Shown here: positions 1-48,378 of the stretch, in pieces | How the letters are laid out: each line of letters opens with the position of its first letter | How positions within the stretch are numbered: the first letter of the stretch is position 1 | Assembly (NCBI GenBank): GCA_949288145.1 | Contig: CASEJD010000131.1 | Location: 1-48,378, forward strand | Direction of reading: 5' to 3' | Source: an uncultured Coriobacteriia bacterium | Lineage (GTDB): Bacteria > Actinomycetota > Coriobacteriia > Coriobacteriales > Eggerthellaceae | Length of the DNA: 48,378 nucleotides | The notes under the pieces: model-generated | Database searches by the model: none | Seen by the model: the letters and a program-made list of their open reading frames with translations, nothing else | Told to the model about the DNA's origin: nothing | Made by a program: the position numbers and the translations under genes

Positions 1-1883
1 CCGCTCGCCTGTCGACCGCCGTGCGGTGCGCCACCGCTGCGACGCCCGTTGCCGCGGCCGCCGCTTTCCCCCTCCTGCGGCTTCGGTGGATGCGGGCGCA
101 CGAGGCACTTCGGCCCGAAGCCAATCAGGTCCGTCCGGTGCGCGCGGCGCAGCGCCTCCACCACCAGGTCGTAGTTCGCCGGGTTGCGGTACTGGATGAG
201 CGCGCGCTGCAGCGCCTTCTCGTGGCCGCTTTTTGGCACGTAGACCTTCTCCATGGTGCGCGGGTCCACGCCGGTGTAGTACATGACGGTCGAGAGCGTG
301 GAGGGCGTCGGGTAGAAGTCCTGCACCTGCTCGGGGTTGTAACCCAGATCGCGGCAGTACTCCGCGAGCTCCACCGCCTCGCGCAGTCCGGAGCCCGGAT
401 GCGAGGACATGAGGTACGGCACGAGGTACTGGTCCTTTCCCAGCCGCTCGTTCATGCGCGCGTACGCTTCGCGGAACCGCTCGTAGACAGCGTGCTCCGG
501 CTTGCCCATGCGCGAAAGGACCGTGTCGGAGACGTGCTCGGGCGCCACCTTGAGCTGACCGCTCACGTGGTGTTCGCACAGCTCGCGCAGAAATTCGTCG
601 CTCGGATCCGCCAGCAGGTAGTCGAAGCGGATGCCCGAGCGCACGAACACCTTCTTCACGCCCGGCAGCGCGCGCAGCTTGCGCAGCAGCGCCACGTAGT
701 CGCTCTCTTCGGCGTCAAGCTGGCGGCACGGCTTCGGGAACAGGCAGCTCTTGTGCGGGCACGCGCCGCTCTTGAGCTGCTTTGCGCACGCCGGATGGCG
801 GAAGTTCGCCGTGGGACCGCCCACGTCGTGGATGTAGCCCTTGAAGTCCGGCTCTTCTATGAGCTGGCGCGCCTCCTCCAGCAGCGACTCATGGCTGCGC
901 GCCTGCACGATGCGCCCCTGATGGAACGTGAGCGCGCAGAACGAGCACTCGCCGAAGCAGCCGCGGTTGCTCGTCAGGCTGAACTTCACCTCGCGGATGG
1001 CGGGCACGCCGCCTGCCTCCTCGTAGCTCGGATGGTACGTGCGCACGTACGGCAGCCGGTAGACGGCGTCCAACTCCTCGGTGGACAGCGGCGCCGCGGG
1101 CGGGTTCTGCACCACGTAGACGCCGTGCGGGTACGCCTCCACCAACCGCTTGCCGGTGAACGGGTCGCTGTTGCGGTACTGCACGGCGAAGCTGCGCGCG
1201 TAGGCCAGCTTGTCCTGCTGCAACTCCTCGAAGGCCGGCAGCTCCACCGCGTCGTAGACGTGCTCGAGCGAGCGCGTGCGGTACACCGTGCCGTCCACGT
1301 AGGTGATGTCCTCCACCGGGATTCCGGCGGCAAGCGCGTCGGCGATCTGCACAATCGAGCGCTCTCCCATACCGTACGAGACCAGGTCGGCGCCCGAGTC
1401 CAGCAAGATGGAGCGCTTGAGCCCGTCCGACCAGTAGTCGTAGTGCGCCAAGCGGCGCAAGCTGGCCTCGATGCCGCCCAGGATGATGGGCACGTCCTTG
1501 AACGCGCGGCGCACCAGGTTGCCGTAGACCACGGCGGCATGGTTCGGGCGCAGGCCCATCTGCCCGCCCGGCGAGTACGCGTCCACCCGACGGCGCTTCT
1601 TCGCCACCGTGTAGTGGTTCACCATGGAGTCCATGTTGCCGGCGGACACCAAAAAGCCCAGGCGCGGCCTGCCGAAGACGGTCACACTCTCCGGGTCGTT
1701 CCAATCAGGCTGCGCAATCACGCCGACCCGATAGCCGTTCGCCTCGAGCACGCGCGTGATGATCGCGGCGCCGAACGACGGATGGTCCACGTACGCGTCG
1801 CCCGACACGTACGCGAAATCGACCGCGTCCCAGCCGCGCTCGAGCATCTCTTCCCGCGTGGTCGGCAAAAACCCGTCTGCCAT
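1..1883 (-). CDS. YgiQ family radical SAM protein (C-terminus cut by window edge)
   Basis: This is a radical SAM enzyme of the YgiQ (UPF0313) family, whose reaction is not established. The reading frame stays open from the ATG at 1883 to the window edge, giving about 627 residues, so the stop lies outside. The N-terminus (MADGFLPTTREEMLERGWD, then a GDAYVDHPSFG block) is the family hallmark and fixes the start. A weak GGAGG lies about 20 nt upstream. The [4Fe-4S]/SAM motif CxxxCxxC appears as GCFGECSFC near residue 320, followed by a conserved GGPTANFRHPAC stretch and further Cys residues typical of the family. The visible C-terminal end is Gly/Arg/His-rich and probably disordered. Family assignment is firm; physiological role unknown. 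Confidence 0.93.
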   Translation of the reverse strand, partial: MADGFLPTTREEMLERGWDAVDFAYVSGDAYVDHPSFGAAIITRVLEANGYRVGVIAQPDWNDPESVTVFGRPRLGFLVSAGNMDSMVNHYTVAKKRRRVDAYSPGGQMGLRPNHAAVVYGNLVRRAFKDVPIILGGIEASLRRLAHYDYWSDGLKRSILLDSGADLVSYGMGERSIVQIADALAAGIPVEDITYVDGTVYRTRSLEHVYDAVELPAFEELQQDKLAYARSFAVQYRNSDPFTGKRLVEAYPHGVYVVQNPPAAPLSTEELDAVYRLPYVRTYHPSYEEAGGVPAIREVKFSLTSNRGCFGECSFCALTFHQGRIVQARSHESLLEEARQLIEEPDFKGYIHDVGGPTANFRHPACAKQLKSGACPHKSCLFPKPCRQLDAEESDYVALLRKLRALPGVKKVFVRSGIRFDYLLADPSDEFLRELCEHHVSGQLKVAPEHVSDTVLSRMGKPEHAVYERFREAYARMNERLGKDQYLVPYLMSSHPGSGLREAVELAEYCRDLGYNPEQVQDFYPTPSTLSTVMYYTGVDPRTMEKVYVPKSGHEKALQRALIQYRNPANYDLVVEALRRAHRTDLIGFGPKCLVRPHPPKPQEGESGGRGNGRRSGGAPHGGRQAS

Positions 1884-2064
1884 GGCGCACCGTCTGCGCA
1901 GGCCCTCCGCCCGCGCCCTTCCCGCCCCGCGCGCGGGGCTTCGCGTTTCGTGCGGACTATCTTACACGCACCGCGACCGCGAAGGCCGGTGTAGCACGGA
2001 AGGAGCAGACGACAAGCACCTTGCGCTCGATTGTTACGTTCGCCGAAATATTGCACCGCTCCCC

Positions 2065-2092
2065 TTTACAGAACGCGAAGGCTGCATAGAAT
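2065..2092 (+). promoter_or_regulatory. sigma70-type promoter of the riboswitch-symporter unit
   Basis: TTTACA (2065-2070), a 16-bp spacer and TAGAAT (2087-2092) predict a start near 2099. That gives a leader of about 300 nt carrying the glycine riboswitch. The divergent ygiQ promoter must lie in 1884-2064, where only a weak TAAGAT (minus, 1959-1964) is seen. Confidence 0.7.
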
Positions 2093-2189
2093 CAACATGC
2101 GCTTCGCGTGGGCGACCGTGCGAAGCATCCCTGATGACGCGCCCTGGATCGCGGGGGCTTCCCCGCGCGAGACTGGGCGTCGATGGGGT

Positions 2190-2288
2190 CTCTGGAGAAT
2201 CCCGGGCAAACCGGGTGCCGAAGGGGCAAGGCTGCCACCGCGCGTACGCGGCAGCGGGCAGCCGAAACTCTCAGGCAAAAGGACAGAG
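2190..2288 (+). promoter_or_regulatory. Glycine riboswitch (single aptamer visible)
   Basis: The leader has the diagnostic glycine-aptamer blocks in order: CTCTGGAGAATC, then GTGCCGAAGGGGCAAGGC, then a GCTGCC...GGCAGC arm, then GCCGAAACTCTCAGGCAAAA and closing GGACAGAG. The outer CTCT/AGAG ends can pair as P1. Only one canonical aptamer is visible; the GC-rich stretch just upstream (2145-2189) could hold a degenerate partner. About 110 nt separate it from the start codon. That stretch contains a GACCC/GGGTC hairpin (about 2348-2369) but no clear U-tract, so control may be translational. In this family, glycine binding regulates cleavage-system or transporter genes, which fits the symporter downstream. 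Confidence 0.92.
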
Positions 2289-2399
2289 CGAAACGGCCGA
2301 ATTACAGACCGCACTCTACCTCTTCCCGCATCGCGGGTTTCCAAGACCCTTTTCGTATTCAGGGTCGTCATGGAAGGCACCGGAAGGAAGAGGTAACCG

Positions 2400-3932
2400 T
2401 TGGACATTTTCGCCACCATCAACGACGTCATTCTCGCCATTGACGGCGTCATCTGGGGTCCGCCCCTGATCGCCCTCATTCTTGTCGGCGGCATCTTCCT
2501 GACCATTCGCCTGCATGGCATGCAGTTCCGCCGTCTGCCCATCGCCATGCGCTACGCCTTCAGTAACGAGAAGGACGGCGAGGGCGAGCTCTCCAGCTTC
2601 GCGGCGCTGTGCACCGCCATGTCCGCCACGGTGGGCACCGGTAACATCGTCGGCATCGCCACGGCAGTCGTGACCGGCGGCCCGGGCGCCCTGTTCTGGA
2701 TGTGGCTGGCAGCGCTGTTCGGCATGGCCACCAAGTTCTCCGAGGGCCTGCTCGCCGTGAAGTTCCGCACCATGGACAAGAGCGGCCACGTGCTCGGTGG
2801 CCCGTTCTACTACATCGAGAACGGCATGGGCCCGAAGTGGAAGTGGCTCGCGAAGCTCTTCGCGTTCTTCGGCATGTGCGTCGGCCTCTTCGGCATCGGC
2901 ACGTTCACCCAGGTCAACTCCATCTCGAGCGCCGTCTCCGGCTTCTTCGACCCGAACATGGAGCACACCGTGAGCCTGTTCGGCGGTGACTATTCCATCG
3001 CCGTGGTCATCGGCGGCCTCGTGACCGCCGTGCTGGCCGGCCTCGTCATCATCGGCGGCATCAAGCGCATCGCCTCCGTTGCCGAGCGCGTCGTGCCCGC
3101 CATGGTCGTGCTGTTCCTGGCGTTCTCTTGCCTGCTCATCCTCTTCAACATCACGAAGATCCCGACCGCCCTCGTGACCATCGTCTCCTCCGCCTTTGGC
3201 CTGCAGGCGTTCGGCGGCGGCATGTTCGGCGCCATCCTCATCGCCATGCAGATGGGCCTTGCGCGCGGCATCTTCGCCAACGAGGCCGGCCTGGGCTCCG
3301 CCCCCATCGCCGCTGCCGCCGCGCAGACCAAGGAGCCGGCGCGCCAGGGCCTCGTGTCCATGACGCAGACCTTCATCGACTCCATGATCATCTGCTCCAT
3401 GACGGGCCTGGCCCTCGTGCTCACCGGCACGTACAACATCGGCCTCGAGGGCGCCGCGGTGACCACGCACGCTTTCCAGGCTGGCCTGCCCTTCCTGCCG
3501 CCCGAGGTGGTGTCCTTCGTGCTCATGATCAGCCTGGCGCTGTTCGGCTTCACCACCATCCTTGGTTGGGACTACTACGGCGAGCGCTGCCTCGAGTACT
3601 TCAGCGGCCGCAGCAAGCGCGCCGTCATGATCTACCGCTGGCTGTACATCTTCTGCTTGTTCATCGGCCCGTACATGACCGTCTCCGCCGTGTGGACCAT
3701 CGCCGACATCTTCAACGCCTGCATGGCGGTGCCGAACATGATCGCGCTGTTCGCGCTCTCCGGCGTCACCGCCAAGGAGCTGCGCGACTACTTCAAGCGC
3801 CTCGATGCTGCCAACGGCGACGAGGAGAAGATGGCCCCGCGCCCCGACGACACGGCGGACTGGAAGTCCCCGAAGCCCCAAGGCGCCTTCGGCACCGTTG
3901 GCGCCGCCGCGAACTTCCCCTGCGAGGAGTAA
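2400..3932 (+). CDS. AGCS-family Na+/alanine-glycine symporter
   Basis: This is a sodium- (or proton-) coupled amino-acid carrier of the AGCS family in the cytoplasmic membrane, 510 residues with about 11 hydrophobic segments. Visible family features are the TGNIVGIATAV stretch (80-90), the signature GGPGALFWMW (93-102) followed by KFSEG, and GGPFYYIENG (133-142). The start is a TTG at 2400 behind GGAAGGAAGAGG. The usual family length is 440-540 residues. The glycine riboswitch in its leader argues that glycine is a substrate; that is inference from regulation, because the family also moves alanine and some D-amino acids. A Rho-independent terminator follows at 4161. Confidence 0.95.
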   Translation: MDIFATINDVILAIDGVIWGPPLIALILVGGIFLTIRLHGMQFRRLPIAMRYAFSNEKDGEGELSSFAALCTAMSATVGTGNIVGIATAVVTGGPGALFWMWLAALFGMATKFSEGLLAVKFRTMDKSGHVLGGPFYYIENGMGPKWKWLAKLFAFFGMCVGLFGIGTFTQVNSISSAVSGFFDPNMEHTVSLFGGDYSIAVVIGGLVTAVLAGLVIIGGIKRIASVAERVVPAMVVLFLAFSCLLILFNITKIPTALVTIVSSAFGLQAFGGGMFGAILIAMQMGLARGIFANEAGLGSAPIAAAAAQTKEPARQGLVSMTQTFIDSMIICSMTGLALVLTGTYNIGLEGAAVTTHAFQAGLPFLPPEVVSFVLMISLALFGFTTILGWDYYGERCLEYFSGRSKRAVMIYRWLYIFCLFIGPYMTVSAVWTIADIFNACMAVPNMIALFALSGVTAKELRDYFKRLDAANGDEEKMAPRPDDTADWKSPKPQGAFGTVGAAANFPCEE

Positions 3933-4573
3933 CGCGGCGCTGGCGCCTGGAAGGCAGTCGAGTTGTGGATGCCCGTGCGAGCTCTTGGACGCCGCATGAA
4001 CCGCGAAGACGACCGGGCTCACGAATGACTCTGCACGTCGTGGATGCAGCGCAAGCTCGCGGATGCTGCCCCCTCTCGCACGCTGACCCCAAGCGCCTGC
4101 ACATTGCCTCTCCACGCGCGGCAGCCTGGTCCCTCCCTCCGCCGCGCGCCCAGCGCATCGCCCCGCCTCCCTGCCCTGCCCGGCAGCGGACGCGGGGCTT
4201 TTTTGCGTTGGGCCGAATCCTCCTGCTCGCGCGCGCTCACTCACCCGCTTTAAGGACGCTCACTCACTCGATCTCAGGCACCGCATGACCGTTGCACCTC
4301 AAATCGAGGTTTTCGACCATAATGTCCGTTCGCTGCGCTCGATGCGACCATTATTTCCACCCACGTGAAAGCGCCGTTGTTAACGAACAACCCTGACCTG
4401 GTGCTTTACGAATTGGGCAGTCGAAATGGCGCGTGGGCGAGCTCCTCCGGAATTCTCCAAGGCGTATTCGACGGAAATTGTTGCCAGAAACCTGGAATCC
4501 CGTTGCAGGTTTGGCACTTTTCTCCGAGCGCGTGCGCAAGCAACCACCGAGGGCGCTCCCGACATCCCGCACG
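3933..4573. other. Gene-free stretch left of the island
   Basis: No coding sequence with family resemblance is visible. It holds the symporter terminator, a repeated CGCTCACTCAC motif (about 4230 and 4258) and a GTTGTTAACGAACAAC dyad (4376-4391). The part from 4207 to 4573 is less GC-rich than the flanking genes and abuts the left island repeat, so it may be decayed sequence at an insertion boundary. That last point is inference. Confidence 0.5.
4161..4205 (+). terminator. Intrinsic terminator after the symporter
   Basis: CCCCGC (4161-4166) pairs with GCGGGG (4192-4197), with an inner CTGCC/GGCAG arm, and is followed by C and six T residues. Confidence 0.8.
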
Positions 4574-4642
4574 CGCAACGAAGGCTCCCCGGAGGGAGCC
4601 TTCGTTCGTTGCAGGGTATGTCGTGGGGGGCTTACGCCACCG
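4574..4642. repeat. Left copy of 69-bp direct repeat (ridA 3' end plus terminator)
   Basis: Positions 4574-4623 are identical, base for base, to 23701-23750. Three mismatches in the next seven bases and 12 more identical bases take the match to 4642/23769 (66 of 69). The right copy contains the last codons, stop and terminator of the RidA-repeat gene. The left copy keeps the equivalent of its final Val-Ala-stop on the minus strand, next to a gene that is not RidA. It therefore reads as a duplicated gene end, not as shared terminator chemistry alone. The two copies bracket the transporter island in the same orientation. Confidence 0.9.
4577..4606 (-). terminator. Terminator hairpin after the first ABC pair
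   Basis: Near-perfect stem AACGAAGGCTCC / GGAGCCTTCGTT inside the left direct repeat, with only a short T-rich tail on the minus strand. The same hairpin ends the RidA gene at 23704-23733. Confidence 0.7.
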
Positions 4643-4656
4643 AAGGAATGCTGGCC

Positions 4657-6393
4657 CTAAATAGCCCACTCAGCGCTTTCGGTCTGCAGGCGCACCATGC
4701 GGGCGAACAGGCCGTCGCGCGCCAGGAGCTCTTGCGGACTGCCCTGCTCGGCCACGCGGCCTTCGTCGAGCACGACCACTTTGTCGGCCGCCATGACAGT
4801 GCGCATGCGATGGGCGATGACGATCACCGTGCGTCCCGCGAGCAAACGGCTGAGCGCACCTTGCACCTCGGTCTCGCTCTCCACGTCGAGCGACGCCGTC
4901 GCCTCGTCCAAAAGCACGATCGGCGCGTCCTTCAGAAGCGCTCGGGCGATGGAGATACGCTGGCGCTCACCGCCGGAGAGGCGCGCGCCGTTCTCGCCGA
5001 CCATGGTGGCGTAGCCTTCCGGCATGCGGCTCACGAACCCATCGCAGTTCGCGGCGCGCGCGGCGGCGAGCACCTCATTGTCGGTCGCTCCGCGCCGCCC
5101 GAGGCGGACGTTGCCCGCCACGGTGTCATCGAAGAGCACCACGTCCTGGAACACCACCGAGAAGTCGCGCAGCAACACCTCGGGGTCGACCGTGGCCACG
5201 TCCACGCCACCAACCGTCACGCGCCCCTCGGTCGCGTCCCAAAGCCTTGCCGCCAGACGCGCGCAGGTGGACTTTCCCGAACCGCTCGGACCCACGAGAG
5301 CGGTGACCTCGCCTTCCTTGGCCGTGAACGTCACGCCGTCGAGCACCTTCGGCCCGCCCTTGCCGTACGAGAAACCCACGTTCTCGAAGGCCACGTCATG
5401 GCCACACGGCTCGAACGTCGCCGCACCTTCCGCCAGCGGCTCATCGTAGAATGCCTTCATGCGAGCGGCCGAGGTCTTCGCCGAGAACAGCTCCGCGACG
5501 AGCATGAGGCACTGGTCGAACGGCGCGTAGATGCGCGACGCCACGAGCAGGAAGCAGAACAACGTCATGAAGCCGCACGACCCGTCGAGCACCAGCATCG
5601 AGCCTGCGAGGATGGTGGTGGCGATGCCCAGCCGCAGCACGATCTGCGCGCCGTTCACGCAGACGCCGCACGCGATCTCGGACTTCGCCGCCTGGCGCTC
5701 CGCCGCGTCGATGTCGGCGCGGATATGCTCGAGGTAGCGCTCCTCCTGGTTGGTCGCGCGCACCTCTCGCACGCACTCGAGCGCCTCCTGGATATCTTCG
5801 GAGATGGCGAGCCCCTTCATGCGCGTCTCGTGCATCATGGGCTGAAGCGCACGGCGCGCGCCGAACAGCAGCCCGAGCGCCACCGGCGCGCTCCACAGCG
5901 CCGCGATCGCAAGCCGCCAGTCGAACGCCAAAAGCCCCACCGCCGCCACGCCGAGCATGATGTAGGCGCCGTAGAGCTCAGGCAGCACATGGCTGTAGGC
6001 ATGCTCGATGGTCTTCACATCTCCCATGATGGTCTCGGTGAGGTCGGCCAGATCGCGCCTGCCGAAAAACGACAGCGGAAGCTTCCGCAGGCGCTCCGCC
6101 AGCCCGATGCGCAAACGACCGCTCTCCTTGTAGATGACGCCGTACTGGTAGTAGTAGGCGAAGTACTCGGTGGCGAACAGGACAACGGCGAACACGACGA
6201 GGCCGATGGCGTACGGCACGATATCCGGCAACACCGCCCCGCCCGTCAGATGGTCCATGAACGCGCCCATCGCCAGGAAGAGCGCACCCACGCCCGCGAA
6301 CACCGCAAGGTTGGACACAGCGGTCCAGACGGCTCCCAGCTTGACGTTGCGCACGCCCTCGTCGGTAAGCCCGTACTTCTCTTTAATGGACAT
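4657..6393 (-). CDS. ABC exporter-fold half-transporter, YbtQ-like (pair 1, second subunit)
   Basis: This is a 578-residue half-transporter with an N-terminal six-helix membrane domain and a C-terminal ATPase. The ATPase shows Walker A GPSGSGKST, signature LSGGERQR, Walker B IVLLDEATASLD and an AHRM switch histidine. Its ATG directly abuts the stop of the upstream subunit (TAG|ATG), with GAGGAGGTGG inside that gene as ribosome site, so the two are translationally coupled and should form a heterodimer. Pairs of this build include YbtP/YbtQ and IrtA/IrtB, which use an exporter fold to import metal-siderophores; that role here is inference from the ECF, AraC and ZIP neighbours. A drug or peptide exporter is the alternative. 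Confidence 0.88.
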   Translation of the reverse strand: MSIKEKYGLTDEGVRNVKLGAVWTAVSNLAVFAGVGALFLAMGAFMDHLTGGAVLPDIVPYAIGLVVFAVVLFATEYFAYYYQYGVIYKESGRLRIGLAERLRKLPLSFFGRRDLADLTETIMGDVKTIEHAYSHVLPELYGAYIMLGVAAVGLLAFDWRLAIAALWSAPVALGLLFGARRALQPMMHETRMKGLAISEDIQEALECVREVRATNQEERYLEHIRADIDAAERQAAKSEIACGVCVNGAQIVLRLGIATTILAGSMLVLDGSCGFMTLFCFLLVASRIYAPFDQCLMLVAELFSAKTSAARMKAFYDEPLAEGAATFEPCGHDVAFENVGFSYGKGGPKVLDGVTFTAKEGEVTALVGPSGSGKSTCARLAARLWDATEGRVTVGGVDVATVDPEVLLRDFSVVFQDVVLFDDTVAGNVRLGRRGATDNEVLAAARAANCDGFVSRMPEGYATMVGENGARLSGGERQRISIARALLKDAPIVLLDEATASLDVESETEVQGALSRLLAGRTVIVIAHRMRTVMAADKVVVLDEGRVAEQGSPQELLARDGLFARMVRLQTESAEWAI

Positions 6394-8202
6394 CTAGGCC
6401 ACCTCCTCGGACGTGATCTTCCAGCTGACAGCCTGCTCGTAGTCGGCCCACATGCGGGCGTACAGGCCGCCTGCCGCCACGAGCTCGTCATGGGATCCCC
6501 GCTCTGCCACGCGCCCACCGTCGAGCACCACGATTAGGTCGGCGTTGCGCACGGTCGACAGGCGGTGCGCCACCATGAGCACGGTCCGCCCATGCGCGAG
6601 CTCGGAGAACGCGCGCTGGATCTTAGCTTCATTCTCGGGGTCGGCGAATGCCGTGGCCTCGTCGAGCACCACCACGTCGGCGCGCTTCAAGATGGCGCGC
6701 GCCAGCATGAGCCGCTGCACCTCGCCGCCAGAAAGGTGGGCACCCTCTGCCCCGTACACGGTGTCGACGCCCTGGGGCAGTTTCTCGACGATGTCGTCGC
6801 ACTGGGCGGCATGGAGCGCCGCGAGCACCTCCTCGCGCGTCGCGTCGGGCCGCGCCGCGCGCACGTTCTCGAGGACACTCTGCCTGAACAGACGGTTCGC
6901 CTGGAACACGAACGCCACGCGGTCCATGAGGTCGTGCGGATCCATGTCGCGCACGTCGACCCCACCGAAGAGCACGTGACCCTCGTCAACGTCCCAGAAC
7001 CGTGGCACAAGGGATGCCGCCGTGGTCTTGCCGCCGCCGGAAGGCCCCACGAGCGCCACCGTGGAGCCCGCGGGCACCTCGAAGCTCACGTGGCTGAGCG
7101 CGGGCGACTCAGCCCCCTCATAGGTGAAGCTCACGTCCTCGAATGCGACGGAGTTGCTCTGGGGCGCCTTCGGGCTCGCCGGCGCCTCAATCACGGGGGC
7201 CGCGAGCACCTCTTCGACACGCGACACAGCGTCGGCAGCCGACTGGAACGCCTCGGACATGAACATCACGCGCGTCATGGCCGTGGGGATGACCGCCGAG
7301 AAGATGGCGTAGAACGCGAAGTTCGCCAGGAACGTCCCGAAATCCCCCTCGCCCGGCGCCAGCAGGATGGCAACGGGCACGAGGAACACCGCCACGCCGT
7401 TGATGACGGTAAGCGAGAGCGACTGCGGCGTCTGGCACCATTTCACGGCGTAGTCCTGCGCAAGGCGCGTGAACTCTTGAATAGCGTCATGAAATGCCCT
7501 GAACGAGTACACCGTCTGCTGGAACACCTTCACCACAGGGATGCCGCGCACGTACTCGGTACCCGTCTTGTTCATCTTGACGAGCGACTCCATGTACTTC
7601 GTCATGAAGTCCATGCCGCGTCCGCCCATCATGTAGAACATGCAGGCGAGCGAGAGGATGACGGGCACGAGGCACGCAAGCCCGAGCCGCCAGTCGAACG
7701 CAAAGAACAGCACGAGCATGCCGACGATCATGGCGATCGAGCCGGCCGTGTCGGGCAGCTTGTGCGCGAGCAGGCCTTCCGTCTCCGCCGCACAGCCGTC
7801 GACCACGCGGCGCAGCGCACCTGAAGCGTGCGTGTCGAAGTAGCCGAGCGATGCGCGCATCAGGTGCTCGGTCGCCCGCTTGCGCATATTCGCCGCGCAG
7901 CGGAACGCTGCCAGGTGCGTGCACATGAGCCCAGCAAAGTACAGCAGGATGGACGCTGCCGAGAAGCCGAGCGCCCACCATCCGTAGGCCGCGATACCTG
8001 TCGCCGCGCTCCAGTCGGGCGCGACTGCGATGAGGTCGCGCGCCACGAGCCAGATGCACACGTACGGGCCGAACCCCACGACCATCGAAAGCGCCGAGAG
8101 CGCGCAGCCCAGGTACGTGAGCGCCTTGCGCGGCCCGGCGAATTCGAGCAGCCGCGCGACGGCACCGCGCTTACGCGGGGATGTCTCCCCATTCTGTTCC
8201 AT
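6394..8202 (-). CDS. ABC exporter-fold half-transporter, YbtP-like (pair 1, first subunit)
   Basis: A 602-residue membrane-ATPase fusion. The ATPase carries Walker A GPSGGGKTT, signature LSGGEVQR, Walker B VVVLDEATAFADPENE and switch AHRLS. The AFADPENE D-loop region differs from the ASLDVE of its partner and recurs in the first subunit of pair 2, so the two pairs share the same asymmetric design. The ATG at 8202 is chosen because CGGAGG sits 6 nt upstream; the frame extends ten codons further to 8232 without a ribosome site. It is divergent from the AraC gene at 8382, and the shared control region carries the island dyad at 8266-8281. Confidence 0.88.
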   Translation of the reverse strand: MEQNGETSPRKRGAVARLLEFAGPRKALTYLGCALSALSMVVGFGPYVCIWLVARDLIAVAPDWSAATGIAAYGWWALGFSAASILLYFAGLMCTHLAAFRCAANMRKRATEHLMRASLGYFDTHASGALRRVVDGCAAETEGLLAHKLPDTAGSIAMIVGMLVLFFAFDWRLGLACLVPVILSLACMFYMMGGRGMDFMTKYMESLVKMNKTGTEYVRGIPVVKVFQQTVYSFRAFHDAIQEFTRLAQDYAVKWCQTPQSLSLTVINGVAVFLVPVAILLAPGEGDFGTFLANFAFYAIFSAVIPTAMTRVMFMSEAFQSAADAVSRVEEVLAAPVIEAPASPKAPQSNSVAFEDVSFTYEGAESPALSHVSFEVPAGSTVALVGPSGGGKTTAASLVPRFWDVDEGHVLFGGVDVRDMDPHDLMDRVAFVFQANRLFRQSVLENVRAARPDATREEVLAALHAAQCDDIVEKLPQGVDTVYGAEGAHLSGGEVQRLMLARAILKRADVVVLDEATAFADPENEAKIQRAFSELAHGRTVLMVAHRLSTVRNADLIVVLDGGRVAERGSHDELVAAGGLYARMWADYEQAVSWKITSEEVA

Positions 8203-8259
8203 GAAATCCTCCGATCTTTGAAACCGCGCCACCCCACCTCAAGATGACGGGGCGTTCGC

Positions 8260-8288
8260 TTGATAGTTATATTTAGTTAACTTATCAT
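8260..8288 (+). promoter_or_regulatory. Promoter with island dyad A in the spacer
   Basis: TTGATA (8260-8265), 17-bp spacer and TATCAT (8283-8288) face the AraC gene. The spacer begins with the dyad GTTATATTTAGTTAAC (8266-8281), which matches GTTA-N8-TAAC. On the minus strand a TATAAC in the same dyad could serve the divergent ABC pair, so one bound protein could control both directions. Confidence 0.7.
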
Positions 8289-8381
8289 TGTGAGCGAGAG
8301 GCAGCTCCCCGGCCATGAAACCGAGGACGCTCTCGAAACGAACCTGGACGGTCTCGAAACTCACGTCAGGGAGGAGGTCGC

Positions 8382-9350
8382 ATGGACGCGCTGCGATCGG
8401 GCATGCCGCAGCATCTGCGGACGTTCGTCGAGCCGCAGGTGGAGCAGCTCTCCTTATGCATGGAGCCCATTCGCTGCGGGTTGTACGGGACACTGCCCAA
8501 ATCGCTCGGAGAAGGATTCCTCTGGACCGTCCCGCTCGGCGACGACTGCCTCGTGAGCATGCACTCGCTGCGCCTGAAAAAGCCCCTCGTGCTCGAGGAG
8601 CGACCGACCGACTTCTCTTGCATCTTCTCGGGATCGCGCGCGACGTTCCTCTCGCTGCCGGGCGCAAAAGCGTCCTCAACAGCTGAAATGGAAAACCTCG
8701 CGGCGTTCTCGCAGACAGGCGGCACGACGCGTTGCCTCATGCAGGCGAACGTACTCTACGAATCGACGAGCATCACCTACACCCCGGACTATTTCGACAG
8801 GCTGGCGAAAGCATTCCCGAGCGACTTCAAGAATGCGGACGAGACGATGCGCTCCTTCGACCCCGCAAACCCTCCCGCCGAGATGCGGTTCATCCTGCGC
8901 TCGTTCTCGCCGGAGCGCGCGGAGCTACCCGGCGCAGCGCCCTACTTCCATGCCAAGGCACTCGAAGCGCTGTCCGCGCTCTTTGCGCGCCCCAACACAG
9001 CCGAACCAAGAGCGCAGCAGGCAGACCGCGCGCTCGTCGAACGGGCCGAAGGCCTCATATCGGCGCATTTCGCCGAGCCCCTCACCGCCCAGTCCATCGC
9101 AACCGAGCTGTACGTGAGCCGCTCCAAGCTCTGCGAGGCGTTCCGACGCGTACGCGGCAGGGGCGTGGCCGAACGCCTGCGGGAGGAGCGAATGAAGGCA
9201 GCCCGCCAGCTGCTCGCGAGCGGCGCGGCGAACGTCGCCGAAGTCGCACGGACAGTCGGCTACGCACGCTCATCGTCATTCGACGAGGCGTTTCGACGAG
9301 AGTTCGGTTGCTCCCCTACCGAGTGGCGTCAGGATGCTGCGAGGCAATAG
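8382..9350 (+). CDS. AraC-family transcriptional regulator 1
   Basis: A 322-residue regulator with a novel-looking N-terminal sensing half (1-215) and an AraC/XylS double helix-turn-helix at about 222-320. Landmarks are ISAHFAEPLTAQSIATELYVS (first helix-turn-helix region) and VAEVARTVGYARSSSFDEAFRREFGCSPTEWR (second). The start ATG follows GGGAGGAGG by about 5 nt. It is divergent from the ABC pair and lies upstream of the first ECF operon. Regulators of this type beside siderophore systems (for example YbtA) respond to the imported ligand; by analogy this one may sense the island's substrate. A weak hairpin with T residues (about 9375-9400) follows. Confidence 0.9.
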   Translation: MDALRSGMPQHLRTFVEPQVEQLSLCMEPIRCGLYGTLPKSLGEGFLWTVPLGDDCLVSMHSLRLKKPLVLEERPTDFSCIFSGSRATFLSLPGAKASSTAEMENLAAFSQTGGTTRCLMQANVLYESTSITYTPDYFDRLAKAFPSDFKNADETMRSFDPANPPAEMRFILRSFSPERAELPGAAPYFHAKALEALSALFARPNTAEPRAQQADRALVERAEGLISAHFAEPLTAQSIATELYVSRSKLCEAFRRVRGRGVAERLREERMKAARQLLASGAANVAEVARTVGYARSSSFDEAFRREFGCSPTEWRQDAARQ

Positions 9351-9436
9351 CCCTGAATGATAAGCGAACAGCGCTGCCCGAAAGAGGCGCGGCTTTTTGG
9401 AGCATGCGCGGCCGTTCGGAGTTGCGCGCCTTCTTG

Positions 9437-9487
9437 GTTCCGTCACAATGGAGCACAGTTTCACAAAGCTAACTGTTCAGACGGAAC
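9437..9487 (+). promoter_or_regulatory. Leader inverted repeat and degenerate dyad upstream of ECF operon 1
   Basis: GTTCCGTC (9437-9444) and GACGGAAC (9480-9487) are perfect inverted arms around a 35-nt loop. The loop contains 9458-9473, whose reverse complement GTTAGCTTTGTGAAAC fits the island dyad with one mismatch. A further CCCGCAG/CTGCGGG hairpin follows before the start codon. Confidence 0.4.
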
Positions 9488-9526
9488 ACGCAGACGCCCG
9501 CAGCGTCCTGCGGGAAAGGGCCCGAC

Positions 9527-10147
9527 ATGGCACACAACAGCACCGCACCCTCCGCCGCCGCGAAAACGGGCGACAGGCTCGGCGGCAAGGATCTCATCAA
9601 CATTGGCATCTTCACGGCGATCTACTTCGTCGTCGTGTTCGCGGTGGCGTGCCTCGGGTTCATCCCCATCCTTATGGCGGCAATCTGCGGCATCATCCCG
9701 CTTATCGCAGGGATTCCCTACATGCTCTTCCTCACACGCGCCCGCAAGTTCGGCATGATCACGATTTTGGGACTGCTCACCGGCATCATCATGTTCATCA
9801 CCGGCATGGGATACTTCTCCATCGCCACCGGCCTTATCTGCGGGCTTATCGCCGACCTCATCTGGAAGTCGGGCGGGTACGCTTCCGCATCGCGCGCCGT
9901 CCTGTCGCACGGTGTGTTCAGCTGCTGGATCATCGGCAACTTCCTGCCGTTCCTCATTACGGCCGACACGTACCTGCCCACCGTCCGCGCGCAGTACGGC
10001 GACGCCTACGTCGACGAGCTCATGACCTACCTGCAGCCGGAGATGTACCCGGTGCTGCTGATCGCCTGCTTCGTCACGGGCATCATCGGCGGCTTCATCG
10101 GGCGCGCCATCCTGAAGAAGCACTTCGAGCGCGCGGGCATCGCGTAG
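9527..10147 (+). CDS. ECF transporter substrate-binding S component, MptD/Trep_Strep-like (module 1)
   Basis: A 206-residue, roughly six-helix membrane protein that looks like the MptD/Trep_Strep family of ECF S components (substrate unknown). After a short polar N-terminus the hydrophobic core begins GGKDLINIGIFTAIYFVVVF. It ends in the basic GRAILKKHFERAGIA tail also seen, in related form, in the second S component at 18018. The small-residue-rich first helix is where S components dock on the T subunit. The start ATG follows GGAAAGGG. It is followed by T and A genes with 26-nt spacing and then overlap, giving a dedicated (group I) ECF importer. Confidence 0.85.
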   Translation: MAHNSTAPSAAAKTGDRLGGKDLINIGIFTAIYFVVVFAVACLGFIPILMAAICGIIPLIAGIPYMLFLTRARKFGMITILGLLTGIIMFITGMGYFSIATGLICGLIADLIWKSGGYASASRAVLSHGVFSCWIIGNFLPFLITADTYLPTVRAQYGDAYVDELMTYLQPEMYPVLLIACFVTGIIGGFIGRAILKKHFERAGIA

Positions 10148-10173
10148 CTCCGCGAAAGGAGGGGCGGGCGCCC

Positions 10174-10911
10174 ATGGAGTTTCTGCAGTCAGGCGCCGGA
10201 GTGCGCACGGTGAGGCTCGATCCGCGCACGAAGATCGTGCTGCTATTCGCCGTGTCGACGGTGCTTCTACTCGGCGGCAACGGGCCGGCGATGTTCGCGG
10301 TGCGCACCACGATGCTCCTGTTCCCGTTCGCGCTGCTCGCAGTGTCGGTGCGCGTGCGCGTCGCCGTGCTCATGCTCGCGGCGTACCTCGGCACCTACGC
10401 GCTCGCCGTCTTCGCCGCGCCCGCGCTCTCCGGCGTTGCAAACGCGTTCGTTGTGGCGAGCGCGACCGTCGTGTCGCGCTTCGTGCCCACGCTCGCACTC
10501 GCGTATTTCGTGTTCGCCACGACGACGGTGTCCGAATTCATGGCGGCGATGGCACGCATGCGCATGCCCGACTGGATCACCATCCCACTGTCCGTGCTGT
10601 TCCGCTTCTTCCCCACCCTGGGAGAGGAAGCGCGCGCGATCGGAGCCGCCATGCGCATGCGCGGGATCTCGCCCTTAAGGAACGGCGTCACCTACGTCGA
10701 ATGCGCCCTCGTCCCGCTCATGAGCTGCGCCGTGTCAATCGGCGAGGACCTGTCCGCCGCCGCGCTCGCCCGCGGGCTCGGCGGCCCCGCGAAGAGGACG
10801 AACGTCTGCGCCATCGGGTTCGGAGCGCTCGACATCGCTGTGATAGCCGTGTCAGCCGCCGCGACGGCGCTGCTCGCCGCGAGCCTCACCTTCCCTGGAG
10901 CAATCGCATGA
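10174..10911 (+). CDS. ECF transporter transmembrane T component (module 1)
   Basis: A 245-residue EcfT/CbiQ-type protein. The N-terminal LDPRTKIVLLFAVS is the classic start of the family. Four to five helices follow, then the two coupling motifs: AxxMRMRGI (about residue 158) and AALARGLG (about 194), both of the A-R-G type that contact the ATPases. ATG at 10174 follows AAAGGAGGGG. Its TGA overlaps the ATG of the ATPase gene (ATGA), indicating coupled translation. Confidence 0.92.
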   Translation: MEFLQSGAGVRTVRLDPRTKIVLLFAVSTVLLLGGNGPAMFAVRTTMLLFPFALLAVSVRVRVAVLMLAAYLGTYALAVFAAPALSGVANAFVVASATVVSRFVPTLALAYFVFATTTVSEFMAAMARMRMPDWITIPLSVLFRFFPTLGEEARAIGAAMRMRGISPLRNGVTYVECALVPLMSCAVSIGEDLSAAALARGLGGPAKRTNVCAIGFGALDIAVIAVSAAATALLAASLTFPGAIA

Positions 10912-12488
10912 ACGGCGGCGTTCGCGAAGGCGCGCCCGTGCTCCTCATGGACAACGTGTCGTTCTTCTACGCGGGCGAGCGCAGCGGCGCGGGCGTCGCG
11001 GGCATCTCGCTTTCGCTTTGCGCCGGCGAGCTCGCGCTTCTGTGCGGGCGCTCCGGCTGCGGCAAGACCACCGTCACGCGCCTCGCGAACGGGCTCGCCC
11101 CGCATTTCTACGAGGGGACAGTTGCCGGGAGCGTGCGCGTATGCGGGCTCGACGTGGCACGCGCGGAGCTCTGGGAGACCGCGCGGCTCGTCGGAAGCGT
11201 GTTCCAGAACCCGAAAAGCCAGTTCTACAACGTCGACGTTCGCGGCGAGGTCGCGTTCGGATGCGAGAACCTGGGGTTCGACCCCGCCGACATCGAGCGG
11301 CGGGTGGACGACGCAGTGCGGGAGTTCGACCTCGCGCCCCTGCTCGACGCAAGCATCTTTTCGCTTTCGGGCGGGCAGAAGCAGCGCGTGGCCTGCGCGA
11401 GCGCCACGGCGACGTCGCCTCGGCTCGTCGTGCTCGACGAGCCGTCGTCCAATCTCGACTTCGAGACGATCGCCCGACTCCGCGCGGCGATCGTACGCTG
11501 GAAGGAATCAGGGGCGGCGGTGCTTGTCGCCGAGCACCGGATACACTATCTCGACGGCCTTGCCGACCAGGTGATCTACCTCGATGAAGGACGCATCGCA
11601 CATCGGTGGAGCGGCGAGGAGTTCGCGCGCCTCGACGACGCCGAGCGCGTGCGGCTCGGCCTGCGGGCACGTAGCGTCGCCGACGCGCTCCGATTCCCCG
11701 AGCGCTCGCGGCTCGCGCCCGACGTCCCGAGTCGCTCCGATGACGGACGCGCCGGTCAGACGCCGCGCAAGGCGGCGAAGCCTGAAAAGCCCCCGATTCG
11801 CTTCGAGAAACTGACGGCGGACTATCGAAAGAACGGCGCATTCGAACGTGCCCTCGACGTGCCGTCGCTCGAGCTACCGCAGGCAAGCGTCACCGCGCTT
11901 GTCGGCCCGTGCGGCGCCGGCAAGTCCACGTTCGCCGAAGCGGTCTGCGGCCTCAACCGGTGCGAAGGCACGATGGAGATCGACGGCGAGCGCTTGGGAA
12001 AGCGCGACCGGCGGCGGCGATGCTTCATGGTCATGCAGAACGTGAACCACCAGCTGTTCGCGGAAAGCGTGCTCGACGAGGTGCTGCTCGGCATGACGGG
12101 CGACGATCGCGGTCAGCGCGCGCTTAGCATCCTGCGCGACCTCGATCTCGACGAGCTCGCGCAGGCCCACCCCCTCTCGCTGTCGGGCGGGCAGCGCCAG
12201 CGCGTCGCAATCGCCCAAGCGCTCGCCACCGACCGGCCCCTCATCGTCTACGACGAGCCCACGAGCGGCCTCGACCTCGCGCATATGCGACAGGTCGCCG
12301 AAACCATCCGCGGCGTGCGCGCCCGCGACGCGACGCAAATCGTCATCACACACGATCCGGAGTTCGTGCTCTCATGCTGCACGCACGTCGCGATGATGGA
12401 GAACGGGCGCATCGCCGACACCTTCCCGCTCTGCGAAGAGACTGCCAACCGTCTTGCCGATCTCTTCCTCGCGTACGATCGCCCATAG
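10908..12488 (+). CDS. ECF transporter fused double ATPase (module 1)
   Basis: This 526-residue protein joins two ABC ATPases (EcfA and EcfA' equivalents) in one chain. Domain 1 has Walker A GRSGCGKTT (about 45), signature SLSGGQKQR and Walker B LVVLDEPSSNLD. Domain 2 has Walker A GPCGAGKST (about 330), signature LSLSGGQRQR and Walker B LIVYDEPTSGLD. A charged linker (about 255-285) separates them. Its first codon overlaps the T stop. With the preceding S and T genes it completes a membrane importer. A second, similarly fused ATPase lies at 18726. Confidence 0.93.
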   Translation: MNGGVREGAPVLLMDNVSFFYAGERSGAGVAGISLSLCAGELALLCGRSGCGKTTVTRLANGLAPHFYEGTVAGSVRVCGLDVARAELWETARLVGSVFQNPKSQFYNVDVRGEVAFGCENLGFDPADIERRVDDAVREFDLAPLLDASIFSLSGGQKQRVACASATATSPRLVVLDEPSSNLDFETIARLRAAIVRWKESGAAVLVAEHRIHYLDGLADQVIYLDEGRIAHRWSGEEFARLDDAERVRLGLRARSVADALRFPERSRLAPDVPSRSDDGRAGQTPRKAAKPEKPPIRFEKLTADYRKNGAFERALDVPSLELPQASVTALVGPCGAGKSTFAEAVCGLNRCEGTMEIDGERLGKRDRRRRCFMVMQNVNHQLFAESVLDEVLLGMTGDDRGQRALSILRDLDLDELAQAHPLSLSGGQRQRVAIAQALATDRPLIVYDEPTSGLDLAHMRQVAETIRGVRARDATQIVITHDPEFVLSCCTHVAMMENGRIADTFPLCEETANRLADLFLAYDRP

Positions 12489-12520
12489 CCCTCGCTCCGA
12501 CCAGCAGAAAGGACGCGCCC

Positions 12521-13516
12521 GTGACCGTGTTCGACATCCTCGCCAAGCGAAATGCCGACAAACTGCGCGCCGTCGGCGCGGACGGCGCGTCCGTGCGCTA
12601 CCACCTGCGCATGAACGGCGGCGTCGTGGGCGTCATCGACACGTTCGAGCTGTTCGACGGCGTGTCCCTCATGTTCAACAGCATCCCTCGGGGAACGGCC
12701 GAATGGGGCGATGTCGAGCCCCGCGAGCTGCAGATTGACTGGTGCCTACGCGGGCGGTTCGAACTCGAGACCGCGAACGGACGGACGATCCGCCTGAGCG
12801 AGGGCGAGTTCGCCTTCCACGACGAGCGCGTGAGCAAGCGCGTCATGTCGTTTCCCGCGCCGCTGTACACGGGCCTCACGCTCAGGATCGATCGGTCGGC
12901 CGGAGCGGCGTCGCTCGCCCGCGCCCTTCCCGAATGCGATGTCGACCTCGACGGAATCGCGCGCAGACTCACCGGAGAAAGCGGGTGTGCGATCTACACA
13001 CCCGACCCTTCGATGCGCGCGCTCCTCGAATCGTTCTGGGGCGTCGATGAGCGCGCGCCCCTCGCGCGGCTGCGTCTCAAGGCGCTCGAGCTCGTCACCC
13101 TCGTCGCCACAACGCCGCACTTCTCCCCGCGCACCGAAAGCTACCAGCGAAAAAGCGCAATCGAATCGCTCGAGCGCGGTATGAGGCTTCTGGAATCGGA
13201 TTTCGCGCAAGACGTGACACTGCGCGATGCGGCAGGCGCGGCGCACATGAGCGTGTCGTCCTTCAAAGAGCGCTTCGCCAAAGCATTCGGAATCTCGCCC
13301 ATGGCGTACCGGCGCCAGTGCCGACTCGAACGCGCCGCCCAACTGCTCGAGACCACCGACGAGGGCATCGCGCAGATCGCTCTTTCGGTCGGGTACCGCA
13401 ACCCGAGCAAGTTCTCCGCCGCCTTCGCTGCGACCTTTTCGCGCTCGCCCTCCGAATACCGCGCGCTGCATCGAAGCGACAAGCGCGGGCATGGGCGAAT
13501 CGATTCGCGCCCATGA
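12521..13516 (+). CDS. AraC-family transcriptional regulator 2
   Basis: A 331-residue regulator with the DNA-binding domain at the C-terminus: MRLLESDFAQDVTLRDAAGAAHMS is the first helix-turn-helix region and IALSVGYRNPSKFSAAF is the second. The GTG at 12521 is preferred because GAAAGGA precedes it by about 8 nt and it lies 32 nt after the ATPase stop, so it should be the last gene of ECF operon 1. The N-terminal half contains LQIDWCLRGRFELE and EGEFAFHDERVS, like the cupin-type sensing halves of siderophore-linked AraC proteins. The ligand is unknown. Confidence 0.9.
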   Translation: MTVFDILAKRNADKLRAVGADGASVRYHLRMNGGVVGVIDTFELFDGVSLMFNSIPRGTAEWGDVEPRELQIDWCLRGRFELETANGRTIRLSEGEFAFHDERVSKRVMSFPAPLYTGLTLRIDRSAGAASLARALPECDVDLDGIARRLTGESGCAIYTPDPSMRALLESFWGVDERAPLARLRLKALELVTLVATTPHFSPRTESYQRKSAIESLERGMRLLESDFAQDVTLRDAAGAAHMSVSSFKERFAKAFGISPMAYRRQCRLERAAQLLETTDEGIAQIALSVGYRNPSKFSAAFAATFSRSPSEYRALHRSDKRGHGRIDSRP

Positions 13517-13560
13517 GCTCAATCAGAGCGCTTGCTCCGCCACTCGATCCCTATCCATTA

Positions 13561-13589
13561 TTGTAAGTTAACTATGGCTAATTTATAAT
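13561..13589 (+). promoter_or_regulatory. Near-consensus promoter with island dyad B filling the spacer
   Basis: TTGTAA (13561-13566), exactly 17 bp, then a perfect TATAAT (13584-13589). The dyad GTTAACTATGGCTAAT occupies 13567-13582, essentially the whole spacer. Outer arms CCATTAT/ATAATGG extend the symmetry. A protein on this site would block polymerase, so repression is the natural reading. It drives the membrane protein at 13626. Confidence 0.8.
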
Positions 13590-13625
13590 GGCCGCGAAAT
13601 CCCTTTTCGAAAGCGGAGGTCCATC

Positions 13626-14261
13626 ATGGCCATCGGATTCGCTCTTGGGCTCGCCGGCGCCATCATCATGTTCGTCGGCGACATGCTGCTCTATTTCACG
13701 TGTGGCCGCTACGACATGGACGGCACGCTCCGGCCATACATGGAGATCATGCGCGGCGTTCCCGCGCGGCGCGTGTTCGCCGGCGGAGCGCTCGGACCTG
13801 TTGCCGTGCTCCCCTATGTGCTCGGCTTCCTCGCGCTGCCCTCCCTCGCCGCAACCGAGATCGGCACAGTCGCCGTCACCGTTGCGGCATTTCTGCTCGC
13901 GTTCGCCCTTTCCTGCGGCGGTGCCTACCACGCGCAGTACGTCTTCCTCTCCATCATCTCGAAGGCAGGACATGACGACCTCTATAATCAGGTCTCGGGC
14001 AACATCATGGCGCTCTCGAAGCTTGCACTCCTGCCGCTCTACGGCGGGATGATCGTGCTGGCCGTGGCCGTCGTCGCCGGACAGACGACACTGCCGCCGT
14101 GGTTCGCAGTGCTCACCCCCGCCGTCACGATGTTTCTGAATTTCATCTGGATGCGCGCCCCGCAGCCCGCGCGCTGCGTGCTCTTCGGTGGATGGAACAA
14201 CCTCGCGTTCGTCATCCTGTTCGCAGCGCTCCTCACATGGGCGATTGTAGCGGGAGCGTAG
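13626..14261 (+). CDS. Multi-pass membrane protein of unknown function
   Basis: A 211-residue integral membrane protein with about six or seven hydrophobic segments. I do not recognise it with confidence; it resembles small uncharacterised integral-membrane DUF families (possibly DUF6796). Distinctive parts are GDMLLYFTCGRYDMDGTLRPYM, GGAYHAQYVFLSII and a C-terminal FIWMRAPQPARCVLFGGWNN. It has its own strong promoter and dyad B, a good AGCGGAGG ribosome site, and converges with the second ABC pair 22 nt away. It sits between the two transporter modules, so it may serve both, for example as an accessory permease or ligand-processing membrane protein. That is inference. Confidence 0.75.
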   Translation: MAIGFALGLAGAIIMFVGDMLLYFTCGRYDMDGTLRPYMEIMRGVPARRVFAGGALGPVAVLPYVLGFLALPSLAATEIGTVAVTVAAFLLAFALSCGGAYHAQYVFLSIISKAGHDDLYNQVSGNIMALSKLALLPLYGGMIVLAVAVVAGQTTLPPWFAVLTPAVTMFLNFIWMRAPQPARCVLFGGWNNLAFVILFAALLTWAIVAGA

Positions 14262-14283
14262 GACGCGGAGAGCTGCGGCGACC

Positions 14284-16017
14284 TCAGAGCGTCCACTCCG
14301 CGCTTTCGGTCTGCAAGCGCACCATGCGGGCGAACAGGCCGTCGCGCGCCATGAGCTCTTGCGGGCTGCCTTGCTCGGCGACGCGCCCCTCCTCGAGCAC
14401 GACCACGTGGTCGGCGCCCATGACCGTGCGCATGCGGTGCGCGATCACGACGACCGTCTTTCCGGCGAGAAGCCTCGAGAGCGCCTGCTGCACCTCCGTT
14501 TCGTTCTCCACGTCCAGCGACGCCGTCGCCTCGTCGAGCACGACGATCGGCGCGTCCTTCAGGAGCGCCCGCGCGATCGAGATGCGCTGGCGCTCGCCGC
14601 CGGAGAGGCGCGCCCCGTTCTCGCCGATCTTCGTGGCGTAGCCTTCCGGCAGAAGGCTCACGAAGCCGTCGCAGTTCGCGGCGCGCGCCGCGGCGAGCAC
14701 GTCTGCGTCGGAGGCGCCCTCGCGGCCGATCCGGATGTTGTCCATGATCGTTTCGTCGAAGAGCACGACGTCCTGGAAGACCTGCGCGAAATCGGCGAGC
14801 AGCGCCTCGGGGTCGACCGTCGCGACGTCCACGCCACCCACCGACACGCACCCCGCATCCGCATCCCAGAAACGGCAGGCGAGCTTCGCGCACGTCGATT
14901 TGCCGGAACCGGACGGCCCCACGAGCGCGGTGACCTCGCCCTCGCGCGCCGTGAACGTCACATCGGCGAGCACCGCCTCGTCGGTGCCTCCGTAGGAGAA
15001 CGACACGTCGCGAAACGCCACGTCGTGTCCCTGCGGGCTAAAGCCCTTCGCGCCCGTCATGGGGCGCTCGGCCGCAAGCGCGTTCGTGCGGCGGATCGAA
15101 TGGCGCATCTCCATGAGCTCGGCGCTCGACTGGAGCACGACGTTGATGGGATCGTACACGCGCGTGACGACGAGGAGAAACACGAAGTACGTGAGGAAAT
15201 CAACGCCGCCCGACACGATGAGCGCCGCCCCCGCAAGGATGGTCGTGGCGATGCCGAGCTTGAGGAACGCCTGGCCGGACGAGATCGTCACGCCCGTGGC
15301 AAGCTCGGATGCCACCTGCGCCCGCTCGAACGCACCGAGCTTTCCGCGCAGCTCCCCGAGAAACGCGCCCGCGCGGTTCGTCGCGCGGATCTCGCGCGCA
15401 CAGTCGAGGTATTCCTGCACGCCGTCGATCATCTCGAGGCGACGCGCCTCCTTCGCTGCGATCTTGCGGTTGGAAAACCCGCTCGTCGCCGCCATGATCG
15501 CCGCCGCGACCGGAAGCGGCCAGAACGCCGCGAGCCCGAGCCGCCAATCGAAGGCGATCACGCCGACGATGACGATGGCGCTCGATACGCCCGTGCCGAA
15601 CAGCTGCGGCACCACGTGCATGAACAGCCGCTCCTGATCCGCGCAGTCCTTCATGATGGTGTTCGTAAGGTCGGAGAGGTCTCGCTTGCCGAAAAACGAC
15701 AGCGGGAGCATCCGCAAACGCTCGGCGATGCCCTCGCGCTTGCGAGCGCTTTCTTCGTACACGGGGCCGTAAGTGTTGCGGTATTCGAGCAGCTGCGTCA
15801 CCGCGATGAGCGCGAGCACGACGATGACCGCGATGAGATATGGCCAAAGCACCGGCAGAGGCGCTCCCGCTTCGAGATGAGCCACGAAATCGCGTACGAG
15901 CAGGAACAGGATGCACATCGGCGCCATGAGCACGAGGTTCGCGATGGCGCAGAAGAGCACGCCCCGCTTGAAGGTGCGCCACCCTTGATCGGTGAGTCCG
16001 AGCGCGCTACGCAGCAT
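14284..16017 (-). CDS. ABC exporter-fold half-transporter, YbtQ-like (pair 2, second subunit)
   Basis: A 577-residue membrane-ATPase fusion and close counterpart of the protein at 4657-6393. Both begin with a GLTDxGxRxxKxG block, both have LPLSFFGKRDLSDLT-type loops, and both end TESAEWxx. The ATPase has Walker A GPSGSGKST, signature LSGGERQR and Walker B IVVLDEATASLD. The ATG at 16017 (MLRSALGLTDQG) is chosen over an upstream in-frame ATG at 16083 because GGAAAGGGGG precedes it and the N-terminus then aligns with pair 1. It overlaps the upstream subunit by 11 nt, so the two are coupled. Confidence 0.88.
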   Translation of the reverse strand: MLRSALGLTDQGWRTFKRGVLFCAIANLVLMAPMCILFLLVRDFVAHLEAGAPLPVLWPYLIAVIVVLALIAVTQLLEYRNTYGPVYEESARKREGIAERLRMLPLSFFGKRDLSDLTNTIMKDCADQERLFMHVVPQLFGTGVSSAIVIVGVIAFDWRLGLAAFWPLPVAAAIMAATSGFSNRKIAAKEARRLEMIDGVQEYLDCAREIRATNRAGAFLGELRGKLGAFERAQVASELATGVTISSGQAFLKLGIATTILAGAALIVSGGVDFLTYFVFLLVVTRVYDPINVVLQSSAELMEMRHSIRRTNALAAERPMTGAKGFSPQGHDVAFRDVSFSYGGTDEAVLADVTFTAREGEVTALVGPSGSGKSTCAKLACRFWDADAGCVSVGGVDVATVDPEALLADFAQVFQDVVLFDETIMDNIRIGREGASDADVLAAARAANCDGFVSLLPEGYATKIGENGARLSGGERQRISIARALLKDAPIVVLDEATASLDVENETEVQQALSRLLAGKTVVVIAHRMRTVMGADHVVVLEEGRVAEQGSPQELMARDGLFARMVRLQTESAEWTL

Positions 16018-17857
16018 GGCCGGCCCCCTTTCCGGTAATCCGCCACGAAACGCTCGCGCGGTAATCGTCCCACATCTTCGCATAGAGGCCTCCCGCAGCC
16101 ACGAGCTCGGCGTGCGCGCCTTGCTCGACGATTCTCCCCTCGTCGAGCACGCAGATCATGTCGGCATCCACCACCGTCGAGAGCCGATGGGCCACCATGA
16201 GCACCGTCTTGCCCTTCGCGAGCACGGCGAGCGCCTTTTGGATGAGAGCCTCGTTTTCCGGATCAGCGAACGCCGTCGCTTCGTCGAGCACGACGATCGG
16301 AGCGTCTTTGAGGATCGCCCGGGCAAGGGCGATGCGCTGGCACTCGCCACCCGACAGATAGACGCCGCGCGCGCCCACCACGGTATCGAGCCCATTGGGG
16401 AACTTGGCAATGATGTCGTCACATCGGGCGGCGCGGGCCGCCGCCTCCACCTCCCCGCGCGTCGCGTCGGGTCGGGCGGCGCGGATGTTGTCGGCAAGGC
16501 TTTGCTTGAACAGCCGGTCATTCTGGAACACGAACGCCACGCGGCCCATAAGGCTGGAAAGCGGGATGTCGCGCACGTCGACGCCGCCGATCCGCACGGC
16601 GCCTTCGCACGCGTCCCAGAACCTCGGCACCAGGCTCGCCGCCGTCGTCTTGCCGCTGCCACTCGGCCCCACGAGCGCCACCGTGGCGCCTGCGGGCACG
16701 CACAGCGACACGTTCTCGAGCGCCGGGCGGTCGGTTCCGGGGTAAGAGAAGGTTACGCAGTCGAACTCGATCGAATCGTCCGCAGGCTCCGAAGCGCGCG
16801 CTGGATCCGCATCCGCCATAACGGGCGCATCGAGAATGCGTTCGATGCGCATGACAGCGTCTTGCGCATCGGCAAGCGCCTGCGAGGCGTACATCACCTT
16901 CGTCATCATCATGGTCGTGAGCGCGGAGAAGACGACGTAAAACAGGTAGTCGGAAAGGAACGCCGCGAAATCGCCAGCGTTCTGCGCAAGCAGGATGCCC
17001 GCCGGCACGAGCACGGCGAACGTCGAGTTAATCGCCACGAGCTGCGCCACCTGGGGCGGCGTGCAGAGGCGCACGTAGGCGCTCGCGAACTCCCGGTACG
17101 CCCGAATCGATTCACGGAAGGTGGAAAACGACCGCACCGTCTGCTGGAACACCTTCACGACGGGGATGCCGCGGACGTACTCGACCGCCGCTTTGTTCAT
17201 GCGGTCGAGCGCGTCTTGGTAGTTCTTCATGAACGTCATCATGTTGGTGTTCTCGTCGTCGCCGCCCCCAGCCATCATCCAGAACATGCACGCGGCGGAC
17301 ACGGCAACAGGCACGAGGCAGAGCAGGCCCAGCACCCAATCGACGGCAGCCATGACAACGAGGTACGCCACAGGCGTGACGAGCGCACCCACGAAATCGG
17401 GGAAGCGATGCGCGAGCACGCCCTCGGTAAGGCCGGTCGCCCCCTCGATGACGCGGCGCAGTTCGCCGGTCGCATGCGCGTCGAAGTATCCGAGCGGCAC
17501 ACGGGAGAGGTGCTCGAGGGCGGCGGCGCGCATGTTCGTCGCCGTGCGGAACGCCGCAAGATGCGTGCACATGAGCGCCGCGAAGTAGATGACGAGCCCA
17601 GCAAGCGCGAACGCGAACGCCGCGATGCCGTAGCCCGTCGCGTTTGGTGCCGCCGACCAGTCAGGCGCCACCGCGATGAGGTCGCGCAGCACGAACCACA
17701 CGCACACGAGCATCGCTATGGCGCACAGCGCGTTCACGCCCGACAGCACGCAGCCGAGGATCGTGAGCTTTTTGTAGCCGCCAGCGAAATCGAGCAGCCG
17801 CATGATGGGGTTGCGCTGCCGTCTCTTCGACGCGCGTTGATCTCGCCTTCCTTCCAT
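16007..17857 (-). CDS. ABC exporter-fold half-transporter, YbtP-like (pair 2, first subunit)
   Basis: A 616-residue partner of the protein at 14284, with the same features as the first subunit of pair 1: RDLIAVAPDWSAA loop, MCTHLAAFR, EYVRGIPVVKVFQQTV, Walker A GPSGSGKTT, signature LSGGECQR and Walker B VVVLDEATAFADPENE. The ATG at 17857 is chosen because GGAGAGG lies about 6 nt upstream; the frame runs on to 17902 but that would start inside the dyad at 17885-17900. As in pair 1, the membrane domain comes first. It is probably a metallophore or related small-molecule transporter by context; export is not excluded. Confidence 0.88.
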   Translation of the reverse strand: MEGRRDQRASKRRQRNPIMRLLDFAGGYKKLTILGCVLSGVNALCAIAMLVCVWFVLRDLIAVAPDWSAAPNATGYGIAAFAFALAGLVIYFAALMCTHLAAFRTATNMRAAALEHLSRVPLGYFDAHATGELRRVIEGATGLTEGVLAHRFPDFVGALVTPVAYLVVMAAVDWVLGLLCLVPVAVSAACMFWMMAGGGDDENTNMMTFMKNYQDALDRMNKAAVEYVRGIPVVKVFQQTVRSFSTFRESIRAYREFASAYVRLCTPPQVAQLVAINSTFAVLVPAGILLAQNAGDFAAFLSDYLFYVVFSALTTMMMTKVMYASQALADAQDAVMRIERILDAPVMADADPARASEPADDSIEFDCVTFSYPGTDRPALENVSLCVPAGATVALVGPSGSGKTTAASLVPRFWDACEGAVRIGGVDVRDIPLSSLMGRVAFVFQNDRLFKQSLADNIRAARPDATRGEVEAAARAARCDDIIAKFPNGLDTVVGARGVYLSGGECQRIALARAILKDAPIVVLDEATAFADPENEALIQKALAVLAKGKTVLMVAHRLSTVVDADMICVLDEGRIVEQGAHAELVAAGGLYAKMWDDYRASVSWRITGKGAGHAA

Positions 17858-17884
17858 TCCGCACCTCTCCGTTTCTCGTTGAGT

Positions 17885-17900
17885 GTTATATATTGATAAC
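17885..17900 (-). promoter_or_regulatory. Island dyad C upstream of ABC pair 2
   Basis: GTTATATATTGATAAC, matching GTTA-N8-TAAC and agreeing with dyad A at 13 of 16 positions. It lies 28 nt upstream of the chosen start. A TATAAC on the minus strand inside it could be the -10. Confidence 0.7.
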
Positions 17901-17956
17901 AATGTAGCGATTCACCGAAAAAATCATTCTGCTACGATGTATATGAACGATTACGC

Positions 17957-17997
17957 AGAAAAAAGAAGCTGCCACCCCGAAACCGGAGCGGCAGCTT
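17957..17997 (-). terminator. Intrinsic terminator of ECF operon 2
   Basis: Stem AAGCTGCC / GGCAGCTT (17966-17997) is followed on the minus strand by CTTTTTTCT. It ends the T-A-S operon just before the control region of the second ABC pair. Confidence 0.88.
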
Positions 17998-18017
17998 GAA
18001 GAGAGAAAAGCGACCTG

Positions 18018-18626
18018 TTACGCGGCAATGCGCGCGAAGTGCTTGTTGAAGATCTTCGACCCGAGAAGACCGCCGACGATCGGGCCGACGACGCACAGGA
18101 CGCCCGCCACGATAATGAGGGGGCTCTGCATGAACCCGACGAGCGTCTCGCCGTACTCGCGGCTCATGCCCGATTGAACCACCATGTCGACGTAGGAACC
18201 GCCCGCGAGAAACACCATCGACTCCTGCCCGAGCCAGAAGCACAACGTCCACACTGCGAACGCCGCGATGACCGCCGCCTTCGATCGTTTGCCCGCCGTC
18301 ATGATAATCTCCGCCAGCACGCCGCCCACGACGATGCCCACCGGCCCCGTCCACAGCATACCGAGCAACAGGCCCACGACCGCCACGATAACCGACATGG
18401 CGATCGTCGCGCCCGGCTTCGGCACGCGCGCGGCGAGGTACATCCACACGATGCCGCCCGGGATCGCGCCGATGGCGTGCGTGAACCAGAACGTGTTCGC
18501 GTTCATGCCGAGAATCATCGCGAACGCGAAGAACACGATGAAGAGCAGAAGCCCGAAGATCGCGATGAAGATGAAGTCCTTGCCCTGAAGCTTCGCGCTC
18601 CCCTGGGCCGATGCCGCCGTTACCAT
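18018..18626 (-). CDS. ECF transporter S component, MptD/Trep_Strep-like (module 2)
   Basis: A 202-residue membrane protein with about six helices, last gene of the second ECF operon. After MVTAASAQGSAKLQGKDFIF comes a run of hydrophobic helices. The C-terminal GGLLGSKIFNKHFARIAA resembles the end of the first S component. The ATG at 18626 has AAAGGAG upstream and gives a length like its paralog; an upstream in-frame start at 18698 has no ribosome site. The external loop YVDMVVQSGMSREYGE is positioned like TYLPTVRAQYGDAYVDE of module 1 but differs in sequence, so the two importers may take different ligands. Confidence 0.83.
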   Translation of the reverse strand: MVTAASAQGSAKLQGKDFIFIAIFGLLLFIVFFAFAMILGMNANTFWFTHAIGAIPGGIVWMYLAARVPKPGATIAMSVIVAVVGLLLGMLWTGPVGIVVGGVLAEIIMTAGKRSKAAVIAAFAVWTLCFWLGQESMVFLAGGSYVDMVVQSGMSREYGETLVGFMQSPLIIVAGVLCVVGPIVGGLLGSKIFNKHFARIAA

Positions 18627-18725
18627 GTGAAACGTCTCCTTTCGTGAGGCAGTTGATACCGATGAGGCCAGCGTCTGAAAACGCCGTCCGATGCGCAACG
18701 CGGCGCCCGCGCCCGCGCCGAGAAA

Positions 18726-20291
18726 TCAGCCGAATCCAAACAGCGCTCGCGCTCGAGGCACGGTCGACGGCGCAAGGTCGAATCGTTCCGCGATGCGGCC
18801 ATTCTCGAAGTGGGCTATTTCGTCGCATGTGGCGCATGCGAACTCGAAGTCGTGCGTGATGATGACGATGCAGTGCCCCGCTGCCTTGAGCCGGTCGATC
18901 TCGGCGGCGATGCGCTCCATATTCGCAAGGTCGAGCCCGCTCGTCGGCTCATCGAGCACGAGCACGCGCGATCCCTGCAGCGACCCGGCGGCGATAGCGA
19001 GGCGCTGGCGCTGGCCGCCCGAAAGGGAGAGCGGATGCCGGTCGCGCAAATCCTCGAGGCCGAAGTTCGCGAGCGCGGCCTCGATGAGGGCGACTTCCGA
19101 TTCCTTGACGTCATCAAGCCCTTCTCCACCTGCCGCTGGCGCCTTGTGCGCACGACACGCGTCGAGCGCGAGGTGCAGCTCGCCTTCGACTGTGTCGCTG
19201 AACAGCTGGTAGCCGCTCTCCTGCATGCCAAGGAACACGCGACCCGCACGCTTGCGCGGCCCGAGCGCCTCGCCCTCGATGCGAATCTCGCCCGCCGCCT
19301 CCGCATGAAGACCAGCGAGACAGCGCGCGAACGTCGTTTTGCCCGCTCCGTTTCGCCCGACGAGCGCCACCGCTCGCCCCGCGGCAGCGTCGAAGTCACA
19401 GTCGTTCACGACGAAAGGACCGCTTCTGCCGTAGCGAACCGTGAGCCCGCGCACGATGAGCGCCGGCGCGCCTTCGTTGCGGCCTTCCAACTTCTCGCGT
19501 GCCGCGGCCCTCGCGCGCGGCTCCACCTGCTCGATATCCCATGCGCGCAGTCCAAGCCGTCTGCGCTCCTCTGCGGGCATCTCCGTGAACTTATCGGCGG
19601 TCATCTCCGCCGCGACCGCTCCGTCGCGCATGAGCACGATACGGTCCGCCACTCCCCGTAGCCACCACAGGCGATGCTCGGCGATGAGGACCGTCTTCCC
19701 CGCCGCCTTGAGCCGCGCGACCACGTCGCGCAAGCGCAGCATCGCGCGCACGTCGAGCGCAGCGGTGGGTTCGTCGAGGACGAACGCAGACGGCTCCATC
19801 GCATGAACCGACGCGACGGCGACAAGCTGCTTTTCCCCGCCGGAAAGGGCGCGGATGTCGCGTTCGAGCAGATGATCGATGCCCAGCGCGCACGTTGTCG
19901 ACGCGATGCGATGGGCGATCTCGTCGCGAGGGATTCCCATGTTCTCGCAGCCGAAAGCGATCTCGGAGGTGGTGTCGAGGTTGAAGAACTGACTGCGCGG
20001 GTTCTGGAACACGCTGCCCACCGCGCATGACAGATCGTCCATCCCCCAATCGGCGATCGCGCGGCCGAACACGCGCACCGAACCTTCCGCCTCACCCGCG
20101 TACACAGCGGGAATAAGCCCGTTCACCATGCGCGCAAGCGTGGTTTTGCCGCAGCCGGACGGACCTGTCACGGCGACGCATTCGCCCTCGCGCTGCGCGA
20201 ACGACACGCCGTGCACCGACGCGGCGCCCGCCGTGGACGCATAGGAGAACCCCGCTTCCCGAAACTCGATCGCGCTGCCGGACCCGCTCAT
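18726..20291 (-). CDS. ECF transporter fused double ATPase (module 2)
   Basis: A 521-residue tandem ABC ATPase. Domain 1: Walker A GPSGCGKTT (about 43), Q-loop VFQNPRSQFFN, signature ALSGGEKQL, Walker B AFVLDEPTAALD. Domain 2: Walker A GRNGAGKTT (about 308), Q-loop GMQESGYQLF, signature LSLSGGQRQR, Walker B VLVLDEPTSGLD, switch THD. The ATG overlaps the stop of the T gene (ATGA). The first domain carries GGEKQL instead of the usual GGQKQR at the signature, a mild deviation. It is followed by the S gene after about 100 nt. Confidence 0.92.
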   Translation of the reverse strand: MSGSGSAIEFREAGFSYASTAGAASVHGVSFAQREGECVAVTGPSGCGKTTLARMVNGLIPAVYAGEAEGSVRVFGRAIADWGMDDLSCAVGSVFQNPRSQFFNLDTTSEIAFGCENMGIPRDEIAHRIASTTCALGIDHLLERDIRALSGGEKQLVAVASVHAMEPSAFVLDEPTAALDVRAMLRLRDVVARLKAAGKTVLIAEHRLWWLRGVADRIVLMRDGAVAAEMTADKFTEMPAEERRRLGLRAWDIEQVEPRARAAAREKLEGRNEGAPALIVRGLTVRYGRSGPFVVNDCDFDAAAGRAVALVGRNGAGKTTFARCLAGLHAEAAGEIRIEGEALGPRKRAGRVFLGMQESGYQLFSDTVEGELHLALDACRAHKAPAAGGEGLDDVKESEVALIEAALANFGLEDLRDRHPLSLSGGQRQRLAIAAGSLQGSRVLVLDEPTSGLDLANMERIAAEIDRLKAAGHCIVIITHDFEFACATCDEIAHFENGRIAERFDLAPSTVPRARALFGFG

Positions 20292-21061
20292 ACGATCACC
20301 CCGAACTTCGAGAGAAGCAGCGCCGCCGCCGTTGCCGCGAATAGCGCCAAGAAAACGACGTCTGCCGCCCGCAAGCGCAAGTCGTAATACGACGTGCGCG
20401 GTCGGGAAGAGTCCATGCCGCGCACGACCGCGGCGTTCGACAGTTCGTCGGCGACAATCGACAACCTGCTCATGACGGGCACGAGCAGGTTCTCCATAAC
20501 GCGCACCGGCTGCGTGACAATCGATTTCAGCGTGATCGCTATGCCTCGCACGCGCAGCGCCTCGATGACCGCGCGGAACTCGCCCGCCATCGTCGGGAAA
20601 AAGCGCAATGCGACACACACCGCGATGATGCCATGGCGCGGCAGATGCGCGCGCTGGAGCGCGCAGGCAAGCTCGCCGACGCGCGTCGTCGCGATCATCG
20701 TGGAGGCGAACATCCCGACGCAGAACACGCAGCGAACCATCACGATCATCGTCGCGAACGACGCGGCGGCAGCGTTCGGGAACAGAAGAAACGCATACCC
20801 TGCAGCCATGACGACAGCGTAGGCGACACACCATCTCACCGCCGATGAGACTCGCCCACACCATACCGCTACCGCGGCGCTGAGCGCCACCATCATGATC
20901 TGCCCGACGACAAGCCGCGGCGTGAACGCCGTGGCGTTGATGAGAACGAGGATAACGATCGACACGCGCGGATCGAGTCGTCGCAACGACAGCGCACCTG
21001 GGGTATCCGTCGCAATCGTGCGCGCGGCATGATCTTCGTCGCCTGCCTGCTCTTCCGGCAT
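20288..21061 (-). CDS. ECF transporter transmembrane T component (module 2)
   Basis: An EcfT/CbiQ-type protein, about 257 residues from the ATG at 21061. The family opening LDPRVSIVILVLINATA comes after a charged N-terminal region, and the two coupling motifs are IEALRVRGI and AAVVRGMD. The start is uncertain: the frame is open to a GTG at 21172 and has an ATG at 21148, but those codons lie in or upstream of dyad D (21143-21158), and none of the choices has a good ribosome site. The chosen ATG gives a length like the module 1 T protein. It is first in the T-A-S operon, unlike module 1 (S-T-A). Confidence 0.8.
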   Translation of the reverse strand: MPEEQAGDEDHAARTIATDTPGALSLRRLDPRVSIVILVLINATAFTPRLVVGQIMMVALSAAVAVWCGRVSSAVRWCVAYAVVMAAGYAFLLFPNAAAASFATMIVMVRCVFCVGMFASTMIATTRVGELACALQRAHLPRHGIIAVCVALRFFPTMAGEFRAVIEALRVRGIAITLKSIVTQPVRVMENLLVPVMSRLSIVADELSNAAVVRGMDSSRPRTSYYDLRLRAADVVFLALFAATAAALLLSKFGVIV

Positions 21062-21115
21062 CGCTGAGCGAATCAAAGCACGGCGACCGTCTGGTTCAGC
21101 CGACTTGCCCTCCCC

Positions 21116-21158
21116 TTGCGCGCCGAAAAGCTGTTCACTAAAATTAGCCATGGATAAC
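21116..21158 (+). promoter_or_regulatory. Divergent control region with island dyad D
   Basis: TTGCGC (21116-21121), 17-bp spacer and TAAAAT (21139-21144) face AraC gene 3. The dyad ATTAGCCATGGATAAC (21143-21158) overlaps the -10 and start region. Its reverse complement GTTATCCATGGCTAAT differs from dyad B at only two positions. The divergent ECF operon 2 must start nearby on the minus strand. Confidence 0.6.
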
Positions 21159-21278
21159 ATGTTAGCGATCACGAGGGCACTTCGACTTCTCGAGCGCTAT
21201 TTCAACGATCGAGCCGAAAACCGCCCGATTGCGCCGAAACGACAGCGAAGCTCCGCCCGATGCGAAAGGGAGCAAGGC

Positions 21279-22313
21279 ATGGGTAGCAAGACGGCGCCGG
21301 ACAATCAAGACGAGAAGAGACCGAATGCCGCGGCGGGCACCAACCGAAGAATCGACGCGATATTCCTTCCCCAGATAGCCGACATGCACGGCGTGGAGGT
21401 TGAAGAGGGCGGCGAACGCGGCTGCGGACGCATGTGGACGATCGACCCCGCATATGGGCGCGGGGCGTACTGGTATCTCGCGATAGACGACGCTGCGGCG
21501 ATCGCCGTGTTCGATCTTCTGTTCGCCGAGACCGTGTCCTTCGGCGCTGTCGTGCCGAACTTCTTCTGCTTCGGCAGCTATGGGCGCAGCATGATCCCGT
21601 ACTTCACGCCGCTTCTCGGAATCGAGGACGGGTGGGAAACGGGCACGCTGCTCGGCTATGCATGGCGCTCGGGCATGTGCCGCGAGGTCGTGCCGCCCGG
21701 TGAGCGCCTCTCCGTTGCGAGTATCTCCCTTCTTCCCGAAGGCGCCACCGAAACGGCGCGCGCTATAGGCACTGATCCAATTACGCTCACCACGGCAATC
21801 GCGCGACTCGATGGCACACATCGCATACCCGCGCTCTCCCGTCTGTTCGACGAGATCAGAGCGGCACGGCTCTCGCAAGTTGTCTCCGAAGCGTACTACC
21901 GTTGCAAGGCGACGGAAGCCTGCACGCTTGTCGTCGACTGGCATGCGAAGAACGCGCAAAGTGTTGCGCCGCGAATGCGCGCCGTCGACCGGACGTCGCT
22001 CAACCTCGCCTGCGCGTTCGCACGCGAGCATCTGGGGGATCCCATCGAGCTTGACGATCTCTGCCAAGTCGCATGCACGAGCCCGAGCAAGCTCGCGAGC
22101 CTATTTCGCGACGCGGAGGGCACGACGCCCATGGGCTGGGTGCGCGATCGCCGCATGGAACGCGCCTGCGAGCTTCTGACCGGCACCGACGATTCAATCG
22201 CTGCCGTGGCGGCGCGCGTTGGATTCTCGCGACAAGGCAGCTTTTCAGAAGCGTTCAAGGAACGCTTCGGCATGACCCCGCACCGCTACCGCGCCCTCAA
22301 CCGAAGCGCGTAG
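21279..22313 (+). CDS. AraC-family transcriptional regulator 3
   Basis: A 344-residue regulator with a C-terminal AraC DNA-binding domain: FAREHLGDPIELDDLCQVA, then IAAVAARVGFSRQGSFSEAF and RFGMTPHRYRAL. The ATG at 21279 is selected for its AAAGGGAG site 7 nt upstream; the open frame reaches 21105 but would cross the dyad D control region. The N-terminal half is rich in aromatic residues (AYGRGAYWYLAIDDAAAIAV; VPNFFCFGSYGRS) and does not obviously match the other two AraC proteins. It is divergent from ECF operon 2, and the ZIP transporter follows 132 nt downstream. Confidence 0.88.
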   Translation: MGSKTAPDNQDEKRPNAAAGTNRRIDAIFLPQIADMHGVEVEEGGERGCGRMWTIDPAYGRGAYWYLAIDDAAAIAVFDLLFAETVSFGAVVPNFFCFGSYGRSMIPYFTPLLGIEDGWETGTLLGYAWRSGMCREVVPPGERLSVASISLLPEGATETARAIGTDPITLTTAIARLDGTHRIPALSRLFDEIRAARLSQVVSEAYYRCKATEACTLVVDWHAKNAQSVAPRMRAVDRTSLNLACAFAREHLGDPIELDDLCQVACTSPSKLASLFRDAEGTTPMGWVRDRRMERACELLTGTDDSIAAVAARVGFSRQGSFSEAFKERFGMTPHRYRALNRSA

Positions 22314-22445
22314 CTTTGCTTCAAACCGAACAAGGGAGCGGGTCTTGCGCGCCCGTTCGAGCAAAAGCTGTCAATCGCGCGACCGAATCGGCTCAAGGAG
22401 AGCGACCTGGGTGCAACGCGGTGGACCACCGCAGGAAGGAACGTC

Positions 22446-23237
22446 TTGAACGAATCGAACCTGGCTATGATCATCGCCTTGACGGTCCCCTTGTTGGGAA
22501 CCGTCCTTGGCTCGTCGTTCGTGTTCTTCTTGAAGCGCGCTATGGGCGATCTCGTGCAGAAGGCGTTGCTGGGGTTCGCGGCGGGCGTCATGATCGCTGC
22601 TTCAGTGTGGAGCCTGCTGATTCCCGCCATCGAGAACGCTGAGTCGCAGGGCATGACGGGCTGGGTGCCAGCCACGGTCGGCTTTCTGCTCGGCATAGGC
22701 CTGCTGCTGATGATTGACCACTTCCTCCCCCATCAGCACCTGGACGACCCGCAGCCCGAAGGCATGCCTTGCCACATGAAGAAACCCACCATGCTCATTT
22801 TCGCGGTGGCATTGCACAACCTGCCCGAGGGCATGGCGGTGGGCGTCGTGCTTGCTGGATTCCTCTCAGGTGAAGCCACCATTGCCCTTGCAGGCGTCGT
22901 GAGCCTTGCGGTGGGCATCGCCATTCAGAATATCCCCGAGGGAGCCGTCATCTCGATGCCGTTGGTATCGTGCGGGCTCACGCGCAGGAAAGCCTTCCTG
23001 TATGGCGTCGCATCTGGCGTCGTGGAGCCACTCGGCGCTGCCCTCATGCTCGCCTGTATCGGCTTTATGACGCCCGCCCTTCCCTACATCCTGGCGTTCG
23101 CCGCGGGCGCCATGATGTACGTGGTGGTAGAGGAGCTCATCCCGGAAACCCAAGCGGGACGGCACAGCAACGTGGGCGTTGTCACCTTGGCGCTCGGGTT
23201 TACGCTCATGATGGTCCTGGACGTAGCGCTGGGATAG
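22446..23237 (+). CDS. ZIP-family divalent metal transporter (GufA/ZupT type)
   Basis: A 263-residue ZIP permease moving Zn2+, Fe2+, Mn2+ or similar ions into the cytoplasm. The metal-site motifs are HNLPEGMAVG (124-133, helix 4) and QNIPEGAVIS (161-170, helix 5), with E194 in the next helix. A His/Asp loop (DHFLPHQHLDD, 91-101) sits between helices 3 and 4. Eight helices and length fit the bacterial subfamily. It starts at TTG 22446 behind GGAAGGAAC. Just upstream, GCGGTGG/CCACCGC (22420-22434) can form a tight hairpin before the ribosome site. No copy of the island dyad is seen directly upstream, so it may be read from the AraC 3 promoter. Confidence 0.93.
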   Translation: MNESNLAMIIALTVPLLGTVLGSSFVFFLKRAMGDLVQKALLGFAAGVMIAASVWSLLIPAIENAESQGMTGWVPATVGFLLGIGLLLMIDHFLPHQHLDDPQPEGMPCHMKKPTMLIFAVALHNLPEGMAVGVVLAGFLSGEATIALAGVVSLAVGIAIQNIPEGAVISMPLVSCGLTRRKAFLYGVASGVVEPLGAALMLACIGFMTPALPYILAFAAGAMMYVVVEELIPETQAGRHSNVGVVTLALGFTLMMVLDVALG

Positions 23238-23366
23238 CACGCCGCTGCGCGCTTTGAATCAACACACATTGATCAGGAAGAGACCGAGAGGAAACGAACT
23301 GCCCGCACCCCGCTATCAAGCAGGCGCACGTCCTCTCCAGCAATCGCGCGCAGAGTGAAAGATCCC

Positions 23367-23540
23367 TTAATCCCCGTCCTGGGGTTTGCTGCGCTTCTTG
23401 CATTCGCAACCGTCGTCCCCATGGCAACCGCGCTTGCCCGTCCAGGTGCGCACCGCCACACGAAGCGCTAACGCGAGCAAAACCAGCACGACTACGAGGA
23501 TGATTACTGTCGAGGCGTTCAGCTCCAATTCCTGAATCAT
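23367..23540 (-). CDS. FeoB-associated Cys-rich membrane protein (57 residues)
   Basis: A very short gene: MIQELELNASTVIILVVVLV begins a single transmembrane helix (about 10-30). A basic turn (RVAVRTWTGKRG) and a cytoplasmic Cys/His tail with C39, H40, C45 and C47 (GCHGDDGCECKK) follow. This is the build of the FeoB-associated Cys-rich family (Pfam 12669), normally encoded next to feoAB for ferrous iron uptake. No feoA or feoB is in this window, so it is an orphan here, beside a ZIP transporter. The promoter region 23614-23642 has a perfect -10 and an island dyad, supporting that it is a real, metal-linked gene. The ribosome site is poor. Confidence 0.75.
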   Translation of the reverse strand: MIQELELNASTVIILVVVLVLLALALRVAVRTWTGKRGCHGDDGCECKKRSKPQDGD

Positions 23541-23613
23541 GGCGACTTTCGACCCTTCTCCTTACGGGACGTCCAAGGACGCGCGACGTCTTGTTCGTAA
23601 CGTGCGCTGACTT

Positions 23614-23642
23614 ATTATAACGCAAAGTTAACTTTAACTAAT
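23614..23642 (-). promoter_or_regulatory. Promoter with island dyad E for the Cys-rich gene
   Basis: On the minus strand a perfect TATAAT lies at 23619-23614. The dyad GTTAACTTTAACTAAT (plus strand 23627-23642) covers the spacer and the -35 position (ATTAGT). Extended to 20 bp it matches the dyad B region at 17 positions. Confidence 0.7.
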
Positions 23643-23700
23643 TTGTTCGTCATCCTCCGCCGCCTCCATCAACAGGTGACATTTGATGTGGCTCCCAGCA

Positions 23701-23769
23701 CGCAACGAAGGCTCCCCGGAGGGAGCCTTCGTTCGTTGCAGGGTATGTCGCAGGGAGCTTACGCCACCG
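23701..23769. repeat. Right copy of 69-bp direct repeat (ridA 3' end plus terminator)
   Basis: This is the intact version: it includes the final codons (Val-Ala-stop) of the RidA-repeat gene ending at 23759 and its terminator hairpin (23704-23733). The left copy at 4574-4642 matches 66 of 69 positions. The two copies delimit 19.1 kb. Confidence 0.9.
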
Positions 23770-25027
23770 GCGGGGTGCCCTCGAAGTTGCCGAAGATGGC
23801 GTCCATCATGACGCGGGCGTCCATCGGCAGCTCGGAGACGCCGACCACGCGGCGAGCCGGCACGCAGCCCGGGAAGAACTCGGCGTAGACCTCGTCAATG
23901 GCCTCCATGTCGGCCAGGTCACGGGCGAAGATGTTCACCTTGACGGTGTCGGCCAGGCTGTGGTCGACACACTCGATGATGGCCTTGATGTTGGTCAGGA
24001 TCTGGCGAGCCTGCTCGGCAACGCCGCCCTCGACCATCTTGCCGGTGGCCGGGTCGATCGGGAGCTGGCCGGTGATGTTGTTGTAGTGGGAGAAGGCCAC
24101 GGTCTGGGTGGACAGCGGGCAGCGCGGAGCGGCGTCCGTGTTGTTCGCCTCGATGATCAGGCCATGACGATCCTCGACTGCCTGCGGCGGAGTGCCGTCG
24201 CCGTGGGAGCAGACAGCCTCGATCTGGACCTTGGCGTGCATCGGCAGCGCGGCGACCGGGACGATGGTGCGGGCAGGCATGTAGGCGACAGCGCGGGCAA
24301 TGCCGGAGTCCGGGAAGAAGCGGGTGTAGACCTCGTTGACGGCGTCGACGTCGGCCAGGTCGGTCAGGAAGACGTTGACCTTGACGATGTCGTCGAACGG
24401 CACGTCGATGCTCGTGAGGACGGCCTTGATGTTCTTGAGGCACTGCGCGGCCTGCTCGGCGACGCCGCCCACGACCAGCTGGCCGGAGACCGGGTCGATC
24501 GGGAGCTGCGCGGTGATGTTGTTGTAGTGCGAGAACGCCACGGTCTGGGAGGACAGGGCGTCGAGCGGCGCATTGGCGGTGTTGTTGACGTACTTGATCA
24601 GGTCACCGGCCTGCGGGGCGTTCGGAATGGTGCCCTCGCCGTTGGAGACGAGCGCCTCGACCTGGATGAGCGCGTCCATCGGCAGCGCGTCGACGGCCAC
24701 GACGGTGCGGGCCGGCAGGTAGGTCGGGAAGAACGCACGGTGAACCGCGTCGACAACGTCCATGTCCTGGATGTCGCGGACGAAAACGGTGATGCGGATG
24801 ACGTCGTTCAGGTGATGGTCGATGCTCTCAACGATGGCCGCGATGTTGCGGTAGCACTGCTCGGCCTGCTCGGCGATGCCGCCAGCGACGATCGCGCCGG
24901 TGGCCGGGTCGATGGGCAGCTGGGCCGAAAGGTTGTTGTAATGAGAGAAAGCGACGGTCTGGGAGCTCATCGGGCACTTCGGTGCGTTCTCCGTGTTGCG
25001 CGCCAGAACCTCGTTGTTACCGCTCAT
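23759..25027 (-). CDS. Triple-domain RidA (YjgF/UK114) family protein
   Basis: A 422-residue protein of three tandem Rid domains; the family is usually a single domain of about 125-130 residues that trimerises. Each unit has QTVAFSHYNNxxxQLPIDPxxG, an AEQAxQ helix, NIxAIxxSxD, and ends with PAR-x-V-xxx-LPM-x(5-6)-(E/D)A. Units start near residues 20, 158 and 306. The PAR arginine, equivalent to the substrate-binding Arg of RidA imine deaminases, is kept in all three; the late acidic residue is Glu, Glu and Asp. Single RidA hydrolyses reactive 2-aminoacrylate. A fused chain could form a pseudo-trimer with three unequal sites. The ATG has AAAGGGG upstream. The gene is divergent from the K+ channel. 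Confidence 0.92.
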   Translation of the reverse strand: MSGNNEVLARNTENAPKCPMSSQTVAFSHYNNLSAQLPIDPATGAIVAGGIAEQAEQCYRNIAAIVESIDHHLNDVIRITVFVRDIQDMDVVDAVHRAFFPTYLPARTVVAVDALPMDALIQVEALVSNGEGTIPNAPQAGDLIKYVNNTANAPLDALSSQTVAFSHYNNITAQLPIDPVSGQLVVGGVAEQAAQCLKNIKAVLTSIDVPFDDIVKVNVFLTDLADVDAVNEVYTRFFPDSGIARAVAYMPARTIVPVAALPMHAKVQIEAVCSHGDGTPPQAVEDRHGLIIEANNTDAAPRCPLSTQTVAFSHYNNITGQLPIDPATGKMVEGGVAEQARQILTNIKAIIECVDHSLADTVKVNIFARDLADMEAIDEVYAEFFPGCVPARRVVGVSELPMDARVMMDAIFGNFEGTPPVA

Positions 25028-25550
25028 TCAGCACCCCTTTCTTGGGTTATCGGTGTCGACTGCATATTCGTTTTCATGATTGTGCAGCCCTTTTCTCGGT
25101 CATCGCCGACAGCCCGTGCCGCCTGCGACGCGGCGCATTAAACAGGCCGCGGGGGCGGTTGTCAACGAGGCGCGAAATCCTGCTCCCCCGCCGCGCGCGG
25201 ACGGGCGGTTTGGGCCGCCGAAAGGTCTTTCGCGCGAAAGGTTGTGCAGATTTGGTTATGTCAAGCCCTCTTTTGCATATTGATTCATCTATGTGAATAC
25301 GACCCTGTTTACAAACCGTTGATATACATTTTTCTGGATACGTATTCACTATTGTGAAATGCCCGTTATCTGCTCAAACGTGCGTTTCACCATGTGAGAG
25401 GCCGCATCTCCCCGCGCGCTCCCCGTCAAGAGCGTACAATTGTCCCACCGAAAAATGCATGCGCCGCACCGTGCGCAGCCTCGGGACCGCGCGCCTTTCC
25501 GCGATGCCCGGGAGCGCAGGCGCGCTTGGCGCCGACGAACAGGAGCTGCC
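25028..25550. promoter_or_regulatory. AT-rich divergent control region with paired dyads
   Basis: No gene is seen. Between 25257 and 25375 the sequence is AT-rich and has two similar dyads: ATTCATCTATGTGAAT (25283-25298) and ATTCACTATTGTGAAAT (25344-25360). Both fit TTCAY-N4-GTGAA, and their centres are 61 bp apart, about six helical turns. GTGAATACG (25293-25301) and CGTATTCAC (25341-25349) are perfect inverted arms. TTGATA (25319-25324) with TATTCA 18 bp on could be a plus-strand promoter overlapped by the second dyad. Confidence 0.5.
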
Positions 25551-25991
25551 ATGTTCCGCCTTCGCATGGTGGGAAAGATCATCCGCCAGGCCGGCCTCGG
25601 CCACATCTCGCTCGTCTTCCTGCTCATATTCCTCGCATGCTCGGTGCTCATCTGGGCGCTCGACCCCGCCATCGGCACGTGGGGCGACTCCCTGTGGTTC
25701 TGCTTCCAGGCCGTCACCACCATTGGGTTCGGCGACGTGGTGGCCACCTCCCTTGCCGGACGGGTCGTCCTGGTGTGCCTGAGCATCGTGAGCGTGTTCT
25801 ATCTGGCCGTAGTGACCGGCGTCGTGGTGGCGTACTGCAACGAGCTCATCCGAGCGCAGGGCAACCGCAGCACGCTCAAGTTCCTGGACCAGCTCGAGCA
25901 CTTGGAAGAGCTCTCCCCCGACGAGCTCGCAGCGCTCTCCGCCCGAGCACGGGCGTTCCGCAAAAGCCATGGGCGCGAACGCGTGAGCTAA
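25551..25991 (+). CDS. Two-helix potassium channel
   Basis: A 146-residue ion channel subunit of the two-transmembrane (KcsA-like) class, presumably tetrameric in the cytoplasmic membrane. TM1 is about 17-37 (HISLVFLLIFLACSVLIWAL), the pore helix is 44-56 and the selectivity filter is TTIGFGD (56-62). That is a K+-type filter with Phe in place of Tyr. TM2 is about 69-97. The cytoplasmic tail (104-146) is helical and acidic, then basic. The ATG follows AGGAG by 5 nt; the frame extends to 25440 but the extra residues are Arg/His-rich and lack a ribosome site. No RCK or other ligand-binding domain is present. Confidence 0.9.
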   Translation: MFRLRMVGKIIRQAGLGHISLVFLLIFLACSVLIWALDPAIGTWGDSLWFCFQAVTTIGFGDVVATSLAGRVVLVCLSIVSVFYLAVVTGVVVAYCNELIRAQGNRSTLKFLDQLEHLEELSPDELAALSARARAFRKSHGRERVS

Positions 25992-26116
25992 TCGAGCCTC
26001 GGCAGCAAAGGCACGCCCACCGATCGCGGGGACGCGTTCGCGCTACGAGCGATTCGCACCGACCGCAGCCGTTCCCCCGTTCGAAACGCACGCGCGCCCT
26101 AAGCCCGAACGCACGA

Positions 26117-26154
26117 GGGCCGACCATGCTCGCACGGCATGGTCGGCCTTTCTC
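26117..26154 (+). terminator. Intrinsic terminator after the K+ channel
   Basis: Perfect stem GGCCGACCATG / CATGGTCGGCC (26119-26149), then TTTCT. The rest of the 25992-26254 gap shows nothing else recognisable. Confidence 0.8.
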
Positions 26155-26254
26155 ACGCGCGAACGGTCCCGTCCTACGGGTCGTTCGCGCTCCTCGCTCG
26201 CTTCAAGCGCCACGTCCCATCGGACGCCCGCCCAGCGCAGTGTTCAATGCGCCC

Positions 26255-28168
26255 TTACAGCGCGGCGGCGCGAATCTCCTCGACCAGCTTCTCCACCGGC
26301 CAGGAGCCCAGGTCGCCCTCGTGGCGGTCGCGGACGGACACGGTGCCGTTCTCGACCTCCTTGTCGCCCATGACGACCATGTGCGGGATCTTCTGGCTCT
26401 GTGCCTTCGCGATCTTCACGCGCATGGGCTCGTTCTGGTCGTACACCTCAACGCGGCCGCCGACGGCCTTCAGCTGCTTCACCAGGTCGGCAGCGGCCTC
26501 GGCATGGCGGTCGGCGATGGGCAGGATGGCCACCTGCACGGGAGCCAGCCACAACGGCAGCGCGCCGGCATAGTGCTCGATGAGGATGCCCAGGAAGCGC
26601 TCGATGGAGCCGAAGATGGCGCGGTGCAGCATCCACGGGCGCTCTTCGGTGTTGTCCTCGGTGCGGTACGTGAGGCCGAAGCGCTCGGGCATGTTGAAGT
26701 CAACCTGCACCGTGGAGCACTGCCACGTGCGGCCGATGGCGTCCTTCACCTTGATGTCGATCTTCGGGCCGTAGAAGGCACCGTCGCCCTCGTTGATGTC
26801 GTAAGCGAGGTCATGGCGCGCGCAGGCTTCCTTGAGCGCGTTGGTGGCGTGCTCCCACATGTCGTCCGTGCCGATGGACTTCTCCGGACGCGTGGAGATT
26901 TCCGCCGCGTACTCGAAGCCGAAGGTGGTCATGATGTGGTCAACCAAGTCAAGGATGGCGACGACCTCGTCCACCACCTGGTCGCGCGTGCAGAACACGT
27001 GCGCGTCGTCCTGCGTGAAGCCGCGGGCGCGCATGAGGCCGTGCACGACGCCGCTCATCTCGTGGCGATACACGGTGCCGAACTCGAAATAGCGCAGCGG
27101 CAGGTCGCGGTAGGAGTGGATGTCGTTCTTGTACAGCATCACGTGGCCCGGGCAGTTCATGGGCTTCACGCCGTACTCGGACAGGCGCGGGTGCTCCTCG
27201 TCGCCCTCGTTGATGTTGAAGAAGTACATGTTCTCCTTGTAGAAGCCGTAATGGCCCGAGGTCTTCCACACGTCGGCGTTGTAGATGTGCGGGGTGATGA
27301 CCTCTTCGTACCCGCGGTCGTACAGGTCGCGGCGCAGCCACTCCTGCATGATGCGGATGACGCGCGCGCCCTTCGGCAGGTACATGGGCAGGCCCACGCC
27401 CGCCATGGGATCCATCATGTAGATGCCCAGCTCGCGGCCCAACTTGCGATGGTCGCGTTTCTCGGCCTCTGCCAGGTTGTACAGGTGGGTCTCCAGGTCC
27501 TTCTTCTTGAAGAACGCGGTGCCGTAGACGCGCTGCAGCATCTCGCGCTCGGCGTCACCCTTCCAATAGGCGCCTGCCACTTTCATGAGCTTGAAGGCAC
27601 CAATCTTGCCGGCAGAGCACACGTGCGGGCCGGCGCAGAGGTCCACGAAGTCGCCGTGGCGGTACACGGTGATCTCCTCGTCCTCGGGCAGCTCGCGGAC
27701 GTGCTCCAGCTTGAAGCGCTGGTCGGCGAAGATCTCCTCGGCCTGCGCGCGGGTCACGACCTCGCGCACGAACGGCTCGTCGCGGTCGATAATCTTCTGC
27801 ATCTCGGCCTCGATGGCCTCGAAGTCATCCGTGGACAGGCTGCGGGACAGCTCGAAATCGTAGAAGAAGCCGTCCTCCGTCTCCGGGCCGAAGGCAATCT
27901 GCGCGCCCGGGAACAGGGTCTGCACGGCCTCGGCCATGACGTGCGCGCAGGAATGGCGCATGACGCCCAGGGCCTCGGGGCTCTTCTCGGTGATGATCTC
28001 CACGGTGGCGCCGTCATGCACCTCGGTGGTCAGATCGGCGAACGCGCCGTCGATCTTGCCGCAGAGCGCAGCCTTCGCCAGGCCCGCGCCGATGGAGGCG
28101 GCCACGTCACCAACCGTGGACCCAGCTTCCAGCTCGCGCTTCGAGCCGTCGGGGAGAATGATTTCCAT
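26255..28168 (-). CDS. thrS: Threonyl-tRNA synthetase
   Basis: A class II aminoacyl-tRNA synthetase charging tRNA-Thr, 637 residues with full domain order. The TGS domain is at 1-60, the editing domain carries HSCAH (72-76) and the later HGDFVDLCAGPHV zinc/editing motif, and the catalytic core has motif 2 YRHEMSGVVHGLMRARGFTQDDAH. The C-terminal anticodon-binding domain starts near residue 540 (APVQVAILPIADRH). The ATG at 28168 (MEIILPDGSKRE) follows AGAAAGGAA; an upstream in-frame start would add 12 residues not found in the family. No T-box is recognisable in the 28169-28256 leader, which holds only a GCGCGAGG/CCTCGCGC hairpin. Confidence 0.97.
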   Translation of the reverse strand: MEIILPDGSKRELEAGSTVGDVAASIGAGLAKAALCGKIDGAFADLTTEVHDGATVEIITEKSPEALGVMRHSCAHVMAEAVQTLFPGAQIAFGPETEDGFFYDFELSRSLSTDDFEAIEAEMQKIIDRDEPFVREVVTRAQAEEIFADQRFKLEHVRELPEDEEITVYRHGDFVDLCAGPHVCSAGKIGAFKLMKVAGAYWKGDAEREMLQRVYGTAFFKKKDLETHLYNLAEAEKRDHRKLGRELGIYMMDPMAGVGLPMYLPKGARVIRIMQEWLRRDLYDRGYEEVITPHIYNADVWKTSGHYGFYKENMYFFNINEGDEEHPRLSEYGVKPMNCPGHVMLYKNDIHSYRDLPLRYFEFGTVYRHEMSGVVHGLMRARGFTQDDAHVFCTRDQVVDEVVAILDLVDHIMTTFGFEYAAEISTRPEKSIGTDDMWEHATNALKEACARHDLAYDINEGDGAFYGPKIDIKVKDAIGRTWQCSTVQVDFNMPERFGLTYRTEDNTEERPWMLHRAIFGSIERFLGILIEHYAGALPLWLAPVQVAILPIADRHAEAAADLVKQLKAVGGRVEVYDQNEPMRVKIAKAQSQKIPHMVVMGDKEVENGTVSVRDRHEGDLGSWPVEKLVEEIRAAAL

Positions 28169-28256
28169 GTTCGTTCCTTTCTTGCGCCGGGCGGATACAA
28201 ACACGCCTGCGCGGTCGTCGCGCGAGGGCTTGCTCCTCGCGCACGGTCAAAATATG

Positions 28257-28285
28257 AAAAGGCCGCCGGAAAGTTCCAGGCGGCC
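28257..28285 (-). terminator. Intrinsic terminator after the zinc-ribbon gene
   Basis: Stem GGCCGCC / GGCGGCC followed on the minus strand by TTTTCATATTTT. It separates the zinc-ribbon gene from thrS, so thrS probably has its own promoter. Confidence 0.82.
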
Positions 28286-28296
28286 AGATCATCAGG

Positions 28297-28854
28297 TTAA
28301 CGCTCCTGCGCTCCCTCGTTCGAGGGCGCCGGACGTTGCTGCTGAGCAGGGGCCGCGCCGCGCGGCGCGGTAGTCAGACGCTGGTTGGGGTTCGGGCGGG
28401 CGCCCTGCACGGCACGACGGCGGGCACCGCCGACGGGCGTGGCGCAGTACGGGCACACCGTCCACGAAGGATCGAGTGCATGACCGCACGTGGGGCACAG
28501 GTTCTTCAGGCGCTGATGGCAGTTCGGGCAGATGATGTAGTCCGCCTCGACGGGATACCCGCACGTGGCGCACTCACCGTACTGCATGAGCTGACGCTGC
28601 TTGAGCGCGACCTCCAGCTCCTGCTCGTCCTTGTCGATCTGCAGCAGCGGCGGGCGCATGAGCAGGTAGGCGATCACGCCCACGAGCGGAATGAGGGCAA
28701 CGATAGCCCAGATGAACCACACCGTGCCACGACGGTACGCGTCGCGCACGACCCACACGATGGACAGCACGTACAGGATGACGAGCAGCGCGATGATGGC
28801 CACCGAGGCGGTCTGCATCTGGGGCGTCCACAGTTGGGACATCAATTCACTCAT
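28297..28854 (-). CDS. Membrane protein with PLDc_N-like helices and double zinc ribbon
   Basis: A 185-residue protein. Two transmembrane helices (about 16-36 and 43-66) surround WVVRDAYRRGT and PLVGVIAYLLMRPP, the pattern of the phospholipase-D N-terminal membrane domain. An amphipathic Glu/Lys/Gln-rich stretch and two zinc ribbons follow, CATCGYP..CPNC and CPTCGHA..CPYC, of the DZANK type. The tail is Pro/Ala/Gln-rich and disordered. The ATG at 28854 has AAGGA 8 nt upstream. No catalytic HKD motif is present, so it is not an enzyme of that family. A membrane-tethered, metal-binding scaffold is the most that can be said. Confidence 0.85.
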   Translation of the reverse strand: MSELMSQLWTPQMQTASVAIIALLVILYVLSIVWVVRDAYRRGTVWFIWAIVALIPLVGVIAYLLMRPPLLQIDKDEQELEVALKQRQLMQYGECATCGYPVEADYIICPNCHQRLKNLCPTCGHALDPSWTVCPYCATPVGGARRRAVQGARPNPNQRLTTAPRGAAPAQQQRPAPSNEGAQER

Positions 28855-29076
28855 TTCGAATTCCTTACGTCGCTTCAACTGGCGCCAAAGACGCCGTCCG
28901 CTTCAAGCCCGCTTTCAACGGGCCAGTGTGCCATTGTAGCAAAGATGAGCGCCCCGGCAAAACGAGCGCGCTTCAGCCTGCAGTGGAAGCAAGGCGAAAA
29001 CCCCTCGTCGCGCACGTGCCAGCCCAGAACGCACGCGGGGCGCGAGCATGCGCCCGCGCCCCGCCGTTCCATCTGC

Positions 29077-31743
29077 CTAGCCCAGGGAGGCCAGCTGCGC
29101 CTCGACCAAGGCCAGCTTCTCGGCCAGCTCGTCGCGCTTGGCCGTGTCCTTCTCCACGATCTCAGGCTTCGCCTTCGCCAGGAAGCCCGGGTTGGAGAGC
29201 TTCTTCTCCAGCTTCGCCACGTCGGCGGACAGCGTCTTCTGCTCCTTCTGCAGGCGAGCGCGCTCGGCGTCGAAGTCCACCAGACCGGAGAGCTTCACGT
29301 ACGCCTCGACGCCTGCGCCGAGCACGACGGCGGACTCGGCCGGCTTCTCGGCGTCCGCGCCGATCTCAAGCTCGTCCAGGTTCGCCATGGACGCGAGCAG
29401 GCCGCGCTGCTCCTCGAGCAGGGCGGCGTCGGCGCCGGAGGCCTTCACCACGGCAGAGAGCGCCTGCTTCGGCGAGATGCCGTAGCGTGCGCGCGTGGAG
29501 CGGATGCCCGACACCACCTCAGTCACCATCTGGATGGCACGCTCGGCATCGGCGTCCACGTAGCGGGACAGCGCTTCGGCGTCCGGCCAGGCAGCCACGA
29601 TCAGGTACGGCGCGTCCTTCTCGCACGGGAGCTCCTGGTAGATCTCCTCGGTGACGAACGGCATGATCGGGTGCAGCAGGCGCAGGGCCTGGTCGAGCAC
29701 GAACACGAGGTTGCGCTGGCACGCCAGGCGGTCAGCCGCGTCGTCAGAGGACAGGCGGCTCTTCGAGAACTCGATGTACCAGTCGCAGAACTCGTTCCAG
29801 AAGAAGCCGTACAGCTCGCGCGTGATCTCGCCGAACTCATAGCGGGTGAAGCAGTCGTCCACGCGCGCCACCAGGCCGGCCAGGCGCGAGAAAATCCACT
29901 TGTCGGCCGGCGTGGTGGGCTCGGGCGCGCCGGGCTCGTAGCCGTCAAGGTGCATCATGACGAAGCGCGCGGCGTTGCGGATCTTGTTCGCGAAGTTGCG
30001 GCTGCTCTCCAGCTTCGCCTCGTTGAACTTGAGGTCCTGGGCGCCCGTCACCTGCATGAGCAGGCCGAAGCGCATGCCGTCGGCTCCGTAGTCCTTCATG
30101 AGGCGCAGCGGGTCGACGCCGTTGCCACGGCTCTTGCTCATGGGCTTGCCGTCGGCGGCCATGACCGTCGGGTGGATGATCACGTCATGGAACGGGATCT
30201 CCTTGCAGCAGTACATGGACGCCATGACCATGCGGGCGACCCACAGGCCCATGATGTCACGCGCGGTGGCGAGCACCTGCGTGGGGTACGCCTCCTTGAT
30301 CTCAGGGGCGTCCATGCCATCCTCGGTCCAGCCCATCGTGGCGAAGGGCCACAGCTGGCTCGAGAACCACGTGTCCAGCACGTCCTCGTCCTGGCGCACC
30401 TTCGCGCCGCACTTCGGGCAGGTCTCCACGTCCTCCACGGACGCGTCCTCCCAGCCGCACTCGTCGCAGTAGAACATCGGGATGCGGTGGCCCCACCACA
30501 GCTGGCGGGAGATGCACCAGTCTTTCAGGTTCTCCATCCAGTCCAGGTAGACCTGGGACCAGCGCTCCGGGTAGAACTTAATCTGGCCGTCGCGGACGAC
30601 GCGGGACGCGTCCTCCTTCAGGCCGTCGACCGCCACGAACCACTGCTCGGACAGCCACGGCTCAAGCTTGGTGTGGCAGCGGTAGCACGTCATGACGGAG
30701 TGGTCGTGGTCCTCCACGTGGTCGAGCAGGCCCAGGCGCTCGAACTCGGCGATGACGGCCTCGCGGCACTCGTCGCGGTCCAATCCGGTGAACTTCCCGT
30801 AGCCCTCGACGACGTGCGCCGTCTCGTCGAAGATGTTGATCTTCGGCAGGTCGTGCGCCTCGCCCATGGCCCAGTCGTTCGGGTCGTGAGCCGGCGTCAC
30901 CTTGACGAAGCCGGTGCCGAACTCGGGGTCGACGTGGTAGTCCTCGAAGATGGGGATCTCGCGGCCGACGATGGGCAGCTTCACGGTCTTGCCCACCAGC
31001 GCGCGCTTCCCAGGGTCCTTCGGGCTCACGGCGACGCCGGTGTCGCCCAGCATGGTCTCAGGGCGCGTGGTGGCCACGGTGATGTACTCCACGCCGTCGA
31101 CCGGCTCGGTCAGCGGGTAGCGCAGGTACCACAGGTGGCCCGCCTCGTCCACGTACTCAGCCTCGTCGTCGGAGATGGAGGTGGTGCAGTGCGGGCACCA
31201 GTTCACGATGCGCTTGCCCTTGTAGATGAGGTCGTCGTGGTACCAGTCAACGAACAGGCGGCGGACCGCCTTGACGTAGTCGGGGTCCAGGGTGAAGTGC
31301 TCGTCGTCGTAATCGCACGAGCAGCCCATGCCGCGGATCTGGCTCACGATGGTGGTGCCGTAGTCGCGGCGCCAGTCATAGCAGGCCTCGATGAACTTCT
31401 CGCGGCCGATCTCCAGGCGGGAGATGCCCTCCTCCGCCAGCTTCTTGTCCACCTTCGTCTGCGTGGAGATGCCGGCGTGGTCCGTGCCGAGGATCCAGCG
31501 CGTGCGGTAGCCCTGCATGCGCGCATGGCGGATGCAGGTGTCCTGGATGGTGTCGTCCAGGGCATGGCCCATGTGCAGGACGCCGGTGATGTTCGGCGGC
31601 GGGATGGTGATGGTGTAGCAGTCGTTGGCGTGCTTGCCGAAGCCCGCGCCGCGATGGAAGTACCCGTTCTCGTACCAGGCGTCCATCAGCGGCTTCTCGT
31701 GGGCCGCGAAGTCGTAGTCGACCTTCTTCTTCTGTTCGCTCAC
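29077..31743 (-). CDS. valS: Valyl-tRNA synthetase
   Basis: A class I synthetase charging tRNA-Val, 888 residues. The signature HIGH motif is HMGH (57-60) in [15 protein letters not shown], and KMSKS appears as [13 protein letters not shown]. The central editing domain is present (about 180-340; [12 protein letters not shown]), and a four-Cys zinc knuckle (CDECGWE..CPKCGAK) is inserted before the KMSKS half. The C-terminus is the family's coiled-coil arm (about 825-888, [19 protein letters not shown]). It starts at GTG 31743 behind GAGGAGAGAAG. The leader has a GCGGCC/GGCCGC hairpin (31763-31778). Confidence 0.97.
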
Positions 31744-31787
31744 GGTCTTCTCTCCTCAGCCTGCGGCCTTTCGGCCGCCCTGCAGTC

Positions 31788-31817
31788 CAAAGCCGCCCAG
31801 CGTGCGCCAGGCGGCTT
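31788..31817 (-). terminator. Terminator-like hairpin between clpX and valS
   Basis: Stem AAGCCGCC / GGCGGCTT followed on the minus strand by only TTTGG, so termination may be partial and valS could receive read-through from clpPX. Confidence 0.5.
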
Positions 31818-31851
31818 GTATACCTTGTTCGCGCCCTCAGGCGCGCTCACA

Positions 31852-33252
<1,401 letters not shown>

Positions 33253-33885
33253 TTAGTCTTCCTTCTTCTCGTCGGCGCCGGCGAAGCGCGAGGTGGTGAT
33301 CTTGTCGACCAGGCCGTACGCCTGCGCCTGCTCGGCGGTCATGAAGTTGTCGCGCTCGGTGTCGCGCTGGATGGTGTCGAGGTCCTGGCCGGTGTTCTTG
33401 GCGAGGATCTCGTTCAAGCGCTGGCGCGTCTCGAGCATGAACTGGGCCATGATGGCGATCTCGGTCTGCTGGCCCTGAGCGCCGCCGGAAGGCTGATGAA
33501 TCATCACCATGGAGTTCGGCAGCGCGAAGCGCTTGCCCTTGGCGCCGGCGGACAGCAGCACGGCGGCCATGGAGGCGCACTCGCCGATGCAGATGGTCGA
33601 CACGTCGGGCTTGATGAAGTTCATGGTGTCGAGGATGGCAAGGCCCGCCGTCACCGAGCCGCCCGGGGAGTTGATGTAGAGCGAGATGTCCTTCTCGTTG
33701 TCCACGGACTCGAGGTGCAGCAGCTGCGCGACCACGGAGTTCGCCACCTGGTCGTCGATCTGCTCGCCCAGGAAGATGATGCGCTCGTTGAGCAGGCGAG
33801 AGTAGATGTCGAAGCTGCGCTCGCCGCGCGGCGACTGCTCGATGACGTACGGAATGAGCGCCGATTGTGCTTGGTTTCCGATCAT
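33253..33885 (-). CDS. clpP: ATP-dependent Clp protease proteolytic subunit ClpP
   Basis: A serine protease forming the barrel of ClpXP, 210 residues. The catalytic triad is S105 (GECAS), H130 (MIHQPSG) and D179 (TERDNFM), with the same residue spacing as E. coli ClpP. N-terminal propeptide-like residues precede the conserved ERIIFLG. The ATG at 33885 ([14 protein letters not shown]) is chosen for its TTGAGG site 7 nt upstream; an in-frame upstream start at 33969 would add 28 residues unlike the family. It lies 147 nt after tig and is followed without a gap by clpX, a common tig-clpP-clpX order. Confidence 0.96.
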
Positions 33886-33901
33886 GATGTGCCTCAATTC
33901 T

Positions 33902-33927
33902 CGAGCGGGCCCGTTCTGGGCCCGCTC
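33902..33927 (-). promoter_or_regulatory. Strong stem-loop in the clpP leader
   Basis: Perfect 10-bp stem GAGCGGGCCC / GGGCCCGCTC with a 5-nt loop, ending 16 nt upstream of the clpP start and lacking a U-tract. It may be an attenuator, RNA-processing site or mRNA-stabilising element between tig and clpP. Confidence 0.5.
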
Positions 33928-34032
33928 GTACTCGTCGTATTCTTGTGTGCCCGCGACGAAATCGCGCACGCCGGCGTCACCTTCGCCGCCGCAAGGCTCC
34001 TGCCTCGCAGCCGCGGAATAGCGCCTAGCGGG

Positions 34033-35373
34033 CTATTTCTCGTCAGCGGCGTCCTCGTCCTCAGCGCGCTCGGTCACGATGGCGGAGTCCATGATCTCCA
34101 TGACCGCGCGGGTGCGCTTGATGGAGCGGCGCAGCGTGTGCAGCTGGCCGTTCTCACGCCACTCGGCTTCCATGGCCTTCGGGTCCTTCGCGCCGGACTT
34201 CACGAACTCCTCGGAGATCTCCTCGTCGGTGATGGTGCAGTCCGCATGGCGGGCCCATGCGTCAAGGGCGGCGTCCTGGGTGGCCACGTCGCGCGCCTGC
34301 TTCTTGATGTCCTCCTTGAACTGGTCGGAGGTCAGGCCCTGGCTCTGCAAGTAGAAGTCGAAGGTCAGGCCCTGCTGCTGCAGCTGCTGGAAGAAGCTCT
34401 GGAGCAGCATGCGCTCCTCTTCCTCCACGATGTTGTCCGGCACCTCGCCCTCGAGGCGCTCCTGCAGCGCGTAGAGGCACTCGGTCTCCTTCAGGCGCGG
34501 CAGCATGTCCTTCTTCTGGTTGGAGATGGAGGTCTTCACGTTGTCCATGAGATCCTCGAGGCTCTTGAAGCCGAGGGTCTCGGTGGCGAACTTCTCGTCG
34601 ACCTCGGGCAGGATCTTCTTCTTAAGGACGTTCACGGTGACGTCGAAGGAGACCTCGCCGGCCTTGTCGCCCAGGCCCTGGCCCATCATGGACGGCTCGG
34701 CGGCCATGTCCACGGTGAACTGCTTGCTCTCGCCCTTCTTCAGGCCCATGATCTCGGCGTCGAAGGCTGCCGGGAAGATGCCCTTGCCGATCTCATAGAT
34801 GCGGCCTTCGGCGGAGAGGGACTCAATCTCGGCGCCCTCGGCGTCGGTGGCCTTGACGTTCATGTCCAGGAAGCTGCCGTCCTTCACCTTGGTGTTGGCC
34901 GGAGCGTCCTTGAAGTCGTAGTAATACTCGCGCAGCTGCTCGAGCTGGTCGTCGATCTCCTTCTGGGTGGCCTCCTCGGCGGGAAGCTTGACCTCGACGG
35001 GCTCGTAGCTGGACAGCTCGAACTCGGGGGACACGGAGACGACCACGTCGTAGACCAGGTCCTCGTGCTCCTTGACGATGAGGTCCTCGTCCGTGAACTC
35101 AGGACGGCCGACCACGAACAGGTCCTCGGCGTCGATGGCCAGCGGGTAGGTCTCGTTCACGAGCTCCTCGGTGACGGTGGCGACGACGGCCTGGGCGCCC
35201 AGCGCGTTGTCGATGATCGGACGCGGGGCCTTGCCCGGGCGGAAGCCGGGGAAACGATACTTCTTCGCGAAGTCCTTGTAGGTCTTGTTGATGCGCGCGT
35301 CAACGTCGGCGGCCTCGACGGTGACCGTCAGCTTGACCTGATTGTCCTGCAGGGCTTCAATTTGGGTTTTCAA
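34033..35373 (-). CDS. tig: Trigger factor chaperone
   Basis: The ribosome-bound folding chaperone with peptidyl-prolyl isomerase activity, 446 residues. The N-terminal ribosome-binding domain has the signature loop FPGFRPGKAP. The FKBP-like domain follows (about 155-245) and the long helical chaperone arms extend to an acidic C-terminus. The start is a TTG at 35373 (reading M-KTQIEALQ), fixed by GGAGG seven bases upstream. The open frame continues into the tRNA-Leu gene upstream, but that part is not coding. The gene begins only 44 nt after the tRNA-Leu 3' end. Confidence 0.96.
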   Translation of the reverse strand: MKTQIEALQDNQVKLTVTVEAADVDARINKTYKDFAKKYRFPGFRPGKAPRPIIDNALGAQAVVATVTEELVNETYPLAIDAEDLFVVGRPEFTDEDLIVKEHEDLVYDVVVSVSPEFELSSYEPVEVKLPAEEATQKEIDDQLEQLREYYYDFKDAPANTKVKDGSFLDMNVKATDAEGAEIESLSAEGRIYEIGKGIFPAAFDAEIMGLKKGESKQFTVDMAAEPSMMGQGLGDKAGEVSFDVTVNVLKKKILPEVDEKFATETLGFKSLEDLMDNVKTSISNQKKDMLPRLKETECLYALQERLEGEVPDNIVEEEERMLLQSFFQQLQQQGLTFDFYLQSQGLTSDQFKEDIKKQARDVATQDAALDAWARHADCTITDEEISEEFVKSGAKDPKAMEAEWRENGQLHTLRRSIKRTRAVMEIMDSAIVTERAEDEDAADEK

Positions 35374-35417
35374 CGTATGTCCTCCATCTAACGTTCTCGC
35401 CGCGCATGCCGGAGCGC

Positions 35418-35502
35418 TGGTGCGGGTGAAAGGACTTGAACCTTCACGGGTTTCCCCACCAGAACCTAAATCTGGCGCGTCTGCCAATTCCGCCACACCC
35501 GC
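35418..35502 (-). tRNA. tRNA-Leu (anticodon UAG)
   Basis: Starts GCGGGTG and ends CACCCGCACCA, with CCA encoded. The anticodon stem CCAGA/TCTGG encloses TTTAGGT, giving UAG. The D-arm and T-arm (GGTTCAAGTCC) are intact, with the extra arm typical of Leu. It lies directly upstream of tig. Confidence 0.95.
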
Positions 35503-35601
35503 AGAGCATGCAGCATGCCCTCTCGGGCAGTAACTTGCCTATCATAGCAAAAGAGATTCCGAATGTGCAGTTGTGAAGAACGAGTGTACGCGATGAGATT
35601 G

Positions 35602-35695
35602 GGTTCGAGTCCCCGACGCGCGCTGATCATCCTCTAGCAACAAAAAAGCCCCAATACTGGGGCTTCAATCTTTCATGGTGGACCGTCGGGGACTC
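35602..35695. repeat. Truncated tRNA-Lys duplication unit (copy 1)
   Basis: Plus-strand T-arm fragment GGTTCGAGTCCCCGACG (35602-35618), a terminator (35642-35665), then 35676-35695. The last segment is identical to the final 20 nt of the tRNA-Lys gene, CCA included, but is cut off there. The second copy (35803-35905) ends in the intact tRNA-Lys. Confidence 0.8.
35642..35665 (-). terminator. Intrinsic terminator in duplication copy 1
   Basis: AAGCCCC / GGGGCTT stem followed on the minus strand by TTTTTT. It would act as a second stop for tRNA-Lys transcripts. Confidence 0.8.
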
Positions 35696-35802
35696 CCGCG
35701 TCCGCTTTCGGCGGACGCTCGACCCCTCCCTCGCAGGCTCGGTCGGGCGAAATCCTAAAACATGCCCACTGGGCAGTTTTCTTAACGGATTTCCACCTCA
35801 TC

Positions 35803-35905
35803 GGTTCGAGTCCCCGACGTCGTGCTTGGAGAAATCACCCGAACACAAAAAAGCCCCTGAATCGGGGCTTCGATCTTTCATGGTGGACCGTCGGGGACTC
35901 GAACC
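35803..35905. repeat. Duplication unit copy 2, abutting intact tRNA-Lys
   Basis: GGTTCGAGTCCCCGACG (35803-35819) and its exact reverse complement (35889-35905, the tRNA-Lys T-arm) form 17-bp inverted arms around a terminator. The unit parallels copy 1 at 35602-35695, including a shared CTTTCATGGTGGACCG run. Confidence 0.8.
35847..35870 (-). terminator. Intrinsic terminator of the tRNA-His/tRNA-Lys operon
   Basis: AGCCCC / GGGGCT stem followed by TTTTTT on the minus strand, just after tRNA-Lys. Confidence 0.85.
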
Positions 35906-35956
35906 CCGGACCTTGGGATTAAGAGTCCCCTGCTCTACCAACTAAGCTAACGGTCC
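35881..35956 (-). tRNA. tRNA-Lys (anticodon CUU)
   Basis: Starts GGACCGT and ends ACGGTCCACCA. The anticodon loop CTCTTAA gives CUU, and the T-arm is GGGGTTCGAGTCCCC. 76 nt with CCA encoded. It is second in an operon with tRNA-His. Confidence 0.95.
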
Positions 35957-35977
35957 AAGAAGTATCGTCTCGCGCGC

Positions 35978-36055
35978 TGGGGTGGGTAATCGGACTCGAA
36001 CCGACGACCTCCAGAGCCACAATCTGGCGTTCTAGCCAACTGAACTATACCCACC
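35978..36055 (-). tRNA. tRNA-His (anticodon GUG)
   Basis: Has the extra 5' G opposite C73 that marks tRNA-His (GGTGGGTA...TACCCACCCCA). The anticodon loop TTGTGGC gives GUG. CCA is encoded. Confidence 0.95.
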
Positions 36056-36070
36056 AAGGCACGAACGAGA

Positions 36071-36099
36071 ATTATAGGGACGCTCTCCTGGTTTCGCAA
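36071..36099 (-). promoter_or_regulatory. Promoter of the tRNA-His/tRNA-Lys operon
   Basis: TTGCGA (36099-36094), 17-bp spacer and perfect TATAAT (36076-36071) on the minus strand. The predicted start is about 9 nt upstream of tRNA-His. Confidence 0.85.
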
Positions 36100-36310
36100 C
36101 CCCCTTTCCCGAAAAATTTCTGGGAAAGTTGGCTTCACGCGCGCGACCTGGCATTTTACGCGATTTCATACGGCAAACCAGTCGCCAGTCCTCTTCAGGC
36201 CCCTTCATTCTGTTTCTTTCAAGCCTCTGCCCCAGGAGAAGAGGCTTCGCGCGCGCAAGCGGGTAAAATAGAAGCTGAAACTCGGATATTGCACGCATTG
36301 GAGACATCGT

Positions 36311-38347
36311 TTGGAAGCATTCACCCTCATCCTGCTCTTGCTCGCCGCCGTCCTGGTGTCGTCGGTCCTCGACCAGCTGGTCCCGCGCGTCTCGGCGCCG
36401 CTCATCCAGATCGCCCTCGGCTTCATCGTCGCCGTGCTCGCGGTCACGCCGCTGCAGTTCTCCGTCGACCCGGACCTGTTCCTCGTCCTGTTCATCGCCC
36501 CGCTGCTCTTCGACGAGGCGAAGCGCGCCGACAAGGGCAGCCTGTGGAAGAACAAGCGCTCTATCGCCTCGCTCGCCATCGGGCTCGTGCTCGCCATCGT
36601 CCTTGCCGTCGGCTTCGTGACCAACGCGCTTATCCCCTCTATCCCGCTTGCCGCTGCGTTCGCGCTCGGCGCGGCGCTCGGCCCCACGGACGCCGTGGCA
36701 GTCTCCGCCATGAAGAAGGAGATCAAGCTCACTGAACGCCAGGAGGCCCTCCTGGGCGGCGAGTCGCTCATCAACGACGCGTCGGGCATCGTGTCGTTCC
36801 AGTACGCCATCGCCGCCGTGACCACCGGCACGTTCTCCATCCTCGACGCCGGCGTCACCTTCGTGGAAGAATTTCTGGGCGGCATCCTGCTGGGCCTTGT
36901 GCTCGGCGCGGCGCTCACGTGGCTCATGCGCAAGATCCGCAGCCTTGGCCTCGACAACAACACGTTCCACGTCCTGTTCGAGGTCTTCACGCCGTTCATC
37001 ATCTTCCTGTTCGGCGACGCCATCCACGTGAGCGGCATCCTCGCGGTCGTCGCGGCGGGCTTGGTCATCTCGTTCACGCCACGCCGCATCGGCCCCGTCC
37101 AATCGCACTACAGCATCGTCTCCTCGAGCGTGTGGCGCGTGCTGGCGTACACGCTCAACGGCATCGTCTTCGTGCTGCTGGGCATGCAGCTGCCCATGGC
37201 CATGACCTCCACCTGGACCGACCACACCATCAGCAACGAATGGCTGCTCATGACGGTGGCGGTGCTCACCGCCGTGCTCACGCTCGTGCGCTTCGTCTGG
37301 GTGCTGTGCATGGAGCTCCTGCACCACGACCGCGTGACCGGGCAGCGGCCGAAGCTTTCCGGCGCGCTTGTCCGCGACGCCGCCGTCACCACGCTCGCCG
37401 GACCGAAGGGCGCCATCACGCTCTCCATCGCGTTCACCATCCCGGTGTTCCTCTCGTCGAGCGGCGACTACTTCCCCCAGCGCGACGTCATCATCTTCCT
37501 CGCGTCCGGCGTCATCGTGTGCACCCTGCTCTTGGCGAACTTCGTCGTGCCGTTCATCGCACCGAAGCGCGCCGTGGACACGCAGGCCGCCGAGCGCGTC
37601 GCGCTCGTGAACATCGAGATCCTGCGCACCGTCATCGAGGAGCTCACGCGCCAGCAGACGCCAGAGAACAAGGCGGCCACGCGAACGGTCATCCGCTCGT
37701 ACAATGCGCGCATCGCCCGCCTGCAGCAGAGCAACGACCTTGACACCGAGCCGCGCGAGGCGCTGCGCATCAAGATCCTGCGCGCCCAGCAGAACCACGC
37801 GCTGCATCGCATCGAGGCGAACGACCTCGACCCGGTCATCGGCTACCGCTACATCCAGCGCCTCGGACAGATGCAGAACTTCATCAAGCACCGCACCGAC
37901 AACAGCTGGCTTGTCCGCAACGCGCTGCGCCATCTGCGCATCACGCTGAGCGTCCTCTGGCGCAGCCTGCTCGAGAAGGTCCCGGGCGCGAGCACCACCG
38001 AGCGCTCGGACGTCATCCACGAGCTCACCGTGGAGGGCGAGCAGATTGCCGTGGACTTGTTGCGCGGCGAGATGGAGCTGCCGAATTTCAAGGCCGAGAC
38101 CATCGGCTCGCTGCTCGTCGAGCACGAGAACATCCTGCGCACGCTCAAGACCGCGAAGGCGAGCCCGAGCATCACCACCATCGCGCGCGTCACCGACAAG
38201 GCCGTCGACATCGAGCGCGAGGCCTTGGGCATGGAGCTCGAGCTCATCCACGACGCGTACGAAGACGAGCGCCTCACCCGCGCCGAGGCGAAGAAGCTGC
38301 GCGAGTCCGTCCACCTGATGCAGCTGGACCTGGAAGACCGCGTGTAG
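36311..38347 (+). CDS. CPA1-family Na+/H+ antiporter
   Basis: A 678-residue monovalent cation/proton antiporter of the NhaP/CPA1 type. About 12 helices (1-420) carry the transport-site residues: T126-D127 in GPTDAVAVSA and N155-D156 in GESLINDASGI. After the last helix (about 415) a long cytoplasmic, highly charged helical region of about 260 residues follows. It contains repeated Arg/Glu-rich heptad-like stretches and may regulate activity by pH or oligomerisation. It starts at TTG 36311, with TTGGAGA upstream. An AAGCCTCT/AGAGGCTT hairpin (about 36228-36250) lies in the leader or promoter area. Exports Na+ or K+ in exchange for H+; ion preference cannot be read from the sequence. Confidence 0.92.
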   Translation: MEAFTLILLLLAAVLVSSVLDQLVPRVSAPLIQIALGFIVAVLAVTPLQFSVDPDLFLVLFIAPLLFDEAKRADKGSLWKNKRSIASLAIGLVLAIVLAVGFVTNALIPSIPLAAAFALGAALGPTDAVAVSAMKKEIKLTERQEALLGGESLINDASGIVSFQYAIAAVTTGTFSILDAGVTFVEEFLGGILLGLVLGAALTWLMRKIRSLGLDNNTFHVLFEVFTPFIIFLFGDAIHVSGILAVVAAGLVISFTPRRIGPVQSHYSIVSSSVWRVLAYTLNGIVFVLLGMQLPMAMTSTWTDHTISNEWLLMTVAVLTAVLTLVRFVWVLCMELLHHDRVTGQRPKLSGALVRDAAVTTLAGPKGAITLSIAFTIPVFLSSSGDYFPQRDVIIFLASGVIVCTLLLANFVVPFIAPKRAVDTQAAERVALVNIEILRTVIEELTRQQTPENKAATRTVIRSYNARIARLQQSNDLDTEPREALRIKILRAQQNHALHRIEANDLDPVIGYRYIQRLGQMQNFIKHRTDNSWLVRNALRHLRITLSVLWRSLLEKVPGASTTERSDVIHELTVEGEQIAVDLLRGEMELPNFKAETIGSLLVEHENILRTLKTAKASPSITTIARVTDKAVDIEREALGMELELIHDAYEDERLTRAEAKKLRESVHLMQLDLEDRV

Positions 38348-38416
38348 GCATCGCGAGCGCGCTCCAGCCCCGGCCTCACGCTTCCGCGCATGCTCTCCCC
38401 TCTCTCCGGAACGCAC

Positions 38417-38450
38417 GAAGCCCCCGGCGAACGCCGAGGGGCTTCTTCGT
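38417..38450 (+). terminator. Intrinsic terminator after the antiporter (convergent with argS)
   Basis: GAAGCCCC / GGGGCTTC with inner GGCG/CGCC arm, followed by TTCGT. It lies in the short gap between convergent genes and might act in both directions. Confidence 0.75.
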
Positions 38451-38481
38451 CAGCAGGCTGTTCTGAACGCCGTGCGTCAGG

Positions 38482-40209
38482 CTACATCTGGACAGGCGCG
38501 GAGACGCCGAGCAGGCCGAGCGCCTGCGCAAGGTTGATGCGGGCGGCGTCCGCCAGGTACAGGCGCGCCGTCTGCAGCTTCTCGTCCTCCACGAGGACGT
38601 GGCAGTTCGTGTAGAACTGGTGGAACAGAGAAGCGAGGTCCTGGCAGTAGTGCGTCATGCGGAACGGAGCGCGGTCGCGCGCCGCCTGCGCCACGAGCTC
38701 GCCGAAATCGCTCATCTTGCGCAGCAGCGCGATCTCCGCCGGATCGGTCAGGACGGAGAGGTCCGCGTCTTCGGGGACAATCTTCGCCACGAGCTCATCC
38801 ATGGTCATCTGGCCGGCCTTCACGGCCTCAGCGTCCGCCGGGTCCGCCGCCTTGCGTAGGATGGAGCAGATGCGCGCGTGCGCGTACTGCACGTAGTACA
38901 CCGGGTTGGAGGCGTCCTTCTTCTTCGCCACCTCGATGTCGAAGTCGATGGGCTGGTCGCTCGAGCGCGAGAGCATCAGGAAGCGGGTGGCGTCCACGCC
39001 GACTTCGTCCATGAGCTCCTTGAACGTGACCATCTCGCCCGTGCGCTTGCTCATGCGGACGGCCTCGCCGTCGCGGAACAGGTTCACGAGCTGGCCCAGG
39101 ACCACTTCGAGCGCGCCCGGGCGGCCCCATGCGGCGAGCATGGCCTCGCAGCGCTTCACGTAGCCGTGGTGGTCGGCGCCCCAAATGTCAATGAGGTGGT
39201 CGGCGCCGCGCTGCAGCTTGTCGTAGTGGTACGCCACGTCGCTCATGAAGTACGTCATCTCGCCGTTCGCCTTGATGAGCACGCGGTCCTTCTCGTCGTC
39301 GAAAGCGGTGGAGCGGAACCAGACGGCGCCGTCCTGCTCGAAGACGTAGCCCTTCTCGCGCATGGCGGCAAGGGCGCGGTCGACCGCCGTCTCGCCGTTC
39401 TCGTCCGGCACGTACAGGCTGCGCTCGGAGAACCACGTGTCGAAGGTGGTGCCGAAGGTGCCGAGCGTCTCCTTCATGTTATCGAGCATCTGCTTGTAGC
39501 CGATCTCGCGGAACGCGACGATGCGGTCCTCGTCGGAGACGTCAACCCACTTGTCGCCGTCGACGTCGATGATGGTCTGGGCAATGTCCTTCACGTAGCC
39601 GCCGCCGTAGCAGTTCTCCGGCATCTCAACGTCATGGCCGAGCGCCTGCAAGTATCGCACGGAGATGGACATGCCGAAGATGTCCATCTGGGTGCCGTGG
39701 TCGTTGATGTAGAACTCCTCCGAGACCTCATAGCCCGCATGGCGCATCACGCGCGCCATGGCGTCGCCCAGGGCGGCCCAGCGGCCATGGCCCACGTGCA
39801 TGGGGCCCGTGGGATTGGCGGAGACGTACTCAAGGTTCACCTTGCGCTGCGCCTCGGGAGCCTCGCTCTTGCCGTACTCCCCTTTCTCGGTGTGGATGGC
39901 GCGCGCAACGTTTTGGAACGTGGCCGGGGACAGCGTGAAGTTGATGAAGCCGGGGCCGGCGATGTCGACCTTCGACAGCAGCTCGGTCTCGGGCAGGTGG
40001 TCGACGACGATCTGCGCGATCTCGCGCGGGTTCTTCTTCGCCTGCTTCGCGAGGCGCATGGCGACGGTGGACGCCCAATCGCCGTTGGACTCGTCGCGCG
40101 GGCGCTCCAACGCCGCAGGGGGCACCGTCTCAAGCGTGAGGGCACCGTCCTCGATGGCGCTCTGCAGCGCCTCGTTGACTACCTGTTCGAGTTGTTCGCG
40201 AATCTGCAT
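38482..40209 (-). CDS. argS: Arginyl-tRNA synthetase
   Basis: A class I synthetase charging tRNA-Arg, 575 residues. The N-terminal Add-1 domain (1-110) recognises the tRNA D-loop. The HIGH motif is HVGH (138-141) within ANPTGPMHVGHGRWAALGD, and MSKRTGEMVTF is the KMSKS-equivalent. The C-terminal DALR anticodon-binding domain ends with ALGLLGVSAPVQM, typical of the family. ATG at 40209. A GTAGAATTCTAC palindrome (40244-40255) containing a possible -10 (TAGAAT) lies just upstream. It sits next to the arginine deiminase operon but is separated from it by terminators, so the proximity may or may not be functional. Confidence 0.97.
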   Translation of the reverse strand: MQIREQLEQVVNEALQSAIEDGALTLETVPPAALERPRDESNGDWASTVAMRLAKQAKKNPREIAQIVVDHLPETELLSKVDIAGPGFINFTLSPATFQNVARAIHTEKGEYGKSEAPEAQRKVNLEYVSANPTGPMHVGHGRWAALGDAMARVMRHAGYEVSEEFYINDHGTQMDIFGMSISVRYLQALGHDVEMPENCYGGGYVKDIAQTIIDVDGDKWVDVSDEDRIVAFREIGYKQMLDNMKETLGTFGTTFDTWFSERSLYVPDENGETAVDRALAAMREKGYVFEQDGAVWFRSTAFDDEKDRVLIKANGEMTYFMSDVAYHYDKLQRGADHLIDIWGADHHGYVKRCEAMLAAWGRPGALEVVLGQLVNLFRDGEAVRMSKRTGEMVTFKELMDEVGVDATRFLMLSRSSDQPIDFDIEVAKKKDASNPVYYVQYAHARICSILRKAADPADAEAVKAGQMTMDELVAKIVPEDADLSVLTDPAEIALLRKMSDFGELVAQAARDRAPFRMTHYCQDLASLFHQFYTNCHVLVEDEKLQTARLYLADAARINLAQALGLLGVSAPVQM

Positions 40210-40375
40210 GGTACCTGTCTTTCATCTTGGCGGTTCGTGTCCGTAGAATTCTACCATTCCCCGGAGCGGCGCCACCCCAAGCTACCCCTTTTGTGCACGC
40301 GAACAATTTTCAGATAGATGATGCGGTGCGGACGGCCATTCAGTGTGCACGCGATGCTCGCGCTGAAAACCGAAA

Positions 40376-40440
40376 GGCCCTGCCGAAAACGCGACAGGGC
40401 CCAGCAAAGAGGAAGGCCGACCACGGCGGTCGGCCTTCCT
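40376..40440 (-). terminator. Tandem terminator hairpins after arcC
   Basis: Two stems in succession: GGAAGGCCGACC / GGTCGGCCTTCC (40410-40440) with CTCTTT on its minus-strand side, and GGCCCTG / CAGGGCC (40376-40401) with TTTCGG. They separate arcC from argS. Confidence 0.75.
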
Positions 40441-40486
40441 TGAGTGCAGTATCGCAGCAAGTGCGATAACGCGAATGTGCGAGATT

Positions 40487-41425
40487 TTACGCGGTGATGA
40501 CGGTGCCCGTCTCGCCAGCCAGAGCGTCCTTGGCGCGCTCGAGGGAGGTGATGAGGGCCTTGCCCTCCGGGTTCGCCTTCACGTAGTTGAGGCAAGCCTC
40601 GACCTTCGGGAGCATGGAGCCCTTGGCGAACTGGCCCTCGGCCATGTACTGCTCGGCCTCGGCGATCGTCATGGAAGCGAGCTCCTGCTGATCCGGCTTG
40701 TTGAAGTTGATGCAGACGCGGTCAACAGCGGTCAGGATGACGAGCATGTCAGCCTTAGCCTCGCCGGCGAGCAGAGCGGCGGAGCGGTCCTTGTCGATAA
40801 CGGCCGGAACGCCCTTGTAGCCGCCGTCCTCCTCGATGACCGGGATGCCGCCGCCACCGGTGGAGATGACGGTCATGCCCTGCTCAACGAGAGCGTTGAT
40901 GGTGTCGAGCTCCGCGATGCGGATCGGCTGCGGAGAAGCGACAACCCAACGCCAGCCGCGGCCAGCGTCCTCGACGTACTTGTTGCCCGTCTCCTCCATG
41001 AGCTTCTTGGCCTCTTCCTCGGTGAAGAAGGCGCCAACCGGCTTGGTCGGATCCTGGAACGCCGGGTCATCAGCGGACACGACGGTCTGGGTGATGATGG
41101 AAGCGCAGGGCTTGTTGATGCCGCGCTTGGCCAGCTCGCGCTGGATGGCCTGCTGCAGGTGATAACCGATGTAACCCTGGCTCATGGCGCCGCACTCGGG
41201 GAACGGGATGGACGGGGTGCCGCCGACCTTGGTGGCGGAGTTGTCCGTCGCGACCTTGATCATGCCGACCTGGGGGCCGTTGCCGTGGGTGACGATGACG
41301 TCATAGCCCTCTTCGATGAGGTCAACGATCGGGGCAGCCGTGTTGTGAACGAGCTCGAGCTGCTCCTCCGGGGTGTTGCCGAGAGCGTTGCCGCCCAGGG
41401 CGATTACAAGACGCTTGTTTGCCAT
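40487..41425 (-). CDS. arcC: Carbamate kinase
   Basis: Last step of the arginine deiminase pathway: carbamoyl phosphate + ADP gives ATP + NH3 + CO2. 312 residues. Amino-acid kinase fold landmarks are the N-terminal VIALGGNALG (6-16), THGNGPQVG (about 46-54), STGGGGIPVI, and AVIDKDRSAALLA with the catalytic Lys/Asp region. ATG follows AAAGGAG. It is third gene of arcA-arcB-arcC on the minus strand, but a strong terminator-like hairpin lies between arcB and arcC (41468-41505), so its expression is probably lower or uses another promoter. Confidence 0.97.
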   Translation of the reverse strand: MANKRLVIALGGNALGNTPEEQLELVHNTAAPIVDLIEEGYDVIVTHGNGPQVGMIKVATDNSATKVGGTPSIPFPECGAMSQGYIGYHLQQAIQRELAKRGINKPCASIITQTVVSADDPAFQDPTKPVGAFFTEEEAKKLMEETGNKYVEDAGRGWRWVVASPQPIRIAELDTINALVEQGMTVISTGGGGIPVIEEDGGYKGVPAVIDKDRSAALLAGEAKADMLVILTAVDRVCINFNKPDQQELASMTIAEAEQYMAEGQFAKGSMLPKVEACLNYVKANPEGKALITSLERAKDALAGETGTVITA

Positions 41426-41467
41426 TTTCTCTCCTTTAGTAAACAGCGAACGTCACGTACTGACGAT

Positions 41468-41505
41468 GAAAAACGGGAGGATGCGCGCGGTGCGCGCGCA
41501 TCCTC
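41468..41505 (-). terminator. Terminator-like hairpin between arcB and arcC
   Basis: GAGGATGCGCGCG / CGCGCGCATCCTC (41477-41505), 13 bp with a 3-nt loop, then CCGTTTTTC on the minus strand. Strong enough for real or partial termination inside the operon. Confidence 0.7.
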
Positions 41506-41527
41506 GAGAAAACATGAGAGCCGGGGC

Positions 41528-42523
41528 TTAGCTCAGGGTCGCGTACATGACGGCCTTGATGGTGTGCATGCGGTTCTCGGCCTCGTCGAAGACCTTGGAC
41601 TGCTTGGACTCGAAGACCGTGTCCTCGACCTCCATCTCGGTGACGCCGAAGCGCTCAGCGATGTCGGCACCGATGGTGGTGTTGGTGTCGTGGAAGGACG
41701 GCAGGCAGTGCAGGAAGATCGCGGACGGATCAGCCTTGGCCATGACAGCCTCGGTCACGCGGTACGGCTCAAGCAGGCGGATGCGCTCAGCCCAAACCTC
41801 GTCCGGCTCGCCCATGGACACCCAAACGTCAGCGTAGATGACGTGAGCGCCCGTGACGGCCTCGTCGATGGACTCGGTGGTCTTGACCGTGGAGCCGTTC
41901 TCGGCAGCGATGGCCTGGCAGGTCTCGATCAGCTCGGCGTCGGGCATGTTCTCCTTCGGGCCGCAAGCCACGAAGTTAACGCCCAGCTTGGAGCAGACGA
42001 CCATCAGGGAGCGAGCAACGTTGTTGGCGGCGTCGCCCATGAAGACGAAGGTCTTGCCCTTGATGTCGTAGTTGAAGTTCTCCTGCATGGTCAGGATGTC
42101 AGCGAGCATCTGGGTCGGATGCCACTCGGTGGTCAGGCCGTTCCACACCGGGACGCCAGCGTTGTTGGCCAGCTCCTCGACGTCGGTCTGAGCAAAGCCG
42201 CGGAACTCGATGCCGTCGTAGAAGCGGCCGAGAACGCGAGCGGTGTCCTCGATGGACTCCTTCTTGCCCATCTGGGAAGAGCCCGGATCCAGGTAGGTGA
42301 CGCCCATGCCAAGGTCCATGGCGCCGACCTCGAAGGCGCAGCGGGTGCGCGTGGAGGTCTTCTGGAACAGGAGGACGATGTTCTTGCCCTCGAGGTAACG
42401 GTGCGGAACGCCAGCGCGCTTCATGTCCTTGAAGTTCTTAGCGAGCTTCAGGAGGTACTCGATCTCCTCGGTGGAGAAGTCCAGAAGACGCAGGAAGTGG
42501 CGTCCGGAGAGGGAAGTAGGCAT
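41528..42523 (-). CDS. arcB: Ornithine carbamoyltransferase, catabolic type
   Basis: Second step of the arginine deiminase pathway: citrulline + phosphate gives ornithine + carbamoyl phosphate. 331 residues. The carbamoyl-phosphate site is STRTR (57-61), HPTQ lies at 135-138, the ornithine SMG loop at 236-238 and HCLP at 272-275. The long C-terminus ([23 protein letters not shown]) is typical of catabolic enzymes. Assignment as catabolic arcB rather than anabolic argF rests on its place between arcA and arcC. ATG at 42523 follows GAAAGGAAC. Confidence 0.95.
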
Positions 42524-42558
42524 ACTACGTGTTCCTTTCTACACGAAAGCGGTCTATC

Positions 42559-42608
42559 GGAAACCATGGTTTCCTTTCAAGCCCCCAGCCTGCACCCACT
42601 GGGAGCTT
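42559..42608 (-). promoter_or_regulatory. Palindrome and hairpin between arcA and arcB
   Basis: GGAAACCATGGTTTCC (42559-42574) is a perfect 16-bp palindrome. Beside it AAGCCCCCAG / CTGGGAGCTT (42579-42608) forms a 10-bp stem with one wobble pair in RNA. No U-tract follows. Likely roles are mRNA processing or stability; an operator is possible. Confidence 0.5.
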
Positions 42609-42649
42609 GAATGCGAGATGAATGTGCGGCGTGAGCAGAGACCAGGGGC

Positions 42650-43885
42650 TTAGAGGTCTTCGCGCTCGAACGGCATGCTCATGCAGCGTGGGCCGCCACG
42701 GCCGCGGGACAGCTCTGCCGACGGGACGACCAGCAGGCGCAGGCCTTCCTTGTCGAGCAGCTCGTTGGTGACGCTGTTGCGCTGGTAGACGCAGATGACG
42801 CCCGGAGCGACGGCCAGCGTGTTGGAGCCGTCGTTCCACTGCTCACGAGCAGCAGCGATCGGGTCGCCGCCACCGCAGGGGATGAGGCGGACGCCGTCAA
42901 CGCCGGTGGCGTACTCGAGGATGTGCTCGAGGGAGTCAGTGTGCTCCTTGATAGCGATCTCGCCTTCCTTCGCGCCGCGGGTGAGCTCCCAGACGCGCAG
43001 GGTGCCCATGATGGCGGGATGGATGGTGAACTTGTCGATGTCGATCTGGGTGAACACCGTGTCAAGATGCATCATGGCGCGGTTGTTCGGGATGTCGAAC
43101 GCGAAGATGCGCTCGATCTCGCAGCCCTCGGTCTTCCAGAAGATGTTCTGGGCGATCTGGTCGATGGCCGCAGCCTGGGTGCGCTGCGAAACGCCGATGG
43201 CCAGCGAGGTGCGGGACAGGTTCAGGATGTCGCCGCCCTCGATGTGGTAGGTGGCGCCGCGGTCGTACCACAGCGGCGTGCCAGCGTAGTCCTTGTGATA
43301 CTCGAACAGGTACTTGCCGTAGAGGGTCTCGCGGTTACGCGTGACGGAGTACATGCGGTTCAGGCTCACGCCGGTGCCGATGCAGGCGAACGGGTCGCGC
43401 TGGAAGTAGAGGTTCGGCATCGGGTCGATGACCAGGTCGCTGTCGTCGTCGCCGGCGGCCAGGGCAGCCAGGGTGGAGCCCTTCGGCAGCTCGACCTCGG
43501 ACTTGGCAAGGCCTGCGATGGTCTTGTTCACGAACTCCAGGTTGTCCTCGATGGACTCGAGCTTCTCGCGGGCAGCCTGCACGTAGGCAGGGTTCACGAT
43601 GCCAGCTTCAGCCAGGTACTCGTCCAGGAACTGGGCGCGGAGTTCCGGCTTCTCGTCGAAGATTTCCGCCACCATCTTCTCGATGTAGACGACTTCGACG
43701 CCCTCGCCGCGCATGAGCTCGGCGAACGTGTCGTGCTCTTGCTGCGCGACCTCCAGGAATGGAACGTCGTCAAAGAGCAGTCGTTCCAGCTCGAACGGCG
43801 GCAGATTCAGCAGCTCATCGCCGGGACGATGAAGGCAGACCTTCTTCAACTTCCCGATCTCGCTGGTTACATGGATACCGCTCAA
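42650..43885 (-). CDS. arcA: Arginine deiminase
   Basis: First step of the pathway: arginine + water gives citrulline + ammonia, yielding energy and acid resistance. 411 residues. The catalytic cysteine is C401 in GGPRCMSMP. Other active-site markers are MPNLYFQRDPFACIG, HIEGGD and MHLDTVFTQ, with the catalytic His in the last. It starts at TTG 43885 behind AAAGGAGGG. It is first gene of the arc operon, and the AT-rich upstream region (43990-44215) carries several dyads. Relative to the family nothing is missing. Confidence 0.97.
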   Translation of the reverse strand: MSGIHVTSEIGKLKKVCLHRPGDELLNLPPFELERLLFDDVPFLEVAQQEHDTFAELMRGEGVEVVYIEKMVAEIFDEKPELRAQFLDEYLAEAGIVNPAYVQAAREKLESIEDNLEFVNKTIAGLAKSEVELPKGSTLAALAAGDDDSDLVIDPMPNLYFQRDPFACIGTGVSLNRMYSVTRNRETLYGKYLFEYHKDYAGTPLWYDRGATYHIEGGDILNLSRTSLAIGVSQRTQAAAIDQIAQNIFWKTEGCEIERIFAFDIPNNRAMMHLDTVFTQIDIDKFTIHPAIMGTLRVWELTRGAKEGEIAIKEHTDSLEHILEYATGVDGVRLIPCGGGDPIAAAREQWNDGSNTLAVAPGVICVYQRNSVTNELLDKEGLRLLVVPSAELSRGRGGPRCMSMPFEREDL

Positions 43886-44624
43886 TGTAACCCTCCTTTT
43901 TCAATATGCATTTTCTCCTTTTCGCCCGGCACGCCCTCTCCAGTCGGCGCAGACCGAACGTAGTCTCACCATTGCACGCCGGGGGTACAAAATCAACTAT
44001 CAAAAAATACCGGATAATAAATTCCGGCAAATTCACGCATTTTTTCGGCGGGTGGCAGTTGACTTTTTCGAAATCGCCCTTCGAGCAGACAGTAATTTGA
44101 CGGAAAGATTACAGATTCTTTGCCCAGTTAAACCGGGTATTTTAGCAGTAATTCGATCGAGCGCAATCTTCCTCGCTTCCCGTTTTGCATAAAGCTGTAT
44201 GATGATGCAAAACCTCCCGCACGGACCGCGCAACTCCCCTTTCGACGCGGCGCGGAGGTCGTCTCCAGCCGGTTGTGTCGCAACCTGCTGCGCTCGTTGC
44301 AGCCATGACCGCGTTTTACCACGTCAGATGATAATCGCGTGCTTCAGGCAGCTCTGGTGAGCTCGTCGGTATATGATGCGTGCCACGGAAGGAAGCCGGA
44401 ACGAAAAACCAACGACCTACCGCGGCTTGGATGCACAGCTGGCTTCCTCTGGTTCGAAAGCCCCGCGCGAGCGGGGCTTTCTTGCGCTTGTCGTCCATCG
44501 CGCGCGGCATAGTCCGCGCACCACCCGAGCGCACGGTCCCTGGCGCGTCGTTGCCAGACCGCCCATGTCCCGGTAGAATTCTCGAATGCGCGCGCATTCC
44601 ACCTCGCGCTGCGCTTTCCCATTC
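43886..44624. other. arc control region and gene-free stretch
   Basis: No protein gene is seen. The AT-rich part near arcA has three dyads: CCGGATAATAAATTCCGG (44010-44027), CCCAGTTAAACCGGG (44123-44137, near-perfect 15-bp), and GTTTTGCAT / ATGCAAAAC (44182-44190 and 44205-44213, perfect 9-bp arms). On the minus strand TTGCCG with TATTTT 15 bp on brackets the first dyad and could be the arcA promoter. The right-hand part holds a possible small RNA (44378-44480) and a terminator. Confidence 0.55.
44378..44483 (+). ncRNA. Candidate small structured RNA ending in an intrinsic terminator
   Basis: A TATATGAT -10-like box (44370-44377) precedes about 100 nt that can close with AGGAAGCC (44390-44397) and GGCTTCCT (44441-44448). 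A perfect terminator follows: AAAGCCCCGC / GCGGGGCTTT (44457-44480), then CTT. There is no gene directly upstream on this strand, so the terminator needs a transcript to end. No -35 box and no known RNA family are recognised. Confidence 0.35.
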
Positions 44625-44700
44625 GCGCCCATGGCTCAACGGATAGAGCATCGGACTTCTAATCCGACGGTTGCAGGTTCGAGTCCTGCTGGGCGCGCCA
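44625..44700 (+). tRNA. tRNA-Arg (anticodon UCU)
   Basis: Acceptor GCGCCCA / TGGGCGC, G73 and encoded CCA. The anticodon stem TCGGA/TCCGA encloses CTTCTAA, giving UCU. The T-arm is GCAGGTTCGAGTCCTGC. Confidence 0.95.
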
Positions 44701-44709
44701 GAGAACACG

Positions 44710-44741
44710 AAGGCCACCGGCTTGCCCCGGTGGCCTTTTCG
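44710..44741 (+). terminator. Intrinsic terminator after tRNA-Arg
   Basis: AAGGCCACCGG / CCGGTGGCCTT followed by TTTTCG. Confidence 0.85.
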
Positions 44742-44754
44742 TCTCGCGAACAAG

Positions 44755-44783
44755 AAAGCCGCCGGATTTGCTCCGACGGCTTT
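44755..44783 (-). terminator. Intrinsic terminator of secA
   Basis: AAAGCCG(T/C)CGG paired stem with CTTTCTTG on the minus strand, 7 nt after the secA stop. Confidence 0.75.
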
Positions 44784-44790
44784 CGCTGTC

Positions 44791-47583
44791 TTACCGGTCG
44801 CGACCGTGGCACTTCTTGAACTTCAGGCCGCTGCCGCACGGGCAGGGGTCGTTGCGGCCCACGTTCGCGAAGGGATCCTCTTTGTCCTTCACGTACGGCT
44901 GGGCCTTGCCCGTGGCCGCGGGCTTCGGCGCCTCGGGCGGCATGCCGGCAGCCTGCGCCTGCGACTGCGAGACGCGCTGCGCGGGCGTGCTCGACTGCGT
45001 GAGCGCCGCTTCGGGGCTCGAGTAGCTGACCTTGCCTTCGAGCGGGTCCTTCTGTTCCACCGGGGCGGGCGCCGCGGCGAGCTGCAGGCGCAGGATCGTG
45101 CGCAGGAAGTCCTGGTACATGCCCTCGGTCATGGCGCCGAACGCCTTGTGCGCCTCGTTCTTGTACTCGACGAGCGGGTCGCGCTGACCGAAGGCGCGCA
45201 GGCCGATGCCGGCCTTCAGGTAGTCCATCTCCTGCAGGTGCGCCATCCAGCGCGTGTCGATGATGCGGAGCATGACCTGGGATTCCAGGTTCTTCATGAC
45301 CGCGGCGCCGAGCATCTCCGCCTTCGCGTCGTAAATCTTCTGCAGGTACTCGCACGCGAAGCCGGCCAGGGCGTCGGGGTCGTCGCGATGGTCGACCTCG
45401 CTGCATTTGAACCCGTCGGTGCCGGTCATCTGGGCCATCCAGGCGTCCACCGCTTCCGTGTCCCAGTCGTCGCTCGGCAGCTTCGCGGGGCAGTTCTCCC
45501 CCACGACCTCGTCGACCGCGTCGGCGATGATGGCGGGCACGCGCTCGGACATGTCCTTGCCGTCAAGGATGGCGTTGCGCTCCTCGTAGATGGCCGTGCG
45601 CTGCAGGTTCATGACGTCGTCGTACTCGAGGACGTTCTTACGGGCGTTGAAGTGCATTGCCTCGACCTGGCGCTGCGCGCTCTCGATGGCCTTCGAGACC
45701 ATGCTCGCCTGGATGGGCATGTCGTCGGGCATGTCGGTCTTCTGCATCATGCGGCTGATGGAGTCCATGCGGGACCCGCCGAACAGGCGCATGAGATCGT
45801 CCTCCAGCGAAAGGTAGAACTGGGTCACGCCCGGGTCGCCCTGACGGCCGGAACGGCCGCGCAGCTGGTTGTCGATACGACGGCTCTCATGGCGCTCGGT
45901 GCCGATGACGCACAGGCCGCCAGCGTCCTTGACGAGCTCGTTCTCCTTCTCGGTGACGAGCTTCGCCTCGGCGAGGGCGCGCTCGCGGTCCGCCTTCGTG
46001 GGCGCGGGATCGTGCCCCTCCTCCGGCTCCTGGCCTTCCTGCAGGCTCGGGTCGAAGCCGCGCGCGCGCAGCAGGTCCTCGGCCATGACCTCGGGGTTGC
46101 CGCCGAGCAGGATGTCGGTACCACGGCCTGCCATGTTCGTGGCGATGGTGACGGCGCCCACGCGGCCTGCCTGCGCCACGATGTGCGCCTCGCGCTCGTG
46201 GTTCTTCGCGTTCAAGGTCTCGTGCTTGATGCCGCGCTTGTCGAGCAGGCGGCTCATGCGCTCGGAGCTCTCGATGGAGGTGGTGCCGATCAAGCACGGC
46301 TGGCCCGCGGCGTGGCGCTCGGCCACGTCGTCGGCCACAGCGTTGTACTTCGCCTCGATCGTGCGGTAGATCAGGTCGTTCTCGTCCTTGCGGATGACCG
46401 GCTTGTTCGGCGGGATGGCCTGGACCGGCAGCTTGTAGATCTTGCGGAACTCCTCGTCCTCGGTCATGGCCGTGCCGGTCATGCCGGAGAGCTTCTCGTA
46501 GAGGCGGAAGTAGTTCTGCAGTGTGATGGTGGCGAGCGTCTGGTTCTCCTCGCGCACGAGCACGCCTTCCTTCGCCTCGAGTGCCTGGTGCAGGCCCTCG
46601 GAGTAGCGGCGGCCTTCCATGATGCGGCCCGTGAACTCGTCGACGATCTTCACCTCTCCGTCGATGACGACGTAGTCCTTGTCGCGATGGAAGAGGAACT
46701 GCGCCTTCAGCGCCTGCTGCAGGTGATTCGGCAGCGTCGGGTCGGCGTAGAGGTCGTCGATGCCCAGAAGCGCCTCGATCTTCTCGAGGCCGCTCTCCGT
46801 GGCGTTGATGGTGCGCTTGGCCTCGTCCATGTTGAAGTCCTCGTCGAGCTTCAGGCCCGGCATGATGCGCGCGAAGCGCTTGTACGTGTCGGCGGCCTGC
46901 GTGCCCGCGCCGGAGATGATGAGCGGCGTGCGCGCTTCGTCGATGAGGATGGAGTCGACCTCGTCGACCACGGCGAAGTGGTGGCCGCGCTGCACGCGCG
47001 AGGACGCGCGCACGACCATGTTGTCGCGCAGGTAGTCGAAGCCGAATTCGGAGTTCGTGCCGTAGGTGACGTCTGCCTGGTAGGCGGGGATCTTGCGATC
47101 CGGGCGCATGCCGTTCTGGATCAGGCCCACCTTCATGCCCAGGAAGCGGTAGATCTGGCCCATCCACTCGCTGTCGCGGCGCGCCAGGTAGTCGTTGACC
47201 GTGACGATGTGCACGTTGTTGCCGGTCAGGGCGTTGAGGTAGCCGGCGAGCGTGGAGACGAGCGTCTTGCCCTCGCCGGTCTTCATCTCGGCGATCTGCC
47301 CGTCGTTGAGCGTCATGCCGCCGATGAGCTGCACGTCGAAATGGCGCAGGCCCGTGGTGCGCACGGACGCTTCGCGCACGGCAGCGAAGGCCTCGGGCAG
47401 CACGGCGTGCAGATCCTCGCCGTTGGCGACGCGCTGCTTCAGGTCCGCCGTGACGGCCGCGAGCTCCGCGTCGGACTTCGCCTGCATCTGCGGCTCGAGC
47501 GCGTTGACCTGCGTGACGACCTGCTGGTACTTCTTGAGCTGCTTGCCCTCGCCAGCGGTCAGGAGCTTGGAAAGAAATCCCAT
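44791..47583 (-). CDS. secA: Preprotein translocase ATPase SecA
   Basis: The motor that pushes unfolded preproteins through SecYEG, 930 residues. Walker A is MKTGEGKT (100-107), the DEAD-like Walker B is VVDEVDSILIDEARTP (about 205-220), and the preprotein cross-linking, NBD2 (TNMAGRGTDI, GRSGRQGDPG) and helical scaffold/wing domains follow. The extreme C-terminus keeps the zinc motif CPCGSGLKFKKCHG, which in other bacteria contacts SecB, lipids or ribosomes. A Gln/Ser/Pro linker precedes it. ATG with GAGAGAAAG upstream. Length is in the normal range, with no sign of a second SecA type. Confidence 0.98.
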   Translation of the reverse strand: MGFLSKLLTAGEGKQLKKYQQVVTQVNALEPQMQAKSDAELAAVTADLKQRVANGEDLHAVLPEAFAAVREASVRTTGLRHFDVQLIGGMTLNDGQIAEMKTGEGKTLVSTLAGYLNALTGNNVHIVTVNDYLARRDSEWMGQIYRFLGMKVGLIQNGMRPDRKIPAYQADVTYGTNSEFGFDYLRDNMVVRASSRVQRGHHFAVVDEVDSILIDEARTPLIISGAGTQAADTYKRFARIMPGLKLDEDFNMDEAKRTINATESGLEKIEALLGIDDLYADPTLPNHLQQALKAQFLFHRDKDYVVIDGEVKIVDEFTGRIMEGRRYSEGLHQALEAKEGVLVREENQTLATITLQNYFRLYEKLSGMTGTAMTEDEEFRKIYKLPVQAIPPNKPVIRKDENDLIYRTIEAKYNAVADDVAERHAAGQPCLIGTTSIESSERMSRLLDKRGIKHETLNAKNHEREAHIVAQAGRVGAVTIATNMAGRGTDILLGGNPEVMAEDLLRARGFDPSLQEGQEPEEGHDPAPTKADRERALAEAKLVTEKENELVKDAGGLCVIGTERHESRRIDNQLRGRSGRQGDPGVTQFYLSLEDDLMRLFGGSRMDSISRMMQKTDMPDDMPIQASMVSKAIESAQRQVEAMHFNARKNVLEYDDVMNLQRTAIYEERNAILDGKDMSERVPAIIADAVDEVVGENCPAKLPSDDWDTEAVDAWMAQMTGTDGFKCSEVDHRDDPDALAGFACEYLQKIYDAKAEMLGAAVMKNLESQVMLRIIDTRWMAHLQEMDYLKAGIGLRAFGQRDPLVEYKNEAHKAFGAMTEGMYQDFLRTILRLQLAAAPAPVEQKDPLEGKVSYSSPEAALTQSSTPAQRVSQSQAQAAGMPPEAPKPAATGKAQPYVKDKEDPFANVGRNDPCPCGSGLKFKKCHGRDR

Positions 47584-47664
47584 GTGGCTTGCTTTCTCTC
47601 GTGTTCAAGCGATGTGGCGCGGATGCGGTGCTCTGCCCCGCACCGGCCCTTTTCTAACCGTCCC

Positions 47665-47691
47665 ACTTTATCACGGGCGAGAAGCGTTCAA
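47665..47691 (-). promoter_or_regulatory. Possible secA promoter
   Basis: TTGAAC (47691-47686), 15-bp spacer and TAAAGT (47670-47665) on the minus strand, just after the tRNA terminator. The spacer is short, so this is tentative. Confidence 0.4.
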
Positions 47692-47720
47692 AGGATTTTC
47701 ACGTCTTGGACGCGAGCATG

Positions 47721-47748
47721 AAAAAAGCCGGGAGAGAATCTCCCGGCT
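47721..47748 (-). terminator. Intrinsic terminator of the tRNA-Gln/Glu/Glu operon
   Basis: AGCCGGGAGA / TCTCCCGGCT stem followed on the minus strand by TTTTTT. Confidence 0.9.
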
Positions 47749-47757
47749 GTGCGTTCG

Positions 47758-47834
47758 TGGTAGCCCTGACCAGATTCGAACTGGCGATCTCCGCCTTGAG
47801 AGGGCGGCGTCCTAAACCGCTAGACGACAGGGCC
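47758..47834 (-). tRNA. tRNA-Glu (anticodon CUC), copy 2 in transcript order
   Basis: GGCCCTG...CAGGGCTACCA, with anticodon loop CTCTCAA giving CUC and CCA encoded. Identical to the copy at 47910-47986. Confidence 0.95.
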
Positions 47835-47877
47835 ATCGTGGTGCCTGGCAGCCTTCAGCACGGCGTTTAGAGGTGAA

Positions 47878-47899
47878 GCCGGGAGCCGAAGCTCCCGGC
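47878..47899 (-). promoter_or_regulatory. Hairpin between the two tRNA-Glu genes
   Basis: GCCGGGAGC / GCTCCCGGC with a CGAA loop and no U-tract, resembling the terminator at 47721-47748. Probably a leftover of tandem duplication or a processing signal. Confidence 0.5.
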
Positions 47900-47909
47900 C
47901 GTAAGCTCG

Positions 47910-47986
47910 TGGTAGCCCTGACCAGATTCGAACTGGCGATCTCCGCCTTGAGAGGGCGGCGTCCTAAACCGCTAGACGACAGGGCC
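47910..47986 (-). tRNA. tRNA-Glu (anticodon CUC), copy 1 in transcript order
   Basis: Same sequence as 47758-47834, offset by 152 bp. Anticodon loop CTCTCAA; CCA encoded. Confidence 0.95.
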
Positions 47987-47991
47987 ATCGG

Positions 47992-48065
47992 TGGCTGGGG
48001 TGGGAGGAGTCGAACCCCCACATACGGAACCAGAATCCGCTGTCCTACCATTAGACGACACCCCA
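47992..48065 (-). tRNA. tRNA-Gln (anticodon CUG)
   Basis: TGGGGTG...CACCCCAGCCA. The anticodon stem GCGGA/TCCGT encloses TTCTGGT, giving CUG. CCA is encoded. It is first in the operon with the two tRNA-Glu genes. Confidence 0.94.
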
Positions 48066-48106
48066 GTGTGCCGTGCGTTCACGCTGCTTGCGTGGCGCGA
48101 GTGAGT

Positions 48107-48135
48107 ATATTACCTATCGCCCCCACCCCCGTCAA
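48107..48135 (-). promoter_or_regulatory. Promoter of the tRNA-Gln/Glu/Glu operon
   Basis: TTGACG (48135-48130), 17-bp spacer and TAATAT (48112-48107) on the minus strand, with predicted start near 48100. A near-consensus stable-RNA promoter. Confidence 0.82.
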
Positions 48136-48177
48136 GGACTGATTTCAAAGTTTCTGAGAAATCTTTTCGCGCGCGTC

Positions 48178-48378
48178 TCACGAGCGCCCCGGGAGCTCGG
48201 CGCGGGAGGCTCCGTCGTCGCGCGCGCTCGCTTCGTTCGCCCACGTGCGGACAAAGGCGCACAGCGCGCGCTCCTCGTTCGCAACGCGCTCGTCGACCAC
48301 GGCGTCGAGCGCCGTCTCGAGCGCGGCGCCCACCTTTGGGCCCGCCGGCACGCCGAGCGCCATGACGTCGCGCCCTCC
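48178..48378 (-). CDS. cca: CCA-adding enzyme / poly(A) polymerase family, C-terminal end (partial)
   Basis: Only the last 66 residues are inside the window. GGRDVMALGVPAGPKVGAAL matches the conserved C-terminal block of tRNA nucleotidyltransferases (GxDLxxLGxxxGPxIGxxL). It is followed by a helix (ETALDAVVDERVANEERAL) and a poorly conserved polar tail. The catalytic head is off the window, so activity cannot be judged. The tRNA genes nearby all encode CCA, so the enzyme would mainly repair ends. Assignment rests on this one block and could also fit a close relative of the family. Confidence 0.75.
   Translation of the reverse strand, partial: GGRDVMALGVPAGPKVGAALETALDAVVDERVANEERALCAFVRTWANEASARDDGASRAELPGRS

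What the first reader, a model, noticed from the sequence alone, without database searches (positions are those of the whole stretch)
35602..35956. Fragments of tRNA-Lys 3' ends duplicated beside the intact gene
The last 20 nt of tRNA-Lys with CCA recur at 35676-35695, and T-arm pieces GGTTCGAGTCCCCGACG recur on the opposite strand at 35602 and 35803. The pieces sit around two parallel hairpin terminators. tRNA 3' ends are classic integration sites, so this looks like the scar of one or more past insertions and excisions, or of rearrangement between tRNA genes.
Basis: partly seen in the sequence, partly recalled or inferred. Interest (0 to 1): 0.55.

Follow-up and report, generated by a model that had tools for sequence, protein, structure and literature searches.

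The report
Tiny repeat unit inserted in tRNA
Beside this tRNA gene sits an intact copy of a roughly 200-letter genetic unit that recurs inside many tRNA genes of gut bacteria, where it replaces the tail of the tRNA gene it interrupts and carries a reverse copy of that tRNA's most conserved loop; a long-known oddity of E. coli turns out to be built in the same way.

Summary
The fragments are real, but they are not a scar. Read on the minus strand, window 35696-35900 is one intact 205-bp unit: tRNA-Lys positions 57-76 with CCA, a trailer with terminator, an antisense copy of the T arm (35803-35819) and a 107-nt folded core. The original tRNA 3' end follows (35676-35695). A second antisense piece (35602-35618) is a likely remnant of an older unit. 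Units of this layout stand behind 28 kinds of tRNA and tmRNA in 56 genomes (95 copies parsed), almost all Coriobacteriia. The direct copy starts sharply at G57; the antisense spans tRNA 52-62, like a splint over the C56|G57 joint, and is fitted to the local tRNA. A congeneric pair (G104/G106) shows the site with and without a 189-bp unit, which brings its own tRNA 3' half, trailer and terminator. The cores covary as a folded tRNA-sense strand would. E. coli rtT (tyrT repeats) has the same layout and a matching unoccupied site, without detectable sequence kinship. Best reading: a miniature insertion unit specific for the tRNA T loop that restores the gene it enters. How it moves, and whether its RNA has a function, is not shown.

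The parts
35881..35956 (-). tRNA-Lys(CTT); C56 at 35901 and G57 at 35900 are the joint. On the insertion reading positions 57-76 (35881-35900) came with the unit
   Evidence: joint
35696..35900 (-). the whole unit, 205 bp: tRNA 57-76, trailer with terminator, antisense, core
   Evidence: homologous 189-bp insertion seen in G104 against G106
35850..35871 (-). terminator-like hairpin in the unit's own trailer (X1)
35803..35819 (-). antisense of tRNA-Lys 52-68, splint-like over the C56|G57 joint
   Evidence: general pattern (complementarity only; pairing itself not shown)
35696..35802 (-). folded core, 107 nt, three hairpins
   Evidence: 37 pairs, 27 with two-sided changes over 36 copies
35676..35695 (-). 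displaced original tRNA-Lys 3' end (copy of 57-76)
35645..35666 (-). terminator-like hairpin of the second trailer (X2)
35601..35618 (-). second antisense T-arm piece without a core behind it; likely remnant of an older unit
   Evidence: partial second units at other loci; remnant status inferred

Best explanation
The window holds one copy of a family of miniature insertion units specific for the T loop of tRNA (and tmRNA) genes. A unit of roughly 160-205 bp sits between C56 and G57 and brings its own tRNA 3' half (57-76, CCA), trailer and usually a terminator, so the tRNA stays whole; the displaced original 3' end and resident trailer follow. Inside the unit a short antisense of tRNA 52-62 lies across that joint like a splint and leads into a folded core of about 110 nt. 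New units go in at the same joint, so that older ones are pushed downstream into short tandem arrays, or arrays grow and shrink by recombination between the direct repeats. Shown: layout, joint, fit to the local tRNA, covariation, sites with and without the unit, tandem arrays. Inferred: that units are gained by insertion and not only lost; that pairing of the antisense with the target (as RNA or folded single-stranded DNA) guides the joining; that a recombinase encoded elsewhere or an RNA-based step does it. E. coli rtT looks like the same design.
For: Joint at C56|G57: direct copy agrees 88-100% at 57-76 and 27% at 56; antisense 96-100% at 52-62 (95 copies). Fit: own match 13.74 nt against 9.55 permuted, highest of 2000 permutations 10.24; own beats other tRNAs of the same genome in 47 of 54, 6 ties, 1 loss. 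Unoccupied site: G104 has a 189-bp insertion in the tRNA-Lys T loop that G106, G105, G103 and G102 lack, and the trailer after it resembles theirs, most closely G106; its inner trailer is in no other of 137 family genomes. Trailers before and after the unit agree below 0.6 in 21 of 95 copies. Patchy presence at one tRNA with different cores: 6 of 10 tRNA-Thr(cgt) loci retrieved in one genus. Nearest core sits at a different tRNA for 43 of 57 copies in the window's family. E. coli: same layout and an unoccupied tRNA-Tyr site in strain AH50 against five units in strain 7/2.
Against: Exact deletion between the 25-bp direct repeats would give the same unoccupied sites, so gain is inferred from parsimony. 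No circle, no enzyme and no larger autonomous relative was found. Trailers agree at 0.8 or more in 51 of 95 copies, as local duplication would give. The within-genome likeness of cores (0.724 against 0.659 for the same tRNA in other genera) is moderate and could come from gene conversion. In L185 and L157 the antisense does not fit the present tRNA exactly.
Confidence: 0.58

Rival explanations
1. The unit is a small-RNA gene tied to its tRNA, as rtT is held to be: the RNA is cut out of the tRNA transcript and acts in the cell. The antisense then closes the fold or binds the tRNA; copies multiply by local duplication and gene conversion, not by a mobile mechanism.
For: Covariation and the 29 to 7 excess of G-T over A-C pairs point to a folded tRNA-sense strand. 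rtT is annotated as an RNA processed from the tyrT transcript, and RtT-family RNAs gave Northern signals in Actinobacillus (PMC4986893, passages). A second terminator follows the core in many copies (window).
Against: Very patchy presence among congeners at the same tRNA; foreign trailers; truncated units are common; the unit lies behind the tRNA's terminator in most copies, so that transcription is uncertain.
Confidence: 0.25
2. An intron-like RNA: the unit is spliced from, or splices into, the tRNA at C56|G57, with the antisense as internal guide for both exon ends, as in group I introns.
For: The antisense spans both sides of the joint (5 and 6 or more nt), the layout of an internal guide sequence (recalled for group I introns); spliced and unspliced forms would give the same tRNA.
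Against: No group I intron match among Rfam hits with E up to 5 over 16 loci; the core is only about 110 nt; an element that splices out would not need to carry the tRNA 3' end.
Confidence: 0.08
3. Scar of one or more past insertions and excisions of a phage or integrative element, or recombination between tRNA genes.
For: Duplicated tRNA 3' ends with terminators are usual at such sites (recalled); the piece at 35601-35618 is a decayed remnant in its own right.
Against: The same folded core with compensatory changes recurs in 73 of 246 genomes of the class, fitted to each tRNA; no match in phage or plasmid collections.
Confidence: 0.04

Closest known systems
E. coli rtT / RttR RNA, the 178-bp repeats of tyrT (Rfam RF00391)
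   Same: Same order of parts: tRNA, trailer, antisense of the tRNA 3' part, core, copy of the tRNA 3' end; tandem copies; an unoccupied site in some strains
   Different: rtT antisense covers only 59-68 and the copy begins at A58; no sequence or covariance kinship found; seen here only at tRNA-Tyr, whereas the present units stand behind 28 kinds of tRNA and tmRNA
Phages and integrative elements that insert at tRNA 3' ends
   Same: Insertion inside the tRNA gene, with the 3' end restored by the element and the displaced end left as a direct repeat
   Different: 189-205 bp, no integrase or other gene; an antisense copy of the target inside; tandem arrays
Integron cassette arrays with folded attC sites (recalled)
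   Same: Short folded single-strand site with complementary ends, ordered tandem array growing at one fixed site
   Different: Target is a tRNA T loop; no integron integrase or attI shown; the GTTRRRY core (recalled) is absent from the T loop GGTTCGAA
REP/BIME elements
   Same: Short, dispersed, hairpin-bearing; one paper (PMC2965389, passages read) notes likeness of rtT to elements that belong to BIMEs
   Different: REPs are not confined to tRNA genes and do not copy them (recalled; not tested)

Membership tests
RtT RNA (RF00391) | match to the Rfam covariance model | tested here: not met
   No RtT match in the window at gathering score; RF00391 in 0 of 2 genomes (window's own and a congener) while the control E. 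coli rings; R1 on rtT only E 0.12-0.39 in 6.6 kb
RtT RNA (RF00391) | layout: repeats behind a tRNA gene, each ending in the tRNA 3' end and holding an antisense of it | tested here: met
RtT RNA (RF00391) | RNA released from the tRNA transcript | not testable with these tools
   no expression data
tRNA-targeting integrative element | restores the tRNA 3' end and leaves a direct repeat | tested here: met
tRNA-targeting integrative element | encodes an integrase | tested here: not met
   the units are 189-205 bp; no larger relative in 16 stretches searched for further copies of the tRNA 3' end
integron cassette / attC | integron integrase and attI in the genome | not tested
   no integrase search was made
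integron cassette / attC | GTTRRRY core at the crossover (recalled) | tested here: not met
   the T loop reads GGTTCGAA or GGTTCAAA at the joint
group I intron | match to the Rfam group I model | tested here: not met
   none among the 50 matches with E up to 5 over 16 loci
group I intron | guide sequence complementary to both exon ends | tested here: met
   (complementarity only; pairing itself not shown)

The most novel reading that the evidence does not exclude
A self-fitting mobile element: a nucleic acid of about 190 nt, as RNA or folded single-stranded DNA, uses a short antisense splint to find the T loop of a tRNA gene and to join itself at C56|G57. It brings a new tRNA 3' half so that the host is unharmed, and refits its splint and tail to each new tRNA kind. 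rtT of E. coli would then be the first known, unrecognised member of a bacteria-wide class of tRNA T-loop insertion units.
Probability: 0.25. Interest if true: 0.9.

Novelty: new variant of a known kind. Interest (0 to 1): 0.72.

Why it matters
It turns a curiosity of one E. coli operon (rtT, cited to 1991 in the papers read) into a recurrent design that stands behind 28 kinds of tRNA and tmRNA, almost all in Coriobacteriia. The layout gives a sharp, testable joint (C56|G57) and a fitted antisense over it. If the antisense guides insertion, this would be a very small guided insertion unit with no gene of its own; if instead the RNA acts, many gut Actinomycetota carry a tRNA-linked RNA family that the Rfam searches of the window and of 16 loci did not report. 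Sites with and without the unit in E. coli make it open to experiment in laboratory strains.

Tried and rejected
Phage and plasmid collections with the element: no match. A viral-contig scan with an 18-mer gave 2 hits; both stretches, read, show no unit, no tRNA was found in either locus, and they were set aside as chance. Rfam at E up to 5: apart from tRNA and tmRNA, only scores below the families' own cut-offs. A larger autonomous element behind the joint: the locus with two tRNA-Lys genes 2.6 kb apart (L080) holds no gene that I took for a recombinase, and 16 longer stretches (one only 419 bp) showed copies of the tRNA 3' end only at the spacing of the short units, apart from repeated tRNA genes. 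Donor of the inner trailer of G104: none in 137 genomes. Kinship of R1 with rtT: E 0.12-0.39 within 6.6 kb, no better than the tRNA-Tyr genes themselves. The idea that the inner trailer is simply a target-site duplication was dropped, because the two trailers can be unrelated and the unoccupied site shows the joint inside the T loop. The idea that the antisense serves only to pair with the downstream copy was dropped, because 52-56 are complementary in the antisense but absent from the copy.

Weaknesses of my counts: many loci were fetched because they match the element or the antisense pattern, and the 95 copies had to have an antisense match of 9 nt or more, a copy of 12 of 15 or more and no convergent tRNA, out of 234 distinct tRNAs in the loci fetched by then. 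Of the 119 tRNAs with a shorter antisense match, 16 have a copy. The evidence for fit is therefore the own-versus-other comparison, not the match length itself. One copy (G026) had no genus label. Alignment A1 holds 36 of the 41 loci tabulated (4 had no copy located; L089 dropped as the same place as L069); before I left out loci that were second views of the same place and a few truncated ones. Of the 73 of 138 genomes hit some matched only through the tRNA 3' end, so that is not a count of units. Some hits of the patterns may be convergent tRNA pairs (G234 looks like one).

Full report
What was checked. The window's minus strand carries tRNA-His, tRNA-Lys(CTT) and, further on, tRNA-Leu. They belong to a 205-bp repeat period that also includes a terminator.

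It is a dispersed element. A search of 60 genomes with the intergenic stretch gave repeated hits to window 35671-35814 in relatives. In the window's own genome the element lies at least twice more, behind tRNA-Gly(ccc) and tRNA-Ser(gct), with a shorter match behind tRNA-Leu(taa). In the loci first read, nearly all copies stand some 30-70 nt behind a tRNA gene on the same strand; of those where ARAGORN found none, one copy (L087) stands behind a tmRNA (tmRNA confirmed).

Layout. In full copies the order is: tRNA, trailer (usually with a terminator), a short antisense of that tRNA's T arm, a core with hairpins, then again the tRNA from G57 to CCA, and a trailer. Parsed over the loci fetched by then, 95 distinct copies in 56 genomes and 28 tRNA kinds (tmRNA counted) meet fixed criteria. 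By tRNA position the direct copy agrees with the tRNA in 88-100% at 57-76 and in 27% at 56; the antisense is complementary in 96-100% at 52-62 and falls off from 63. So the joint is C56|G57 and the antisense lies over it with five letters on one side and six or more on the other. The five letters of 52-56 have no partner in the copy, only in the intact tRNA.

Fit to the local tRNA. The antisense matches its own tRNA over 13.74 nt on average; with tRNAs permuted among copies the mean is 9.55 and the highest of 2000 permutations 10.24. Against other unit-bearing tRNAs of the same genome, own beats other in 47 of 54 cases, ties in 6, loses in 1. Rare T loops are followed closely, for example Asp (L085), tmRNA (L087), Gly(tcc) (L084) and Ala of G030 (L153, L154). 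Counter-examples exist: in L185 the antisense fits the downstream copy and not the present tRNA, and in L157 it fits neither exactly.

Fold. The window copy folds at -75 kcal/mol against -55.9 for shuffles (z -4.59). In 36 aligned copies RNAalifold gives 37 pairs, 27 of them with at least one two-sided change. Outside one column pair, wobble pairs are 29 G-T against 7 A-C, which favours a folded tRNA-sense strand, RNA or single-stranded DNA, over a symmetrical DNA palindrome. Three more stretches from other copies folded with z of -4.47, -3.60 and -2.94; the E. coli rtT stretch as I cut it gave only -1.29.

Sites with and without the unit. In G104 the tRNA-Lys T loop holds a 189-bp insertion that congener G106 lacks, with 99% identity over the upstream 268 nt and 93% over the downstream stretch. 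Aligned, the four congeners without it read straight from GGTTC into GAGTCC...CCA and a trailer; the trailer after the unit in G104 resembles theirs, most closely that of G106, whereas the trailer inside the unit is found in none of them, nor in any other of 137 family genomes at E of 1e-8. The simplest reading is one insertion in G104. Exact deletion through the 25-bp direct repeat would give the same picture, so the direction is an inference. Further patchiness: of 10 tRNA-Thr(cgt) loci retrieved in one genus, 6 carry a unit, of visibly different cores, and 4 do not; in the genus of G125 several of the 12 genomes match the query locus only through tRNA and core segments at different places. 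Most tRNA-Lys loci without the unit show no antisense downstream (exceptions such as L028).

Arrays and trailers. Tandem units occur (L172, L176, L178, L180 and others). The trailers before and after the unit agree at 0.8 or more in 51 of 95 copies and below 0.6 in 21 (chance mean 0.39, 95th percentile 0.67). Both local amplification and arrival with a foreign trailer therefore seem to happen. In the window the two trailers are similar (the 56-nt direct repeat is 89% alike), so the window alone could not have told insertion from duplication.

Spread. Model R1 finds matches in 73 of 246 genomes of the class, 30 of 110 genera. The pattern tRNA + antisense at 30-60 nt is found in 13 of 396 genomes of the phylum for one T-loop sequence and in 42 of 242 of the class for another, with no hit of the reversed control (some may be convergent tRNA pairs). 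In the window's family, cores in one genome at different tRNAs are 0.724 alike (n = 68), cores of other genera at the same tRNA 0.659 (n = 81), at different tRNAs 0.640 (n = 1304); the nearest relative sits at a different tRNA for 43 of 57 copies. Cores thus pass, or are converted, between tRNA loci, but the signal is moderate.

Comparison with the known. The E. coli tyrT repeats (rtT RNA) have the same order of parts: tRNA-Tyr, trailer, GGGGAAGGAT (antisense of 59-68), core, AATCC...CCA. Strain 7/2 has five such units; strain AH50 has none, and behind its tRNA comes the sequence that follows the last copy in strain 7/2. A match to the rtT core is present in 4695 of 5426 E. coli genomes, median 3 places, up to 14. 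By sequence and covariance rtT and the present family are not linked, so this is likeness of design, not shown kinship. Papers: passages of PMC2965389 (rtT cited to Bosl and Kersten 1991, a possible role in the stringent response, likeness to elements that belong to BIMEs), PMC4986893 (RtT-family RNAs seen on Northern blots in Actinobacillus) and PMC12584984 (loss of one tRNA-Tyr gene and of RtT in a strain). The 1991 paper itself is not held. The literature searches listed no paper, by title or start of abstract, on units of this kind in Coriobacteriia or on a T-loop insertion class; that covers only this open-access library and these terms.

Verdict. The best-supported account is a miniature T-loop insertion unit that restores its tRNA, of the same design as E. 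coli rtT, with a fitted antisense over the joint. How it moves, whether its RNA acts, and which enzyme is involved remain inference.

Noticed in passing
L135 (G364, tRNA-Ala), L123 (G651), L134 (G606): Outside Coriobacteriia the pattern finds tRNAs with an antisense behind them and a different, longer core; in L135 the downstream copy includes the whole T arm, so the joint may differ.
   Followed up: partly
L036:1657-1818: Another dispersed repeat, behind the unit at tRNA-Gly(ccc), with many matches in G000, G001 and G002.
   Followed up: no
L173 (G277): Three tRNA-Arg(acg) genes within about 750 bp, two of them followed by units; tRNA and units seem to amplify together.
   Followed up: no
L073 (G001:C107:1-900) and L072 (G001:C9:1-1200): Contigs of G001 break inside units; L073 joins a tRNA-Gly to a unit that ends in a tRNA-Lys 3' end, probably a misassembly.
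   Followed up: no
window 2182-2296: Glycine riboswitch aptamer at gathering score.
   Followed up: no
L114-L120 (one genus, tRNA-Ser(cga)): In these copies the antisense reaches 16-25 nt, up to most of the acceptor strand, while the downstream direct copy is decayed.
   Followed up: partly
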